A DNA stretch of 54,828 bases from Mesorhizobium sp. (GTDB lineage: Bacteria > Pseudomonadota > Alphaproteobacteria > Rhizobiales > Rhizobiaceae). A model generated the notes under the pieces. The model was not told the DNA's origin, did not search any database, and worked only from the letters and a program-made list of their open reading frames with translations. The position numbers and the translations under genes are program-made. The stretch is taken from assembly GCA_022833215.1 (NCBI GenBank), contig JAIPUZ010000078.1, forward strand, positions 1 through 54,828. The letters are read 5' to 3'. Within the stretch, counting starts at the first letter, position 1; each line of letters begins with the position of its first letter. Below, piece after piece: positions 1 to 54,828 of this stretch.

Positions 1-57
1 AATAGCGGAGCCGCCCGACACGCTCACCGTGCCGGTGTTGTAGATCAGGGAGTTCAT
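1..57 (-). CDS. Start of a tail protein gene, cut by the window edge
   Basis: Only the first 19 codons are present, beginning at the ATG at 57-55 and reading MNSLIYNTGTVSVSGGSAI. The NTGTVSV start followed by a small Gly/Ser stretch is typical of phage tail fibre or tail-associated proteins, which is established family knowledge. A GGATAG ribosome binding site lies just upstream, and the preceding gene ends 8 bases away. The gene continues the late operon to the left. Its length and function cannot be judged from this fragment. Confidence 0.6.
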   Translation of the reverse strand, partial: MNSLIYNTGTVSVSGGSAI

Positions 58-64
58 GGGTTGG

Positions 65-628
65 CTATCCTATCGGCTTGTCATCGGAAAAAAGCTGGAT
101 GGCATCGAGTTCGGCAGATGTCTCGGCCATCCTGATCTGCGCCTTGACGGCACGGCGCTGGCACTCGATCTCGGCAATCGCCTTATCCTGAGCGGCAGCA
201 TTAGCGAGGATGGCAAGCCTGTCGGCCTCATCGGCCACCAGTGGACCGCCACCGACCTCGGCTTGCCGGCGCTTTTCGGCATGGAGGCTGGCAAGCGGAC
301 CTGCAATCCCGGCCAAACGCTCGGCATAGATCCGGTCCAACTCCGCCATGCGCTTGCGGCGCTCCATGTCGAGGATAACGTGCGCAGGCGTAGGCTCTGG
401 CCTCCATGTTGTCAGGACACCCTCGATCGAGGCGACATAGTTGACGGGCTTGCGCACCTTGCGCAGATCGACGCGCACGTCAGTCTCAGGGCCTTTGCCA
501 TCTGCGGGAACCAAAATCCGTGTCCCGGCCGGGAGAGCGGGCGGGAACATCTCGTTGGGGATGCGATTGTGGGAGACAACCCGCCCATCATTGTCGACGA
601 CCAGATAAAACGTGCTGCGTGTGCTCAT
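65..628 (-). CDS. Hypothetical tail-tip-associated protein
   Basis: A 187-residue protein starting at MSTRSTFYL. The ATG overlaps the stop of the tip protein gene as ATGA (625-628), which selects this start over a longer reading. The N-terminal half resembles short phage proteins that begin with a small beta-rich segment (TFYLVVDNDGRVVSHNRIP). The C-terminal half is helical and charged. It may be a chaperone or accessory factor for the tip or fibre, judged from position only. No enzyme motif is visible. Confidence 0.6.
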   Translation of the reverse strand: MSTRSTFYLVVDNDGRVVSHNRIPNEMFPPALPAGTRILVPADGKGPETDVRVDLRKVRKPVNYVASIEGVLTTWRPEPTPAHVILDMERRKRMAELDRIYAERLAGIAGPLASLHAEKRRQAEVGGGPLVADEADRLAILANAAAQDKAIAEIECQRRAVKAQIRMAETSAELDAIQLFSDDKPIG

Positions 629-3600
629 CGGAACACCCATACGCCGCTGTCGCATTTAACGCTGATGGTTGCATTCGAACTACCGCCGGCAGCGCAACTG
701 TTCCGTGTCCAGATGTCATACCGAATGCTCGTCTCGTTGAGCAACCCGCCACGCATGATGGTTTTGCTATCGGTAACGGAACCGTTTCCCTGCATTCGCG
801 CTTTCACAACATCCTCGCCGGATCCTACTGTGCCGTTGCCGCCGCGCGTGACACGGATATACGCATCACGGCCGCCAGATCCGCTTAGGTTCGCATATGC
901 CTCAACGCTCATAAACTCGATACAAGGCTTGTCGGCTGGCTTGTCAATGATGACCGTTCCGTGAAGAGTCCAGTTTGGCTCACTATACGTCTGGCCGCCG
1001 GCGACTGTGCGGGTGTCTGAATACTGGATCGGCTCGAAGCGCGAGAACGTATCGACATCGATCAGATCCTCGATGACGGAGCCATTCTGAAGGATGAGCG
1101 CGGCGTCGATCTTATCGGCCGTGATGTTGGTCGCGTCGAGATCCTTGATGTGCAGCCGATTGAACCAGCCTGTGCCGGTCTCATCGATGACGACAGGCGG
1201 CCACTCACCATTGGCATCGGCAAAGACATGTTGATTGGCGTACTGGACGATGCGCGAAAACGGCAAAAGCGGATCGCCACCCTCGAAGCCGACCTCAGTG
1301 ACGGTCCCAGCCTCAACCCAATCGTCAGCGATCGACGCCCGCACCATATCCACCAGCCGAGCCACGACATCGCCCGTGCCGGCCACCACCTCGATCTTGC
1401 GCAGGCCATCGGCGGATATCTCGCCAACCTGTGCCCGCACCGCATCGAGGATGGACGCCTGCGCCGTGATCCGCTCGTCGGAGATATCCACCCATGCCGT
1501 GCCGCTCCAGCGGTAGAGCTTGTTGTCGTCGTCCGTATCGATCCACAGATCGCCAACGTTGCTGGCTGTGGGTGCGGTCGGCTGGGCGAACGTCAGCAGG
1601 CCCTTGGCGCCAGCATCTTCCCATTGCTGCAGTGCTGCGTTCCAGACCCGCACGAAGTTGTCGGCGCTGGTGTCGATCCAGATGTCGCCATCCACCAGAT
1701 TGCCGGTCGGCGGCGTGGGTTGCCGGTAGACCTGTGTCTTGGCCTCGATGCTGGCCGTCATCTCACGAAGGGCAATCGCCGTCGCGTTCCGGAACTTGCG
1801 CGTGACCGTGTGCATCTCGGAGCTGGCGCCCGTCGCATCAGCCGTACCGGCCGCGAGGATTTCCATCCGTTCAGCGAGCAAGGAGTAGTCGGCCCTCAAC
1901 GCCTGAATAGTCCGATAGACATCTTGGCCGATGTTCTTCAGATAGGCCGTGATGGACATTGCACCGGTGACCGTCGAGGTCGTTACCCATCCGGTCCACG
2001 TCTTGAACCGATCCGGAACCGTCACGATGGTTGCGTGAGCGATATAGATTTCGCCGGGGACCACGTTGTCGCCAGTAACGAACTCGCCACTTTCAACTTC
2101 GGCAGTCTGCGCGGTGTATTTCTCGACACCGCCCTGAACGCCATATTCAAACCGGACCATGGTGATGGTCGGATCTTCCGGCGGCTCCCATGTCATGCGG
2201 AGAACCGGCTTTTCGTAGCCGTCTGCGCCGGTGATCATACCGGCTTCGATACGGAAATTCTGAACAGTGGTCAGCAGGCTCGGGTTGACGGGAGGTATAG
2301 GCGGAATGATGATCGGTCCGGGCTCGATATCCTCGTCGTCATAGATTTCGGCGCCGGTTTCCGAGAGATGCAGCGTGAAGCGGAGCTTGCCGTCAAAGCC
2401 GCGTCCTGTAACAAGCCAGGTCTTCCCCTCGAATGTGATCCATGAGCCTATTTCGGCCTTCAGCCCGGCACGGCGCGAAACGGGCAGTTTGATCGCCCCG
2501 CCCTTCCGCTGCTGGCGATAGCGGATACTGAGAAGGTATTGCGCGATGTCGGGATCTGTAACCTGAAGGAAGTCGTTCCCGCCCTCCCTGCGACGACCAT
2601 CCGTAGCAATGTCGGCATTGACCGTGACCGTTTTCAGGCTCTCGGGCTTCCAGTGGCTCTCCTTCGAGGTGAACTGGCCCGACAGGGAATTGAAAAGCTC
2701 GAAGGCCGATTTTCGTGGCGTTATCTGTTTTCCTTCATCGCCCCGGATGTCCATCGGACCGATATTCATCACCGGGAGCTGCGGAGCGCCTGCCAGCACA
2801 CCTGACAGGCCATACCGGTTCATGCCATACCCCGCCATGGCGTCTTCGATCTCGCGCAGGATTTCCGTGTGGTCGTCATCGGCCTGCACATAGAGTGAGC
2901 AGGCGTAGGTCTTTTTGCCCTTACGGGTCGCGTCACAGACATTGGCCGACGCAATGTGCGAACCCAGATCAATAGCCGAGATCGGCTTTCCCATCCCGAT
3001 CAGGGTACGGCCAGATACACGGCCTTTCACGCCAAGCACGTAATTCAGCCGATGGATGGCGGGGTTTTCAGTCCATGCCCATGTTGCGGGATCATTCAGG
3101 CGTTGGGGACCCGACCCACCGGCAGTGCTATCGAAACGGGGATCATATTCCCTCAGGCCCCGCAGGATGAATTCGAACTCGGGCCGGCCATGCTTGAACT
3201 TGTCTTCGTTCCACTGGCGCTCGACAACCACATAGCAGATGCCCGTGCCGACGCTGGTAACCTTCCAGATTTTGCCCAGATTGGCAGTATCGCTGACGAG
3301 TTTGGTATCCGGCCCCTGCCCCGGCCTGCCGTCATAGAAGCGGATCGAGATCAAGTTGCCGAAATCGCCAACACCATAATGGGCGACTTCGTTATCAATG
3401 ATCGGACGAGGTATAAGCGTATGTTTGACGCCATAGAAATAGATTTCCGGCTCCAGTCCGTCGCACCAGCCATTGGCGAGCGCAAAGACTTCGGCGTTGA
3501 ATTTATTGCCCTTCCCGTATTTGGCATAAAAAACGCGCTGGCCCTTCACCTTCGACATGCCAAAGGCGGTTCCAGCCGGAACGTCGGCGCCATACTGGAC

Positions 3601-3765
3601 CTGACCCTGAACCGCGGAATAAGAGCGCTTCTTTGGTCGGTTCAGGTAGCTGACGGCAAGCTGCGTCGCCAGCGCCAAGCCTGCCGCGATGAGCTTCGTT
3701 GCGAGAAGCGCACCACCAAACAGCGCCGACGAGATGAGCCCGCCGAGGAAGGTAAAAATCGCCAT
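625..3765 (-). CDS. Phage tail tip / host specificity protein (gpJ-like)
   Basis: A 1046-residue protein, the second largest in the late operon. It starts with a hydrophobic segment rich in small residues (about 1-45), followed by a J-like region (about 50-480) with the pattern GYGMNRYG and NSLSGQFTSKESHW seen in tail tip proteins of lambda-like siphoviruses. A fibronectin-like beta region lies near 500-600. Two tandem modules ending in GDLWIDT/GDIWIDT lie near 690-770, and the C-terminal part is variable and probably contacts the host. Its place downstream of the NlpC/P60-like protein matches the usual tail order. It would sit at the distal end of the tail and determine adsorption. Confidence 0.85.
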   Translation of the reverse strand: MAIFTFLGGLISSALFGGALLATKLIAAGLALATQLAVSYLNRPKKRSYSAVQGQVQYGADVPAGTAFGMSKVKGQRVFYAKYGKGNKFNAEVFALANGWCDGLEPEIYFYGVKHTLIPRPIIDNEVAHYGVGDFGNLISIRFYDGRPGQGPDTKLVSDTANLGKIWKVTSVGTGICYVVVERQWNEDKFKHGRPEFEFILRGLREYDPRFDSTAGGSGPQRLNDPATWAWTENPAIHRLNYVLGVKGRVSGRTLIGMGKPISAIDLGSHIASANVCDATRKGKKTYACSLYVQADDDHTEILREIEDAMAGYGMNRYGLSGVLAGAPQLPVMNIGPMDIRGDEGKQITPRKSAFELFNSLSGQFTSKESHWKPESLKTVTVNADIATDGRRREGGNDFLQVTDPDIAQYLLSIRYRQQRKGGAIKLPVSRRAGLKAEIGSWITFEGKTWLVTGRGFDGKLRFTLHLSETGAEIYDDEDIEPGPIIIPPIPPVNPSLLTTVQNFRIEAGMITGADGYEKPVLRMTWEPPEDPTITMVRFEYGVQGGVEKYTAQTAEVESGEFVTGDNVVPGEIYIAHATIVTVPDRFKTWTGWVTTSTVTGAMSITAYLKNIGQDVYRTIQALRADYSLLAERMEILAAGTADATGASSEMHTVTRKFRNATAIALREMTASIEAKTQVYRQPTPPTGNLVDGDIWIDTSADNFVRVWNAALQQWEDAGAKGLLTFAQPTAPTASNVGDLWIDTDDDNKLYRWSGTAWVDISDERITAQASILDAVRAQVGEISADGLRKIEVVAGTGDVVARLVDMVRASIADDWVEAGTVTEVGFEGGDPLLPFSRIVQYANQHVFADANGEWPPVVIDETGTGWFNRLHIKDLDATNITADKIDAALILQNGSVIEDLIDVDTFSRFEPIQYSDTRTVAGGQTYSEPNWTLHGTVIIDKPADKPCIEFMSVEAYANLSGSGGRDAYIRVTRGGNGTVGSGEDVVKARMQGNGSVTDSKTIMRGGLLNETSIRYDIWTRNSCAAGGSSNATISVKCDSGVWVFR

Positions 3766-3779
3766 GTAGTGCTATCCGA

Positions 3780-4175
3780 TCAGGTACGGAATGCGGCCTT
3801 TACGGCGCTCAGGTTATGGTTGGACCCGCCGCGTTCGGTCTTGGTGATGTAGTGGGTGCCGGCACAGACGCCGACATGCTCTCCATCGCCAAGCTGCAGG
3901 ATCACGATGTCACCAAGTCCAGCTTGAGCTGGCGCACATGGCTCCAGATGCTTCCGGAACAGCTCGGAAAGGCTCTTGTAGCCGCGTTTTCTCAAAGCCT
4001 TCTGGGCGCCCATGAGCGTGCGATACGAGCCGGAATAAGTCTTCACCATTTCCCGGGACGGATCGAAGGCATCGGCCACGCGACAGCCGAAGAAAAAGCA
4101 GTCCGCCACGCCATACTGGTAAGGCTTCGCCATTTCTTCGGTGACGATGCGTTCAAGCGTGCGGAAGCGGCTCAT
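3780..4175 (-). CDS. Tail assembly NlpC/P60-like protein (DUF6950 type)
   Basis: A 131-residue protein starting MSRFRTLERIV. The ATG overlaps the upstream stop as ATGA (4172-4175). The YGVADCFFFGCRVADA segment carries the Cys of NlpC/P60-like papain folds, and the GDIVILQLGDGEHVGVC segment supplies the His region. This family lies between the distal tail proteins and the J-like tip protein and may cut peptidoglycan during DNA entry. Catalytic competence is inferred from the Cys and His segments, not proven. Confidence 0.8.
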   Translation of the reverse strand: MSRFRTLERIVTEEMAKPYQYGVADCFFFGCRVADAFDPSREMVKTYSGSYRTLMGAQKALRKRGYKSLSELFRKHLEPCAPAQAGLGDIVILQLGDGEHVGVCAGTHYITKTERGGSNHNLSAVKAAFRT

Positions 4176-4762
4176 CGGTACACCTGCCCCCATTCTTCCG
4201 GGATTTCGTCATTGGTGGCCGCGTATTCGAAGAACGTGTCCGTTGGATCGTTGTCGAACTGCTGGTCGGCCTGGCTGCGCTTGGCATAAGTCTGATCCCG
4301 CACTGCCCTGCCCGGCGGCTCCAGATCGATCTTGATGCTGACTGTGCGCTGACCGTTCTTCTCGAAGGCCTCCGTCTCGTAGCTGACCTTGTCAATCTCG
4401 TAGATGTGAGAGATCAGAATGCCGAGGACTTCATCCGTTTCAGGATCGCCGCACAGGAAGGTGATCGTCACCGGTGCGTTGAGATAAGGCAACGTTTCCA
4501 GCTTTGCGATTGCATCGTCTGGGTCATCCACCGGCACGCCGGAGAACGTCAACGTCTGCTTGGTGACGGCATTGCCGAGCGAACCCGAGAAACTGCCCGG
4601 ATCGAGATACTTGTTCGGCTTGTAGAGGAAGCCGTTCCACGTCAGGTTTCGGCCACCGATATGATAGCCGGCCAGGTTGCCGGGAATATCGAAGCGGACC
4701 AACGGCAGGATGACGATACGGCCATCTTCGATCTGCGCTTCGACAGCGGGATCAAGGCTCAT
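4172..4762 (-). CDS. Phage distal tail protein (DUF2163/BR0599-like)
   Basis: A 196-residue protein starting MSLDPAVEAQIEDG, chosen because its ATG overlaps the upstream stop codon as ATGA (4759-4762). The sequence is beta-rich with the segment GSLGNAVTKQTLTFSG and a hydrophobic core around residues 85-110. The position between the other distal tail protein and the NlpC/P60-like protein matches DUF2163-type baseplate or tail-tip components of gene-transfer-agent-like and Rhizobiales phage tails. The family name is recognition by pattern and context. Confidence 0.65.
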   Translation of the reverse strand: MSLDPAVEAQIEDGRIVILPLVRFDIPGNLAGYHIGGRNLTWNGFLYKPNKYLDPGSFSGSLGNAVTKQTLTFSGVPVDDPDDAIAKLETLPYLNAPVTITFLCGDPETDEVLGILISHIYEIDKVSYETEAFEKNGQRTVSIKIDLEPPGRAVRDQTYAKRSQADQQFDNDPTDTFFEYAATNDEIPEEWGQVYR

Positions 4763-5412
4763 GAGTAGAATACCTCCTGCGCCGAGAAGGACACGCGCCG
4801 GGAACTCCACGCCTTCGGCGCCGAGAACTCGGGATCGAGGCCCATCACGCAGGATGGCTTCTCGAAATCGACAGTCGTTCCGGCCGGCACAAACAGCGGG
4901 TCGAGACCGAAGCGGAACTTGACCACGGCCACACCGGAACCGTTCGCCGTCACGGCTTCCGTCACCATGTGCAATGATCGGACGAGTGGGGAGCGACGAA
5001 AGCCGATGTTGCAGCCCCGATTGACGATGAACCCGGCGGGAAGGCCGGAAACTGTCACCTGCCGGGTGTTGGTCACGGTCTGAAGCGTAGCCGTCCCGTC
5101 GAAGGCGCCGCCACCGGCCCGGGTTCCGGAGAGAGGTAGATCGCCATATGCACGTGGGCGAGGCCGAAAGACGTCATAGGCGAGGAAGCAACCTCCCCCG
5201 TCCACGACATCCATCAACCATGCGTCCATCTCGTCATAGAGCGCATCATCGAGCAGCGGTTGGGTTGTTGCGGACAGCTTCCACCATGGCGTGCCGCTGT
5301 CCGCAGTCTCGGTGCGCCGGCCTTCCATGGCCGACACGTCTTTCGTGCGAACGGGCGCAAGCTGGTATTCCTCGAAGCCAACCGAGGCGGGAAGCACATA
5401 AGGAGCGGCCAT
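4759..5412 (-). CDS. Phage distal tail / minor tail protein
   Basis: A 217-residue protein (MAAPYVLPASVGFEEYQL). The start codon shares one base with the stop of the tape measure gene (TGATG), so translation is coupled. The N-terminal region carries a WWKLSATTQPLLDDALYDEMDAWL helix, and the rest is beta-rich. Tail proteins directly after the tape measure commonly form the distal tail ring. No enzymatic residues are apparent. The role is inferred from gene order. Confidence 0.7.
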   Translation of the reverse strand: MAAPYVLPASVGFEEYQLAPVRTKDVSAMEGRRTETADSGTPWWKLSATTQPLLDDALYDEMDAWLMDVVDGGGCFLAYDVFRPRPRAYGDLPLSGTRAGGGAFDGTATLQTVTNTRQVTVSGLPAGFIVNRGCNIGFRRSPLVRSLHMVTEAVTANGSGVAVVKFRFGLDPLFVPAGTTVDFEKPSCVMGLDPEFSAPKAWSSRRVSFSAQEVFYS

Positions 5413-7835
5413 CAGATGCTATTCCCTGCCCCGTAATAGCCCTTAACCGCCCCGACGGCTCTCTGATCGAACTCGGCATCCCGCTGCACCACAAATTCCT
5501 TGAACTGCTGGAATTCCTCGCTCGTGCCGGTGAAGTTGTAGACGCGGTTGTCGACGTACGGCGCCGGCTGGTTCTGGTTGGCATAGTTCTGGTTCGCCGC
5601 GCCGTGCATTGACACACCAAGCCGCCCATCGGCACCGCGACGCAGCGGCATGATGGCTTCCGGGCCAGCCTCGCCCATGAGGCCGATGCCCTTTGCAAAG
5701 GGGAAGACCGTCGCCCGTTCCACAATTCCGCCCTTCGCGAATGCGGTGACGCCGGACTGGTCGAACACACCGCCTTTGGCATAGAGGCCGGCGCCAAGCG
5801 GGAGGTTCGTCAATGCACCACCACCACCGCCACCAGATTTGAAGAGCCCACCCAGGAAGCCGAGAATGCCGCCTCCACCGCTCCCGCTGTTGCTGTTCAC
5901 CTTGAAAATGGCGTCCAGCACATCGTTCAGCAGCTTGTCCACTATCTTGTCGAGGACGTTGAGCGCGGCCTTCCCCATGGCCTTCCACGCGGCGTCCCAG
6001 AACGACATGCCCTGCGACATGTTCGAGATCAGGTCGTTCTTGAAGTCGTTGAAGAACCCCTTGGTCAGGTCTTTCATGAAGTCGAAGCGCTCGGTCAGAA
6101 CGCGGGTGCGCTCCTCCGCTTCGGCCATGGCCTCCGCAAGAGCCTTGAACCCCTGCCTGTCCGAGTCGGTCAGCTTCAGGCCCGCCCGTCGAGCCTCATT
6201 GAGCAGATCCTGCTCGTACCGCAGCGCATTGGCAGCCTGCTCGGTCATCCCAATGACAGAGGCTTCAAGCTCCTGAGTGGCGATGAACTCCTTTGCGCCG
6301 TCCACGATCTGCTTATAGGCCTTGGCGGCTTTCTGTGCAGCCTTGTCTACCTCCCCTGTGGAAGGGGCGCGAACACCGGGTGTGTTGGGGAGTTCCATCC
6401 CCGGCAGTTTGATTTCCTCGAATGCACGTTTGAACTGATCCGCAGCTATTCCGGCAGTCGTCTTGGACAATTCCCCTACTGCCGATGCCTGCTTTTCCAA
6501 GCGCTCAATCGATCCGGACATGCTTTCGGCCGAAACCCCGAGAGTGCGCAGAATGCCGCCGAAGGCGTCTTCCGTTGCCCGAAGGATGTCCGCCATTGCG
6601 CCAAGCCAGATCGACTGGATCGCCTCCCCCGCGGCACGAAATCCCCAGACAACCGCATCAAGCAGTATCTCGGCACGACGCCCCAATTCCTGTAGGGCTT
6701 CCGCCCACCCTCCTGTCGCCTCAACCAGCCTACCAAATTGATAGACAAGTTCACCGGCAACAATGACAAGAGCACCAATTCCCGTGCGGATCAGAGCGGC
6801 CCGCAACAGTGCGAGAGAGCCGGCCAGCCCCAGCGTTGCAGCGTTTGCAGCGACAAAGGCGGCAACATAGTAGGTCCCGAACATGGTTACGGCCGTTGCG
6901 CCGTAGGTGATGACGCGACCGATGTTGTCTGCGAGGGCCAGAAGCACGCCGGCAACGGTCTCGGACACCCCTGCCGCCTTGTCCATCTGGCCAATGAAAG
7001 CGGTTAGATTGGTTTGAATGCGCGTAAAGGCGTCGCCTATAGTTGCAGGCATTTCGGCCGCTTCGGCGCGCAATTTTTCAAGGTTTCCGATCATAGCGCT
7101 GGCGATGACGTCGCCGGTGATCTTGCCTTGGGTGGCAAATTTGCGCAGGCCATTGACGTTGGTGCCAAGCTGCGCAGCCAGTGCTTCCGCCACGCGGCCA
7201 CCATTCGCGAGAACAGTTTCGAGCCCATCGGCCTGCAACTTCCCAACCGCCATGGCCTTGGAAAGCGCATTCTGGACCGACGCAGCGCGCTCACCGCGCG
7301 TGGCAGTCACCACCAGCGCATGGTTCAACGCCTCCGTGAAATCGGCCGCCTCCGTTGCGCCGCGCCCGAGGTCGCGCAGCACAGCAACATTCCGAGAGTA
7401 CACTTCAACGGTCTGGTCGAGCGGCGAATAAGAGGCGTTGGCTATATCCACGATGCGCTGCATGAGCGCTGGCGCGGCGTCCATGTCCTTGATCGCCGCA
7501 CCGACACGAGACTGCATATCCGACCATGCGTCGGCGTAGGTGAACAGCGCGTTGGTGGCGAGTGCGCCTGCAATCAGGCCGACGGCACGCGCTGCCGCGA
7601 TAGCTGCCTTGTTGAGGTTGCCATAGGCGGTGGTTGCCCGGATTGCGGCACGCGCAGAATTATCATTTGCGGCTGCAGCTCTGGAGGCAGCACCAACGTA
7701 ACGCCCCTTCGAATCGCGAAGCCTGTCGGTTGCACCTTGGGCTTTACCTGCTGATCCGGTGAACTTATCAAGGCTGTCGGTTGCCTTTTCAACTTCGCGG
7801 CTATCAACAGCAAGGCCTAGCGTTGCAATATCCAT
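5412..7835 (-). CDS. Phage tail tape measure protein
   Basis: An 807-residue protein, the longest late gene product apart from the tip protein. Residues 1-80 (LGLAVDSREVEKATDSL) are helical, as in lambda-family tape measures. Alanine-rich helical and hydrophobic segments follow near 85-110 and 285-365. The C-terminal part contains MSQGMSFWDAAWKAMGKAA and a glycine-rich stretch (about 655-680), as in the lambda tape-measure C-terminal domain. It sets tail length and helps DNA pass through the envelope. Roughly, an 800-residue tape measure implies a tail of about 120 nm, using the usual 0.15 nm per residue. Confidence 0.9.
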   Translation of the reverse strand: MDIATLGLAVDSREVEKATDSLDKFTGSAGKAQGATDRLRDSKGRYVGAASRAAAANDNSARAAIRATTAYGNLNKAAIAAARAVGLIAGALATNALFTYADAWSDMQSRVGAAIKDMDAAPALMQRIVDIANASYSPLDQTVEVYSRNVAVLRDLGRGATEAADFTEALNHALVVTATRGERAASVQNALSKAMAVGKLQADGLETVLANGGRVAEALAAQLGTNVNGLRKFATQGKITGDVIASAMIGNLEKLRAEAAEMPATIGDAFTRIQTNLTAFIGQMDKAAGVSETVAGVLLALADNIGRVITYGATAVTMFGTYYVAAFVAANAATLGLAGSLALLRAALIRTGIGALVIVAGELVYQFGRLVEATGGWAEALQELGRRAEILLDAVVWGFRAAGEAIQSIWLGAMADILRATEDAFGGILRTLGVSAESMSGSIERLEKQASAVGELSKTTAGIAADQFKRAFEEIKLPGMELPNTPGVRAPSTGEVDKAAQKAAKAYKQIVDGAKEFIATQELEASVIGMTEQAANALRYEQDLLNEARRAGLKLTDSDRQGFKALAEAMAEAEERTRVLTERFDFMKDLTKGFFNDFKNDLISNMSQGMSFWDAAWKAMGKAALNVLDKIVDKLLNDVLDAIFKVNSNSGSGGGGILGFLGGLFKSGGGGGGALTNLPLGAGLYAKGGVFDQSGVTAFAKGGIVERATVFPFAKGIGLMGEAGPEAIMPLRRGADGRLGVSMHGAANQNYANQNQPAPYVDNRVYNFTGTSEEFQQFKEFVVQRDAEFDQRAVGAVKGYYGAGNSI

Positions 7836-7889
7836 GGGCTTTACCTTTTGAGATAGCCCGCGCTATCGTCCGGTCTTTCGGAGGGATCG

Positions 7890-8234
7890 ATGCGAATACT
7901 GGTTCTGGCCCTGTCACTTCTCGCAATCACGGCCGCCAATGCTGATCAGGATGCTGAAATCGCGCGCAAGGCCGCTGAGTGCTGGGACTTACCTGTCGGA
8001 ACAGCAGGGCTTTCGCGCGCCCAGTTTGATGTAACGTTGGATGCTGACGGGTTCGTCACTGACGCAACTGTGCTGGATCACAAGGCCGACAGGACATCTA
8101 CCAAGGTTTTCGTGTTGTCTGCCCTTCGCGCTTTGCAAAAATGCGCCCCGTACAGAGGGGTTTCTGGCACAAGAAACGTGACGATGGACGTCAGCGACAT
8201 TCCACCGAGGGGCGGCATCAACCCATTTAAGTAG
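7890..8234 (+). CDS. Secreted protein with TonB/TolA C-terminal-like domain
   Basis: A 114-residue protein lying head-on against the late genes. Residues 1-18 form a signal peptide (MRILVLALSLLAITAANA). The mature part contains FDVTLDADGFVTDATV and ALRALQKCAPYRG, the pattern of TonB/TolA C-terminal domains that act in the periplasm, and two cysteines. A GGAGG-like site precedes the ATG. Placement on the opposite strand between the tape measure and chaperone genes marks it as a probable moron expressed independently. It could modify envelope transport or block superinfecting phages that use Tol or TonB, which is inference. Confidence 0.7.
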   Translation: MRILVLALSLLAITAANADQDAEIARKAAECWDLPVGTAGLSRAQFDVTLDADGFVTDATVLDHKADRTSTKVFVLSALRALQKCAPYRGVSGTRNVTMDVSDIPPRGGINPFK

Positions 8235-8250
8235 GGCATTCCGCCGCCCG

Positions 8251-9032
8251 CTACCTGGCGGAGAACGCCCCCCGGAACATCTCCCGCGAGAATTCCTTGG
8301 GCTTCCCGTCGCTATTGGCGTGTTCGATGTAGACCCGATCCATCGCCCGGATGCAGCGTGTGAACAGCGTGATCTCGTCGGGCGGCCATCCGGTCGTGAA
8401 AAGCCGTATCGAGCTATACTGGATCGGACCCACGCCCATGCCGACCTGCCGATCAGATGAAAGCTCCCAGAAGGCCGCGTACCAAGCCGACGCGCCGGCG
8501 ATGAACTCAGGCGGCCATAGACTGTCCGGGATATCCTGCCCGAACTGGGCGAAGGCCTCTCGCTCTGTCTGAGCGTTCGGATTCGCAAGTGCCCAGCGCA
8601 GGCAGCCCGTCAGTTTTTTTCCAGTTCCTCGGCAGCATCTTCGAGGCGGTTGTCTACCTGCGTGGCGGCTTCCGACACGATGCCCAGAAACTTGTCGCCG
8701 GTGCGAGACGTGAGCCATTTGCGGGCCAGTTCCTTGCTGTACGGAACGGGCTTGCCGCCTTCGGTTAGTCCTTCCCAGTCCAGAAGGACAGCCTCCGCGA
8801 CCACTTCGCGAATGATGCGAATTTGAGCGGCATGGACGAGGTTGCCCGACGCATCGCGCTCTTTCCGCGAAGCCCGGCGTTCCTTGAACGACTTCAGGGA
8901 CTGGACTTTCTCAGAAGACCAGCCGCGTACCTTCAGCCTCAGGCCCGGAGCTTCGGGATTGTCATCGATCCATACACCGTCATCGATCGCGGCGATGGTC
9001 TTTTCATCCAGCAGAATTTCGGTGATTTCCAT
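8251..9032 (-). CDS. Tail assembly chaperone, frameshifted long form (G-GT type)
   Basis: The 140-codon short form (8610-9032) ends just after a slippery heptamer. A -1 shift at 8613-8619 joins it to a second open frame (8251-8613) reading LTGCLRWALANPNAQ and onward, giving about 260 residues. The second frame has no good start of its own and begins exactly at the slip. Siphovirus tail chaperones upstream of the tape measure are commonly made as such a pair, and the fusion recruits the tape measure protein. Here the moron at 7890-8234 separates the chaperone from the tape measure gene. Confidence 0.88.
8610..9032 (-). CDS. Tail assembly chaperone, short form (G type)
   Basis: A 140-residue acidic protein starting MEITEILLDEKTIAAIDDG and stopping with EELEKN at a TGA directly after the A AAA AAC slippery site. 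It resembles the gpG class: a compact soluble protein encoded between the major tail protein and the tape measure. In lambda-like phages the short form is made in excess over the frameshifted form, and both are absent from the virion. The HNH endonuclease gene intervenes between it and the major tail protein gene. Confidence 0.85.
   Translation of the reverse strand: MEITEILLDEKTIAAIDDGVWIDDNPEAPGLRLKVRGWSSEKVQSLKSFKERRASRKERDASGNLVHAAQIRIIREVVAEAVLLDWEGLTEGGKPVPYSKELARKWLTSRTGDKFLGIVSEAATQVDNRLEDAAEELEKN
8613..8619 (-). promoter_or_regulatory. -1 ribosomal frameshift slippery site
   Basis: On the minus strand the in-frame codons read GAA AAA AAC TGA, so the heptamer is A AAA AAC in the canonical X XXY YYZ phase, with the zero-frame stop immediately after it. 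Slipping back one base gives AAA AAA CTG ACG and opens the downstream frame. This is the textbook arrangement for tail chaperone frameshifting. Confidence 0.9.
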
Positions 9033-9041
9033 GTCATCTTC

Positions 9042-9587
9042 CTATTCGGTGCGAGCGAACTCGCCGTGATGTTTTTCGGCAGCCGCGCGATAGGCGGCGT
9101 GGGCTTCTTCGGGGGTATCGAACCGGCCCAACATGCGGTCACGGCCATCGGCGTGAATTCGAGCCATCCATTTCCCACGCGACCTATCGAAACAGACACC
9201 CTTGAAGCCGCTCGTATTGCGTGACGGACGCCTTGAATTCTGAAGGTTTTCCGCGTGGGTCGCTTCGCGAAGATTGGCTATCCGGTTGTCCGTCTTGTCG
9301 CCGTTGATGTGGTCGATCTGATTTTCCGGCCAACGCCCACTATGAACGGCCCATACGGCACGGTGCGCCAAGCATTTTTCGCCGGCTATGACCCCGCAGC
9401 GGTATCCTTGCCTATGAACGGTTGCGAAGGCTTCTGCCCCCGCAAACCTTACGTTCCATGTGTTGAATGACCGATCGGAGGTGAACATTTCGCGCGGCCT
9501 CGGGAGCCAGAACAGCTTTCCTGTTTCCGGCTCGTAGCGCAAAAGTTGACGCAACTCTTCTGGGGACGGTAAAGGCTTTTTAGCCAT
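9042..9587 (-). CDS. HNH homing-type endonuclease with AP2 DNA-binding domain
   Basis: A 181-residue protein starting MAKKPLPSPEELRQLL. Residues about 70-125 carry the HNH_3 pattern: AHRAVWAVHSGRWPENQIDHINGDKTDNRIANLR (in pieces: AHRAVW, IDHINGDKTDNR). Residues about 135-175 form an AP2-like domain with SGFKGVCFDRSRGKWMARI and RFDTPEEAHAAYR. This HNH plus AP2 pairing is typical of free-standing mobile endonucleases in phages. It is placed between the major tail protein and the chaperone genes, so it looks like an insertion into an otherwise conserved order. It is presumably selfish and may spread by cutting phages that lack it. Confidence 0.85.
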   Translation of the reverse strand: MAKKPLPSPEELRQLLRYEPETGKLFWLPRPREMFTSDRSFNTWNVRFAGAEAFATVHRQGYRCGVIAGEKCLAHRAVWAVHSGRWPENQIDHINGDKTDNRIANLREATHAENLQNSRRPSRNTSGFKGVCFDRSRGKWMARIHADGRDRMLGRFDTPEEAHAAYRAAAEKHHGEFARTE

Positions 9588-9699
9588 CGGGCGCTCCAAT
9601 CGCTCGCTATGGTCAGGCCCGGCACGGTGTTGACGCACCGCGTCGGGCTGCTTTGTTTCTATCAGAACCAGAACGGAAAGTGAATCGTTCGCGCCCTAA

Positions 9700-10413
9700 T
9701 CACACTTCAAGGATGTTGGAATCGACCGCCACAGACCAATTCCTGAGGTGCACAGCCGTTGCGTCGCCACCCTGCCGCGCGCCCGGCAGCGCCAAACCGA
9801 AGAAAAGATCGCTCATGCCCGGGGGCGGCGCGTCGGCGGTATGCGTACCAGAGCCTGCGCTGGACGTGTCGATGGCCGCGCCGCCAGCCGTGGCAGACAC
9901 CTGAAATTCATTGGCAGTCAGGCCAGCCGAGATGACGTAGTAGACCGTGCCAGCGGTCAGGCCGGTTGGAAGCGAGCCAGTGGTTGAAAACACAACAGGC
10001 TGACCGGCGACGAAACCGTGTCCGGTCCACGTCACGACAGCCGGGGAGGCATTGCTGATGGTGACGGTGGACTGCGGTGCGCAATCGCTGCCCCATTCAA
10101 TTCGAAACGAGTACGGCTGACAGTCGGCAATCGCTTCCTTGAACTTGATCTGGCCGGGATCGAGCGCCATCGGGACGAACTGAGATTCCATTGTCCCGCC
10201 ATCGAGCGTGGTCTTGAACTTCCTGACGCGACGTTCGTTGATAAGAGCCTGCGACCCTACCTCTTGAGTGTCACCAATCGCGCCAGCGTTCACCCAGCCG
10301 CCGATTTCAGTCCAGCTTTCTCCAGTGAAGTCCGCCAGCGTCACGGTTCCTTTCGCGGTCTTTCGGCTGCCGATATAGATCTTCGACCCGCCGATAGCGT
10401 AAAGTCCTGCCAT
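9700..10413 (-). CDS. Major tail (tube) protein with an inserted surface domain
   Basis: A 237-residue protein (MAGLYAIGGSKIYIGS). Residues 1-115 and 200-237 look like a lambda gpV-type tube subunit (FKTTLDGGTMESQFVP, AVHLRNWSVAVDSNILEV). Residues about 115-190 form a separate beta module (WTGHGFVAGQPVVFSTTG, GTVYYVISAGLTANEFQVS) of the kind found as decoration domains on phage tail proteins. Position upstream of the chaperones and downstream of the terminator gene supports the call. Many copies would form the tail tube, with the extra module probably displayed outside. Confidence 0.85.
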   Translation of the reverse strand: MAGLYAIGGSKIYIGSRKTAKGTVTLADFTGESWTEIGGWVNAGAIGDTQEVGSQALINERRVRKFKTTLDGGTMESQFVPMALDPGQIKFKEAIADCQPYSFRIEWGSDCAPQSTVTISNASPAVVTWTGHGFVAGQPVVFSTTGSLPTGLTAGTVYYVISAGLTANEFQVSATAGGAAIDTSSAGSGTHTADAPPPGMSDLFFGLALPGARQGGDATAVHLRNWSVAVDSNILEV

Positions 10414-10491
10414 GATTTGTTCTCCTGCGCATGAAAAAGCCCCGCAGAAGCGAGGCGGTTGACCGGCAGCGCCGGGGATGAGGTAGTCGGA

Positions 10492-10680
10492 TTACCGCTT
10501 GCGCGACTTTGTGGCGGCCTCAGGCGCATCCTTGGCGGTCAATTCTTCCGCCCCGGTCTTTTCCTTGATGCCGACGATCTCGGCGGCGCCCTTGGCGACG
10601 TGGCCCAGCGCTTCGCTGAACTTCGCGCTCATCAAGGCATCCCGCGCCATCTTCCGGCGCGCTTCACAGTCTGCGCACAT
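10492..10680 (-). CDS. Small hypothetical phage protein
   Basis: A 62-residue basic protein (MCADCEARRKMARDAL) with an N-terminal CADC pair and a Lys/Arg-rich end (KSRKR). It lies between the tail terminator and major tail protein genes, spaced 9 bases from the terminator stop. Too short to assign. The two cysteines near the N-terminus could bind metal only if the protein dimerises. Confidence 0.55.
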   Translation of the reverse strand: MCADCEARRKMARDALMSAKFSEALGHVAKGAAEIVGIKEKTGAEELTAKDAPEAATKSRKR

Positions 10681-10689
10681 GGCAGTCTC

Positions 10690-11139
10690 CTATGCGAAGG
10701 TTCGATATTCGATGCGGACCTGCGTTCGCAGATATGCATCGTCCCGATATGCCCCGAGAATATCTGGGGCCTTGGTGACATTGACCCCGACGCCCTGAAA
10801 CGACATGCACAGGCCCGCTGGAAAATGCGCCGCGATCTTGCCAGCCTGTTCCCGGATCGCGTTTCTATGCGTCTTGCCGGCTCCTGTGCCCACCTTGGCA
10901 ATCGGCCAGCAGAGCGTCAGCAAGAGCAAGCCCGGTCGCTCATGGGGCGCATCAGCTTTGATCAGCAGACGGATTGTGCGGTTCGGCTCGTGGTGGCATT
11001 CGAGATATGGCGCGGGCTTGCCATTGGCTGTTGGCGGGTTTGTCGGCTCGCCATCTGTCCAAACCTTCGTATACGCCGGCAGACACGTCGCTACGCGAGC
11101 CTGGATGGCAAGGCTGATCTTGGTTTCCGTTGTCGCCAC
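10690..11139 (-). CDS. Tail terminator protein (DUF4128-like)
   Basis: A 149-residue protein. Residues 1-30 (KISLAIQARVATCLPA) form the opening helix. A central YLECHHEPNRTIRL and the late segment LRTQVRIEYRTFA match small tail-completion proteins of the DUF4128 class that cap the tail tube and join it to the head. Position immediately before the major tail protein is the usual one. Family assignment rests on pattern and synteny. Confidence 0.65.
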   Translation of the reverse strand: MATTETKISLAIQARVATCLPAYTKVWTDGEPTNPPTANGKPAPYLECHHEPNRTIRLLIKADAPHERPGLLLLTLCWPIAKVGTGAGKTHRNAIREQAGKIAAHFPAGLCMSFQGVGVNVTKAPDILGAYRDDAYLRTQVRIEYRTFA

Positions 11140-11188
11140 TGCTTACCCCATAGAAAAAGGCGGCTCCGAAGAACCGCCCTTTGCTTTT

Positions 11189-11415
11189 GCCTGCCACGCC
11201 GTGCCCTACCTTAACGGGCCTCAACTGGCCTGACCGCACCTCGACACACCTAGCCTGCCGTGCCTAAACCCGCCAGACCTAGCGATGCCGTGCCTCGCCT
11301 GCCCCGACGCACCTTACCCGATCGTGACCCGCCTTGACGCACCTTGACTGCCATGAACGGCCTCAACGCGCCCGGCCTAGCCTTACCAGTCCGCACCTTG
11401 CCTTGCCTGCCGTAG
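11189..11415 (-). repeat. Degenerate GGNNN pentamer array between late genes
   Basis: The minus strand reads as a drifting series of five-base units beginning with GG, such as GGCAA GGCAA GGTGC GGACT GGTAA GGCTA, for about 225 bases. On the plus strand the CC pairs recur every five bases, and in places lie exactly ten apart. The array fills the 330-base gap 11140-11469 between the tail terminator gene and the gene at 11470. It is not a CRISPR (no conserved repeat and spacer), and no start or conserved product suggests that it codes. The paired G runs at three-base spacing fit two-layer G-quadruplexes in DNA or RNA. Confidence 0.75.
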
Positions 11416-11469
11416 AATCCTTGAAAGGACGCGAGGTTGATTGGAGAACTCTCGCCGTAACTCCGCTGC

Positions 11470-11991
11470 TCAGTTTGCCATTTTTGCCGGGGATGGCAAG
11501 TGCCGTTCAACTTCGTCGATGACATCGAACAGGTCGGAAAACTCCTGCAAATCCTTGTAGCGAGCCTTCCAAGCCTGCAATTCGCGCCACGCCCGCTGGA
11601 GCACAAGCTGCCGCGTTTTCTTCTGCGACATGGCATGCCCGCTCTCGCGATAGTGCGGCGCGCCGGCTTCCGCGATGTGGACATAGGCCTTCTGCCGAAC
11701 CGCGGGTCGTTTCTGTTCCTCATCGACGTAGACCGCCACAACGGCCCTGATAAGACCTCTGGCTTGTGCCAAGCGATGCTGGTGCGCCGCTGCCGTGTCA
11801 TCCCACTCAAAGAACGAGTGTAGAGGGCTGTTGTCATGCTTGGCGTCTGCGAGCACATCTTCCGGCGTCAGTTCGCCTTTGCACTGCTTCCGAAGAAGCT
11901 CCAGATGCTCCCCTACGGCCTTGGCATCCTTGACGGCGCCCGGCTGAAACCGGGCGCCTTCGCTGAATTCGAAACCGGCGATCCGCATCAT
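11470..11991 (-). CDS. Conserved phage hypothetical protein
   Basis: A 173-residue protein starting MMRIAGFEFSEGARF. The ATG overlaps the upstream stop (ATGA, 11988-11991) and follows GGAGGCAGC. Residues 40-90 (PEDVLADAKHDNSPLHSFFEWDD, read in parts) and AAHQHRLAQARGLIR form a recognisable conserved phage module, but the function is unknown to me. It lies in one coupled unit with the next gene upstream, so the two probably act together. Mostly helical with no membrane segment. Confidence 0.7.
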   Translation of the reverse strand: MMRIAGFEFSEGARFQPGAVKDAKAVGEHLELLRKQCKGELTPEDVLADAKHDNSPLHSFFEWDDTAAAHQHRLAQARGLIRAVVAVYVDEEQKRPAVRQKAYVHIAEAGAPHYRESGHAMSQKKTRQLVLQRAWRELQAWKARYKDLQEFSDLFDVIDEVERHLPSPAKMAN

Positions 11992-12650
11992 GCTGCCTCC
12001 AGCTTCGCAAGATCGTTTTCGGTCGCGACGTGGAACATGCCTGACATGCCGTCCTTTTCCGGACGCCACTCCCCGACGCCTACCGCGAAGCCAGCGACGT
12101 TCAAGATGTTGAGGATTTGGCTCTCCGACAGCACATTGCCGTTGTACCTGACCAGAAGCTTCGCACTCCAGTCGGCAAACTCACCGCGATACCGCAGGTC
12201 TGCTGTCCCCATCCCCACACGAACAGTGTCTTCGCGCATGGAAGGCGCGCCACCGTCGATCCTGACAAGGTTGTGCCGCGCCTTTGTACCTTCGAAAGCG
12301 CCTTCCACGTCCACATCCTCGCCAAGAATATGGAATGCCTGCCGGGCGGCGATCTTCGTGATGCCTGCGACTGACGTGCAAGCCGTTACGGCCGCGTTCT
12401 TGAAACCGACCGATGGAAAGCCGTAGCCGCCATCCGCCAGACGATACAGGGACGATTCAAAGTCCGCCTTCGGGTCTTTTGCCTCCTTTGCGCCCTTGGC
12501 CACCTTCATCTGCTTGCCGAGCATTTCTAGTTTGGCCTTCTGGCTCCATGCGTGAACGATTAGCGGGCTATCACCAATAACGGTCACTTCCATCAGCCGG
12601 ATATCCAGCTTCGGCAATTCAATTCCTACGTTCTCTTTCTTCACAGCCAT
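11988..12650 (-). CDS. Conserved phage hypothetical protein with Gly-rich C-terminal motif
   Basis: A 220-residue protein starting MAVKKENVGIELPKLD after a GGAG site. It has IGDSPLIVHAWSQKAK near residue 30, GFPSVGFKNAAVTACTSV near 85 and AGFAVGVGEWRPEKDGM near the end. The pattern PLIVH/FKNA/GxGEWRPE recurs in phage proteins of unknown function. The C-terminal glycine loop recalls RAMP-like folds, but that comparison is speculative. It is translationally coupled to the gene at 11470-11991. The overall gene pair is placed between head and tail genes, which is unusual if they are structural. Confidence 0.65.
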   Translation of the reverse strand: MAVKKENVGIELPKLDIRLMEVTVIGDSPLIVHAWSQKAKLEMLGKQMKVAKGAKEAKDPKADFESSLYRLADGGYGFPSVGFKNAAVTACTSVAGITKIAARQAFHILGEDVDVEGAFEGTKARHNLVRIDGGAPSMREDTVRVGMGTADLRYRGEFADWSAKLLVRYNGNVLSESQILNILNVAGFAVGVGEWRPEKDGMSGMFHVATENDLAKLEAA

Positions 12651-12680
12651 GTCAGTCTCCATCGGCGTCCGGCCTGCCAA

Positions 12681-12775
12681 GCCCGGTAACGCACAGGGGT
12701 TCGCTTTCGCGAACGCCGGAGCCGATGAAGCTCGCCGTTCGCGTTACATCCCCATGGCAGCGGGGAATTCGGTTT
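12681..12775. other. Short intergenic segment with hairpin
   Basis: Contains a perfect six-base stem GTTCGC/GCGAAC (12699-12704 and 12709-12714) with a TTTC loop, inside an outer TAACGC/GCGTTA match. There is no T run. It may end transcription of the minus-strand gene at 12776-13171 or stabilise an RNA end. Confidence 0.35.
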
Positions 12776-13171
12776 TCAGGTATTCGCTTCGAGGTAGCTA
12801 AGCGCGGCCGTAAGCATCGACACGAGACAGCCCGGCCGGTAAAAATTCCGGGACTCTTCTCGCAGGAACTGGAGGGCGGCGATTGCGCCTTCCTTGGTCA
12901 CGACTGGCTGATCCCAGTTTTCCAGCGCCTCAAGCGGCGGGCCGTAGGTAGCCTCAACCACCGCTTCCATTTCCTCATCCGTCCACTCCACCGTGTCACA
13001 GATCGGATGCCTCCTGTAAGCCTCGTTGCCGGCTTCGTAGTTGGCGATCGCCTCGATGATGGGGTCAACCGGCGTCGCCTCGGCTGGCACGATGCCAGCA
13101 AGCCCGCAGGCGGGAATAGCGGCAATGCTTGTGAGCGCGCTGCGGCGCGTGATATGGCGTGCGTCAGCCAT
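12776..13171 (-). CDS. Exported hypothetical protein with twin-arginine-like leader
   Basis: A 131-residue protein. Residues 8-32 (TRRSALTSIAAIPACGLAG) form a signal-like segment with an RR pair, resembling Tat or lipoprotein-like leaders, and the mature part is acidic (DTVEWTDEEMEAVVEATYG). Similar short proteins occur in Rhizobiales prophages. It is divergent from the RHH regulator at 13275, and the regulator's operator lies about 75 bases upstream of its start. It could be a lysogeny-expressed envelope protein. Export is inferred from the leader only. Confidence 0.6.
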   Translation of the reverse strand: MADARHITRRSALTSIAAIPACGLAGIVPAEATPVDPIIEAIANYEAGNEAYRRHPICDTVEWTDEEMEAVVEATYGPPLEALENWDQPVVTKEGAIAALQFLREESRNFYRPGCLVSMLTAALSYLEANT

Positions 13172-13218
13172 TCGATGATCCTCCGTAGATCGTCGTTTCG
13201 GTTAGGGCCGGTTCGGTG

Positions 13219-13247
13219 TTGCGAGCATCGTTCCGGCCTGCTATGAT
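13219..13247 (+). promoter_or_regulatory. Promoter of the RHH regulator gene
   Basis: TTGCGA (13219-13224) and TATGAT (13242-13247) are separated by 17 bases, close to the sigma-70 consensus. The expected start site falls inside the left arm of the palindrome described next. Confidence 0.6.
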
Positions 13248-13285
13248 TTCTGACATCAACAATTGTAATTGTCAATGTCAGAAAT
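13246..13285. promoter_or_regulatory. Palindromic operator at the RHH gene start
   Basis: Two perfect 11-base arms, ATTTCTGACAT at 13246-13256 and its reverse complement at 13275-13285, flank 18 bases containing a second palindrome ACAATTGT (13259-13266). The site covers the probable transcription start and the start codon of the RHH gene, and no clear ribosome binding site lies before that ATG. Binding by the RHH protein would shut off its own gene, as is usual for this family. Confidence 0.65.
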
Positions 13286-13616
13286 TAAGAAAAACCCTGT
13301 TGGCCGACCAGCCGTAAATGCAACCCCTCTCACGGTCCGGGTTACCCCCGAATTATTGGAGGCTGTCGACAAGCTGGCCGCGGCGATCAATGGCACCCGT
13401 CCTGATGCTCTCCGCTACGCGCTGCGTACCTACATGGAATCAGACGGCTTCCTTCCACATAAGCCTCGTATCGGCCAAGATTTACTTCTCAACTTTACGC
13501 GCAAGGATGCAGAAGCGCTCAAGAATGCGTTCGGCCCGGATATCGCCGTTCAGCAAGAGGCCCTAGAGGACCTAGTTCGGGACTGGCTCGTCCAGCGCGG
13601 TTATCTCAAAGACTGA
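13275..13616 (+). CDS. Ribbon-helix-helix DNA-binding regulator
   Basis: A 113-residue protein (MSEIKKNPVGRPAVNA) oriented against the late genes. The segment TPLTVRVTPELLEAVDKLAAA (read in two parts) followed by RPDALRYALRTYME is a CopG/Arc-type ribbon-helix-helix of about residues 15-60. The remainder (KDAEALKNAF, QEALEDLVRDWLVQRG) is a helical extension. The start is the ATG inside the palindrome. It probably binds the operator at 13246-13285 and may also control the divergent exported protein gene. Confidence 0.75.
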   Translation: MSEIKKNPVGRPAVNATPLTVRVTPELLEAVDKLAAAINGTRPDALRYALRTYMESDGFLPHKPRIGQDLLLNFTRKDAEALKNAFGPDIAVQQEALEDLVRDWLVQRGYLKD

Positions 13617-13622
13617 CCGATC

Positions 13623-14081
13623 CTATAGCCCCTCTTCCTTGCGAACTTCAGCCGCCACTTCAGACACGATCTGCTGCCAACGCTGTGCCACGAGCGAAAC
13701 CCATGGTTTCGGGGGCTGACCGTTCGCGCCCGCGTGTACATAGCCGCCGTACCGGCTGGTGTAGCCAAGGAAGATGGTTTGACCGATGTCTGTGCCGTTG
13801 ATGACAAGCTCGATAGGGCCGAAATCCATCTCCACGTCACGGCCGGGGTTGTCGAGGCTGAGGCGAGGCATCTCCTTGTTCGACGCGACCAATGACGCTT
13901 TCAGGAAGCCTGTGCGCTTTGGATAGGTCGGCGCCGGGGGCAGATTGTAGACAAGCCTCGTCACCTCGTCTGTGAGTTCGTGTGCCAGCCTCTGTGCTGC
14001 ACGCTGGAAAATGATTTTCTCAGCATTCTTGACCTTTTTCGTCCACGCTTCGATTGTCGCGCTGAAGGTCTGGTTAGCCAC
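13623..14081 (-). CDS. HK97 gp10-like head-tail joining protein
   Basis: A 152-residue protein (MANQTFSATIEAWTKKVKNA). The N-terminal helix, central PPAPTYPKRTGFLKASLVAS and late YVHAGANGQPPKPWVSLVAQRW segments match the HK97-gp10_like family, which acts at the neck between head and tail. Overlaps the minor head protein gene by 8 bases, so the two are coupled. The separating distance to the RHH gene stop is only six bases, with the two genes converging. Confidence 0.82.
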   Translation of the reverse strand: MANQTFSATIEAWTKKVKNAEKIIFQRAAQRLAHELTDEVTRLVYNLPPAPTYPKRTGFLKASLVASNKEMPRLSLDNPGRDVEMDFGPIELVINGTDIGQTIFLGYTSRYGGYVHAGANGQPPKPWVSLVAQRWQQIVSEVAAEVRKEEGL

Positions 14082-15141
14082 CGTTGCTCTCCCGGAAGCG
14101 CCGTAATTCTGACGCGCCGAACCGGATCGAATAATCGACGCTGCACTTGCACCCGACTACATGCCGCGCCGGTAGGCTGGGATCGTGCGGCCCATCGCAC
14201 TGGATGCCGTCCGGCAGCGTGAACTTCGCGTTGAACGGGATGGCCGGTAGGGACGCCATCGCCAGATGCTCCATGCGCGGTTCGCGGCTCACTGTGCGCC
14301 GCCATCTCTTCGTCACGTCCTGCGAGTCGAGCTTGCCCTCGTCGATCTGCTGCTGGAAGGCGTCCCGCTTGGACCGCGCCAGCGCCGAGTGCGTCTCCAA
14401 GATCGCGATCTGATCGCCGCGGTATTTCAGAGCCCGGTTGCTGTAGAGCCGCACAAGGCGCTCGGCTTCCTCTGGCGCAAGCGCCCTGCCTTCGCGGATA
14501 GCCTTCATAACCGTGCGATCCATCCGCTTGTCGCGGTTGGCGAAGGTCAGATAGTCCCGCATGTAGGCAATATCGCCCTCGCGCATGGCCCGTTCGATCC
14601 GGGCAACAGTTTCCATCTGCGGGCGAGACAGACCTATCAGGCCTCCCTCACGGCGTCCGGTGACGCGGTTCATGCGACCAGCCAGCAAGCGACCAGCCTC
14701 ATACGGTGACTGTCCACGCGCGAGGTTGTCGGTCAGGACAGCCGCTATGCCGTCCCGCGCCTCTGTGACGATGCCGGTCACCAGCCGAGCGGCATGATCG
14801 CGCATGGCCTGCTCAGCCGGCAGATTGCGCACGCCCCACGAAAACACAACGCGGTTGCCCGAGGGGTCCCGAAGCGCAGGCATGCTATCAACTGTCGCGA
14901 TACCCCCGGAATGGTAGGCCTGCACCAGTGCCTGCTCGAATTTGGCGAATGCACCATCCTCTATCCCAAGATCACGGACCACGCCCGCAACGTCACCTCG
15001 CTCTAACTTCTCCATGATGCGCTTCAGGACGATATCGGACCGGATGCGATCAATCGCCTCGATCCACGCCAGCCGAACCTGCGGCTCGAAGTCGGCTGCG
15101 ACCTGCTCCAGCAATTCACGGGCTGTCAGCCTCTTGAGCAT
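14074..15141 (-). CDS. Phage head morphogenesis protein (Mu gpF / SPP1 gp7-like)
   Basis: A 355-residue protein. The middle part is helical (ARLVTGIVTEARDGIAAVL, RGQSPYEAGRLLAGRM). The end carries the family signature: AILETHSALARSKRDAF, WRRTVSREPRMEHLAM and DPSLPARHVVGCKCSVDY, with conserved Cys residues and His. This is the minor head protein domain found near portals, where it helps head assembly or DNA ejection. Here it lies several genes after the capsid rather than next to the portal, which is a less common position. Confidence 0.82.
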   Translation of the reverse strand: MLKRLTARELLEQVAADFEPQVRLAWIEAIDRIRSDIVLKRIMEKLERGDVAGVVRDLGIEDGAFAKFEQALVQAYHSGGIATVDSMPALRDPSGNRVVFSWGVRNLPAEQAMRDHAARLVTGIVTEARDGIAAVLTDNLARGQSPYEAGRLLAGRMNRVTGRREGGLIGLSRPQMETVARIERAMREGDIAYMRDYLTFANRDKRMDRTVMKAIREGRALAPEEAERLVRLYSNRALKYRGDQIAILETHSALARSKRDAFQQQIDEGKLDSQDVTKRWRRTVSREPRMEHLAMASLPAIPFNAKFTLPDGIQCDGPHDPSLPARHVVGCKCSVDYSIRFGASELRRFRESNGG

Positions 15142-15144
15142 CGG

Positions 15145-15591
15145 TCAGCCTCGAATAATGAATTTGTGCGCTGCCTTCACACCCGCGCCAGGTATCGGAA
15201 CCCTCTGGAGCGTGGTGAACGGCTGGCCGTCGATGCTCACGACCTCCGGCACGGCGAGGTCGAACGGAACCGCCGTGTTCGACGTGACCGGATCGTCATC
15301 GTCCGTCTGCGTAGAGATCAGCGCCATCCAGTCTGCGCAGATCAGCAACTGGTCGGTGGCGAGGATCGTGGTGCCGTCGACCAGTTCCTTGCTTACGCCA
15401 GAGACTGCGCCGCGAAGCAGGTAGGTCTTGACCGTCTCGACGCCTTCCCACGGCTCCCACGTGGGCCAGTCGTCTGGCTTCCCATCTGTGGTGCGCACCA
15501 CCGTGATAACGCCCTGCCCGAGGCCTCCGGCACTCTCTGGCGCCAGAAGCTCGCGGGCCATGTCGGCCATTTCGTCGTAGAAGCCGGCCAA
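15145..15591 (-). CDS. Hypothetical head-tail connector component
   Basis: A 148-residue beta-rich protein (MAGFYDEMADMARELL) with GVITVVRTTDGKPDDWP and an end reading LQRVPIPGAGVKAAHKFIIRG. It lies between the DnaT-like adaptor and the minor head protein, spaced three bases from each. Synteny suggests a neck or stopper component. I do not recognise a named family with certainty. Confidence 0.65.
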   Translation of the reverse strand: MAGFYDEMADMARELLAPESAGGLGQGVITVVRTTDGKPDDWPTWEPWEGVETVKTYLLRGAVSGVSKELVDGTTILATDQLLICADWMALISTQTDDDDPVTSNTAVPFDLAVPEVVSIDGQPFTTLQRVPIPGAGVKAAHKFIIRG

Positions 15592-15593
15592 TG

Positions 15594-16115
15594 TCAGGCC
15601 CTCGCCACAAAACCATGCAGCGCACCGCGGGACGCAGGCCGAAGGATACAGCGCAAAGCGTCCTCGACCGACATCAGCATGGGACGCATGTCATCGGCGG
15701 CACTCGGCACCCCGTCATTCGGGCCGAAGAACTCGCGCTCGATCGTGTCGACCTTCTGCCGCTTCACCAGCCGGCCCGGCGTTACCGTTGGCGACGATGA
15801 GCCCGGCTGGAGCAATTCCGCCAATGCAAGCTCGTAGCCTGCGTTGACGACTTCTTGCGGGATTTCATCACTCGGTATGTCTTCGCCTGCGCAATGGTCG
15901 AATGCGCCCGTTCTGGGCCATGCCAGAGCCTGTGTGCGCCCGCCTGTTTTACGGCCGGCAAAGCGGTCACCATAGATGCCATCCAGAGCAGAGCTTGCGC
16001 GGACAAGGGCGGCAACGCGCTGCGGATCAGTGACGCCAGCAGCGGACCAAGCGGTGTTCCCACGAGCATCATGATAGGCAGCGGCGCCGGGAAGGTCGCC
16101 GTAGTGATCGGCCAT
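15594..16115 (-). CDS. Head-tail adaptor-like protein (DnaT-like family)
   Basis: A 173-residue protein (MADHYGDLPGAAAYHDARGN). The opening YHDARGNTAW and DPQRVAALVRASSALDGIYG, followed by ALAWPRTGA and EIPQEVVNAGYELALAELL, match the small family annotated as DnaT-like that is found at head completion positions of many proteobacterial phages. It probably forms the adaptor ring between portal and tail. The DnaT name reflects database labels, not a proven replication role. Confidence 0.75.
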   Translation of the reverse strand: MADHYGDLPGAAAYHDARGNTAWSAAGVTDPQRVAALVRASSALDGIYGDRFAGRKTGGRTQALAWPRTGAFDHCAGEDIPSDEIPQEVVNAGYELALAELLQPGSSSPTVTPGRLVKRQKVDTIEREFFGPNDGVPSAADDMRPMLMSVEDALRCILRPASRGALHGFVARA

Positions 16116-16118
16116 AGG

Positions 16119-16340
16119 TCATTCCTCACCGAAGATCAGATGATGCTTGGCTCGCTCCATCATGATGATGGTCTCGCCAGCATTTGCCGTGCCCGAAATC
16201 CAAGACGAGCCGTCCGGCAGTTCACCGATGATCGCCAAGGTCGAGAAGCCATGTCCCTTCGCCGCCTCAAGCAACTCGTCGGGATCGAAACGAAAGCCTT
16301 CGCCGACCTCGACCGGCTCCAGCTTGACGATGTTGCTCAC
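16119..16340 (-). CDS. Small hypothetical phage protein
   Basis: A 73-residue acidic protein (MSNIVKLEPVEVGEGFRFDP) with GFSTLAIIGELPDGSSWISG, similar in outline to short phage proteins that contain a beta hairpin. It overlaps the next upstream gene by four bases (ATGA type), and the adaptor-like gene follows after three. Function unknown. Confidence 0.6.
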   Translation of the reverse strand: MSNIVKLEPVEVGEGFRFDPDELLEAAKGHGFSTLAIIGELPDGSSWISGTANAGETIIMMERAKHHLIFGEE

Positions 16341-16639
16341 TCGCCGGATTCCTTGGATGCCGCCTCGGCATTCAGCGCGTTGAACTGCTCAATCAGTTTT
16401 GCCCGACCGAGCAGATGGTGCGGTTTCTGGCCGGTGGCGGCTTCGATGGCAGCGCGAAGCTGATCATCGCTCAGTCCTTCACCACTATCGGTGCCGAGAC
16501 CGATCTTCGCCGGCTCATCCGGCTTTGCTTCGGCCGGTTTGAACCTTGCATCGATGATCTTGAACCCCTTGGCGTTCAGTTCCTTCTTACGCTCCGGACT
16601 GACCGGGTGCGGTTCGTAGGCAATCTTGGTGTAGGCCAT
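16337..16639 (-). CDS. Small hypothetical head-region protein
   Basis: A 100-residue protein starting MAYTKIAYEPHPVSPERKKE, chosen because it sits four bases from the preceding stop. The KKELNAKGFKIIDARFKP segment and the late SDDQLRAAIEAATGQKP, LIEQFNALNAEA resemble HeH/LEM-like C-terminal helices often present in phage head-region proteins. The helix pair may bind DNA or another protein. Unassigned otherwise. Confidence 0.65.
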   Translation of the reverse strand: MAYTKIAYEPHPVSPERKKELNAKGFKIIDARFKPAEAKPDEPAKIGLGTDSGEGLSDDQLRAAIEAATGQKPHHLLGRAKLIEQFNALNAEAASKESGE

Positions 16640-16643
16640 GATT

Positions 16644-17315
16644 TTACTCCGGCGTGAATTCTGCGGTGACGGCATTTGCTGCAACCGTGATGGTGACGGT
16701 GCCACCGGTAACGGGAATGGTCTGGCCGTTGGTGACGATGCCAGCGGTCGCGGCCAGCCTGATGCCGGTGAGGACACCCGCTGCGACAGCGGCAGTTCCG
16801 GCCGCAAGCGGCGTCGAACCCGATGCAGGGAGAACGTTCGCGGCTCCGGCATTGGCTACACCCGCAATCGTGGCAGGCAATCGGATGTTACTTGGCTCAT
16901 TCCCGGCCACAGCAAGCGTACCAGCGCCAATAGCAGCGCCCGCACTGTTCTGGACCGGGATTGTGCCGCCGCTCGCCACAACGGCGCTGGTAGCCGGCAG
17001 TGTGGCGCCCGTGATAGCATTATCCGCCACCGCGAGGGTCACGGTGGCCCCATCGACGGTGATCGTGTCGCCATCCGCCACAATCGCTTGATTGCCTTCC
17101 AGTTCACCGGATGACGGATCGAAGACCGGCTTGCCTTCATACTCGGGAGGGACAGAGCCGGCGACGAAATCGCATTCCTCGATCGTGCCAAGCCCGTTAT
17201 CCACGGAACTATTCGACACGTTCAGGGTGTGGATGGACGCGTTAATCGCCGCGATGGCGGACCGCTCATCCTCAGTCGGCACGGCTGATGCGGTGAAATA
17301 GATGATCTTCGCCAT
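16644..17315 (-). CDS. Repeat-rich, capsid-adjacent protein, possible head decoration
   Basis: A 223-residue protein. Residues 1-77 are a distinct N-terminal domain (IYFTASAVPTEDERSAIAAI). Residues 78-223 are four diverged repeats of about 35-41 residues, each with the shape IxxNGxTIPV, GTxxVAG, xxIRLPAT. They are poor in charged residues and rich in Ala, Gly, Thr and Val, as expected of stacked beta strands. The gene follows the major capsid gene directly, so a surface decoration or head fibre protein is likely, though unproven. Confidence 0.6.
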   Translation of the reverse strand: MAKIIYFTASAVPTEDERSAIAAINASIHTLNVSNSSVDNGLGTIEECDFVAGSVPPEYEGKPVFDPSSGELEGNQAIVADGDTITVDGATVTLAVADNAITGATLPATSAVVASGGTIPVQNSAGAAIGAGTLAVAGNEPSNIRLPATIAGVANAGAANVLPASGSTPLAAGTAAVAAGVLTGIRLAATAGIVTNGQTIPVTGGTVTITVAANAVTAEFTPE

Positions 17316-17380
17316 GATCGGGATTCCTTCGACGCTAGATCGGAAAGGATGGGGCGGGCCAAAAACCCGCCCCTGATTGA

Positions 17381-18364
17381 TCAGGCGAGACCGACGGCAA
17401 GCGTGCCGGCGGTGTGCTTGATGTCGGTCGCGACCTTGTCCCAGTTGGAACCCGTGGCGATCTCGGCATCGGTCGGAGATTTCCCGCCGTTCGCCTCGTC
17501 CCAGGTATAGCCCTTGAGACCCAGACCGAAGGTGTAGTCGATCTGCAGCGTGGTCTCGATGCGGGTCTGGCCGTTGCTCGTCTCGATGTTCGAGATGATA
17601 TCGCGGCTGTCGGTGACGGTAGCCGCTCCGGCGACCAGCGACAGCACACGACGCACAGCAGGATTGCCGCCTGCGGCCGCCGTATAGAGCGCCGGAGCAT
17701 CGGTCACCACGGACACGCGGCCGAGGATGTCGATCACGCGCACGTTGCCCGCCTGGAACAGCGTGTTGGCGTTGGCGAGATTCTGGCCGATGAAGTTGTG
17801 GTAAGCCACGCCGTCCATCACCTGCGCCACGATCAGGCCGGAGTGATCACCAAACTTCGAATGGCTCTCATTTACGGCAAGATAGTCGATCTGCTTGGCG
17901 CTGCCGCCCGTCGAGACGTCAACGGTTGTGGCCGCGCCCTGGTTGCTGATCGCAGCCACCAGCGCCGACACAGCAGTGTTGAGCTGATCCTGAAGCAGAG
18001 CCTCAGCGAAGTTGCGGGAAGCAACCTCGACGCCCTCGGCAGTCGGCTTGTTCAGCCAAGTCATCTGCGACGGCTCATAGCGAACCGGGCCGAATCCACC
18101 AGCCACCTTGACCGAGGAATGCTTGAGCTGCGTCAGGTCGGTCGCTGCGGCCGGAGCCTGCGCGGCGTAGCGATCCACACGGCGACGGGCAGAATGGATG
18201 GCAGCATAGAACGATTCCTGAAGGAAATCGCCCTCGAAACCTTCCGTGGTCAGGCGGATTGCGCCGCCCGAAGCGCCGTTGAACTTGTCAACCATCTGCG
18301 CCAGCGTCTCGATCGTCGCCGGCATGAAGTATTTATTGAAAACCTGCATCTGCGAGAGAGACAT
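17381..18364 (-). CDS. Major capsid protein
   Basis: A 327-residue protein (MSLSQMQVFNKYFMPATIET). Segments SFYAAIHSARRRVDRYAAQ, FAEALLQDQLNTAVSALV and YHNFIGQNLANANTLFQAG, followed by VIDILGRVSVVTDAPAL, match a capsid family that travels with DUF4055-type portals. It follows the scaffold gene, as expected. It has an HK97-fold length without an obvious N-terminal delta domain, in keeping with a separate scaffold gene. Forms the icosahedral shell. Confidence 0.85.
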   Translation of the reverse strand: MSLSQMQVFNKYFMPATIETLAQMVDKFNGASGGAIRLTTEGFEGDFLQESFYAAIHSARRRVDRYAAQAPAAATDLTQLKHSSVKVAGGFGPVRYEPSQMTWLNKPTAEGVEVASRNFAEALLQDQLNTAVSALVAAISNQGAATTVDVSTGGSAKQIDYLAVNESHSKFGDHSGLIVAQVMDGVAYHNFIGQNLANANTLFQAGNVRVIDILGRVSVVTDAPALYTAAAGGNPAVRRVLSLVAGAATVTDSRDIISNIETSNGQTRIETTLQIDYTFGLGLKGYTWDEANGGKSPTDAEIATGSNWDKVATDIKHTAGTLAVGLA

Positions 18365-18467
18365 GGGATTTTCCTTTCGTGATGTCTCGGGATGATTGGT
18401 TCAGTGGGAGGCTTCCCGCCCCGGATGCCGCTTCTCGTCCCGAGACAGCAGCGGATGGATTGCAGAA

Positions 18468-19241
18468 CTACTGTGCGAGGTCCGGGAACTTGGCCGCTAT
18501 GGCCGCTGCCCGCTCCTCTCGCGTTCCGCCGAAATTCCCCTTGGCCGGTGGAAGTCCACCTCCACCGTTGCCCGGCTGCTTGCCGGTGCCGGATTGGCCA
18601 TTGCCCTCAAAGGCGCGGCCGAAAGTGTCGGACTGGCGCATCTCGGCAACGAGACCCTTGATATCCATAGGTGTGCCCTTGGAGTCCGCGATCTTGGCGT
18701 TGCCGTCCTTGTCGACCACCTCGACCACGAACTTTCCGTCGATCTCTTTGACGCGGGTGTGAGCCCTGACGTGAGGCAGCAGCAGATCGACCGATCCCTT
18801 GGCTTCGGCAAGAGCTGCAGTTGCGGCCTGGTCGATAAGCAGGCTTTCCACCGTCTTGGTCAGATGGCCGATCCGATCATCGCGACTTGTCAGTTCGCCG
18901 GTATGCTTTTCCAGAAGCTGGGCCTTGGCGGCCTCGAACTTCGAATTGGCGATCTTGTCGGCTTCCTTCGATGGATCGAGACTGCCCCATTCCTCGACCT
19001 TCGCCAGCGCTTCCTTGGCCTTCGCCGGATCGATGTCCTTGAATGCGGCGGTGAGGCGTTCCGCGTTCTCGCGGGCCGTCCGCTCCTTACCGAGCGCCGT
19101 CTTCAAGCCCGATACATCTTCAAGAGCGAAGCCCTCGACCGTTTCCACGTCGAGAATGAACTTCCCGTCCTTTTCGACATAAAAGGCTTTGACCGCATCA
19201 TCGATGCCATCGAGCGATGCCAGAATTGCTTTGAGTGCCAT
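18468..19241 (-). CDS. Phage scaffolding protein
   Basis: A 257-residue acidic, highly helical protein (MALKAILASLDGIDDAVKAF). Residues 45-130 are coiled coil (ALGKERTARENAERLTAAF), and residues 215-240 form a Gly-rich linker (GTGKQPGNGGGGLPP) followed by a short conserved C-terminal helix that probably contacts the capsid protein. Placed between portal and capsid genes. It would template shell assembly and then leave the head. Confidence 0.85.
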   Translation of the reverse strand: MALKAILASLDGIDDAVKAFYVEKDGKFILDVETVEGFALEDVSGLKTALGKERTARENAERLTAAFKDIDPAKAKEALAKVEEWGSLDPSKEADKIANSKFEAAKAQLLEKHTGELTSRDDRIGHLTKTVESLLIDQAATAALAEAKGSVDLLLPHVRAHTRVKEIDGKFVVEVVDKDGNAKIADSKGTPMDIKGLVAEMRQSDTFGRAFEGNGQSGTGKQPGNGGGGLPPAKGNFGGTREERAAAIAAKFPDLAQ

Positions 19242-19335
19242 GTTGTATCCATCCCGGATTTGGTGCGCTTCCCGCGCGTTGGAATAGCCCGGAGGTTCAC
19301 CCTGCCGAGCCGGTTAGGTGCCGAATTGTTCCTGA

Positions 19336-20805
19336 TCAGTCGGCGGTGACCGGTGGAAGTGCGACCGTAATCTCCGCCTCGTCGTCGGGCAGATCAGCAA
19401 GGATCAGGTCGAGATCCTTTTCCTCGTCGTACTCGGGCGACAGGATGTTGCGGCGCTTGGCTTCGGTGATCGTCGCCTCTCGCGAAACAAGTCCTTCCTT
19501 GTTCATGTCGAGTACGACACGCATGCCATCGATCGAATCCGTCTCGACGTCGAAGTCGGTATATATCGACACCTCGGGCTCACTCGGGTCTTTCAGCCAC
19601 ATACAGGTGAAGGCCAACGCCTGTTCGATGCAGTCCTTCAGGTTCAATGCCCAAGCCTGTACAGCGCTGTTGCCCTTCTGAGCGGCAAATGCCGTGGTGA
19701 CGACGGTAAGGTTTCCGGTCTGGGCCGTGAGGGGCTGGCGGCCAAGCTCGCGAAGCTGCTGCTCTGTCTTGTCGACCTCCTCGGCAAGGAATTTCAACGA
19801 TGCAGCCGTTGGTTCGATGAACTTCCACTCGCCGTGCTGACCACCGTCTGTTCCGGGCGGAGCATAAAGCACCACCGAAGGGCCGATAGGCGCCATGACC
19901 GCATTGCCGTTTTCATCTATCGGCGGCGTGATGCCGTTGCCGGTGAGCATAGGAAACGCGGTAAGTTCCTTGGCGCTCTTAAGGTTTGTTTCCTGCTGGA
20001 AATGTTCGATCTGCAAGAACGCGGCGTCCTTCATAGGCGGGAGCACCTGCCACGAACCTTCCTTCCTCCTTCCAGTGAGGAATGGGACCAGTGCAATCAC
20101 GCCGATGCTTATCGGGCCATGCTCGATCATGACCCATGTGCCGCCCTTGCTCGCCTCCTCCCAAACCTCGTATCGGGCTGCAGCGTAGGAACCATCTTCC
20201 TGTTTGTCTCGGATCAGGATCCGAACGCGCTTCTTCGTCTTTTCCTCGAACCCTTCCCGAACCTTCGTCGGTTCGTAGATCACGGCGTAAGTGAAAGCCT
20301 CCTTGCCCGCGATCATGGCGCTTTCGACCCAGAGCATGCGAATAGCCGGAATACGAACCCAATAGGGCCGCGCGCCCATCGCCTTTTCATCGGCCAGGGT
20401 CGCACCCTGTGGCACCGGCGTGTGGTCGACCAGTATCCAGTCGATCGCACTGGCGATCCCATTGAAAAACACATCGCCGGCAAAGACGTGGACGTGATTT
20501 CCTGCCCCGTCGATATCCTCTCCAAGGTCCTTCACACGCTTAGAGGCTGAACCCTCCACGAAATCCACCTGCTTTGCGAATGGCTTTGAAGCCAGCCCTT
20601 CTACCAGATCGCGGAAGATGTTGGTGAACTTGGCGTTCTTGCGCCGGTAATCGTAGTTCTCCTGCGTTTCGTTCGGAAATCTCGGCAGGTACTTTTCACC
20701 CGCCTTCCGCATGGCATTGGCGCCGTCGAGGATCGTCTCGACCATTTCCCAATATGGGAGCATGGCGTCATAGTCGCTGGACGTGGCGTAAGGCGTATCA
20801 GCCAT
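19336..20805 (-). CDS. Portal protein (DUF4055 type)
   Basis: A 489-residue protein starting MADTPYATSSDYDAML, preferred over a start 15 bases upstream because AGGA precedes it at good spacing. The opening helices (GEKYLPRFPNETQENYDYR) and the late stem region LKFLAEEVDKTEQQLREL, with VVTTAFAAQKGNSAVQAWA, match DUF4055 portals. It lies between TerL and scaffold and overlaps the end of TerL. Twelve copies form the ring through which DNA enters and leaves the head. Confidence 0.88.
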   Translation of the reverse strand: MADTPYATSSDYDAMLPYWEMVETILDGANAMRKAGEKYLPRFPNETQENYDYRRKNAKFTNIFRDLVEGLASKPFAKQVDFVEGSASKRVKDLGEDIDGAGNHVHVFAGDVFFNGIASAIDWILVDHTPVPQGATLADEKAMGARPYWVRIPAIRMLWVESAMIAGKEAFTYAVIYEPTKVREGFEEKTKKRVRILIRDKQEDGSYAAARYEVWEEASKGGTWVMIEHGPISIGVIALVPFLTGRRKEGSWQVLPPMKDAAFLQIEHFQQETNLKSAKELTAFPMLTGNGITPPIDENGNAVMAPIGPSVVLYAPPGTDGGQHGEWKFIEPTAASLKFLAEEVDKTEQQLRELGRQPLTAQTGNLTVVTTAFAAQKGNSAVQAWALNLKDCIEQALAFTCMWLKDPSEPEVSIYTDFDVETDSIDGMRVVLDMNKEGLVSREATITEAKRRNILSPEYDEEKDLDLILADLPDDEAEITVALPPVTAD

Positions 20806-22345
20806 TTGCAATCCTGCCATAGGTTCCGAATACGGGCGGGACGGCCCTCGGCTTCAACAGACGCCCGAATGCTCCGGACGACGCGTCAACCTGATCCTTG
20901 AACGAGCCGCCGGGAAACAGGCACAGCTCATCGATGTAGTCGGCGTTCCAATCGCCAGAAACGATGAACACATTGCCCGCTTCGCACTGTGCAGAGAACG
21001 GCTCGGCCCTTGTCACCTTGTCGCCGGTTTCGGGCTCGGCCTTCACGACATAGCCGGCGAGCATGGCAATGAAATCCCTTGCCTGCACCTTGCCTGCCTG
21101 CCCCGGGTCCTGAGGAAGGCTGATCTCGACGTCTTTCCCGTCTTGCTCAGCAGTGGCCTTGATGATCGACCGGACCGCGTTGCCTTCCGACTGCGTCTTC
21201 ACGACATGGCCGACGATGAACCGTCCGTCAGGTGCCCGGCCAAGCTTCACACCAGCGGTTCGCGCCGCGGTGGTCTTTGCAGTCGCGGCCAAGTCCCAGT
21301 GCCTGACCCATTTGGTCCCTGCCGGCGCGGCTGAGATGAACTTGCCTTCGAACCATTCCCGCTTGAAGAGGCCACCCTCGCGAGGAACGGGCCGCTGCTG
21401 GAACTGGCCTGCGACGGCATAGGACCCCATGGGCTTCTTGTCCCGGTCGACCACCTCCCTCGGGAACCGTTCCGGGAAAAGCAATTCGTTTTCGTACGTA
21501 CGCGGGTCCTCAAACCCGATTGATGTCCGGCACCGGCGCTCCGGTTCGTACTCCATCGGGAGCATCAAGTGCTCATACCCCAGACCGAGCTTTACGATCT
21601 GGCCCGAGACATCATCCTCATGCAGGCGCTGCATGATCACGACAATTGCCGACGTTTTCGGATCAACGAGACGCGACGGGACCGATTCCCGGAATATGCG
21701 GGTAGTTCTTTGCCGCTCGGCCGGGCTTTCAGCGGTTTCCGTCGAGTGAGGATCGTCAATCAGTACCCGATGCCCACGGCCACCGGTAAGGCTCTGGAAC
21801 GGCACACCTTCACGGAAACCCGTTGCCGAGTTGGCGAACGAAGCCTCGCCTGACCGGACCAGCTTCGCCTCGGGCCACAGAGATTGATACCAATCGGACT
21901 GGACCAGATCGCGCATGCGCCGGCTGTCACGCTTGACGTAGCTCTCCGAATAGGAGGTTGTGAGGTAGCGCATCCAAGCCATGCCGCGCGGCCCCCACTC
22001 CCACGCAGGCCAGAACACGGACACGATCAGCGATTTCATCGTACCCGGCGGCACATTGATCAGGAGCCGGATAATCCTGCCGTCGGTGATCGCTTCGAGA
22101 TGGGCGCAGATGGCCTCGATATGCCACCCATGAATGTACTCACTGCCCGGCTCAAGGACATGCCACGCTTCCCGGACGAAAGCGGCGAGAGACTGGCAGC
22201 GCGCCCGAATACGCTCCGCGTCATGGGCAATCCGTTGCCGTTCAGCCTCCTGTGCCCGCCTCGCCTTCTCCTGGCTGATCAGGCGCATCATCGTCGCTGG
22301 ATCCGGCAAGCGGACCGAAGATTGCTTCAAGCTGTGCGAGTTCAT
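20798..22345 (-). CDS. terL: Terminase large subunit
   Basis: A protein of about 515 residues. The ATP-binding loop LLINVPPGTMKSLIVSV lies near residue 100 (PPGTMKS, the usual phage variant of Walker A). VLIDDPHST is Walker B, and a nuclease domain follows with RHWDLAAT, PQDPGQAGK and YIDELCLFPGGSFKDQVDA. The start is uncertain: an ATG at 22345 is used here, but MMRLISQEKARRA (22291) is also possible, because the gene overlaps TerS by up to 104 bases. Packages DNA into the prohead. Confidence 0.92.
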   Translation of the reverse strand: MNSHSLKQSSVRLPDPATMMRLISQEKARRAQEAERQRIAHDAERIRARCQSLAAFVREAWHVLEPGSEYIHGWHIEAICAHLEAITDGRIIRLLINVPPGTMKSLIVSVFWPAWEWGPRGMAWMRYLTTSYSESYVKRDSRRMRDLVQSDWYQSLWPEAKLVRSGEASFANSATGFREGVPFQSLTGGRGHRVLIDDPHSTETAESPAERQRTTRIFRESVPSRLVDPKTSAIVVIMQRLHEDDVSGQIVKLGLGYEHLMLPMEYEPERRCRTSIGFEDPRTYENELLFPERFPREVVDRDKKPMGSYAVAGQFQQRPVPREGGLFKREWFEGKFISAAPAGTKWVRHWDLAATAKTTAARTAGVKLGRAPDGRFIVGHVVKTQSEGNAVRSIIKATAEQDGKDVEISLPQDPGQAGKVQARDFIAMLAGYVVKAEPETGDKVTRAEPFSAQCEAGNVFIVSGDWNADYIDELCLFPGGSFKDQVDASSGAFGRLLKPRAVPPVFGTYGRIANG

Positions 22346-22625
22346 CACCACTGAGCTTTGTCAGGTCCACGGTCTGGATCGGGCCGCCATTTCGGCCGGT
22401 GTGCTGGATCGACGCCAGCTTGGCATGCATGTACGGCGCGGCGTCCTTGGCAATCGAAGCCGCCTCGTCCCATTCGTCCTTATCGGCATGGGTGCGCATC
22501 GCCTTCAGCATGACCTCCAGCGGCGTCAGCCCTTCAGCGCTAGCCCTGTCAGCAATTGCTCGCGTGCGCTTTGCAGCGGCCCCCTTGGGCCGACCAGCGC
22601 CTATTCTCTTGCCACCACGCGCCAC
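22242..22625 (-). CDS. terS: Terminase small subunit
   Basis: A 127-residue protein beginning MARGGKRIGAGRPKGAAAKR, a classic basic TerS-type opening, followed by SAEGLTPLEVMLKAMRTHA and an acidic Gly-rich tail (GSSDDDAPDQPGEGEAGTGG). It would recognise the packaging site and hand DNA to TerL. It is first in the structural operon. The divergent DUF2158 gene begins 42 bases upstream, and the structured noncoding segment 22886-23032 is beyond it. Confidence 0.85.
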   Translation of the reverse strand: MARGGKRIGAGRPKGAAAKRTRAIADRASAEGLTPLEVMLKAMRTHADKDEWDEAASIAKDAAPYMHAKLASIQHTGRNGGPIQTVDLTKLSGDELAQLEAIFGPLAGSSDDDAPDQPGEGEAGTGG

Positions 22626-22666
22626 GTTTGATTACCTTTGATTTATTTCAAACACGGGAGGGGAGA

Positions 22667-22846
22667 ATGACTACAGAGTTCAAAGAAGGCGACACTGTCC
22701 AACTTAAGTCCGGCGGACCGATCATGACGATCGAAAGCAGACAGAACGATGGCTCGTTCTGGTGCGTGTGGTTTAATACCGCAAAGGACGGCAGCAGCGA
22801 GAAAAAGGGCAGCGACTTCAAGCCTTTTATGCTCACCCCCGCATAA
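22667..22846 (+). CDS. DUF2158-family small protein (YodC-like)
   Basis: A 59-residue protein (MTTEFKEGDTVQLKSGGPIM). The pattern GDTVQLKSGGPIMTIE, then a WCVWF core, is characteristic of the DUF2158/YodC family, a compact SH3-like beta fold of unknown function. A strong GGGAGGGGAGA site precedes the ATG. The plus-strand orientation against terS makes it an independent moron, and a strong hairpin directly downstream (22854-22885) isolates it. Confidence 0.8.
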   Translation: MTTEFKEGDTVQLKSGGPIMTIESRQNDGSFWCVWFNTAKDGSSEKKGSDFKPFMLTPA

Positions 22847-22853
22847 CGGTCGC

Positions 22854-22885
22854 AGGCGGGATGAGTCGCATTACCCATCCCGCCT
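22854..22885. terminator. Hairpin ending the DUF2158 gene
   Basis: A perfect ten-base stem, AGGCGGGATG (22854-22863) with CATCCCGCCT (22876-22885), around a 12-base loop, starting seven bases after the stop codon. There is no strong T run, so it may act as a bidirectional barrier or an RNA stabiliser. Confidence 0.55.
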
Positions 22886-23032
22886 AGCGGTCTCTTCTCT
22901 CGGGGGTTATGGCTGCCCTAGTCGGTCCCTTTCGGGCTAGTTCCTCACGGGGTCTTCCGAACACTTCTCTCCGACTACGGCTATCTTCGGCGGCCGTCGC
23001 CTACTCGCAGGGTCCGCCTGCGATAGGATAGG
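22886..23032 (-). other. Structured noncoding segment upstream of terminase
   Basis: No convincing gene. The minus strand carries TCGCAGG/CCTGCGA (7-base stem, 5-base loop, at 23004-23023), GCCCGAAAGGG (stem of CCC with GGG and a short loop) and long-range matches such as AGTCGG with CCGACT. The density of complementary segments suggests a folded RNA or a packaging-site region. Exact boundaries are not clear. Confidence 0.4.
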
Positions 23033-23734
23033 TTAAGCCGCCTCTTTCTTCCGCTTGGCTGCGTGCCGGGCAATCTCTTCGGCCTTCTTCAGCGCTGCCT
23101 GCCGTTGCCGCTCCGCTTCCTCGCGGCGCTGCTTGTTCACCTTCTCGATGTGTTTGGCGATTTCGGCTTCCGAGCCGTGAATATGGACCGGGATAGCGTC
23201 ATCCGCGCGGTGGTAAGGCGTGCGCTTCACCTGTGCGCGGCTATCCGAGGCTACCTCGGTTGACACGCGTTCTGACTGATTTTGCGACACGTCGTCAACC
23301 GGTGTTGTCAACCGAGTTGCATGGTTTCGGTTGAGATTGTCCGCAATCTGTTGACAGCAGCGGTTTACAGCGCGTTCGAAAGTTCGCTTTACCCAGCCGT
23401 TTCGGTCGCACCACTTGGCCAGCGTAAGGCCTTTGCGGGTGGTGATGAAGCCATAATCGTAGACCAGCTTGCGATCTTTCTCGCATAGCCACGTGTTGAT
23501 CCATGTCCATGTCTCTTCCATTCGGGAAAGAGCACCGGGCGCAGGGACACGCTTGATCCGCGTCGGCTCACCGCGGCGATAGTCATCCAGATACTCTTCG
23601 AACAGTTCGGACATGCTTCCGAGCATCCGGGGACCAAGAGCAGCGGGCGACATCAGAAGCGTTTCGGCTGCCTCGACTATCCGGGCGCGCACGGCGTCAT
23701 AGGTCCATGCCTGATATGTGACGTGAATGGTCAT
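23033..23734 (-). CDS. DUF6362-like phage protein
   Basis: A 233-residue protein (MTIHVTYQAWTYDAVRARIV). Residues 1-115 carry VRARIVEAAETLLMSPA, LFEEYLDDYRRGEP and GFITTRKGLTLAKWCDRNGWVKRT (in parts), the pattern of DUF6362-type phage proteins with a helix-turn-helix-like region. The C-terminal 60 residues are a charged coiled coil (KQRREEAERQRQAALKKAEE). It is the last gene of the early operon before terS. It could be a late-gene regulator by position, which is inference. Confidence 0.65.
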   Translation of the reverse strand: MTIHVTYQAWTYDAVRARIVEAAETLLMSPAALGPRMLGSMSELFEEYLDDYRRGEPTRIKRVPAPGALSRMEETWTWINTWLCEKDRKLVYDYGFITTRKGLTLAKWCDRNGWVKRTFERAVNRCCQQIADNLNRNHATRLTTPVDDVSQNQSERVSTEVASDSRAQVKRTPYHRADDAIPVHIHGSEAEIAKHIEKVNKQRREEAERQRQAALKKAEEIARHAAKRKKEAA

Positions 23735-24183
23735 GCCGCTCGCCTCCAGTCGTCGGGGAACATGTCACCCTGGTCCTCGCTGTAGAAGTGGTCGGCCAGA
23801 AGGTTCAGCATCGCCTCCCAGACCTGCTGATGCCGGCCCTTGACCTTCTTTGCCCTTCTCCGGAGAGCGCCGAGGTCGATCCTGTCGAACTCATCGAAGA
23901 GATCCAACCCGCGTTCGATCAGCCACGGCATCGCCAGAAGCAATTCGGATATCGCAGTGATTGTTGCGGCCCAAAGCTCGGTCGCATTGCCCTTGGTCTC
24001 GACGATAAGCCTCAGCACCATGGTCAGGTGCCCCTCGCCGTGCCTCACGACCTTCTGGAGCGTCGGCATGCAGTAACAATGCTTGGGACGCACGGAGGTC
24101 GGGCTATGCCGGCTGGCATCGAGCACCTTGACGCCAAGTGCCCGTGTAACCTTGTAGACGTTGTGGCCGCCCTCTCTGCTCAT
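23731..24183 (-). CDS. Hypothetical phage protein
   Basis: A 150-residue protein (MSREGGHNVYKVTRALGVKV) with TLQKVVRHGEGHLTMVLRLIVETKGN in the middle and an acidic C-terminal part (SEDQGDMFPDDWRRAA). Seen in outline in other Rhizobiales phages. Overlaps its neighbours on both sides by four bases, so it is tightly co-translated. The VRHGEGHL segment could bind metal or nucleic acid, but no family is recognised. Confidence 0.6.
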   Translation of the reverse strand: MSREGGHNVYKVTRALGVKVLDASRHSPTSVRPKHCYCMPTLQKVVRHGEGHLTMVLRLIVETKGNATELWAATITAISELLLAMPWLIERGLDLFDEFDRIDLGALRRRAKKVKGRHQQVWEAMLNLLADHFYSEDQGDMFPDDWRRAA

Positions 24184-24377
24184 TCCCGGCCTTTCCTCGC
24201 ATCAATGGGCGTCGGCATAGGAAAACGGGTCTTCCTTATGTTGTCGATCACGCGGCCCAGTTCCGCTTTGTGGCGGTCTTCCCGTACAAGCTTTGAGAGC
24301 GTGGCCTTTACCTGCTCACATGCATCCCGACCTCCTGCAGCATAGGCGCGAGCATGTCGCATCTGGTGCTTGCTCAT
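24180..24377 (-). CDS. Small basic hypothetical protein
   Basis: A 65-residue protein (MSKHQMRHARAYAAGGRDAC) rich in Arg, Lys and His. Overlaps both neighbours by four bases (ATGA). Short basic products like this in early operons often bind nucleic acid or a host protein, but nothing specific is visible. Confidence 0.55.
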   Translation of the reverse strand: MSKHQMRHARAYAAGGRDACEQVKATLSKLVREDRHKAELGRVIDNIRKTRFPMPTPIDARKGRE

Positions 24378-24766
24378 CCCGCCATCTCCCTGCCGAGGGC
24401 GCTGCGCTCAGGGATTGGATCGCCCATAATGACCCCCGTCAGGGTACGCCGATCAGGGAACCTGTCCCATATCCGGCGCCGCTCGATTTGCTCGGGCGGA
24501 ATGCTGATCACACGATCCATCCCCACCAGAGCCATATTCTCCGCCACCTCGCGGATCATCTCCCTCAATTCGGCTGATCTTCTGCGGGCTCGTTCCGGAT
24601 CGGACTTCCGTTTCTGCTTTATCGCTTCGGCATTTACCGCCCTGTACCCGGCATCGTGTGCGAGCCTTTTCCTACGGCGGTTTTCAGCCCAGCAGGCTGG
24701 GCCACAGGTAATGGCACGAGGCGTATCCTCGAACTTGGCGTCGCAGATCACGCATCGCTTGGTCAT
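24374..24766 (-). CDS. Zinc-finger-like hypothetical protein
   Basis: A 130-residue protein starting MTKRCVICDAKFEDTPRA, the start being fixed by ATGA overlap with the preceding gene. CVIC and CGPAC separated by about 13 residues form a likely treble-clef zinc site near the N-terminus. The middle is a highly basic helix (KQKRKSDPERARRRSAELRE). It probably binds DNA. The same coupled cluster holds DnaB-type helicase, so a replication or regulatory role is plausible. Confidence 0.65.
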   Translation of the reverse strand: MTKRCVICDAKFEDTPRAITCGPACWAENRRRKRLAHDAGYRAVNAEAIKQKRKSDPERARRRSAELREMIREVAENMALVGMDRVISIPPEQIERRRIWDRFPDRRTLTGVIMGDPIPERSALGREMAG

Positions 24767-25119
24767 GCCCGCTTCCTTTTCAGCTTCTCGACCTTCACAG
24801 GCCGATGCTTCACGAAGATCGTGCCGAATGTTGCTTCCTGCTGCTGAGCTTGCCGCTCTGTCCTTTCCCGGCTCCATGCTGCAGGATCGAGAAAGTCAGG
24901 AACGGCCGGAACTGCTTCCACCTGTTCGGATCTGATTTTCGGGTTGAGGATGGCCTTCACGCATTCCTTTGCCGCGGCGACGGCTTCGGAGGCGGTGGCA
25001 CACTCGACCGGCACACCGTTCTTGCGGACGAACTTCCATCGATCCGAGCAGAACAGGCGGAACAGCGGCCGATAGCGCCCATTGACCTGCATCCATTTGT
25101 AATCGGGCAGGAACTCCAT
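24763..25119 (-). CDS. Hypothetical protein downstream of DnaB
   Basis: A 118-residue protein (MEFLPDYKWMQVNGRYRPLF). It contains RLFCSDRWKFVRKNGVPVEC and EAVAAAKECVKAILNPKI, then a basic tail ending KLKRKRA. The start shares a base with the DnaB gene stop (TGATG). No family recognised; it may be a small partner of the replication proteins encoded around it. Confidence 0.55.
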   Translation of the reverse strand: MEFLPDYKWMQVNGRYRPLFRLFCSDRWKFVRKNGVPVECATASEAVAAAKECVKAILNPKIRSEQVEAVPAVPDFLDPAAWSRERTERQAQQQEATFGTIFVKHRPVKVEKLKRKRA

Positions 25120-26615
25120 CAGAATAACCCCATGGGATTGGCTGCGATCTCGGCGGGAACGACTTCATGCTCGTTCCCTCCGCCGGTTTCGTAGAAGGTG
25201 GTTGTCGGGCCATCCCAGCCGCAGTCGACATCGCGCGGCCACTGGCTTTCCCGTGAAAGGGCAAGCACGATCTTCGCCTTGCGCTCGTGCTCCGCGACCA
25301 TTTCCTCCCATTTCAGATGCAGGTCGGAATGGACTGGCGGCTCATGCTCCTTCAGGAAGACGACGGGCCGGAACGGCATGATGACGTGATCCGCATCCCG
25401 CTCCATGGCGCCGATCAGGTCGGTGTAGCGAGGTCGCCGGGCAACGATCTGGTGTAGGAACTTCTCAGTGATCGGACCGCGATCGACGAAGGTGTTCTTC
25501 TTCAACTGCGCGCACCCGATGACGGGGCAATCGATCTCGCGGGCAAGCTGCTTCAGGTTGAGCGTGACTTCCTGGCCGAACTCCCATTCGGACATTTGCT
25601 TCTGACCGCGGCCGCGCTCCACCAATCCAATGTGATCTATGAAGATCACGCCCCTGCCCTTCTTTCGAACGAACAGCTTGGCCCGCTCTATGATTGCGTC
25701 GATCGTAAGCTTCGTCGGTTGGATGAAGATCGGCAGGTTCACATGCTCGCTGCGAAACTGGACCATGCGCTCGATGTCTGCTTCTGCCACCTTGCCGCGC
25801 TTCTGACGGCTGACCGATACCTTCGTCTCCCGGCTGCTTTCGCGCATCGCCAGTTCGGCCGGCGACATTTCCCCCGAATAGAACCAGACCGGGTGTCCGC
25901 TTTCGGCCGCACCCATGGCTATCTGGCCTGCCAAGGCTGACTTGCCCTGCTTGGTTGCGCCGCCGAGGATGATCAACTGGCCCGGTGAAAGCGGCCCTAT
26001 CAGCTTGTCCAGCGGCGAGAACCGATGCGCCATACCGGCGACCTTCTTCCCGCCATATGCCGCATTCGTGATGGATAGGGCCTCATCCAGAGCATCCGCG
26101 AAGGAAACCGCCCCATAGATGCCATCACCGTCTGACATTGCGTCCGACAGGCTGCCTATGGCTTTTTCTGCCAGTTCGTTCGGGTCGCAATCGACTTCGA
26201 TGTTCTGTGCGGCCGTGAGCATTTCCCGCGCAATGGAAACCAGCGTTCGCCGCTTGGCCATGTCCCGGATCAGGCCGGCATTCGTGATGAGCGAGGCCGG
26301 ATGTGCTTCCACCGCCATTCTTGCCAGATAGGCCGCAACCGTCGCAGGCTGACCTTCGAGCCTCAAACCTTTGTATGTCTCCGGCAAGAACGTCTTGACC
26401 GTAATCGGGTTCGCGACCTTTCCCGCTCGAACCATGTCGCAGATGACGCCATACACGTCGCGGTGCATAGGCTCGAAGAAGTGCTCCGGTTGGAGAAAAT
26501 CCTTGATGTGGAGCAGCGCGTCGTTCGACAGGAACAACGTGCCCAAGAGGCTCTGCTCCACCTCGATGTTGCAGATTTCGGCGGGGATTTGGAAATCGTG
26601 GGAATAGGCGTTCAT
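25119..26615 (-). CDS. dnaB: Replicative DNA helicase, DnaB family
   Basis: A 498-residue protein starting MNAYSHDFQIPAEICNIEVE. Residues about 10-105 match the DnaB N-terminal domain (EVEQSLLGTLFLSNDALLHI). The RecA-like C-terminal domain has Walker A GATKQGKS near 219-226, Walker B VIFIDHIGL, and LKQLAREIDCPVIGCAQLKK, the usual H3/H4 region. It would unwind phage DNA at the fork. The adjoining genes encode a resolvase, methyltransferases and a SNF2-type helicase. Full length for the family. Confidence 0.92.
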   Translation of the reverse strand: MNAYSHDFQIPAEICNIEVEQSLLGTLFLSNDALLHIKDFLQPEHFFEPMHRDVYGVICDMVRAGKVANPITVKTFLPETYKGLRLEGQPATVAAYLARMAVEAHPASLITNAGLIRDMAKRRTLVSIAREMLTAAQNIEVDCDPNELAEKAIGSLSDAMSDGDGIYGAVSFADALDEALSITNAAYGGKKVAGMAHRFSPLDKLIGPLSPGQLIILGGATKQGKSALAGQIAMGAAESGHPVWFYSGEMSPAELAMRESSRETKVSVSRQKRGKVAEADIERMVQFRSEHVNLPIFIQPTKLTIDAIIERAKLFVRKKGRGVIFIDHIGLVERGRGQKQMSEWEFGQEVTLNLKQLAREIDCPVIGCAQLKKNTFVDRGPITEKFLHQIVARRPRYTDLIGAMERDADHVIMPFRPVVFLKEHEPPVHSDLHLKWEEMVAEHERKAKIVLALSRESQWPRDVDCGWDGPTTTFYETGGGNEHEVVPAEIAANPMGLF

Positions 26616-27256
26616 GCCGTTGCCCTCTCGAAAGGGTCGCCCTGCATTGGCAGATCGCCCCACTGGTCAGCCATCGCATCGGCAACGCCGGGGAAGAAAC
26701 GACTGCGTTCCTTCTGACGATCGGGACCGGGAGGCATCCGCCAGACGCGATGCACGACCTCGGTGGGCTTAACCGGATGCGTCGGGATCAGGGGCGGCAA
26801 TCCTTTCAGCCAGAAACAGGTGCGCTTGGCCTCGCCATCGCCGAACTGCCATGGCTGGATTGTCTGCGCCGGGTCACAGTAGTTCCTGATTCGCTCCTTC
26901 GCGTGCCGGTGCATCACCGGGTTCTCGACCGCGATGCGATCGATAGGCGCATTCCAGAGGTCTGAGAACAGCGCGGCGCCGGCATCGAGGTCGGCCCACA
27001 TTTCATCGAGAGTGCGGCCGGCCGGCGGCGCCGAAAGCCAGCGGACACCGGAATTGCAAAGCCGGGTACACGGCGGGTGTGCCACGATCAACATATCCCA
27101 GCCATCGTCGAGGATGCCGCGGACATCGCCGGTGATGTGCTTGTTCGATCGATCTTCCGCTGGAAGAAGGTCGCAGGACCATGCATCGTGTCCGCGGGCC
27201 GCAAATGCCCGCCTGACAATGCCGGAAAACTCACAAGCTATGAGAATGCGGCCCAT
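26612..27256 (-). CDS. C5-cytosine methyltransferase-like protein
   Basis: A 214-residue protein (MGRILIACEFSGIVRRAFAA). ACEFSG is the AdoMet-binding motif I, AHPPCTRL is the catalytic Pro-Cys motif IV, and IAVENPVMH corresponds to the ENP motif VI. The protein is shorter than classical C5 enzymes and lacks an obvious target recognition domain, as seen in a phage family of compact C5-like methyltransferases. It would protect phage DNA from host restriction or act in regulation. No partner restriction endonuclease is nearby. Confidence 0.8.
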   Translation of the reverse strand: MGRILIACEFSGIVRRAFAARGHDAWSCDLLPAEDRSNKHITGDVRGILDDGWDMLIVAHPPCTRLCNSGVRWLSAPPAGRTLDEMWADLDAGAALFSDLWNAPIDRIAVENPVMHRHAKERIRNYCDPAQTIQPWQFGDGEAKRTCFWLKGLPPLIPTHPVKPTEVVHRVWRMPPGPDRQKERSRFFPGVADAMADQWGDLPMQGDPFERATA

Positions 27257-27930
27257 TACGCTGCCACCTGTAGGTCAAGCTTCTTCTGCGCACGCCTGGC
27301 TGCTGCCTTGGCCTTCTTCTCGACGCGCTTTTCCTCCAGCGCTTCCGGCCCGTTGTGGACAAGCCAGTACATCATGCCGAGCGCATCAGCTTCGTTGTCG
27401 TTCTTCGGCTTGAGGTTGCGACCGGGCGCGCGGCATTCGGCCAAGACGCGATCCTTTAGCCATTTGCGACGAGCGGCGAAGCGATCATCATCTTTCAGCC
27501 CGGCGCCCACTTCCTTGGGTGCCTTCGTCGCCTTGATGAATGACGACCGCCAAGTATCAGGCGGGCAAATGATCGGATACGGGCGGCCTTTGCCGGAGCA
27601 CCACAACTCCAGTGCAATCCGCCACATCGCCGCCATGAGCCGTCCGGCCTCGCTGCGCTGTGAACCGTAGGACTCGCCTTCAAGCGCAATCTCGATTTCA
27701 TCGTCTGCGATATCGTGCTTGCGCAGCAGGTCATTGAGGCACCGGATGAAATGCCGGCCATAGCTGGCGCGGTCTTTGTACCGCGTGCCGTCGGCATCCT
27801 TGGTCAAATCCCACGTCCCGTAAGAAAGCCGTTCACCAGGCGTGCGCTGCTGATCTGCTGGTAAATGACTGTCGTCCAGCATCAAGGCCCATCCGAACTG
27901 CGTCGACGGGTCGAGGGTGAGCTTGTGCAT
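27256..27930 (-). CDS. RuvC-like Holliday junction resolvase
   Basis: A 224-residue protein starting MHKLTLDPSTQFGWALMLDD, its start sharing a base with the upstream stop. The RNase H-like core shows acidic residues at the expected places: LDPSTQFG (strand 1), IEIALEGESYGSQ (strand 4) and KNDNEADALGMM near the end. A basic tail (KRVEKKAKAAARRAQKK) follows. Probably resolves branched phage DNA before packaging, as for other phage RuvC-like enzymes. Confidence 0.8.
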   Translation of the reverse strand: MHKLTLDPSTQFGWALMLDDSHLPADQQRTPGERLSYGTWDLTKDADGTRYKDRASYGRHFIRCLNDLLRKHDIADDEIEIALEGESYGSQRSEAGRLMAAMWRIALELWCSGKGRPYPIICPPDTWRSSFIKATKAPKEVGAGLKDDDRFAARRKWLKDRVLAECRAPGRNLKPKNDNEADALGMMYWLVHNGPEALEEKRVEKKAKAAARRAQKKLDLQVAA

Positions 27931-28811
27931 CACGCTACACCTCGCAGCATGTCGCCCTGACGATCCTGCGCATCCAGATGCCGGCAGGCATGGCGCCAGT
28001 AGCTTTCCTTCAACTCGACGCCAATGAACTTGCGCCCGAGCTTGAGCGAGATCACGCCTTCCGATCCGATACCCATGAATGGGGAGAGAACGACATTTCC
28101 GGGATTGCTCCACATAATCAGAGCTCGCTCGATAACGTCGAGTTGCAGCGGGCAAAGGTGTCGTTCGTCCTGATTGTCCTTCGCCATCTGGACGTTGAGA
28201 ACGTTTGACTGGTCAATGCTCATCCAGATCGGGGAAGCCCATTCCTGCCACTGGTCGAGCGGGAATTCCTCCGGGGTGTGTTCGATGGGCTCATCATTGT
28301 CGCCGGGCTTGACGAAGGTCAGCAGATAATCGGGCATGCCGCCGCGGGACTTGGCGCTATCTTTCCGAAGCTGCTTGTAAAGAAGCCCGACATGCTTGGT
28401 CCGGGTCATCTCAGTGACAGGGCATTTCCAGATCGTACGCCGTGAATGAAGGATCCACCCGGCATCTTCGTGGATCTGGATGATCTGTCCGGAGAAATCC
28501 TTGATGCCTACGGCGCCGTCGCGCCATTTCGTCATCGGCAGATCGGAGCAATGAACCGCAGTCAGTCGGCCGGGTTTCGTGACCCGAAGCTTTTCCCGAA
28601 CCATGTAGGCGTAGTGGTCAGCGAACTCCTCATCGGTCGAGTTCCCCATGTCGGCCGCGCTCTCGGAATACACGAACAGGGAGCCAAACGGCGGGCTGTA
28701 GACCGAAAAGTCGATCGAGTTGTCCGGCATCTGCATCAACATATCGACGCAATCGCCGTGAATGGCCTGCCAGTTCGGGCCGGCCTCTGAATTCAAGCAG
28801 CGGATATCCAT
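27930..28811 (-). CDS. Orphan DNA methyltransferase, N4/N6 amino class
   Basis: A 293-residue protein. FSVYSPPFGSLF carries the catalytic SPPF motif near residue 38, and LSPFMGIGSEGVISLKLGRKFIGVE (in parts) is the AdoMet-binding FxGxG region near 245, so the order IV then I indicates the beta class. SPPF is seen in both N4-cytosine and some N6-adenine enzymes, so the base is not settled. No restriction gene lies beside it. Overlaps the helicase gene by 19 bases. Confidence 0.85.
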   Translation of the reverse strand: MDIRCLNSEAGPNWQAIHGDCVDMLMQMPDNSIDFSVYSPPFGSLFVYSESAADMGNSTDEEFADHYAYMVREKLRVTKPGRLTAVHCSDLPMTKWRDGAVGIKDFSGQIIQIHEDAGWILHSRRTIWKCPVTEMTRTKHVGLLYKQLRKDSAKSRGGMPDYLLTFVKPGDNDEPIEHTPEEFPLDQWQEWASPIWMSIDQSNVLNVQMAKDNQDERHLCPLQLDVIERALIMWSNPGNVVLSPFMGIGSEGVISLKLGRKFIGVELKESYWRHACRHLDAQDRQGDMLRGVA

Positions 28812-30187
28812 TCGGGCAGCCTCGCAATGTTGGTGGGTTCGTAAGCGACCTTCACGGCGGATGACTGCCCTTGCGCACGGCGCATGGCCTCGCGCATGGC
28901 TTTTTTCATCCTGTGGTGGTCGGCGGATTTTCGATCAATGACGCGGCCGATTTCGCTCTCGCCTTCCGCAACGATCAGATGGACTTTGAGGGTACGTGTC
29001 TGACCAAACCGCCAACAGCGGCGAACGGCCTGATACCAGGTCTCATAGGAATAGGATCGGCCCACGAAGGCCATGCGGGCACAATGGGACCAGTCCAGCC
29101 CGAACCCCATCATAGAAGGCTTGCCTATGATGTGGCGCGCCTCGCCGCTCTCGAATGCCGCAATCTTTTCCTCTTTCTCGTCGATCGACTGCGATCCGCG
29201 GATTTCGATAGCGGATGGGATGGCGGCTTTGAGCGCGTCGGCTTCGTAATCGGTATCGCACCAGATAATCCAAGGCTCATCAACATCGGCGCCGACCGCA
29301 TCCGCCGCCTTTTCGGCACGTGCCTCGATGGTCTGCCGCTTGACGTCATGGACGTTGGTTGCCGACAGCGTGACCATGCCGAACATGTCGGCAAACTCGT
29401 TGTCGATACGGCTGTCACGTGCCCTGTGGCGGATGATCTCAAACGGAGGTAGATCGTAGCCGTCATCGCTGAATTCGCCGAGGTCGGAAGGCTTTTCCGC
29501 CATTCTCGACCACGAAGCCATCCAATCCCAAAACGGCCTCTCGGCATGGCCTTTCAGCCGCCAGTGCTGTGAGGCGGTCGAGGTATCGTTGATGAAGAAC
29601 CGCGACAGCATCTCGTTTGCGGCCATGATTTCAAGGAATTCGGCGTAGTTCCCGAGTTCCATGTGGTCGTTCGGCGCCGGCGTTGCGGTCGCAGCCAGCT
29701 TGAACCGGCAATCTTTGAAAAGGTCGATCAGCGAACGGGTCGTCTTGCCGGTAAAGCTTTTCAGGATCGAAGCTTCATCGAGCGACACGACACCAAAGCC
29801 TGACGCGTCGATCCGGTCGATGCGATCATAATTGCAGATGTTGATGCCGGCGCCGGCTTCCGACTGGTTCCGAATGACACGCGCCTCATAACCCCACTTT
29901 TCCGCACGGCGCTTAGTCTGCCCCGCTACCGCCAATGGCGTGAGAATCAAGGCCCTCTCATTTGTCGCCTCGACTGCCTTCTGGCAAAATTCAAGCTGAA
30001 CCTCGGTCTTTCCGAGGCCGGTATCGAGGAAGCACCCGCCCGCACCGACGCGCAGATGATGGTCGACGCAATGAGCCTGGAATGGAAATAGATGCGTGGC
30101 CAGTTCCGGGCATCGGTCCATACCGCGTGCTGGCGCCCGCAGCGCTTTCCGGCTCAAGAACTGCCGATAATCGGGATGGACGCTCAT
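28793..30187 (-). CDS. SNF2-type DEAD-like helicase
   Basis: A 464-residue protein starting MSVHPDYRQFLSRKALRAPA, fixed by the ATGA overlap with a small membrane-protein gene (30184-30187). Motifs in order: LDTGLGKTE (Walker A), VVSLDEASIL (motif II), LAATATPAPND (motif III) and YQAVRRCWRFGQTR (motif VI, Arg finger). This is a compact phage helicase in the SF2/SNF2 class, probably acting on replication or recombination intermediates. Full length with no broken motif. Confidence 0.87.
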   Translation of the reverse strand: MSVHPDYRQFLSRKALRAPARGMDRCPELATHLFPFQAHCVDHHLRVGAGGCFLDTGLGKTEVQLEFCQKAVEATNERALILTPLAVAGQTKRRAEKWGYEARVIRNQSEAGAGINICNYDRIDRIDASGFGVVSLDEASILKSFTGKTTRSLIDLFKDCRFKLAATATPAPNDHMELGNYAEFLEIMAANEMLSRFFINDTSTASQHWRLKGHAERPFWDWMASWSRMAEKPSDLGEFSDDGYDLPPFEIIRHRARDSRIDNEFADMFGMVTLSATNVHDVKRQTIEARAEKAADAVGADVDEPWIIWCDTDYEADALKAAIPSAIEIRGSQSIDEKEEKIAAFESGEARHIIGKPSMMGFGLDWSHCARMAFVGRSYSYETWYQAVRRCWRFGQTRTLKVHLIVAEGESEIGRVIDRKSADHHRMKKAMREAMRRAQGQSSAVKVAYEPTNIARLPEWISAA

Positions 30188-30285
30188 CTCACCACCGTCA
30201 TGAAAATTACGAAGGCATAGGCCGAGGTCACGGCCAGCCCCCAGATGCAGTTGATGAAGAACAGGCGGCGGGTCTGCGGAGACAC
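30184..30285 (-). CDS. Small single-pass membrane protein
   Basis: A 33-codon reading with a GTG start at 30285, preceded by GGAG that overlaps the stop of the previous gene. The product reads about three basic residues then LFFINCIWGLAVTSAYAFVI, a single membrane helix, and ends FMTVVR with a TGA overlapping the helicase start (ATGA). It is too short to be seen by length filters, but both overlaps and the ribosome binding site support it. Function unknown; it might be a lysis- or exclusion-type peptide. Confidence 0.55.
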   Translation of the reverse strand: MSPQTRRLFFINCIWGLAVTSAYAFVIFMTVVR

Positions 30286-30290
30286 GGGAC

Positions 30291-30842
30291 TTACTCCGCC
30301 GCTTCGGCAAACGGATCGTCGGCGTCGTGGCCTTGGATCAGTTCGGCGCCGTCTTGCTCGGAATTCCGCTTCTCCATGGCCGAGGCGAGATCAGACAGCA
30401 TCTGCTCCTGAGCCGCCTTCCATGCCGCAGACCATGCCCGGCCCATAGGGCTGTTGGCATCGTAGGGAGGCTCACAGTCCTTGCCGGCAAAGCCTGCTGC
30501 TTCGCCTTCACGCGCGGCACGATCCTCGCCGGGTTCACAGTCCACATCACCGAACAATTCCGGCTGGGCGCCGATCGGCAGGGCAAACCACTGCGCAATC
30601 TCGGCTTCTCGCTTGATGCGGTCGGTAAGGATTTCCGGATCTTCGATCTCAGCGCACTTCATCATGAAGTCGATGTCCGAGAGGACGATCCCGTCTGCCT
30701 TCGCTAGCTTGCGCAGGCGCTTGTACTCGGCCTGATGCTCGGCAACCTTGGCCTGCTGCGCGCTGATCGCCGCGTAATGATGGAATTTGAGCGCCTTCCA
30801 TTCGGCCGTCGTCAATTCCGAGTTGTGGCCTGCTTCTGCCAT
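30291..30842 (-). CDS. Conserved phage hypothetical protein
   Basis: A 183-residue protein starting MAEAGHNSELTTAEWKALKF. Residues 20-75 form a helical module (FHHYAAISAQQAKVAEHQAE, LRKLAKADGIVLSDIDFM). The rest is acidic with SPMGRAWSAAWKAAQEQMLS near 140, somewhat like ribosome modulation factor-like segments. Similar proteins occur in Rhizobiales phages before helicase genes. Assignment is by outline only; no enzyme motif is visible. Confidence 0.6.
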   Translation of the reverse strand: MAEAGHNSELTTAEWKALKFHHYAAISAQQAKVAEHQAEYKRLRKLAKADGIVLSDIDFMMKCAEIEDPEILTDRIKREAEIAQWFALPIGAQPELFGDVDCEPGEDRAAREGEAAGFAGKDCEPPYDANSPMGRAWSAAWKAAQEQMLSDLASAMEKRNSEQDGAELIQGHDADDPFAEAAE

Positions 30843-30858
30843 GCTGATCTCCTTCTGA

Positions 30859-30984
30859 TCACCACGCCGTGGCGCGCTGGATGGGTGGGCTGGGTTCACT
30901 TCCGAACTGGACCGAGGCGTTGGCGATGAGCACCAGCCCGACCACGACTGCGACGGCGGCGGCGCATGCGAGGACCGGGCGCAA
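30859..30984 (-). CDS. Possible small membrane protein
   Basis: A 41-codon reading with a TTG start (30984) nine bases after GGTGAG. The product is a membrane helix almost from the start (PVLACAAAVAVVVGLVLIA) then a short polar tail ending QRATAW. It fits between the HTH gene stop at 31004 and the next gene at 30842. An ATG-started longer version (31077) would overlap the HTH gene. The start is uncertain, so the confidence is low. Confidence 0.4.
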   Translation of the reverse strand: MRPVLACAAAVAVVVGLVLIANASVQFGSEPSPPIQRATAW

Positions 30985-31003
30985 CCGAATTCGCTCACCA
31001 GCC

Positions 31004-31378
31004 TCAGCCTTGAAAATCAGCGTCGCGCCGACTGCCTGTATCCTGCCGCCGGTCCACAACAGGGAACGACCGGCCATAACCAGGATCGATCTGCTCAAGC
31101 CGACGCCTGAGTGCTTCTGCTTCGGTCTGGGCGATGAAGAGTTCGTGTTTTGCACGGCTCAGGGTTTCCTCGTTGTGCTTTGCCAAGGCTTCGCGGATCG
31201 CGTCGGCAAGGTCGGCCGGAACGCGCTTGATCTTCCGCCAGCGAAGGCGCTCGATTGTCGTGTGAGGCAGGCGCGCCGCGCGTGCTGCCCGTGTGATCTG
31301 CTCTTTGGCAGAGCCGTCACCACCAAGGACGCGGACGGCCGACGCCATCTCTTCCTGGATTGCTTCAACTCGATACAT
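31004..31378 (-). CDS. HTH-type hypothetical protein
   Basis: A 124-residue protein starting MYRVEAIQEEMASAVRVLGG, with GAGGCGG five bases before the ATG. KEQITRAARAARLPHTTIER followed by LRWRKIKRVPADLADAIREAL is a helix-turn-helix-like region (residues 25-70). A second helix (LSRAKHELFIAQTEAEALRR) may dimerise. Probable DNA-binding regulator in the early operon. An earlier start at 31429 is possible, because the sequence just upstream is a near-repeat of itself. Confidence 0.65.
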   Translation of the reverse strand: MYRVEAIQEEMASAVRVLGGDGSAKEQITRAARAARLPHTTIERLRWRKIKRVPADLADAIREALAKHNEETLSRAKHELFIAQTEAEALRRRLEQIDPGYGRSFPVVDRRQDTGSRRDADFQG

Positions 31379-31625
31379 TTCCGCCTCGCGCCGTGGATTT
31401 TCCGGTTCGCGCCGTGAGATTTCCGTCATTGAGAAGTGCTCCACGCCTAGATTGATCAGCGTGGATCTCGGGCCTGAACGGCTCGATCTCGAAAGGCCAG
31501 AATGGGATGACGAAAGATGAGCAATCGGTCCGGTCGCCAAACACAGACGAAAGCTCACCAGCTTCTATTGCCGTTCCCCGATTGGGGACGGCGAAAGGCT
31601 GACAATGATGATGACCCGTTCTCAT
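31365..31625 (-). CDS. Possible small hypothetical protein
   Basis: An 86-codon reading whose ATG shares bases with the stop of the gene at 31625-31843 (TGATG), and whose end overlaps the start of the HTH gene. Translational coupling is the main support. The sequence (MRTGHHHCQPFAVPNRG) has no recognised motif. It fills a 250-base stretch that would otherwise be empty in an otherwise gapless operon. Confidence 0.4.
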   Translation of the reverse strand: MRTGHHHCQPFAVPNRGTAIEAGELSSVFGDRTDCSSFVIPFWPFEIEPFRPEIHADQSRRGALLNDGNLTARTGKSTARGGNVSS

Positions 31626-31843
31626 CAGTCGCCCCTCACCGCAGTTTCGATGATTTCGGCCTCGATGATGCGCATCGGGCGTCCGGGCCACGAGAAGTCG
31701 TGAGGCGGGTTCATAAGCCCGTCGCAATAGGCCTCACGCTTGCCGATCTGGCGGCGCGCTGCGGCCCCACCGAGCAGATAGCCGGCAACACCGGACACGA
31801 GCGGTGATAGGGCCACGAACAGATCGAGCCAGGTCGAAATCAT
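31625..31843 (-). CDS. Small membrane-anchored hypothetical protein
   Basis: A 72-residue protein (MISTWLDLFVALSPLVSGVA) with one membrane segment over residues 4-28 (LFVALSPLVSGVAGYLLGG), then a polar part (EAYCDGLMNPPHDFSWPGRP). The start overlaps the preceding stop (ATGA). Such proteins are common in early phage operons, with unknown roles. Confidence 0.65.
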   Translation of the reverse strand: MISTWLDLFVALSPLVSGVAGYLLGGAAARRQIGKREAYCDGLMNPPHDFSWPGRPMRIIEAEIIETAVRGD

Positions 31844-32043
31844 GACGCCCGCCTTTCCGTCTCAACCGGAAGGCCCTTTTCGCGGCAGCGCTGGACATAG
31901 ACGCGTCGGGAAGCAACGGCTTCTGAAACACCAAGCCGCTCGGCAATCTCGACGGTATCGAGGCCCATTAGGAACAGAGCGTATGCCGATGGCTTGGCGC
32001 GTGGGCGCTGATCGTCGCCGGCGAATTGAACGAGTGTGTTCAT
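31840..32043 (-). CDS. Small helix-turn-helix protein
   Basis: A 67-residue protein (MNTLVQFAGDDQRPRAKPSA). GLDTVEIAERLGVSEAVASR followed by RVYVQRCREKGLP is a compact helix-turn-helix of the Trp-repressor/resolvase-type outline. Overlaps both neighbours by four bases. Probably binds DNA in the early operon together with the ParB-like product next to it. Confidence 0.65.
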   Translation of the reverse strand: MNTLVQFAGDDQRPRAKPSAYALFLMGLDTVEIAERLGVSEAVASRRVYVQRCREKGLPVETERRAS

Positions 32044-33140
32044 GCCGCCTCACGATCCGCCATCGCGCGCTTGCACGCGTGACAATGCTCCCTGCCGACA
32101 CCGGCGCAGCACTCAGGGGTGAGGCAATGCGGCCGCAGCTTCGACCAGCGATGGGAATTATCGGCCGCACCGGCAGGGGTTGGGGGGCTTGGGGATGCCG
32201 GTGCGGCCTCGGCTGGGGGAGCCGAACTGAAATCGGTATCCGGGCACGAAGCGTCACCGCTTTCGCGGTCGGTTTCACGGGGCGCGTCCCCTTCCCGGAT
32301 AATTTGACCCGACGCCGCAGCCGTCGGTTCGCGCAAATAATCCCCGGCGACCTCTGCGGCAGCCTCCGGTTCATCTGTGAATTGGAGATTGTTCGCGGCA
32401 AGGAACCGCGCCCGAGCGCCCTCGCCTGCCGCGTTCCATGCGCGCTGCAATTCTTCGAACTGGTGATCTTCGGGGGTGGTGCTCTCGACCACGGCTTCCG
32501 GCTCGGAAGCCTTGAAAATGCTGAATTCTTGGGTGGTGACCTCAGTTGGTGCATTTTCTGCAACAACTGCCGGCTTCGCCTTCGCGACCTTCTGCGTATA
32601 GACCGTACCGCCGCGCTGCACCTTGCGCTCTATCTGCGGATGATCCGCAGATACGGGCGGGCGCTGTTTGGCAACGAACTTGTCGCTGACCCGGCAACGG
32701 CGGGCGATTTCGCGATCCGACCATTGCGACCATTCCTCGTCAGCAAGGAGCCGAGCAACAGCGCGGCGCTTGTCTTCATCGGTGCGAGCCAGCCCATGCT
32801 TGGCATTGGCGCCGACGCTCCACAGGATCGCGTCACGCAAGCCGCCCTGCCGGACATAGCAGCGGACATGCTTCCGGCCGGCGTGCTGAGCGGCGTAATG
32901 GCGATGGAAGCCGTCGGCCAGCCAGTACGTCTCGCCATCATGGAAAACGGTCAGCGGCGGGAACTGGTCACCTGCCTTCATGGCCCCGGCGTATTCCGCG
33001 ATGCGATCGTTGTTCAGGCTCTCACGTGGCTGCGCCGACTGGTCGACTTTGATCTGGGAAAGGTCGAGGTCAAGATCGCGGACACTCTCGCCCGCAGGCA
33101 GCGCAGCCTCTCCCGACTTTATGTCGCCGTAGGAGATCAT
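32040..33140 (-). CDS. ParB/Srx-type nuclease-domain protein
   Basis: A 366-residue protein starting MISYGDIKSGEAALPAGESV, set by ATGA overlap. Residues about 35-105 form the ParB-like domain, with FPPLTVFHDGETYWLADGFHRHYAA (in parts), the GxHR motif being clear. A helix-turn-helix follows (SDREIARRCRVSDKFVAKQ). The C-terminal 190 residues are low-complexity, acidic, Pro-rich, with a terminal Cys/His cluster (CLTPECCAGVGREHCHACK). Phage ParB-like proteins can act in partition or as regulators or nucleases. Which applies cannot be told here. Confidence 0.75.
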   Translation of the reverse strand: MISYGDIKSGEAALPAGESVRDLDLDLSQIKVDQSAQPRESLNNDRIAEYAGAMKAGDQFPPLTVFHDGETYWLADGFHRHYAAQHAGRKHVRCYVRQGGLRDAILWSVGANAKHGLARTDEDKRRAVARLLADEEWSQWSDREIARRCRVSDKFVAKQRPPVSADHPQIERKVQRGGTVYTQKVAKAKPAVVAENAPTEVTTQEFSIFKASEPEAVVESTTPEDHQFEELQRAWNAAGEGARARFLAANNLQFTDEPEAAAEVAGDYLREPTAAASGQIIREGDAPRETDRESGDASCPDTDFSSAPPAEAAPASPSPPTPAGAADNSHRWSKLRPHCLTPECCAGVGREHCHACKRAMADREAA

Positions 33141-33358
33141 GCGGCTTCTCCTGCGGCCGGAGCCTCGAAGAACCAGGCATCGTTCCAATCGATCGATCGG
33201 TCAGCGGCAGCACGGCGGATCGCCTGCATTTCATCGAGCGACGGCGCAACACCGGCTTCCCAACGAGACACGCTCGCCTGCGTCACCCCTGCCAAAGCCG
33301 CAAACTCGGCCTGGGTTACCTTGAAAACTTCTCGACGGATGTATCGGATCGCGCTCAT
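33137..33358 (-). CDS. Cro-like HTH repressor
   Basis: A 73-residue protein starting MSAIRYIRREVFKVTQAEFA. FKVTQAEFAALAGVTQASVS followed by RWEAGVAPS is a standard XRE helix-turn-helix. It lies divergent from the CI-type repressor, with two operators between them, and is the first gene of the leftward early operon, so it fits Cro. Its end overlaps the ParB-like gene. A longer start at 33412 would run across the operators and is unlikely. Confidence 0.8.
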   Translation of the reverse strand: MSAIRYIRREVFKVTQAEFAALAGVTQASVSRWEAGVAPSLDEMQAIRRAAADRSIDWNDAWFFEAPAAGEAA

Positions 33359-33371
33359 GGCCACGCATATT

Positions 33372-33418
33372 ATGCGCAAACGGATAGTTTGCAAGAGCAA
33401 AATTATGCGCAATCGGAT
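33372..33418. promoter_or_regulatory. Repressor operators between cro-like and cI-like genes
   Basis: Two 14-base sites, ATGCGCAAACGGAT (33372-33385) and ATGCGCAATCGGAT (33405-33418), share the dyad ATnCGnnnnCGnAT. Read on the minus strand, the first lies between TTGCAA and TAATAT, spaced 16 bases, so it fills the spacer of the leftward promoter. The same arrangement recurs at 39061-39088. Confidence 0.75.
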
Positions 33419-33454
33419 TTTCTTTTATCCGCCCTACGTGGCAGCGTCCTTCTC

Positions 33455-34105
33455 ATGACCATCGAGCAGAAAATCCGCGCGATCATGAAGGCCACCGGCT
33501 GGAAGCAGCAGAAGCTTGCCGAGCATTTCGAGGTATCGCAATCGACAGTGAACCGCTGGCTGTCCGGCTCAGAACCTGAAGGCCACCGCCGCGATGCGAT
33601 TAACGAAACCTATGAACGACTGGTCGACCATGGCCCGAAAGATGGCGACGGCTCAGAGGTTCCCCTTATGGGATTTCTAGGAGCCGGCGCGGAAGTCGAG
33701 CCTGACTATGAGCAGGTCCCACCAGAAGGGCTTGACCAGATCCATATCCCCTTCCCGGTTCCGGATGACATGATCGCGTTTTCTGTCAGTGGAATTTCGA
33801 TGATGCCGGTATTCAAGCCTGGCACGATCATCGTCGTTTACCGCGAACAGAAGAAGCCGATCGAATCCTTTTACGGGATGGAAGCTGCAGTTCGGACAGC
33901 GGAAGGCCGGCGCTTCATCAAGACGATCACGAAGGGCAGCAAACCCGGAACGGTTACCCTCACGTCGTGGAACGACCCTTTGCCGATTGAGGATCAGAAG
34001 CTGGAGTGGATTGGGGAGATTTTTGCTGTCCTGCCGCCGGCAGCTCTTCGGAAAGTAGAGAAGCAAGGCGGCATACAGGGTCAACTCGGCTTGAAAACAG
34101 CGTAG
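33455..34105 (+). CDS. CI/LexA-type S24 repressor
   Basis: A 216-residue protein starting MTIEQKIRAIMKATGWKQQK. Residues 10-45 form an XRE helix-turn-helix (KLAEHFEVSQSTVNRWLSG). The S24 domain has a cleavage-like Ala-Gly at 77-78 (FLGAGAEVEP), catalytic Ser115 in SGISMMPVF and Lys156 in RRFIKTI, so induction by RecA-stimulated self-cleavage is expected. It would keep the prophage silent by binding the ATnCG dyads at 33372-33418 and 39017-39083. It starts a plus-strand cluster of lysogeny genes. Confidence 0.9.
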   Translation: MTIEQKIRAIMKATGWKQQKLAEHFEVSQSTVNRWLSGSEPEGHRRDAINETYERLVDHGPKDGDGSEVPLMGFLGAGAEVEPDYEQVPPEGLDQIHIPFPVPDDMIAFSVSGISMMPVFKPGTIIVVYREQKKPIESFYGMEAAVRTAEGRRFIKTITKGSKPGTVTLTSWNDPLPIEDQKLEWIGEIFAVLPPAALRKVEKQGGIQGQLGLKTA

Positions 34106-34127
34106 CCTTGGGAGGGGCTTGGGGGGC

Positions 34128-34787
34128 ATGAGAATTCGAATGGCTTTGGCTCTTGCGGGCTGTCTGCTGACGGCCGGCTGCTTCGAAATGAAGCAAGACT
34201 TTCGGTTCAACGCCGATGAAACCGTTGACGTGACGTTTCGGATCGGGATTGACGCGGCGCTGATGGCGCTGGCGAACCAGAACGCAGACAAGCCCTTCTG
34301 TTCCGATGAAATGGTCCAAAAAGACGGGATCACTGGGACGGCAAAATCTACCACAGAAGGCGGCGATATGGTGTGCACCATCACCATGTCCGGCCCGATA
34401 GATGCGATTGTAAAGGCAGCATCAGAAACCAGCTTGAATGAAAATGCCGAGCAAAAACAAACAATATCCCTCGCCAAAGAGAGGGATACCTATGCGTTAG
34501 ATATCGAACTGCCACCTATGCAGAAGGACAACGCAGCAGAAGACAACCCGATGGCCCAATCCATGCAGGCCATGATGCTCGCGAAGATGTCGGGCCGCAC
34601 GATAGCTTGGACGGTAACGGCGCCACAGATTATCGAAACCTCTGGCTCAATCTCGGAAGACGGGACGACGGCGAGCTACAGTCGCCCATTGGCCGAAGCT
34701 TTTACGAGCAAAGAGCCGACCCGGTTCAGTGTTAAATTCTCGCTAGAGCAGCCGGGCTTCTTCGGCTGGGTAAAGAATTGGTTTTGA
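34128..34787 (+). CDS. Prophage lipoprotein (possible LppM-like)
   Basis: A 219-residue protein starting MRIRMALALAGCLLTAGCFE. LLTAGC is a lipobox, so Cys18 would be lipidated. The mature part (FRFNADETVDVTFRIGI, VCTITMSGPIDAIVKA) and the end PGFFGWVKNWF, a hydrophobic terminus, resemble LppM-like lipoproteins in outline. It lies 22 bases after the repressor stop behind a G-rich leader, so it is probably transcribed with cI in the lysogen. The base composition seems less GC-rich than the backbone. A role in surface change is inferred. Confidence 0.75.
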   Translation: MRIRMALALAGCLLTAGCFEMKQDFRFNADETVDVTFRIGIDAALMALANQNADKPFCSDEMVQKDGITGTAKSTTEGGDMVCTITMSGPIDAIVKAASETSLNENAEQKQTISLAKERDTYALDIELPPMQKDNAAEDNPMAQSMQAMMLAKMSGRTIAWTVTAPQIIETSGSISEDGTTASYSRPLAEAFTSKEPTRFSVKFSLEQPGFFGWVKNWF

Positions 34788-34819
34788 TAGTGAAATAGCT
34801 CTGGGGAGGGCTTGGGGGG

Positions 34820-35548
34820 ATGAGAGTTTTGGCAGGCTGCCTCATAGCTCTGGCGTTAGTATCGCCAGTGCCGGCGCAAGAAAGCGACTATAATTGGGGT
34901 GGAGCATATATCGGGGCCGCGGGCGGGCTAAATGGTCTCGATCATGACTTTCAGATACCGGGGACTGCTTTCCACACAACGGAAGAGCGCCAGAAGTCAT
35001 TCTCAAGCGCATCGGCTTTTGCAGGGTATAACTGGCAGTTTTCAAATGGAGTGATCGCCGGCGTCGAGATCGCTGGATCTGTCTATAACAAGCATGACCT
35101 AGGCAATTTTCGAAACGCCAGAAACCAGTATGACGATCCTTCTGTTTTCGCCTCGATGGAAGCACATGTCCTTCGATCAGGGTCGCTGCAGGCGCGGATG
35201 GGGTACAGCTTCGGACAGATGGCGATAATTGGTTCAGTTGGCCCCTCACTTGCGTCGGTGAAGTATTGGGGCGCTGGAGGCGCCACCAACAAGAGCGACT
35301 ACAATGCTCCCTATCACATGATGACCATCAGCGAGAGTAATTCGAAAACAGTTGCCGGCGTCACAGTCGGTCTCGCAGCAGAGTTCGGCATTACCCCGAA
35401 GCTGTCGGCTACCGTCAAAATGGAGCACAGCGAGTGGGGACGGCTGGCAAATTTCCCTGCAAAAAAGTGTGCAACCTGTCCGATGGAGGAAATTAAAGCT
35501 TCAATTTCCACTCAGCAGGTTAGCCTGGGGCTGGCCTATCGGTTCTGA
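34820..35548 (+). CDS. Outer membrane beta-barrel protein (Omp25/31-like)
   Basis: A 242-residue protein. A signal peptide (residues 1-20) is followed by SDYNWGGAYIGAAGGLNG, the usual N-terminal strand of Omp25/Omp31-type porin-like barrels of Rhizobiales. Alternating strands follow, and the last strand VSLGLAYRF ends in Phe, the BAM recognition signal. A CATCP pair lies near the end. It follows the lipoprotein behind a nearly identical G-rich leader. Likely a lysogenic conversion protein that alters or masks the surface. Confidence 0.82.
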   Translation: MRVLAGCLIALALVSPVPAQESDYNWGGAYIGAAGGLNGLDHDFQIPGTAFHTTEERQKSFSSASAFAGYNWQFSNGVIAGVEIAGSVYNKHDLGNFRNARNQYDDPSVFASMEAHVLRSGSLQARMGYSFGQMAIIGSVGPSLASVKYWGAGGATNKSDYNAPYHMMTISESNSKTVAGVTVGLAAEFGITPKLSATVKMEHSEWGRLANFPAKKCATCPMEEIKASISTQQVSLGLAYRF

Positions 35549-35567
35549 ACGGCAAGCGGTACCGGGA

Positions 35568-35735
35568 ATGAAAATCACCCTCACCCTCTCGACCATGGAG
35601 CGCATAGCCCTGCGGCGGTTTGCGCACGAAACCGGCGAGGAACTGGAAGACGCGGCGCATATCGGCCTGCGCGAGTTTCTGATCGGGATCGGGATGCTGG
35701 AGCTGCCGGAGAGCGACAACGACAACGACGAATAG
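35568..35735 (+). CDS. Small hypothetical protein
   Basis: A 55-residue protein (MKITLTLSTMERIALRRFAH) with an RHH- or CopG-like pattern: a short strand (KITLTLS) then two helices (ERIALRRFAHETGEELEDAA). It ends in an acidic tail (ESDNDNDE). It lies 19 bases after the Omp gene and before the toxin-antitoxin pair. Possible small DNA-binding or antitoxin-like protein, unproven. Confidence 0.6.
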   Translation: MKITLTLSTMERIALRRFAHETGEELEDAAHIGLREFLIGIGMLELPESDNDNDE

Positions 35736-35810
35736 CTGGCGAGGGGCAGCGCCGGTTGACGTAACAAAAGAATTGATCCTTTGGGCCATATTCTTAACGG
35801 CTGCGTGCGC

Positions 35811-35823
35811 TACAATGGTTACA
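35811..35823 (+). promoter_or_regulatory. Possible promoter and leaderless start of the antitoxin gene
   Basis: TACAAT (35811-35816) lies seven bases before the ATG at 35823, and no ribosome binding site is visible between them. If this is the -10 element, the mRNA would begin at or next to the start codon. The -35 element is not clear. Confidence 0.35.
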
Positions 35824-36467
35824 TGACCGACGCGAATGAAAATGTGATTGCTCTTTTCACGATCGATCAGGCCGCCCGCCTGACCGGCGTGAGCAGGCGT
35901 CAGCTTGCCTCATGGGATCGCGACGGTTTCTTCACGCCCAGCGTCTCCGATGGGGAGCGCGCCGCGTATGCTCGCCTCTATTCCTTTCGAGACCTGCTTT
36001 CGCTCAAAGTTCTGAACCAACTCCGAAACCACACCCGTGTCAGCATGGACCACCTTCGCGAGGTTAAGCGCGATCTGGCGCACCTCGGAGAGGACATGTG
36101 GGTGAAAAGCACGCTCTTCCTGCTTGGGAAGAATGTCGTGATTCAGCGCGACGACGACACGCGCCATGAAGCCGGGACCGGGCAAGAGGTGTTTCAGATC
36201 CCGCTCCGGGTTATCGTTGGCGGGATGCGGGAACGCATTCGCGAAATGAACAAGCGCGGCAGCGACGAGATAGGACATATCGAGCGCACGCGGGGCATTG
36301 TCAGCAATAAACCCGTCATCGCCGGCACACGCATTCCCGTTTCTGCGATCAAGGAATTTGCCGAGGCAGGGTATTCTGTCGAGCAAATTCTGAAAGAGTA
36401 TCCGTCACTCGAAAGAGCCGACGTTGAAGCCGCCATAGCATTTGAGGACAAGCGCAACGCTGCATGA
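35823..36467 (+). CDS. MerR-HTH plus DUF433 antitoxin
   Basis: A 214-residue protein starting MTDANENVIALFTIDQAARL. Residues 10-75 form a MerR-type helix-turn-helix (DQAARLTGVSRRQLASWDRD). The C-terminal 50 residues carry the DUF433 pattern NKPVIAGTRIPVSAIKEFAE and YPSLERADVEAAIAFE. This is the antitoxin layout partnered with PIN-like DUF5615 toxins. It overlaps the toxin by four bases and probably represses the pair. Confidence 0.85.
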   Translation: MTDANENVIALFTIDQAARLTGVSRRQLASWDRDGFFTPSVSDGERAAYARLYSFRDLLSLKVLNQLRNHTRVSMDHLREVKRDLAHLGEDMWVKSTLFLLGKNVVIQRDDDTRHEAGTGQEVFQIPLRVIVGGMRERIREMNKRGSDEIGHIERTRGIVSNKPVIAGTRIPVSAIKEFAEAGYSVEQILKEYPSLERADVEAAIAFEDKRNAA

Positions 36468-36847
36468 AGTTTTTACTGGATGAGGGGGTTCCGGTATCAG
36501 TTGGCAGCGTTCTCGAGAACGCCGGGCATGAAGTGATTCTGTTCGATAATAGTGGCCTCGCAAAAGGCACCCCAGACCCCGTTGTTTGCGCAGCAGCTGA
36601 ATCTAGCGACGCAGTTCTTGTTGCCGCTGATCATGACATGAAGCGCCTTGCCAAAGGACACGGGATCACTAAGGCAAGGTTCAAGACCCTTGGCCTTATT
36701 CGGTTTGAGTGCCGGAAACCGGACTGCACCGCAAGGATCGGTGCCGCGCTTTCGCTAATTGAGCATGAATGGGTGAAGGTTGCAGACGGCCTTTGCGAAA
36801 GGCTTTTCGTCGTAATCGGTGAATCGACAATACGAACCCATCGGTAG
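36464..36847 (+). CDS. PIN-like toxin (DUF5615 / VapC-like)
   Basis: A 127-residue protein (MKFLLDEGVPVSVGSVLENA). KFLLDEGVP gives the first Asp and Glu pair, AADHDMKRLAK the second acidic cluster, and the middle contains PDPVVCAAAESSDAV. These fit DUF5615 PIN-like RNases. The start overlaps the antitoxin stop as ATGA. Likely stabilises the lysogen or acts in phage exclusion, a common role for prophage-borne pairs. Confidence 0.85.
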   Translation: MKFLLDEGVPVSVGSVLENAGHEVILFDNSGLAKGTPDPVVCAAAESSDAVLVAADHDMKRLAKGHGITKARFKTLGLIRFECRKPDCTARIGAALSLIEHEWVKVADGLCERLFVVIGESTIRTHR

Positions 36848-36860
36848 CGATACATCCCAG

Positions 36861-36886
36861 CCCTGGCTCCGGCCGGGGTTTTCGTT
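36861..36886 (+). terminator. Rho-independent terminator of the lysogeny genes
   Basis: A seven-base stem with one G:T pair (36861-36867 with 36872-36878, loop TCCG) followed by TTTTCGTTT. It lies 14 bases after the toxin stop and just before the convergent gene at 36887. Confidence 0.65.
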
Positions 36887-37063
36887 TCAGACGTTCGGCA
36901 TGAGATAGGCAATCAGGAACGCGGCCGCACAGAGCAGCGCACCAGCTACCAGCCAAGGTTTCAGCGTTCGCCAGTACAGCGCCCGACGCTTTCGTCCCGT
37001 CTCTTCATCAAACTGGTATTTTCGCGCCCCGCGCCAAGTGGCGGCGTATCTGTCCTCGGCCAT
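36887..37063 (-). CDS. Small membrane protein, 58 residues
   Basis: An ATG at 37063 opens MAEDRYAATWRGARKYQFDE, then basic TGRKRRALYWRTLKPW and one membrane helix LVAGALLCAAAFLIAYLM. It is below common length cut-offs. It converges with the toxin gene, whose terminator separates the two. Function unknown; an integral inner-membrane helix with a cytoplasmic basic side is predicted. The 131 bases to the next gene (37064-37194) show nothing notable. Confidence 0.55.
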   Translation of the reverse strand: MAEDRYAATWRGARKYQFDEETGRKRRALYWRTLKPWLVAGALLCAAAFLIAYLMPNV

Positions 37064-37194
37064 GTTGGGAAAATAGCCGGTGCCGGTTTATTGCCGGTTA
37101 GGTCGATAGCTCAAATTTGGTCATTCCCACGGAAACAACCCTCCCCCAGAGCTTTCTGGCCGGCATGGGAAAAGCCGGCCAGTTCCAAATCGAA

Positions 37195-37506
37195 CTATTT
37201 CTGCAAAACGGCACCTGAAGAGAACATGCTTCCCTTCGCGCCTCGGTTTGGATCGGTTGCCGTGGTGCCCAAGCTTCCGGCAGGCTGTCGCACAACCTCA
37301 ATCCAGGCCTTGCACTTGTTTGTCGTGCCACCGACAACGCCGAGCTGTCCGCCATGACACCCGACCGTCTGGCCGTTGCTATGCCTGTAGCAATCGCCCT
37401 CGTTCATGGTTGTTCCGCCGTTGATGTTGCTCATGCATGCCGCAGATGCGCTTGCGATTGGCAGGGCGGACAAGGTTGCCGCCAGAACAAAAATCTTCAC
37501 CCTCAT
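37195..37506 (-). CDS. Small secreted protein with four cysteines
   Basis: A 103-residue protein starting MRVKIFVLAATLSALPIASA, with a clean signal peptide ending near AASA-A. The mature part contains CMSNINGG, GDCYRHSNG, VGCHGGQ and NKCKAW, so four cysteines, probably two disulfides. An AGGAGAGTGAC site precedes the ATG. It lies convergent to the lysogeny cluster and may be another lysogenic conversion factor. No family recognised. Confidence 0.65.
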   Translation of the reverse strand: MRVKIFVLAATLSALPIASASAACMSNINGGTTMNEGDCYRHSNGQTVGCHGGQLGVVGGTTNKCKAWIEVVRQPAGSLGTTATDPNRGAKGSMFSSGAVLQK

Positions 37507-37581
37507 GTCACTCTCCTCCTGTTGCGTTGGGAATGCCCGAACCGTAGGAGGCCCGCGATGAACGGCCTCTGAACGCATTGT

Positions 37582-38043
37582 TCAGGAAAGTGCACCATTC
37601 AGCCAATCCTCGATATCGATCTGCGGCGCTTTCCGCCGGCGCGTGAACCGAGCGCTGGTGGCGTGCTGCCGCGCGTCGTGCAGCAAATGGCACTGTTGGC
37701 ACCAGAATCGCAGATTGTCATCGGAATGGTCGATCAGGTGATTGTCGAAGTGCGCCACGGTGCAGACGATCTTGATGATGCGGAGTTTGATCGGATCGCC
37801 CTCCCCGCACCACCATTCCTCGCCGGGCTTCGGCCAGACGAGGCGGAGGCCATTATCGCCCATCGGCTGGGCCTTGAGGAATTTCCCGCTGTGAAGCCGG
37901 CCGCCGATCGCGTGGTTCTCGACGCCGCATTTCTCGCAGCAGTTGCCGGCTCGGATCCGAATGCGCTCGCGGATCGCCTGCCACTCTGGCGATTTGATTG
38001 ATCCGCCTGGGTAGAGCTTCATCTTTTCAGCAGAAATCGGCAT
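37582..38043 (-). CDS. HNH endonuclease-like protein
   Basis: A 153-residue protein starting MPISAEKMKLYPGGSIKSPE. It has EWQAIRERIRIRAGNCCEKCG (in parts), with CCEKCG as the first zinc pair, VAHFDNHLIDHSDDNLRFWC as the catalytic His-Asn core, and CQQCHLLHD as the second zinc pair. This is the usual HNH with a zinc cradle. It overlaps nothing upstream but is close to the gene at 38064. It may nick phage or host DNA, or be a mobile endonuclease. Confidence 0.75.
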   Translation of the reverse strand: MPISAEKMKLYPGGSIKSPEWQAIRERIRIRAGNCCEKCGVENHAIGGRLHSGKFLKAQPMGDNGLRLVWPKPGEEWWCGEGDPIKLRIIKIVCTVAHFDNHLIDHSDDNLRFWCQQCHLLHDARQHATSARFTRRRKAPQIDIEDWLNGALS

Positions 38044-38063
38044 AGAGCCTTCCTTTCTACGTT

Positions 38064-38645
38064 TCAGCCCGCCGGCTTCCGGTTCGGCCACTTTTCGGCA
38101 GCATCGAACATTCGCTGATCGACATTGTGCAGGTGGGCGACTTCCTCGCGCTGCGGAATGCGAGAACCGAAAAACGCCAGAACGTCCGGGAACTCCCAGA
38201 GGATGTCAGCCCGGCCGGCGCTGATAACGGCGGATACGACCTTGCGAAGAAGCTGCGCCGGATCGATGTCCATCTCTCCCACGACATCGAAAGGCTCGCC
38301 GTCGATCAAATCGGGCTTGCTGTTGTCCATCATGCGATGGAGAGATTCTTCAGGAATCCGAGTGATGCCGTCCGCAGCCTTGCACCAATCCGGTGAGAAC
38401 CGGCCAGCATCGCCCATTACGGCCTTGATGTTTTTCTGTGCCTTGGCGCGCCGGCCTTTCGGCCCGAGAGCGTCGATAGATGCCATCAATTGATCCGGTA
38501 GTCCGGTATTCTCAACCTCGAAAATCCGAGAAGCCAACTCGAGCAAATGGTCGGTATCGACGATATCGCCGGTTTTCACGCCCCATGCCCCGATGAACGC
38601 CTCGATCTTCCGTTCCGCCGATCCGTTCGGCCAGCGCATTGCCAT
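38064..38645 (-). CDS. Hypothetical phage protein
   Basis: A 193-residue protein starting MAMRWPNGSAERKIEAFIGA. It contains DTDHLLELASRIFEVENTG and PAQLLRKVVSAVISAGRAD. The C-terminal part reads VAHLHNVDQRMFDAAEKWPN. No recognised family. It begins the short leftward unit that also includes the HNH gene, behind a 500-base noncoding region. Confidence 0.55.
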   Translation of the reverse strand: MAMRWPNGSAERKIEAFIGAWGVKTGDIVDTDHLLELASRIFEVENTGLPDQLMASIDALGPKGRRAKAQKNIKAVMGDAGRFSPDWCKAADGITRIPEESLHRMMDNSKPDLIDGEPFDVVGEMDIDPAQLLRKVVSAVISAGRADILWEFPDVLAFFGSRIPQREEVAHLHNVDQRMFDAAEKWPNRKPAG

Positions 38646-39016
38646 TTTCGCTTTCCTTTCGCTGCTTAGAGCCAAGCCCTTCTACGTATCAGAACTATCT
38701 TTCTTGGCTCCCGTGTTTTCCCCTTGGTCCTCGTCTAGGCAGATGGTGAGGAAGCGGTTCCGGCCAAAAGACCCCCTACCCCATGAGCCAAGCCCATGAG
38801 GCGGGGAATCAATCGGCCAGTGTCAGGCTGACGGAGCCGGAATGGGACACTATGCCAAGGGCGCCTCTCGGCTGACCCGTCCTCAGTTTCAGACAGCACC
38901 GTAGGACTTTCGACCCCCGCGCCTGCCGCTTCATCTGCACCGGAGTTGCACCGGGTCGCGGCTCGATGCCGGGCGAACTCAAAACTGACCCGACGCGGCT
39001 AGACATATCCGCCAAT

Positions 39017-39083
39017 ATCCGCGTTCGCAAGAAATTTTATCCGTTTGCGCATTTTCTTTGTTGACGTTTATCCGTTTGCGCAT
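39017..39083. promoter_or_regulatory. Operators of the rightward early operon
   Basis: Two identical 14-base sites ATCCGTTTGCGCAT (39039-39052 and 39070-39083) and a weaker one ATCCGCGTTCGCAA (39017-39030) share the ATnCGnnnnCGnAT dyad of the cI/cro region. The site at 39070 is the exact reverse complement of the cro-side site at 33372-33385. Control by the same repressor follows. Confidence 0.78.
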
Positions 39084-39088
39084 ATTAT
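39061..39088 (+). promoter_or_regulatory. Rightward early promoter
   Basis: TTGACG (39061-39066) and TATTAT (39083-39088) are 16 bases apart. The operator 39070-39083 sits entirely within the spacer and touches the -10 element, so repressor and RNA polymerase must exclude one another. The leftward promoter at the cro-like gene has the same spacing. Confidence 0.72.
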
Positions 39089-39148
39089 CCGCATCAAGCA
39101 CCACGAAGAAGCCTCTTGCCGATCTCGTGGATTTGAGAGGAAACGGAC

Positions 39149-39577
39149 ATGACCCGGAACGATTTCATTTCCGAATATCTGACTGACGACCAGAAGCGAG
39201 AAATCGCTATCGAGACTTGGCGTCAGATGTGTCGCGAAGCCTGCGCCGGAAACGCAGAGCGGATCATCGGGAACATTGGCCATGAAGTTGCCGTCCAGAT
39301 GGTTTCGGAGGCACTTGGCGATGATGCCAACGACCTGATCCGCGATAAGGCGGTCGAGGTTATTGGTAAGCTTTCTGAGTTCAGCGTCTTCCGCCGCCCC
39401 GATGCATGGGATCGCGGCCCGACGCCTGCCTTCACCGTCCTGATGGATGCTGTGAAGGCCAACCGCGATCTTGTCGAGAAGCGGGTCCGCGAGTGCATCC
39501 ATCAGCTGTCTAAGCGCGATGCTGTCGAAATCCTGAAATCGGGGACGATCCAGATCAACCCCGCTCGGGCAGCGTGA
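39149..39577 (+). CDS. Hypothetical protein, first gene of right operon
   Basis: A 142-residue helical protein (MTRNDFISEYLTDDQKREIA) behind GAGAGGAAACGGAC. EALGDDANDLIRDKAVEVIG and ECIHQLSKRDAVEIL indicate alpha-helical folding; it has acidic and basic patches and no membrane segment. Being first after a strong repressed promoter, it is likely made early on induction, possibly as a regulator or host-takeover protein. No family recognised. Confidence 0.65.
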   Translation: MTRNDFISEYLTDDQKREIAIETWRQMCREACAGNAERIIGNIGHEVAVQMVSEALGDDANDLIRDKAVEVIGKLSEFSVFRRPDAWDRGPTPAFTVLMDAVKANRDLVEKRVRECIHQLSKRDAVEILKSGTIQINPARAA

Positions 39578-39587
39578 GGGTGTGAAG

Positions 39588-39848
39588 ATGAACGCCAAAG
39601 CGCTCGATCAATTCCTGGTCTTCGACATGGAGGACCGTTTCAACGCCTCGTATTGCAACGGTGAGGCGGAGGTTCGGGAGATCATCGATCAGTTCGACTG
39701 CCCCGAGCACCTGCAGGTCCTGCGCATCACGATGGACTACCCGGTTCGTGATGTGACCTCGGATTTCATCAGCGCCGACATTGACGACGCCCCAATCGGC
39801 CCTTCGCCCGATAGCCTTCGTCGTTGGCATGAAGGGAGGGTGCTGTGA
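39588..39848 (+). CDS. Small hypothetical protein
   Basis: An 86-residue acidic protein (MNAKALDQFLVFDMEDRFNA). EVREIIDQFDCPEHLQVLRI and DVTSDFISADIDDAPIGPSP are seen. The ATG is preceded by GAGGGTGTGAAG. Ends in a TGA that overlaps the next ATG. No family recognised. Confidence 0.55.
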   Translation: MNAKALDQFLVFDMEDRFNASYCNGEAEVREIIDQFDCPEHLQVLRITMDYPVRDVTSDFISADIDDAPIGPSPDSLRRWHEGRVL

Positions 39849-40066
39849 TGTCAGTCGTTGACGCTTGCATCGACGCCTCACGGCGCATGATCAGTTACCG
39901 CGATTTCGTCATCGAGGAAGCTTACGTGCCGGGCAAGGGAAACGTCTGGCAGTGGACGCACGAGAAGTACGACCCGGTTTCCTGCCCGGTTGGCGGTGAT
40001 TGTCAGACTGTTTTCGAGTGCATCCTCGCCGTCGATGGCTGGTATTCTGCAAGGGAGGCCGCGTGA
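39848..40066 (+). CDS. Small hypothetical protein
   Basis: A 72-residue protein (MSVVDACIDASRRMISYRDF). It contains IEEAYVPGKGNVWQWTHEKY and DCQTVFECILAVDGWYSARE, giving several aromatic residues and two Cys. TGATG overlaps link it to both neighbours, so the three small products are co-translated. Unassigned. Confidence 0.55.
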   Translation: MSVVDACIDASRRMISYRDFVIEEAYVPGKGNVWQWTHEKYDPVSCPVGGDCQTVFECILAVDGWYSAREAA

Positions 40067-40254
40067 TGCCTCCCGCTCCCGAACTCATCACCATCGAACT
40101 CGCCCGCCTTGCCCGCGCTGACGGTCAATGGGCTCGCCGGTTCCGAGATTACGAATTGCTCCTGACCGCCGGCCTGTCCTGCGAGGAAGCGGCGCAGATC
40201 GTCACCGATCTGGCGCGAGAGGCTGAAGCCCAACACGAATTGGAGGCTGCGTAG
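40066..40254 (+). CDS. Small hypothetical protein
   Basis: A 62-residue protein (MPPAPELITIELARLARADG). It is mostly helical (ARRFRDYELLLTAGLSCEEA, IVTDLAREAEAQHELE). The start overlaps the preceding stop (TGATG), and the RecE-like gene begins on the base after its own stop. It may be a small partner of the recombination enzymes that follow. Confidence 0.55.
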   Translation: MPPAPELITIELARLARADGQWARRFRDYELLLTAGLSCEEAAQIVTDLAREAEAQHELEAA

Positions 40255-41259
40255 ATGGAACGCATTGAACCCGATCGTTTCGAATCCGTCGGCGCCGTGG
40301 CCGAAAATCTTATCCGCGGCCTTTCCGGTGAACACGTCTACCGCGGCGGCCAGATCACGGAACCCGGTGTTTATTCCGGCGTCGACATCGAACGCTACCA
40401 CCACGACTCAGACTTGTTCGACGGCTTCTCGATTTCATCCAGCGGCGTCCGCTCCGTTCTGCGCCGGCCGCTCGAATACTGGTGGACCAGCCCGTACAAT
40501 CCCAACCGGGAAGAACCGGAAAGCAAACCCTCTCTCGACTTCGGCAAGGCGGCCCACATGCTCCTTCTGGGCGAGGACGGATTTGCCGAGCGATATGCCC
40601 TGCGCCCCGCCAAATACGAGGATGACAAGGGCGCCTGGAAGCCGTGGAACGCCAATTCCAACGTCTGCAAGGAATGGCTGGCCAAGACCGCCGAGGCTGG
40701 CAAGACGGTCATCACAGAAACCGAAATCGGCCATATCCGCCACATGGCGGCTGCACTCCAATCCAAGGAAGCGGTCCGGCTCGGGATCCTGAACGGCCGG
40801 ATCGAGCGGTCGATATTCACCAAGCGCAACGGCATCTGGCTCAAGAGCCGCCCCGACGTCATTCCCAACTCATCGGGCGATTTCGTTGATCTGAAAACTG
40901 CTGCGTCTGTCGATGACGAAAGCCTGTCGCGCGCGATTTTCGCCCATGGCTATCACGTGCAGGCAGGGTTCACCCGCATGGTCGTTCGCGATGTGCTCGG
41001 GCCTGACGCCTTCACGTCCTTCACCTTCGCCTTTGTCGAGAAACAGCCACCCTACGATGTGCGGATCATGCAGTTGAAGGACAGCGACATCGACCTTGGC
41101 GAGCGTCAGGCGATGCGCGGGCTGGCGATCCTGGCTGAGTGCATCAAGCGCGGAGATTGGCCTGGGTTTGATGGGCATGATCAGCATATCTCATTCGTGG
41201 AAATGCCTGCATGGGCGAGGACGCGGATCGACACCGAGCTTGCAGCGGAGGCAGCATAA
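40255..41259 (+). CDS. RecE-like PD-(D/E)xK exonuclease
   Basis: A 334-residue protein. FGKAAHMLLLGEDGF, with its conserved His near residue 100, then ERSIFTKRNGIWLKSRPDVI and FVDLKTAASVDD give the PD-(D/E)xK catalytic set (Asp in SRPDVI, Asp-Leu-Lys). Long YHVQAGFTRM and DIDLGERQAM segments match the exonuclease VIII family (DUF3799). The RecT-like gene starts on the next base. Together they form a phage recombination pair that makes and anneals 3' single strands. Confidence 0.88.
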   Translation: MERIEPDRFESVGAVAENLIRGLSGEHVYRGGQITEPGVYSGVDIERYHHDSDLFDGFSISSSGVRSVLRRPLEYWWTSPYNPNREEPESKPSLDFGKAAHMLLLGEDGFAERYALRPAKYEDDKGAWKPWNANSNVCKEWLAKTAEAGKTVITETEIGHIRHMAAALQSKEAVRLGILNGRIERSIFTKRNGIWLKSRPDVIPNSSGDFVDLKTAASVDDESLSRAIFAHGYHVQAGFTRMVVRDVLGPDAFTSFTFAFVEKQPPYDVRIMQLKDSDIDLGERQAMRGLAILAECIKRGDWPGFDGHDQHISFVEMPAWARTRIDTELAAEAA

Positions 41260-42411
41260 ATGAACCAGATCGTTCCATCGGATCAGACTTCCACGCGCGA
41301 GATCGGCATCGTAGCGAGTGCTGGCGGATCATCCATTGCCCCGCAGAACCTAGGCGAAGTCGTTCGCTTTGCAGAGGTCATGAGCCGAGCAGACATCGCC
41401 CTGCCGAAGCATCTCCGCGGCAACGCCGGTGCTTGCATGGCGGTAGCGATGCAGGCGCTCCAGTGGGAGATGAACCCTTTCGCCGTGGCGTCGAAGTCCT
41501 ACTCGGTGAACGGCATCATTGCTTATGAAGCCCAACTCATCGCCGCCGTTGTCAATACGCGGTCAGGCATCAAGGGCCGGCTGCGCTACGAGTTCATCGG
41601 TGAAGGCAACGAGCTGTCATGCAAGGTCACCGGCATCCTCGATGGCGACGAATGCTCATACGAGACGCCGCCGTTCGGGGCGATCAATCCCAAAAATTCG
41701 CCATTGTGGAAAACCGATCCGAGGCAGCAACTCGGCTACTACGCCGCCCGTTCTTGGGCGCGCCGGCACTGCCCCGAAGTCCTGCTCGGCATCTATGACC
41801 GCGACGAGGCCGTCTCGATTGGTCCGGATAATGCCCGAGACGTGACGCCTTCCGTGATGACACGGCTTCAAGCCCGTCAGGAAGGCTCCCAGACGCGCGA
41901 AGGCTTCGACCAGTCCTTTGTGGCCCGCGAGACGGCCGCGCTTACTGGCGAGGCCGATAGCAGCCACACAGAAGACAATTCCCAATCGTCGGTGGCCTCT
42001 CCCGACGACGGCAGCAGCGAAGAAGATACGCCATCTTCACAAACCGCTGCTGCCACCAATTCACAGCCCGATGATGAATCGGGCACCTCGGAGGAAGGCA
42101 ACAATCCCGGTCAGGTAACCACGGAAACGGCCGTGCCTTCCTCCGACCTCACTCCCGACGACCGGGCTTGGTTGCTCGACCTTGCAAAGCAGATTTGGGC
42201 GGCCACTGGCTTAGGCGAGCAGGATCTTGTCTCGGCCGTCGCCACCGATCTTCGCAAGACGGCTCCCGAAAACCTCTCCCAGTTGGCGCGAGACAAGGCC
42301 CTGTCCGTCGTCAAGCAGTGCAAGCTGGTCTGTTTCGGAGAGCAGGAGGCCAGCGACACGTTGCCGATCATCGCCGGAATCGTTGGTGTTGAGGATGGGG
42401 AGATTTCGTGA
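41260..42411 (+). CDS. RecT-like single-strand annealing protein
   Basis: A 383-residue protein. Residues 60-190 match RecT: GACMAVAMQALQWEMNPFAV, SYSVNGIIAYEAQLIAAVV and WKTDPRQQLGYYAARSWARR. Residues about 215-300 form an unusually long Ser/Thr/Glu-rich linker (SSHTEDNSQSSVASPDDGSS), after which a helical tail (DDRAWLLDLAKQIWAATG) resumes. The core is typical, while the extended tail could bind single-strand DNA binding protein or another partner. Confidence 0.87.
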   Translation: MNQIVPSDQTSTREIGIVASAGGSSIAPQNLGEVVRFAEVMSRADIALPKHLRGNAGACMAVAMQALQWEMNPFAVASKSYSVNGIIAYEAQLIAAVVNTRSGIKGRLRYEFIGEGNELSCKVTGILDGDECSYETPPFGAINPKNSPLWKTDPRQQLGYYAARSWARRHCPEVLLGIYDRDEAVSIGPDNARDVTPSVMTRLQARQEGSQTREGFDQSFVARETAALTGEADSSHTEDNSQSSVASPDDGSSEEDTPSSQTAAATNSQPDDESGTSEEGNNPGQVTTETAVPSSDLTPDDRAWLLDLAKQIWAATGLGEQDLVSAVATDLRKTAPENLSQLARDKALSVVKQCKLVCFGEQEASDTLPIIAGIVGVEDGEIS

Positions 42412-42794
42412 TGTATGCTGTCCGTCGACACCCTCAAGCCTTCACCCTCGACCCGTCGAGCAAGAAAACCCGCCGACTGGAAGACCCGCGGCATCTGGCC
42501 TTCATCCGCCGGCTGCCCAGCGTGATTTCCGGCGTCTACGATTGCGAGGCCTGCCATATCCGGGCCGGCAGTGCGCTGCATCGAAAGGTCTGGACCGGCG
42601 CCGGCCGTAAGCCTGACGATTGTTGGGTCCTTCCCATGACGCCAGCCGAGCATCGAGCCCAGCACGCCATGGGCGACGAACTCGCCTTCTGGCGACAGCA
42701 CGAAATCGACCCGTTTGAACTGGCCGTCCGCCTCTACGAGGTTTCGGGCGACATCGCCGCGGCCGAGCAGATCATCAGAAAGGTGCGGGCATGA
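42411..42794 (+). CDS. DUF968-like HNH-type nuclease
   Basis: A 127-residue protein starting MYAVRRHPQAFTLDP. CEACHIRAGSALHRK, then GRKPDDCWVLPMTPAEHRA and QHAMGDELAFWRQHEIDPFE, match DUF968-type recombination nucleases in which the paired Cys and the HRAQH segment form the active or metal site. It follows RecT with a TGATG overlap, as with NinG-like helpers in lambdoid phages. Likely processes recombination intermediates. Confidence 0.78.
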   Translation: MYAVRRHPQAFTLDPSSKKTRRLEDPRHLAFIRRLPSVISGVYDCEACHIRAGSALHRKVWTGAGRKPDDCWVLPMTPAEHRAQHAMGDELAFWRQHEIDPFELAVRLYEVSGDIAAAEQIIRKVRA

Positions 42795-43312
42795 CCGATC
42801 TCAATGAAAAGGCGCTCAAGCCCTGCCCCTTCTGCGGAAAGGATGCGCAAATCGCGCCAGATGAAATCGGCAGCGGCGGCCAGCATGTCCCGCCTTATCA
42901 TGCAGGGTGCTTGCGAGGTGCCGGTTGCGGCATCGCCTTTACCGCCGATGATCCCGACGAGGCCATTGCGGAATGGAACCGTCGCGCCCTCTCCACCGCA
43001 ACGCCGCCTGATGTGGCGGGGCTGATTGATGAGTTGGCAGACGAGGCGGATTTGTGCCGGAACGAAACCGCCACTGACATTGCCGACCTATTGGACCGCG
43101 CCGCCACCGCGCTCCGTCTCTCCGCAGGTGGTGGGGTGCCAGATGGCTGGAAGCTGGTGCCAATTGAGCCGACGAGCGAAATGATTGGCTCTGGCGGGCT
43201 GGCGTCATTCAAGAGCGACATGGCAACCGGTCTCAACGTGCGCGAAGGATTGATCTCGACGTACAAGGCCATGCTGGCCGCATCCCCCACCGCACCGGCA
43301 GAAGGAGCGTGA
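42791..43312 (+). CDS. Lar-like restriction alleviation protein
   Basis: A 173-residue protein (MTDLNEKALKPCPFCGKDAQ). CPFCG (residues 12-16) and HAGCLRGAGCGIAFTADDPD followed by EAIAEWNRR match the Lar/restriction-alleviation zinc fold. A C-terminal helical extension of about 100 residues (LIDELADEADLCRNETATD) is longer than usual. Lar-type proteins lower type I restriction in the host, which complements the orphan methyltransferases. The extension may reflect gene fusion. Confidence 0.75.
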   Translation: MTDLNEKALKPCPFCGKDAQIAPDEIGSGGQHVPPYHAGCLRGAGCGIAFTADDPDEAIAEWNRRALSTATPPDVAGLIDELADEADLCRNETATDIADLLDRAATALRLSAGGGVPDGWKLVPIEPTSEMIGSGGLASFKSDMATGLNVREGLISTYKAMLAASPTAPAEGA

Positions 43313-43314
43313 AT

Positions 43315-43701
43315 ATGGCGCACCTATGGGAGGTCAACCACCCGTACTACATGACGGAAGGAAACTACTTTCAGGCCGGCTGCCACACCCGACACCAGAC
43401 ATGGCAGGAATTTGCCGACGAATTCGGAGACGCAGATCTCGACTACAACTGGTTCGTAAGATGGGATTGGCTGGAAGGTGAAGACAGTGGCGGAGGGTCC
43501 TACAATGGGGACGACTATTACCGTCACGCCTCTTTCATGCTCCAGATGATCGGGCAACGGAAAGCCAAGCTCCTTTCCTTCGAGATTTCCGTGTGCCGCG
43601 CAGATGAGCCGGCAATCCTCGAATTTCTCAAGCCAAGATGGGAATACATGAAATCGATGTGGGAGCCGCTGGCATCCCCCACTGTGGGGGCTGGCCGATG
43701 A
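43315..43701 (+). CDS. Hypothetical protein
   Basis: A 128-residue protein starting MAHLWEVNHPYYMTEGNYFQ. Rich in aromatic residues (YNWFVRWDWLEG, WEYMKSMWEPL), with SYNGDDYYRHASFMLQMIGQ and KLLSFEISVCRADEPAILEF. It starts with an AGAAGGAGC site, and the end overlaps the DUF3850 gene start (ATGA). Function unknown; such aromatic-rich proteins may bind nucleic acid. Confidence 0.6.
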   Translation: MAHLWEVNHPYYMTEGNYFQAGCHTRHQTWQEFADEFGDADLDYNWFVRWDWLEGEDSGGGSYNGDDYYRHASFMLQMIGQRKAKLLSFEISVCRADEPAILEFLKPRWEYMKSMWEPLASPTVGAGR

Positions 43702-43979
43702 CACAGACACACGTCCTGAAAACACTCGACTTGTATTTCGACGCTATCGAACGTGGCGAGAAGACATTCGAGGTCAGACTTAACGACCGCGCCTTTCAGA
43801 CCGGCGATGTTTTGGAACTGCGCCGATACGAGAAAGGGAATTATGGTCTGGGGCCGACGCTTCCACGGCGCACCATACGCAAGCGCATCACATATCTGCT
43901 TCAAGGCGGTCAGTTCGGCATTGACCCGCGTTATTGCGTGATGGGTCTCTGTGACTTGGAGGCTGGTCATGTCGAGTGA
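43698..43979 (+). CDS. DUF3850 (ASCH-like) protein
   Basis: A 93-residue protein starting MTQTHVLKTLDLYFDAIERG. DLYFDAIERGEKTFEVRLND, then RAFQTGDVLELRRYE, are the DUF3850 pattern of the ASCH/PUA superfamily. The last part (RKRITYLLQGGQFGIDPRYC) matches the usual end. Often found in phage early regions; RNA binding is expected from the fold. The start overlaps the preceding stop. Confidence 0.8.
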   Translation: MTQTHVLKTLDLYFDAIERGEKTFEVRLNDRAFQTGDVLELRRYEKGNYGLGPTLPRRTIRKRITYLLQGGQFGIDPRYCVMGLCDLEAGHVE

Positions 43980-44280
43980 GTTGGTGGAACGGTTGCGCGA
44001 GCGCGCTGAAAGCTACCGCATGGGCGGGCCTTCATCTGAGCATACAGCAGCGCTCTTGGATGATGCAGCCGCCCGCATCGAAGCCTTGGAAGCCGAGAAA
44101 GCGCGGCTGCGAGAGGCGTTGGCACCTTTCGCTGCCCTTGCCCATGCCGAGTATGACGATGTTCCCAATGTCGTCGGCGTCACCCTGACTTTCGACAATG
44201 ATGAGGAATTGGGCGCTATGCCATTTGGTTGCTTCCGCGCCGCCCGTCGCGCCCGTGAAGGAGGTAACGCAGATGGTTGA
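43969..44280 (+). CDS. Small hypothetical coiled-coil protein
   Basis: A 103-residue protein (MSSELVERLRERAESYRMGG). Residues 5-55 are helical and charged (AALLDDAAARIEALEAEKAR). The end reads VTLTFDNDEELGAMPFGCFR. Overlaps both neighbours. No family recognised; probably a small oligomer. Confidence 0.55.
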   Translation: MSSELVERLRERAESYRMGGPSSEHTAALLDDAAARIEALEAEKARLREALAPFAALAHAEYDDVPNVVGVTLTFDNDEELGAMPFGCFRAARRAREGGNADG

Positions 44281-44902
44281 TCGACTGATGGAAGCAGAGG
44301 CCGAGATCACCAGATTACACCAAGAGCGTGAGCGATGGATCGACTACACGACTGATTTGCAGCGGATCATCGAGGCGCTATGCGACCGACGAGGGCTTCC
44401 GGAGCCGGTATCAACCGCTCGCCATCACTACAACATGGCAAGGGAGCATCTAGCCGCCGAGCGCCTTGCCGGGGCGCGGGTGGTGCAACTGCGCGAACTA
44501 ATCGCCAGCTATCGGGAACGTTTTACCGATGAGAAGGTGGATTACCAGCGCGCCATTCTCGACACACTCGACAACATCAAAATGGTGCTCGACGGAAACC
44601 ACGATGCTGCCGCCCTTGCCGAGCCTGCCGGAGAGGCGGAGCCGGTGGCGTGCGTAGCTTGCGAGGATCGACCAAAGGGCGAGAACAATCCCTGCGCGGT
44701 ATGCGGCAAAGCAGCCACCCCACCCGACGCGAGCGCGGTAAGGGGAGCGCTGGAGAGCGACCAATGGTCAATTATCGACAGGGCAATTGAGCGATACTCA
44801 AATGGAGAAATATCTGACCTCCATGCACTTGGCCTTATCACGTCAGGATTTTTGAAGCTCGACGCGGAAAGGCTCGCTGCCCTCGCAGGAGCCAAGCCAT
44901 GA
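44273..44902 (+). CDS. Hypothetical coiled-coil protein with zinc-like CxxC pairs
   Basis: A 209-residue protein starting MVDRLMEAEAEITRLHQERE after the strong site GAAGGAGGTAACGCAG. Residues 1-110 are coiled coil. ACVACEDRPKGENNPCAVCG (about 125-145) is a CxxC-CxxC pair suitable for zinc. The end is helical (IERYSNGEISDLHALGLITS). Composition suggests it binds a partner protein or DNA. Unassigned. Confidence 0.6.
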   Translation: MVDRLMEAEAEITRLHQERERWIDYTTDLQRIIEALCDRRGLPEPVSTARHHYNMAREHLAAERLAGARVVQLRELIASYRERFTDEKVDYQRAILDTLDNIKMVLDGNHDAAALAEPAGEAEPVACVACEDRPKGENNPCAVCGKAATPPDASAVRGALESDQWSIIDRAIERYSNGEISDLHALGLITSGFLKLDAERLAALAGAKP

Positions 44903-45441
44903 GCGCGCGGAACGTGATTGCGCTTCAAGAATTCGCGAAGTGGGCGATCCGAGAAGGCGCATTTCAGGCGGCTGATCTAGATGGGCTTTCCATCCAAGAA
45001 AAGGCCCTCGAACTCGGGCTGATCGAGGCGACAATCTACGATCCAGAGCGACACGGCCCATCAGATTGCGCAGAGCCGGGCGACGAATGGTTCACGTTCG
45101 CGCCATCCCTCACCGCCGGCTACGTCGTCCTGTCTCCCGACGAGGTGCGGGCTCTGGAGCGTGACAGGCAGGCTGTCGAGTTTGCGGCACGCTGGTGCTG
45201 GCGAACAGACCCGCCACACGCCAGTGGTAAGTTGACGGACGCGGAGCGCCTCAGCGCCATCAAATATCATCCGACGATCAAGCAGTACGGGCAGCCGCAT
45301 GTCGATCTTGCGGAAAAGGAGGCAGTAGAGGCCGAAGCGCGCGAAAATTACCAGCGGCATGTCGAAGCAGTGAACCGGGCAACGGACACAGAAATAGCCG
45401 CCGCCATCCGCTCGCTGAAAGGAGGCCGTGATGCACAGTGA
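44899..45441 (+). CDS. Hypothetical protein
   Basis: A 180-residue protein (MSARNVIALQEFAKWAIREG). The first half contains FQAADLDGLSIQEKALELGL and CAEPGDEWFTFAPSLTAGYV. The second is a charged helix (EKEAVEAEARENYQRHVEAV). Overlaps its neighbours by 4 and 11 bases. No family recognised; the first part resembles short phage proteins built from two helices and a hairpin. Confidence 0.55.
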   Translation: MSARNVIALQEFAKWAIREGAFQAADLDGLSIQEKALELGLIEATIYDPERHGPSDCAEPGDEWFTFAPSLTAGYVVLSPDEVRALERDRQAVEFAARWCWRTDPPHASGKLTDAERLSAIKYHPTIKQYGQPHVDLAEKEAVEAEARENYQRHVEAVNRATDTEIAAAIRSLKGGRDAQ

Positions 45442-45673
45442 CCTTATCGCCAAGCTGGGCGCAGTGAAGGCGCAAGCGTCTCAACTGCCATATCGTGACG
45501 GCGACGGATACTCTTGGGGCGGAGAGGCAGTGCTCACCATAGGCACCAGATCGATAATGATTGGCGCGGGCGCGGAGGCTTTGGCGCTTGCCCATGAAAT
45601 CGCTCGCCGCTGGAATGTCGATTACGATGACACTCCCGACGCCCTCAAAGCTCTGGAGGCGCGGGATGGCTAA
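45431..45673 (+). CDS. Small hypothetical protein
   Basis: An 80-residue protein (MHSDLIAKLGAVKAQASQLP). The middle contains EAVLTIGTRSIMIGAGAEAL. It ends WNVDYDDTPDALKALEARDG. Overlaps the preceding gene end and the following start. A beta-hairpin with helices is likely. Unassigned. Confidence 0.5.
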   Translation: MHSDLIAKLGAVKAQASQLPYRDGDGYSWGGEAVLTIGTRSIMIGAGAEALALAHEIARRWNVDYDDTPDALKALEARDG

Positions 45674-45917
45674 GCTGACGTGGAACCAGAAAAGAGCGCT
45701 GCTACGGCTGTCAGACCGTGGAGGTTGCGCAACCCCGCGAGAAGTGGCGGAGCCATTTCACTACTTTTCCCCCTATCTATGCGGATCAGGGGCGCGATCT
45801 GCACTGATGTCGCTTGCCCGCAAAGGGCTGGTGGAGGTCGCAAGCGCCGGGTCGCCAATAAGCTACCGCATCACTCCAGCCGGTAGCGCCGCTCTCACGG
45901 AGGGGAAGGATGAGTAG
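45666..45917 (+). CDS. Winged-helix-like DNA-binding protein
   Basis: An 83-residue protein starting MAKLTWNQKRALLRLSDRGG. CATPREVAEPFHY, then GARSALMSLARKGLVEVASA followed by ISYRITPAGSAAL, have the outline of a MarR- or DUF-type winged helix (helix 3 and wing). It lies directly before the excisionase-like gene and overlaps both neighbours. Possible regulator of excision or of the operon end. Confidence 0.6.
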   Translation: MAKLTWNQKRALLRLSDRGGCATPREVAEPFHYFSPYLCGSGARSALMSLARKGLVEVASAGSPISYRITPAGSAALTEGKDE

Positions 45918-46158
45918 GAGCGACATCGCCCCCTATTGGCCGCGCGGTTTAAGCCGAGAGGAAGCCGCCCGATATGTCGGCGTCGGGGCCACGAAATTTG
46001 ACGAGATGGTCAAGGATGGTCGGATGCCCAAGCCCAAGCGGGTGGATGGGCGCGTTGTCTGGGATCGTGCGGCGCTTGATCTGGCATTCAGCGATCTGCC
46101 CGATGAAAGCACGAACCGCATAGACGACCTATTGCGCAGACGAACGCACGCTGCATAA
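45910..46158 (+). CDS. AlpA/Xis-like excisionase
   Basis: An 82-residue protein (MSRSDIAPYWPRGLSREEAA). REEAARYVGVGATKFDEMVK followed by DGRMPKPKRVDGRVVWDRAA is the AlpA/MerR-type winged helix with the usual K(R)VDGR wing. It ends nine bases before integrase, the standard Xis-Int order. It would direct excision and perhaps regulate integrase. Confidence 0.8.
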   Translation: MSRSDIAPYWPRGLSREEAARYVGVGATKFDEMVKDGRMPKPKRVDGRVVWDRAALDLAFSDLPDESTNRIDDLLRRRTHAA

Positions 46159-46166
46159 ATGCAGCC

Positions 46167-47231
46167 ATGAGCGACTATCCCTATGCAAAGCCGTTTAAGG
46201 ACCGCCACGGGCACACCCGCTGGCGGTTCAGGCACAAGGGCAAGGATAAATACCTGCCCGGCGAACCAGGCAGTCCAGAATTTCATGAGGCATACACGGC
46301 CGTTCTGGAAGGAAGGAAGCCGAGAGTCGCCAAGATACATCGGTTCCCGAACAGCGTAGAGCCGAGGTCATTCGAGGCAGCTTGGCGTTTAGTGCTGAAA
46401 AGCCCTGAGTGGCGCGCTTTGGAAGCCGCTACCGTCACCCAGAACACGCGCCTGGCCCAAGAATTTCTCGCACTGCGCGTCGACCCCAACTCGCCTGAGA
46501 CATGGGGGCAAATGCAGGTTTCAGATCTTCGGCGCAGGCATGTACGCGCACTTCTCAGCGATTTTTCCGAAACCCCTCACAAGGCAAAGCATCTTCTCAC
46601 CACCATCCGAAAGATGATTGGTGAAGCGCTGGATGAAGACTGGATCGAGCACGACCCCACGCACAAACTGAAATGGCGCCCGGCTTACGGTGGCTGGAGA
46701 GCGTGGACGCTTCCGGAGCGGAAAGCATTCGAGGCGCGCTGGCCAATCGGGACCATGCCTCGCGCAGCTTATTCTCTCGCTCTCTGGACAGGAAGTCGAC
46801 GCAGCGACGTGGCAACACAACTTTGGAGCGACGTTGATTTCGACGCCCGCCGCATAACCGTTCGACAGATCAAGGGCGGGAAAGTCCTCCGCTTACTGAT
46901 GCTACCCATGCTTGAAGACGCACTTCGGGATTTGCCCCGCAGAGCGAAGACAGTGATTACAACTGAGTACGGCCAACCATTTTCGGACAAGTCGCTTACC
47001 GGCATGATGGCGCATTGGACCACAATGGCGGGCATGAAGCCGGGCTGCACATTCCATGGTCTCAGGAAGACGCTGGGAAAGTATCTGGCCGAGGAAGGCG
47101 CGACCGCAAAACAGTCGGCCGGAATTTTGGGCCACGACGATCTGGATCATGTCGAACTTTACAGCCGAGAAGCAGAGCAGGAACGGCTGGCAGTCGACGG
47201 TCTGGAACGACTGATCAGGCGGTACGGATAA
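46167..47231 (+). CDS. int: Phage tyrosine integrase
   Basis: A 354-residue protein (MSDYPYAKPFKDRHGHTRWR). The catalytic set is complete: Arg211 in LWTGSRRSDV, Lys236 in VRQIKGGKV, His297 and Arg300 in FHGLRKT, His323 in LGHDD and Tyr332 in VELYSREAE. An N-terminal arm-binding domain and a core-binding domain (about 70-170) precede the catalytic part. It ends the right operon, next to attachment-site-like sequences. It would insert and remove this prophage. Confidence 0.9.
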   Translation: MSDYPYAKPFKDRHGHTRWRFRHKGKDKYLPGEPGSPEFHEAYTAVLEGRKPRVAKIHRFPNSVEPRSFEAAWRLVLKSPEWRALEAATVTQNTRLAQEFLALRVDPNSPETWGQMQVSDLRRRHVRALLSDFSETPHKAKHLLTTIRKMIGEALDEDWIEHDPTHKLKWRPAYGGWRAWTLPERKAFEARWPIGTMPRAAYSLALWTGSRRSDVATQLWSDVDFDARRITVRQIKGGKVLRLLMLPMLEDALRDLPRRAKTVITTEYGQPFSDKSLTGMMAHWTTMAGMKPGCTFHGLRKTLGKYLAEEGATAKQSAGILGHDDLDHVELYSREAEQERLAVDGLERLIRRYG

Positions 47232-47243
47232 CCCGGCGGTCAT

Positions 47244-47287
47244 TTGGATACCCGCGGAACGTAGCGGGAAAACTGCTTGGATACCCC
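47244..47287 (+). repeat. Direct repeats downstream of integrase, possible arm sites
   Basis: TTGGATACCC occurs at 47244-47253 and again at 47277-47286, spaced 33 bases, in the 90 bases after the integrase stop and before the att-like core. Such repeated ten-base sequences commonly bind the integrase N-terminal domain. A five-base hairpin CCCGC/GCGGG (47251-47255, 47264-47268) lies between them. Confidence 0.5.
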
Positions 47288-47317
47288 GAAAAATAACCCA
47301 ATGAAATCAACGGAACA

Positions 47318-47338
47318 CGAGTCCCTCCGGGCCCACCA
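47318..47338 (+). other. tRNA 3'-end-like segment, likely attachment core
   Basis: CGAGTCCCTCCGGGCCCACC plus A (21 bases) looks like the last part of a tRNA gene: T-loop CGAGTC, T-stem half, seven-base acceptor strand CGGGCCC, discriminator A and CCA. The sequence before it does not continue a tRNA, as expected where an element recombined in the T-arm. It lies between the two integrases. The tRNA identity cannot be told from this piece. Confidence 0.55.
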
Positions 47339-47356
47339 CTTACCTTCCCCGAATAG

Positions 47357-47430
47357 CTCCGAAGAACTCCGAGAAGGTCCAGAAATCCAAGGAAATGCAA
47401 GGGCTTCCGGGTTAACCAGCCTCCGAAGAG
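47357..47430 (+). repeat. CTCCGA repeats before the second integrase
   Basis: CTCCGAAGA (47357-47365), CTCCGAGAAG (47367-47376) and CTCCGAAGAG (47421-47430) recur in the region between the att-like core and the P4-type integrase. They could be arm sites for that integrase. GGTTTG..CAAACC (from 47431) adds a small perfect hairpin. Confidence 0.4.
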
Positions 47431-47461
47431 GTTTGGAACAAACCGGTGACAGCCGGAAAAT

Positions 47462-47515
47462 TTGTTGGTGCTTTCCTGCCTAGATACCCACTGGCCCTTC
47501 GTAGAGTACCAACAA
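47462..47515. promoter_or_regulatory. Inverted repeat at the start of the P4-type integrase gene
   Basis: TTGTTGGT (47462-47469) and ACCAACAA (47508-47515) are perfect inverted arms flanking 38 bases that contain TAGATA (47481-47486), a possible -10. The right arm overlaps the first base of the start codon. Such an arrangement suggests an operator for integrase autoregulation. Confidence 0.45.
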
Positions 47516-48735
47516 TGCCCCTGACCGATACCGCCTGCAAGAATGCCAAACCCACTGAAAAAGCTCGCAAAATGGCGGATGGTGGCGGCCTGTTCCTGCT
47601 TGTGCAGCCCACGGGCGGCAAGCTCTGGCGGCAGGCATATCGGTTCAACGGCAAACAGAAGCTCTTGAGCCACGGCGCCTATCCGGCCGTGACGCTTCAG
47701 GAGGCCCGTGCCGCCCGCGACGCGGCCAAGGCCCTGTTGGCGAAGGGCATTGATCCGGGCGAAGAGAAGAAGTCCGAAAAGCAGAAGGCCAAGATCGAAG
47801 CGGCGAACAGCTTCCAAGCCGTTGCCGAGGAATGGTTTGCCGCTAGGAAGGGAGGCTGGACGCCTGCCTACTCCGAACGCATCTGGCGCCGGATCGAAGC
47901 CGATCTTTTCCCCGCCATAGGCTCGACTCCGATCAACGCGATTGAGCCGCCCGAAGTTCTTCGCGCGGTCCGGGCGGTCGAAAGCCGCGATGCAGTAGTG
48001 TTGGCGGGGCGACTGCTTCAGGTCGCAGGGCAGATTTTCCGATATGCTGTAGCCAGCGGCCGGGCGGTCCGTGACCCGACTCAAGACCTGAAGGGCGCTC
48101 TAAAAGCACCCGGTGCGCAGAAACACCGAAGCGCGTTGAAGGCGGCTGAACTCCCCGATTTCCTCAAGGCGCTGTCGAACTATCAGGGCGACCGGCAAAC
48201 CGTGCTGGCGCTGCGACTGGTCATGTACACGGTCGTCAGGACCAACGAAGCCCGGTTCGCCGTCTGGTCGGAGTTTGAAGGGCTGGACGGCGCCGGACCG
48301 CTTTGGCGCATCCCTGCCGAGCGAATGAAAATGCGTTCCGGCCATCTGGTGCCGCTGTCGCCGCAGGTGGTTGCGATCTTGAAGGAACTGAAGAAGATCG
48401 CGGGCGATTCCGAATATGTCCTGCCTGCGGCGACGAAAGAAAAGGTCATCTCGCAAAACACGATGATCTATGCGCTTTACCGTCTAGGCTATCATAGCCG
48501 GGCGACGGTCCACGGCTTCCGTGGCACCTTCTCGACTATCTTGAACGAGTCGGGATTCAACCGCGACTGGATTGAACGACAACTTGCGCACACCGACGGG
48601 GATAGCGTTCGAAGCGCGTATAATGCCGCCGAGTGGCTTGCCGACCGTCGGGGAATGCTTGTGTGGTGGTCCGACTATCTGGATGCTGCCGAGCACGGCC
48701 GGAAGGTGCTCAAGTTTCCGGGGCGTAGAGCGTGA
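47515..48735 (+). CDS. int: P4-type tyrosine integrase (DUF4102 family)
   Basis: A 406-residue protein starting MPLTDTACKNAKPTEKARKM. Residues 1-90 form the DUF4102 N-terminal domain (ADGGGLFLLVQPTGGKLWRQ, LSHGAYPAVTLQEARAARD). The catalytic core has Arg242 in VVRTNEARF, His333 and Arg336 in VHGFRGTFST, His359 in QLAHTDGD and Tyr369 in SAYNAAEW. This is the P4 integrase class, which usually targets tRNA 3' ends, matching the att-like core 180 bases upstream. It heads a second element. Confidence 0.92.
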   Translation: MPLTDTACKNAKPTEKARKMADGGGLFLLVQPTGGKLWRQAYRFNGKQKLLSHGAYPAVTLQEARAARDAAKALLAKGIDPGEEKKSEKQKAKIEAANSFQAVAEEWFAARKGGWTPAYSERIWRRIEADLFPAIGSTPINAIEPPEVLRAVRAVESRDAVVLAGRLLQVAGQIFRYAVASGRAVRDPTQDLKGALKAPGAQKHRSALKAAELPDFLKALSNYQGDRQTVLALRLVMYTVVRTNEARFAVWSEFEGLDGAGPLWRIPAERMKMRSGHLVPLSPQVVAILKELKKIAGDSEYVLPAATKEKVISQNTMIYALYRLGYHSRATVHGFRGTFSTILNESGFNRDWIERQLAHTDGDSVRSAYNAAEWLADRRGMLVWWSDYLDAAEHGRKVLKFPGRRA

Positions 48736-49688
48736 GCGGGGATGGTGGCAGCGGGCCGGGATTGACGGAAGGTCGCCGTGGGCCGGTCATGACCATCGAC
48801 GAAGCGGAGCGCGCTTCATCGCTTCTTGATCGGTATGCGAAAGAGCCACCGGCAGAGCTTCCGAAAGAGCCGGTCAAGACCACCCGGCGGAAGCTCACCC
48901 GAGCGGAACGCGAACGCATCTATCAAGAAGCGGAAGCCAAGTTTCAGGCGGATCACACCGACGAGTCGCGGCAAAAGTTGCAAGCCGCCTTCGATGCGCT
49001 GCGGCCTGCTTTATTGAAGCGTCCGTCGAAGAAGCAGCCGCGTAGAATTGTGCTGCGGGACCACTATCCGGCGAATCCGAGCCGGTTCGGGCAATGGCTG
49101 TGGCGGCAGGTGGCGAGCTTTGAAGATTCCCACGGGGAGACGGGGCTTGATCTGACGGAGTTGGCTACGCAATCCGGTGTGCCGATTCACAAGCTGGAAT
49201 ATTGGGTGGAATCGCTCCGAGCTGATGGAGACGAGAAATTCCCTAAGAATATTCGTGGTGCAGACGGCAAAAAGCGGCGTTCGCCGCACTATCCGACGGA
49301 TACCGAAATCGACGCCTGCATGGCGGTGTGCGCGGACCGTGGAGATTATTTCGAAGCCGGGCTTTCTGGCGCCAATCAGCTTGTAACATTTATGTTCTTG
49401 TTGCTTGAGCAACAGAAGATGACTGCCGATGCGCTGTCGCGCGCGACTAACATCCCGCTGAAGACCATCGAGAGTTGGGGCGCCCGGAACTCGAAAAATC
49501 GGAAAGAGCCGTCCTTGAACGATCTAGGGGCCTGCTTCGAAGAGCTTGGCCGCCCGCTGGTGCCTGCCCGTGAGCGGAACGCTTCGGCCTTGTTCCTGCA
49601 TGAGTTCGCTGCCCTCAAGCTGGCGCACGCCGAAAGTGACCCGGCGCCCGACACGCGGCGAATGAAGACCCCAACCCGTCGCTGCTGA
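48732..49688 (+). CDS. Unknown protein with two possible HTH segments
   Basis: A 318-residue protein starting with GTG that overlaps the integrase stop by four bases (GTGA), so it is co-translated with integrase. Residues 1-110 are charged and helical (RKLTRAERERIYQEAEAKFQ). LDLTELATQSGVPIHKLEYW (about 140) and ADALSRATNIPLKTIESWG (about 235) each look like a helix-turn-helix. The end is basic. No family recognised. The two segments and the tie to integrase suggest a recombination or transcription factor of the satellite. Confidence 0.6.
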   Translation: MSGDGGSGPGLTEGRRGPVMTIDEAERASSLLDRYAKEPPAELPKEPVKTTRRKLTRAERERIYQEAEAKFQADHTDESRQKLQAAFDALRPALLKRPSKKQPRRIVLRDHYPANPSRFGQWLWRQVASFEDSHGETGLDLTELATQSGVPIHKLEYWVESLRADGDEKFPKNIRGADGKKRRSPHYPTDTEIDACMAVCADRGDYFEAGLSGANQLVTFMFLLLEQQKMTADALSRATNIPLKTIESWGARNSKNRKEPSLNDLGACFEELGRPLVPARERNASALFLHEFAALKLAHAESDPAPDTRRMKTPTRRC

Positions 49689-49690
49689 TT

Positions 49691-49779
49691 TTCCCCTGCA
49701 CCTGTAGGGGAACATCGGCTCGCCGATTCTGCCACCTTTCGAGCCAAGCCGGATGCTCCCGGCGCGTTTCGAAAGGTGG
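49691..49779 (+). promoter_or_regulatory. Hairpins in the leader of the AlpA-like gene
   Basis: TTCCCCT/AGGGGAA (49691-49697, 49706-49712) is followed by a larger perfect inverted repeat: 11 bases CCACCTTTCGA (49732-49742) with TCGAAAGGTGG (49769-49779), and an inner GCCGG/CCGGC stem. The 3' arm contains AAAGGTGG, the ribosome binding site of the AlpA-like gene that starts at 49785. Folding would hide that site. Confidence 0.6.
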
Positions 49780-49784
49780 ACCAT

Positions 49785-50000
49785 ATGCACGACAATCCCT
49801 CACCCTCTTTTGTGCGGTGGCCCGAGCTTTTGGCAGAAGTGCCGCTCGGGCAGAACTCTATCCGCGACATGATCAACCGTGGCGAATTTCCGGCGCCGGT
49901 TCCGCTTGGCCCGCGCACCGTCGGCTTCGTCCGCGACGAGATCGAGGCGTGGAAGGCCGAACGCATTGCGGCGCGTAGGGGACAGCGCAATGGCCGCTGA
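49785..50000 (+). CDS. AlpA-family regulator
   Basis: A 71-residue protein (MHDNPSPSFVRWPELLAEVP). LAEVPLGQNSIRDMINRGEF followed by PAPVPLGPRTVGFVRDEIEA and WKAERIAARRGQ is the AlpA winged-helix pattern seen in P4-like satellites, in which it activates integrase or excision. The ATG at 49785 follows AAAGGTGG by seven bases. Its leader is a perfect hairpin. Overlaps the next gene. Confidence 0.85.
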   Translation: MHDNPSPSFVRWPELLAEVPLGQNSIRDMINRGEFPAPVPLGPRTVGFVRDEIEAWKAERIAARRGQRNGR

Positions 50001-50319
50001 TCCCATCACCACGGCACTTCAGTTTGTGCATGACGATGCCGACAGTCTGACCCTTGCGCTTGCCGGTGTGGCCGCTGGTGCCCGTGTTCTGCCAGTCCTG
50101 CGGCAAGGTAACACCTTCGTTCCCGTTGCCCTAGCGATGGGGCCGGGCCGTTCGCCGTGGACCGCCGCGACGCGCGACCCTGACGGGCTGCGGCGCTTGT
50201 TCGCCGAGCACCCCCGCGCCGTTGCTGCTTTCGTTGACCAGACGGATTTCGGTTTGCGAGCCCGCGTTTGGTCCGGTGATCGCCTCACCACGATTCCTAC
50301 GGTTCACGTGAAGGTTTGA
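49990..50319 (+). CDS. Hypothetical satellite protein
   Basis: A 109-residue protein (MAADPITTALQFVHDDADSL). Its first half is helical and Ala-rich (TLALAGVAAGARVLPVLRQG). The second half (SPWTAATRDPDGLRRLFAEH) ends with beta strands (GLRARVWSGDRLTTIPTVHV). The start overlaps the AlpA-like gene end. Not recognised. Confidence 0.55.
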   Translation: MAADPITTALQFVHDDADSLTLALAGVAAGARVLPVLRQGNTFVPVALAMGPGRSPWTAATRDPDGLRRLFAEHPRAVAAFVDQTDFGLRARVWSGDRLTTIPTVHVKV

Positions 50320-50323
50320 AAAG

Positions 50324-50959
50324 ATGACCACGATCAAATCCGCGATGGCTGCCCGAACCGACCTGCGGAATCGGATTGCCGAGCTTGATGCAACCGAAGC
50401 CAAGCTGCGGCGAGAATTGGCTGAAGCGACGGAAGAAATCACACGTATTCGAACGGCGGTAGCCGAAGAAGCTGGCACCGCACTGTTGGACGGCGCGATA
50501 ATTCCGCCCGAGAAATCCGAACGGCGCCGTAAGGAAATCACCAAGCTGCGGAAGGTCGAAGAGGTCACGGCCGCCGCGCTCAACCAGATTCCCACACGCC
50601 GACAGAAGCTGGAAGATGAATTGGCTTTGTCTGGACCCGATTTTACCGATGCCGCCCTTGATGCCGTTTCCAGCCGCCGGGTGGCTGCGCTGGAACAGGT
50701 CAAAGCCGCGCTTGCCGGGATCGCGGAACCGCTGGCTGAACTTACCGCGTCGGACACGCTGGAACGCGATCTTCTCGGACAGGAATATGCGTTTGATCCC
50801 GTGCGGCACCCCGACGTTTTCGCGGGCCGTATCGTGGCGAGCCGTTTCTTGGATGCGCTGCCCGTGCGCCTGATGCCTGAAGAACTGGACGCTTTCGCCA
50901 TACGGGCGCGAGCCGCCGAAATCGCCGCCCGTTGGCTGGCCGAGGTCAAGGAGGACTGA
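50324..50959 (+). CDS. Coiled-coil satellite protein
   Basis: A 211-residue protein (MTTIKSAMAARTDLRNRIAE). Residues 10-130 are strongly helical and charged, with heptad-like patterns (LRRELAEATEEITRIRTAVA, KSERRRKEITKLRKVEEVTA). The end holds FAGRIVASRFLDALPVRLMP and AIRARAAEIAARWLAEVKE. Elongated helical proteins of this kind act as scaffolds or adaptors in phages. A role in altering helper capsid assembly would be speculative. Confidence 0.55.
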   Translation: MTTIKSAMAARTDLRNRIAELDATEAKLRRELAEATEEITRIRTAVAEEAGTALLDGAIIPPEKSERRRKEITKLRKVEEVTAAALNQIPTRRQKLEDELALSGPDFTDAALDAVSSRRVAALEQVKAALAGIAEPLAELTASDTLERDLLGQEYAFDPVRHPDVFAGRIVASRFLDALPVRLMPEELDAFAIRARAAEIAARWLAEVKED

Positions 50960-50962
50960 AAC

Positions 50963-51187
50963 ATGGTGAAGCTGCTGGCACGCCATGAAATCTGGCGCTC
51001 AAGTGGACGGATGCGGCCCACCGGCGAATTCGACCGGGAGGGTAATTCGAAGCTCCGGGTGGAGACCATCGTGATCAAGCCGGGCACGATCTTCGAATCT
51101 GATGACGCCGAGGCGGAGCAACTGGTTTCCGACGGGGCGGCGTTTTTCGCCCACGATCACGAAACCCCCCAATTCGATGAAAACTGA
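50963..51187 (+). CDS. Small satellite protein, one of two related small genes
   Basis: A 74-residue protein (MVKLLARHEIWRSSGRMRPT). VETIVIKPGTIFESDDAEAE followed by QLVSDGAAFFAHDHETP resembles the next gene's FTASDVEAAALIDAGLAVAA. The GTxFxxxDxEAxxLVxxGAA outline also occurs in small phage head-region proteins. It begins three bases after the coiled-coil gene. Confidence 0.55.
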   Translation: MVKLLARHEIWRSSGRMRPTGEFDREGNSKLRVETIVIKPGTIFESDDAEAEQLVSDGAAFFAHDHETPQFDEN

Positions 51188-51198
51188 AAGGAACGACC

Positions 51199-51402
51199 AT
51201 GGTTGAATTGCTCGCCACCACCGACATTGCCGCCGAAGATTTTGGCGCTCCGCCCCGTGCCCGCGCGGGTGAGACTTTCACCGCGTCCGACGTGGAAGCG
51301 GCCGCGTTGATCGACGCCGGGCTTGCCGTGGCCGCTGACAGCCCGGACGCTGCTCTGCATCGTGATGCGCGCGCAGCGCTGATGCACAAGCGCGATGACT
51401 GA
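51199..51402 (+). CDS. Small satellite protein related to its neighbour
   Basis: A 67-residue protein (MVELLATTDIAAEDFGAPPR). RARAGETFTASDVEAAALID followed by AGLAVAADSPDAA shares the GxxFxxxDxEAxxLxxxG pattern with the gene before it. AAAGGAACGACC precedes the ATG. Overlaps the next gene by eight bases. Unassigned. Confidence 0.55.
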   Translation: MVELLATTDIAAEDFGAPPRARAGETFTASDVEAAALIDAGLAVAADSPDAALHRDARAALMHKRDD

Positions 51403-51670
51403 CCCGTTTGACCGGCGATGGATCCAGCGCCGGGTGCAAGAGCTTCGTGTTGGCGGGATGCCTCGCGCGATGGCCCGTGCTTATGCTCGGGCCGAGGCCA
51501 AGGGGCGCCGTCGTGTCTCCCGAATGACTGGTTTCCCTGCCGCCGAAGCTGCGGAAATCGCGGTTGAAGACGGGCGCCCCGTCGTCTTGATCGACTCGGC
51601 GCTGGTCCCGCCCGAGCGGCGGGACGCGGTACGCCGCTTTCTCTTCAGCCCGTTGGGCACCTCGCAATGA
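51395..51670 (+). CDS. Small basic satellite protein
   Basis: A 91-residue protein (MTDPFDRRWIQRRVQELRVG). The first half is very basic (AMARAYARAEAKGRRRVSRM), and the second mixed (GRPVVLIDSALVPPERRDAV). It probably binds nucleic acid or a protein with acidic surface. It is the last gene before the perfect hairpin at 51673-51702. Unassigned. Confidence 0.55.
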   Translation: MTDPFDRRWIQRRVQELRVGGMPRAMARAYARAEAKGRRRVSRMTGFPAAEAAEIAVEDGRPVVLIDSALVPPERRDAVRRFLFSPLGTSQ

Positions 51671-51672
51671 AC

Positions 51673-51702
51673 GAAGCCCGCCGAGGACGACCGGCGGGCT
51701 TC
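51673..51702. terminator. Perfect hairpin between small genes and replicase gene
   Basis: Eleven-base arms GAAGCCCGCCG (51673-51683) and CGGCGGGCTTC (51692-51702) around AGGACGAC, placed two bases after the stop of the preceding gene. There is no T run, so it may attenuate rather than fully stop transcription into the replicase gene. Confidence 0.5.
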
Positions 51703-51721
51703 AGGAAGTGGCCATACAGAG

Positions 51722-54334
51722 GTGCGGCAGAGGTCCGCTAAGACATTGACATATCATCAAAAACGATCCTCCACAACGTCGAATGACGGCTTCATTGTAC
51801 GCTTCGCAGAAGGTCGCGGACGGAACCTTGGCAAAGCCGATAACAAGACCCTCGAATGGGGGAAGTTTCGCAAGCTATTCGAGACTCCTACCCGCACTAA
51901 GGAGTCGTTCAAATCCTACATGGGGATGAGCCACGAAGAGCAGGTCAGACTCAAATCTATAGATGGCTGGATTTATCGTACCCACGTTGCGGGCGCATCT
52001 CGCAACGCCACTTCAGGCAAACCGACCGTGCTTTGGTCGCTCGATTACGACTATGCAACAGCGGAACTCGTTGACCGGATCAAGATGGGCTTGGTCGCAC
52101 ATGGATACGAATATCTAGTCCATAGCTCCCGGCGGCACACCGACGAAAAGCCCCGCATCCGATTTTGGGGGCTGTTCTCACGGCCGGTGTCGAACGATGA
52201 ATACGGCCCGCTTGCGCGCATCATTGCCCGAACCATCGATCCCGAGATGAAGTTGGTCGATAAGGTCAGCTTCCGTCCCGCACAGATGATGTTCAAGCCT
52301 ACCGCGTCCGAGGATGGCGATTGGCTCTATTACCATAACGCCGGGGCGCCCGCTGACCCGGACGTGATCTTCGCCGATTTCGAAGTTACCGATGGCGATT
52401 GGCGCGACTTGTTGAACCTGCCTCGCTGCGAAGGCGAAGAGCTTCGCGAGCACGCGAGCAAGGCAGAAGACCCCACGACGAAGAAGGGGCCGGTTGGCGA
52501 CTTCTGCCGCGCCTATGACGTGATCGAGGCTATCGAGAAGTTCGACCTGCCCTATGAGCCGACCGACGACAGTAGCGAGAAGCCCCGCTTCACCTACACC
52601 GGCGGCACGACGACAAACGGCGCAGTTGTCGAAGACGGCGGCCTGTTCCTCTATTCGCACCATGGCAGCGACCCTTGCGCCGACCGGCTGGTGAACGCCT
52701 TCGATCTGGTTCGGATTCACAAGTTCGGTCATCTCGACGACGAGGCGAAGGACATCGCGCCGACGGGGCTTCCGTCATGGAAAGCCATGCTCGACTTCAT
52801 CGCCGATGATCCCGAGTACCGGCGCCAACAGGCCGAGTCCAGGTATGACCAACAGGCCATGTTCGATGATCTGGTAGACGGCGACGAACCGGGCGATGTT
52901 GGCGACGATGACCTTCAGGCCGATCTTGACGAACTGGTGGGCGATCCGAAGACCAAGCGGACCGACTGGCAGCTTGGGCTTGAGCGCACCCGTGACGGCA
53001 GCGTGACGAATACCGTCGCCAATCTGGCAACCATCATCGCCAATGATGCTCGCATTAGCCCGTGTGTCGAGTTCAACGCATTCCGTGAACAGGTGGTGAC
53101 GCGGAAGCCGTTGAAGACGAAGCTCGCTGTCGTCGCCCGCATCCCGATCCGGGATCGCGCGAACGGCGACGTTTGGCAGGACCAGCACACAGATGCGCTC
53201 CGCATTCTGCTAGAGGCCCCCAACGGCCCGAAGCTGCCCGGATGGGGTTTGAAGCCGTCGGATCGTGATCTTCAGGCGGCAATCGGAAATGCCGCCCGGC
53301 TGGCGCCTTTCCACCCGGTCCGGGAACGCCTTGAGGCCGTGCCTTGGGACAAGGTCCCGCGTGTGGAAACGCTTTTCGTCGATTTCCTTGGCGCCGAGGA
53401 CAATCCCTATCACAGGGAAGCGGCCCGGAAGTTCATGGTTGCGGCCGTCGCCCGAGCTTTCGAGCCGGGGCACAAGTTCGACTTCGTTCCGATTCTCGAA
53501 GGGGTGCAGGGCAAGCGCAAGAGCACCTTCATTCGCGTGCTGGCGCTCGACTGGTTTGAGGAAATGAAAGGCGACTTCGGAGACGAGAAGCGGCTTGTCG
53601 AGCAGATGATGGGCGCGTGGATTCTCGAACTCCCGGAATTGTCGGTGTTGCGGCGATCTGACATTGAGGAAGTGAAAGCGTTCGTCTCCGCATCGCATTC
53701 GACCGTGCGCTTGAGCTATGGCCGCCTGTCGAGGGTCTTCCCGCGCCAGTGCGTATTCATGGGCACGACCAATCAGGACTCCTATCTAGTGGACGACACG
53801 GGCAACCGGCGCTGGTGGCCCGTCCGCTGCGAAGTCGAGGAAATCGACACCGCCCGGTTGAAGGAAGTCGTCCACCAGCTTTGGGCGGAGGCGCTGCATC
53901 TCTATCGCCAGATGCGGCGGGACCAGCCGGAAGGCACTCTGCCGCTCTACCTGACCGACCCCGAGGCTCGCCGGGTTGCGGGCGAGGTTCAGGAGAGCCG
54001 CCGCACGGTCAACGATACCGACGCCACAGCGGGCATGATTCAGGAGTGGCTAGATACCCCCGCGACGCTAGGGCGGATGGATGAAGTGACCTACACCCGC
54101 ATGGCGACGTGCATCGCGCAAATCTGGAAGGAAGCGCTCGATGGGAACCGGCCCCCCAACACCACGGAGTCGCGGATGATCGGCAAGAGCCTGCGGAAGA
54201 TCGGGTGGGAAACGAGCCGGAAATCCGAGCGCTTTCCGGGCTACGGCATCACGAGGGTCTTCAAACGGACGCCCGCCGATCTTGCACGCCTGAAGAAGCA
54301 GCGGCAGGAAGATGATTTCGACGGCTTGGTGTAA
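51722..54334 (+). CDS. PrimPol/VapE-type satellite replication protein
   Basis: Up to 870 residues. The start is uncertain: GTG at 51722 or TTG at 51746, the latter 11 bases after GAGGT. Residues about 105-175 show a primase-like pattern (SLDYDYATAELVDRIK, YLVHSSRRHTDEKPRIRFWG). A middle module reads TTTNGAVVEDGGLFLYSHHG and DRLVNAFDLVRIHKFG. The VapE-type helicase follows: EGVQGKRKSTF (Walker A, near 595), WILELPELSVL (Walker B, near 630) and FMGTTNQDSYLVDDTGNRRW (near 680). It would prime and unwind satellite DNA, probably at the iterons that start at its stop codon. Confidence 0.85.
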   Translation: MRQRSAKTLTYHQKRSSTTSNDGFIVRFAEGRGRNLGKADNKTLEWGKFRKLFETPTRTKESFKSYMGMSHEEQVRLKSIDGWIYRTHVAGASRNATSGKPTVLWSLDYDYATAELVDRIKMGLVAHGYEYLVHSSRRHTDEKPRIRFWGLFSRPVSNDEYGPLARIIARTIDPEMKLVDKVSFRPAQMMFKPTASEDGDWLYYHNAGAPADPDVIFADFEVTDGDWRDLLNLPRCEGEELREHASKAEDPTTKKGPVGDFCRAYDVIEAIEKFDLPYEPTDDSSEKPRFTYTGGTTTNGAVVEDGGLFLYSHHGSDPCADRLVNAFDLVRIHKFGHLDDEAKDIAPTGLPSWKAMLDFIADDPEYRRQQAESRYDQQAMFDDLVDGDEPGDVGDDDLQADLDELVGDPKTKRTDWQLGLERTRDGSVTNTVANLATIIANDARISPCVEFNAFREQVVTRKPLKTKLAVVARIPIRDRANGDVWQDQHTDALRILLEAPNGPKLPGWGLKPSDRDLQAAIGNAARLAPFHPVRERLEAVPWDKVPRVETLFVDFLGAEDNPYHREAARKFMVAAVARAFEPGHKFDFVPILEGVQGKRKSTFIRVLALDWFEEMKGDFGDEKRLVEQMMGAWILELPELSVLRRSDIEEVKAFVSASHSTVRLSYGRLSRVFPRQCVFMGTTNQDSYLVDDTGNRRWWPVRCEVEEIDTARLKEVVHQLWAEALHLYRQMRRDQPEGTLPLYLTDPEARRVAGEVQESRRTVNDTDATAGMIQEWLDTPATLGRMDEVTYTRMATCIAQIWKEALDGNRPPNTTESRMIGKSLRKIGWETSRKSERFPGYGITRVFKRTPADLARLKKQRQEDDFDGLV

Positions 54335-54624
54335 CCAAAGCGGGGATTTTTCGGTTACGCCGCCAATTGTCATTTAAGGCATTGAAATCAATGTTTTTTT
54401 CGGCATCTATCTGGCCGTGGTGTAACCGTAACCATCGCTTCCTGTAAAGGCTCCGGGAGACGTTCCCGTTTTGCCGTGACAGCACCCGTACCGTGTCACG
54501 GTTATCAGAGGAATCGTTTGTAGCTGTTAGGGAATATATTGGTTACATGGTTACAGAAATAGAAATATGCAATTCAAATCAACTGGTTAGACTGTAACCA
54601 AACACCTGTAACCATAGTGTAACC
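54331..54624. other. GTAACC iteron cluster, likely satellite replication origin
   Basis: Nine exact GTAACC or GGTTAC units occur at 54331, 54353, 54422, 54428, 54541, 54549, 54594, 54608 and 54619, in both orientations, plus near copies at 54500 and 54584. Several extend to TGTAACCAAA. An AT-rich stretch (54500-54590) lies inside, and a palindrome ACCGTGTCACGGT (54490-54502) with a CCGTGACA arm at 54474 adds symmetry. Placement right after a replicase gene matches iteron origins of P4-like elements. Confidence 0.7.
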
Positions 54625-54828
54625 AAACGGCCGGGTTTCCGACGTCAGTCGTTTGCAGGGTCATGACAAAACCCGTTGTAGATGTTGTTGCAGCGGTTGC
54701 TATGTCCGCTGAGCTGTAAGCATCCGAGCAGGCACGCGGCTGAGAGACGCGCGCGTGATGTTGAGCTGAGCTATGATGCAGGGATTGGGTTTCAGGCGGC
54801 CTGCTGATGAGGCGCTGTCTCGGGCTGG
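54587..54828 (-). CDS. Possible partial gene running off the window
   Basis: On the minus strand an uninterrupted frame runs from the right edge to a TAA at 54587-54589 (about 80 codons). It reads DIATAATTSTTGFVMTLQTT near the middle and overlaps three iterons. The ATTSTTGFVMT segment recalls small proteins encoded beside P4-like replicases, but this is a weak resemblance, and the start is outside the window. The remaining 54625-54828 shows no other feature. Confidence 0.25.
   Translation of the reverse strand, partial: SPRQRLISRPPETQSLHHSSAQHHARVSQPRACSDAYSSADIATAATTSTTGFVMTLQTTDVGNPAVWLHYGYRCLVTV

Follow-up and report, generated by a model that had tools for sequence, protein, structure and literature searches.

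A CRISPR array consists of near-identical long direct repeats with unique spacers. The Viral Interference Programmable Repeat (VIPR), a CRISPR-related system of which there are seven types, was described in a 2026 preprint for SUSP1 and P. fulva, type II (PDB 36pp; PMC13142463). According to the main text of that report, VIPR guides are tandem YNNGG repeats of 9-16 units in which GGY is kept and NN is variable, the targets are read with a one-base skip, the accessory genes are designated vap1-6, and the type II vrRNA carries a structured invariant 3' tail containing a pseudoknot; the main text also mentions 'staggered arrays with overlapping vrRNAs' (PMC13142463).

Here, we analysed a stretch of 54,828 nucleotides from Mesorhizobium sp. 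(the window) and found a tract of drifting pentamers which is, very probably, a VIPR guide array in a moron-like cassette of a prophage late operon, with guides matching the late genes of rival phages. The tract and the two genes preceding it on the same strand are:

11189-11413, minus strand: vrRNA guide array of NN-GGY pentamers, four guides split by 4-nt AGGC/AGTC units, with a terminal AGGC (autocorrelation, unit parse)
11988-12650, minus strand: Vipr, a RAMP-type protein of 220 aa, phrog_4652 (gene A; profile match and model fold)
11470-11991, minus strand: candidate vipr-accessory gene (vap), 173 aa, phrog_15946 (gene B; ATGA overlap with the vipr stop)

The autocorrelation of GG positions in 11189-11415, minus strand, peaks at lags 5, 10, 15 and 20 (19, 21, 21 and 17 pairs), against means of 7-8 and maxima of 16-17 in 2000 dinucleotide-preserving shuffles, none of which attained the observed pair counts; at lag 5 alone, 19 observed pairs compare with a shuffle mean of 7.9 and a maximum of 17. 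No second tract of comparable GG period was found in 200-base windows on both strands of the entire window. The first-pass annotation, which had described GG-led pentamers with a slipping five-base period, is borne out by the peak at 5, and its coordinates were accurate to within two bases. A better notation for the unit is NN-G-K-Y (G 0.87; G/T 0.70/0.27; C/T 0.63/0.30), the first two bases being free. The period slips mostly by single 4-base units, AGGC and once AGTC, and the four runs that they separate hold 11, 9, 8 and 12 pentamers; the count of 11 assumes that CGTTC is one degenerate pentamer, at which the automatic parse stops after 9. Two units are off the GGY pattern, TTC in the first guide (G1) and GAT in the second (G2). 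We agree with the earlier view that the tract is neither a gene nor a CRISPR array: near-identical long direct repeats with spacers are absent from it, and both TRF and the unit parse show only drifting short units. The further observation that spacing and paired G are kept while the words drift also holds; the two drifting bases are where the information lies.

Gene A is Vipr. Its alignment matches the solved SUSP1 Vipr (36pp_D) at E=1e-7, and its structure model resembles type III CRISPR Csm chains. Of 67 collected sequences that have gene A, a total in which duplicates and the window's own copies are counted, 65 also showed gene B; the gene B model gave no Foldseek match below E=1, and the weak rows, which include winged-helix proteins, were not counted as evidence. 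PADLOC and NCBIfam returned no match for Vipr or the candidate vap up to E=0.1, nor did plasmid records for the candidate vap. Both reading frames are open and retain the residues conserved in their alignments, of which the vap alignment (A2) omits L041 and L059, where the coordinates gave a stop, and L063 and L037, where only short stretches matched. Within the host order, Vipr occurs in 7 of 297 genomes, its own genome included.

Is the neighbourhood of array and Vipr a common arrangement? Using the proteins of A and B, we collected their relatives in viral contigs, phage records and genomes, and called an array where the signal exceeded the highest value in 329,531 control windows. By this threshold, 61 of 65 loci have a period-5 GKY array on the same strand as gene A and no more than 3 kb from it; 14 duplicate ids had been removed from this set, which still includes near-identical loci; grouped at 95% DNA identity, the 65 loci form 55 groups, 52 of them with an array. 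Three of the four loci lacking one (L014, L040, L052) are contigs ending in or just after A or B, and the fourth (L016) has one short run. The array may precede A, lie between A and B, or follow B, and across the related arrays the period is constant while the sequence drifts, just as had been anticipated on first pass for related phages. Named carriers (L068-L073) are the Gordonia phages UmaThurman and Ecliptus, the Mycobacterium phages Quico and Brocalys, Pseudomonas LESphi2 and the cyanophage Cy-LDV1, whose Vipr homologues are annotated just as hypothetical proteins. Two further arrays of about 1 kb (L037:6171-7440 and L042:6071-7060) contain some guides repeated word for word, which suggests guide duplication inside the array, and L061 and L062 each have one Vipr gene with three separate array segments around it.

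The four runs were read as guides, with the following targets:

11353-11404, minus strand: guide G1, 11 NN units (the last two hinge on CGTTC being a pentamer), head-morphogenesis gene
11304-11345, minus strand: guide G2, 9 NN units, major-tail-protein gene
11260-11296, minus strand: guide G3, 8 NN units, Neck1 gene
11196-11252, minus strand: guide G4, 12 NN units, tail-terminator gene

We scanned the four guides at skips of 0-3 bases over the collected loci, none of which had been fetched by guide. At skip 1, G1 matches the head-morphogenesis gene at 20/22 in L001-L005, its first nine units at 18/18; G2 matches the tail-protein gene of L019 at 18/18 (peptide KAKGTRNAG), G3 the Neck1 gene of L001 at 16/16 (peptide (D/E)TIYLGYT), and G4 the tail terminator of L001 at 23/24. 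L001 carries three of the four targets. A perfect full-length target was found neither for G1 (best 21/22) nor for G4 (best 23/24) in the sequences collected. Skips 0, 2 and 3 stayed at background, with best scores of 16/22, 16/18, 13/16 and 17/24 for G1-G4, once the skip-3 match of the array to itself is set aside. The window's own copies score lower, at 18/22 for G1, 14/16 for G3 (QTIFLGYT) and 19/24 for G4, while the own homologous site of G2 reads KFKTTLDGG and the best score for this guide anywhere in the window is 14/18. Thus, other phages outscore the own copy for every guide, and the own-copy mismatches at G1-G3 alter amino acids. The L019 tail protein shares 42% identity with the window's own major tail protein, which is assigned to phrog_158 at E=2e-5, so that each of the four targets has its homologue among the carrier's late genes. 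The target sites lie in frame with these homologous genes, and the skip therefore falls on codon position three, the wobble base.

Does the one-base skip extend to the guides of other loci? In a blind test, we compared 156 guides from other loci, each with at least 9 units, with 193 loci (1.76 Mb) in which arrays were masked; some of these loci had been retrieved through the window's guides but none through the guides under test, and 26 duplicate ids were removed while a few near-identical ones remain. A best match with at most one mismatch was obtained for 10 of the 156 guides at skip 1, six of them perfect, as compared with 0, 0 and 1 at skips 0, 2 and 3 and with 0/468 shuffled guides at each skip. 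The excess is smaller at two mismatches (18/156 versus 11/468 shuffled) and smaller still at three (52/156 versus 111/468). Several of the matches hit the same conserved peptide in many different phages; one of the ten (L022) is in a reading frame interrupted by stops and may have arisen by chance, and 146 of the 156 guides had no target at up to one mismatch in this small 1.76-Mb database. A smaller all-against-all test gave 6/181 guides with at most one mismatch at skip 1 and 0, 0 and 1 at skips 0, 2 and 3, where the six include the window's own four and two-mismatch matches also occur in shuffles (7/181). As a separate observation, the first guide of the L044 array matches L016:6177-6206, the pseudoknot leader of the L016 array, at 20/20 at skip 1, and from this match it could possibly be an anti-VIPR guide.

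We then scanned viral contigs with exact one-skip patterns and judged the context by residues outside the pattern. The first nine units of G1 gave 12 stretches, five of them on contigs already among the collected loci; nine show head-morphogenesis context and three lie elsewhere, with a full-guide best of 21/22, in L082. For G2, 85 stretches were found, of which 82 agree in the following residues SM, outside the pattern, and three lie elsewhere, while a control in which the order of these nine units was reversed found 1 stretch. G3 gave 47 stretches, 41 in Neck1 context (40 by a strict rule) and six elsewhere. The peptide at the G2 and G3 sites is largely fixed by the search pattern itself; the underlying DNA comes in 43 distinct versions among 80 loci counted for G2 and in 24 for G3. 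One G3 site, in L183, has an in-frame stop just past it in the same Neck1 context. Ten units of G4 gave two stretches, on the contig of L001 and in L218, the latter in a different context at 20/24. Among 61 genomes of the host genus, none had G3 with at most one mismatch, so the targets are known from phages of the wider group and not from this sample of the genus. The region itself, used in a distant-DNA search of phages, gave no match.

How are several guides kept apart in one tract? In 48 array segments, the intervals between successive GGYNGGY motifs are 4 mod 5 in 152 of 236 cases. For the window's guides, the target matches end at the 4-nt units, and adjoining units score 0-5 of 8; the 4-nt units therefore act as guide boundaries here. 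The array is flanked by two structured elements:

11404-11465, minus strand: leader with an H-type pseudoknot that shows covariation, and with a third, weaker hairpin (13 loci)
11153-11182, minus strand: intrinsic-terminator-like hairpin and U-tract directly 3' of the array (MFE -19.8, z -3.1)

In the leader, P1 pairs 11464-11461 with 11446-11443 and P2 pairs 11455-11451 with 11435-11431, the stems crossing. Both stems show compensatory changes at three pairs each across the 13 loci, with pairing in 100% of cells for P2, 90% for P1 and 69% for the third helix. The covariation score of 0.345 compares with 0.122 in shuffles and was attained by 0/500 of them, with slid controls at 0.04-0.17; one of five covariation measures (further pair types) was unremarkable, being attained by 94/500 shuffles. 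MFE folding alone is also unremarkable (z -0.5), so that the leader is supported by covariation, and because the 13 loci are related, this covariation is support rather than proof. A second conserved hairpin leader family, GGAGCCGG..CCGGCTGGCAAGGATCA, follows the candidate vap and precedes the array in L010, L013, L015, L018, L021, L023, L046, L057, L058, L063 and L066, and L012 has both families; many loci have neither. The hairpin 3' of the array was not listed by a consensus terminator scan, though folding supports it. Rfam gave no family in 11 sources and, by extension, no known hammerhead above threshold there.

The first-pass annotation had placed the tract in the only large gap of the structural genes. 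This position is right, but the tract does not fill an ordinary gap; it forms the 3' end of a 2.5-kb insertion, which is missing from the relatives L001, L002, L006 and L007, where Neck1 directly adjoins the tail-terminator gene. The insertion and its remaining features are:

11140-13622, no strand: moron-like cassette between Neck1 (13623-14081) and the tail terminator (10690-11139), from comparison with relatives
12776-13171, minus strand: 131-aa protein, first gene of the cassette operon, with a twin-arginine-like N-terminus by eye (relatives in 3/57 loci)
13275-13616, plus strand: ribbon-helix-helix (RHH, CopG-type) protein, divergent, probable cassette regulator (relatives in 7/57 loci)
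13246-13285, no strand: 19-nt inverted repeat, 89% complementary, over the RHH gene start, a possible operator

The insert thus contains the divergent RHH gene, the gene of the 131-aa protein, genes A and B, the array and the terminator-like hairpin, amid head- and tail-family genes that lie on the minus strand. A moron cassette is an extra transcription unit among structural genes with its own regulation and terminator. The features of this kind seen here are the absence of the insertion in four relatives, the RHH gene with its inverted repeat, and the terminator-like hairpin; a consensus scan showed no promoter on the strand of the cassette operon. From ten flanking proteins of six loci, we found that some relatives have the cassette elsewhere among tail genes: L010, L019 and L026 upstream of a tape-measure gene, L041 between tail proteins, and L044 upstream of a baseplate hub gene. 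The tail genes of the window also include an HNH endonuclease with an AP2 domain (9042-9638, minus strand), possibly a homing endonuclease.

Beyond the gene content, array grammar, guide-target matches, self mismatch and linkage observed here, we rely for transcription, loading, DNA binding and repression on the published system (PMC13142463). By this analogy, the array would be transcribed and loaded on Vipr subunits holding the GGY triplets, and the Vipr complex would bind the matching DNA of a phage that enters the cell or already resides in it; once bound, it would most likely repress the head, neck and tail genes of the rival phage in the same cell. The carrier's own diverged late-gene copies would escape, and wobble skipping would hinder escape by synonymous change. 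More tentatively, and with slightly less than even confidence, we speculate that the locus represents a distinct VIPR architecture, in which a single precursor, led by a 5' pseudoknot and punctuated by 4-nt register shifts, carries several guides, each directed at a separate late gene of which the carrier has a diverged copy. With wobble bases skipped, one guide would then cover a whole protein motif, the carrier may escape via amino-acid changes, and some guides may target the leader of a rival array (L044 to L016).

Could the tract act without being a guide array? Regular GG spacing and the late-operon position would suit a structural DNA or RNA element, and two-layer G-quadruplexes, a packaging or recombination signal and a transcription-slowing tract had all been suggested on first pass. 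These readings found no support: they leave unexplained why the variable bases match four late genes in other phages, the linkage to Vipr at 61/65 loci, and both the differing array positions relative to genes in actinophages and the 4-nt punctuation, so that we regard such an element as highly improbable. The short period and the chance ORFs overlapping the tract might suggest a degenerate pentanucleotide microsatellite or a coding sequence, but microsatellite decay would erode all five positions equally, yet GKY is kept while NN drifts, and a five-base period with 4-base units holds no frame; with the guide matches to late genes added, the probability of this origin is close to negligible.

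A VIPR array might instead serve to regulate the host, or late genes of the carrier itself, and not act on rivals, given that the own homologues match in part (G1, G3 and G4) and that all targets are homologous to carrier genes, two of which flank the insertion. The better matches of other phages for every guide, the divergence of the own G2 site and the amino-acid changes at the own G1-G3 sites argue against this use, which we consider quite unlikely. It is also unlikely, if a little less so, that the locus is a formerly functional VIPR relic now decaying: the units departing from GGY in G1 and G2 would fit decay, but Vipr and the candidate vap are open and keep their conserved residues, and the target matches reach 18/18 for G2, 16/16 for G3, 23/24 for G4 and 20-21 of 22 for G1. 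A VIPR array directed against rival phages thus remains the preferred reading.

As the VIPR system is already known, the interest of this locus lies in the independent decoding and in the punctuation. The gapped guide code is confirmed independently, from sequence alone, in alphaproteobacterial phages, with four readable guides and their targets. The locus suggests a way to fit several separate guides into one array, and also one by which a phage may target the protein motifs of its rivals while sparing itself, and it points to named carriers (Mycobacterium and Gordonia phages, Pseudomonas LESphi2) whose Vipr is hidden among hypothetical proteins. Class 1 CRISPR-Cas, with the Csm3/Cas7 backbone of type III, differs from this locus, where there are no CRISPR repeats, no adjacent cas genes were seen, and the guides are not contiguous spacers. 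TIGR-Tas arrays are likewise phage-linked tandem guide arrays; the TIGR-Tas protein and guide layout differ from those of VIPR.

The closest likeness is to VIPR as its main text presents it (PMC13142463): a RAMP-type Vipr homologue, GGY/NN pentamer guides borne by a phage, a one-base skip on wobble positions, and guides matching competing mobile elements. Compared with the 9-16 units given there, G3 is one short with 8, and G1 has 9 if CGTTC is no unit. In contrast to that account, several guides here share one tract with 4-nt units between them, and the covarying pseudoknot lies 5' of the array where the published one lies in the 3' tail, of which no conserved counterpart was seen here; the setting is a moron-like cassette with a divergent RHH gene, and the guides match head, neck and tail genes. 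What the preprint calls 'staggered arrays with overlapping vrRNAs' may be this same architecture. In the form found here, the 4-nt guide boundaries, the covarying 5' pseudoknot leader and the moron-like cassette go beyond the main text of the published description (PMC13142463).
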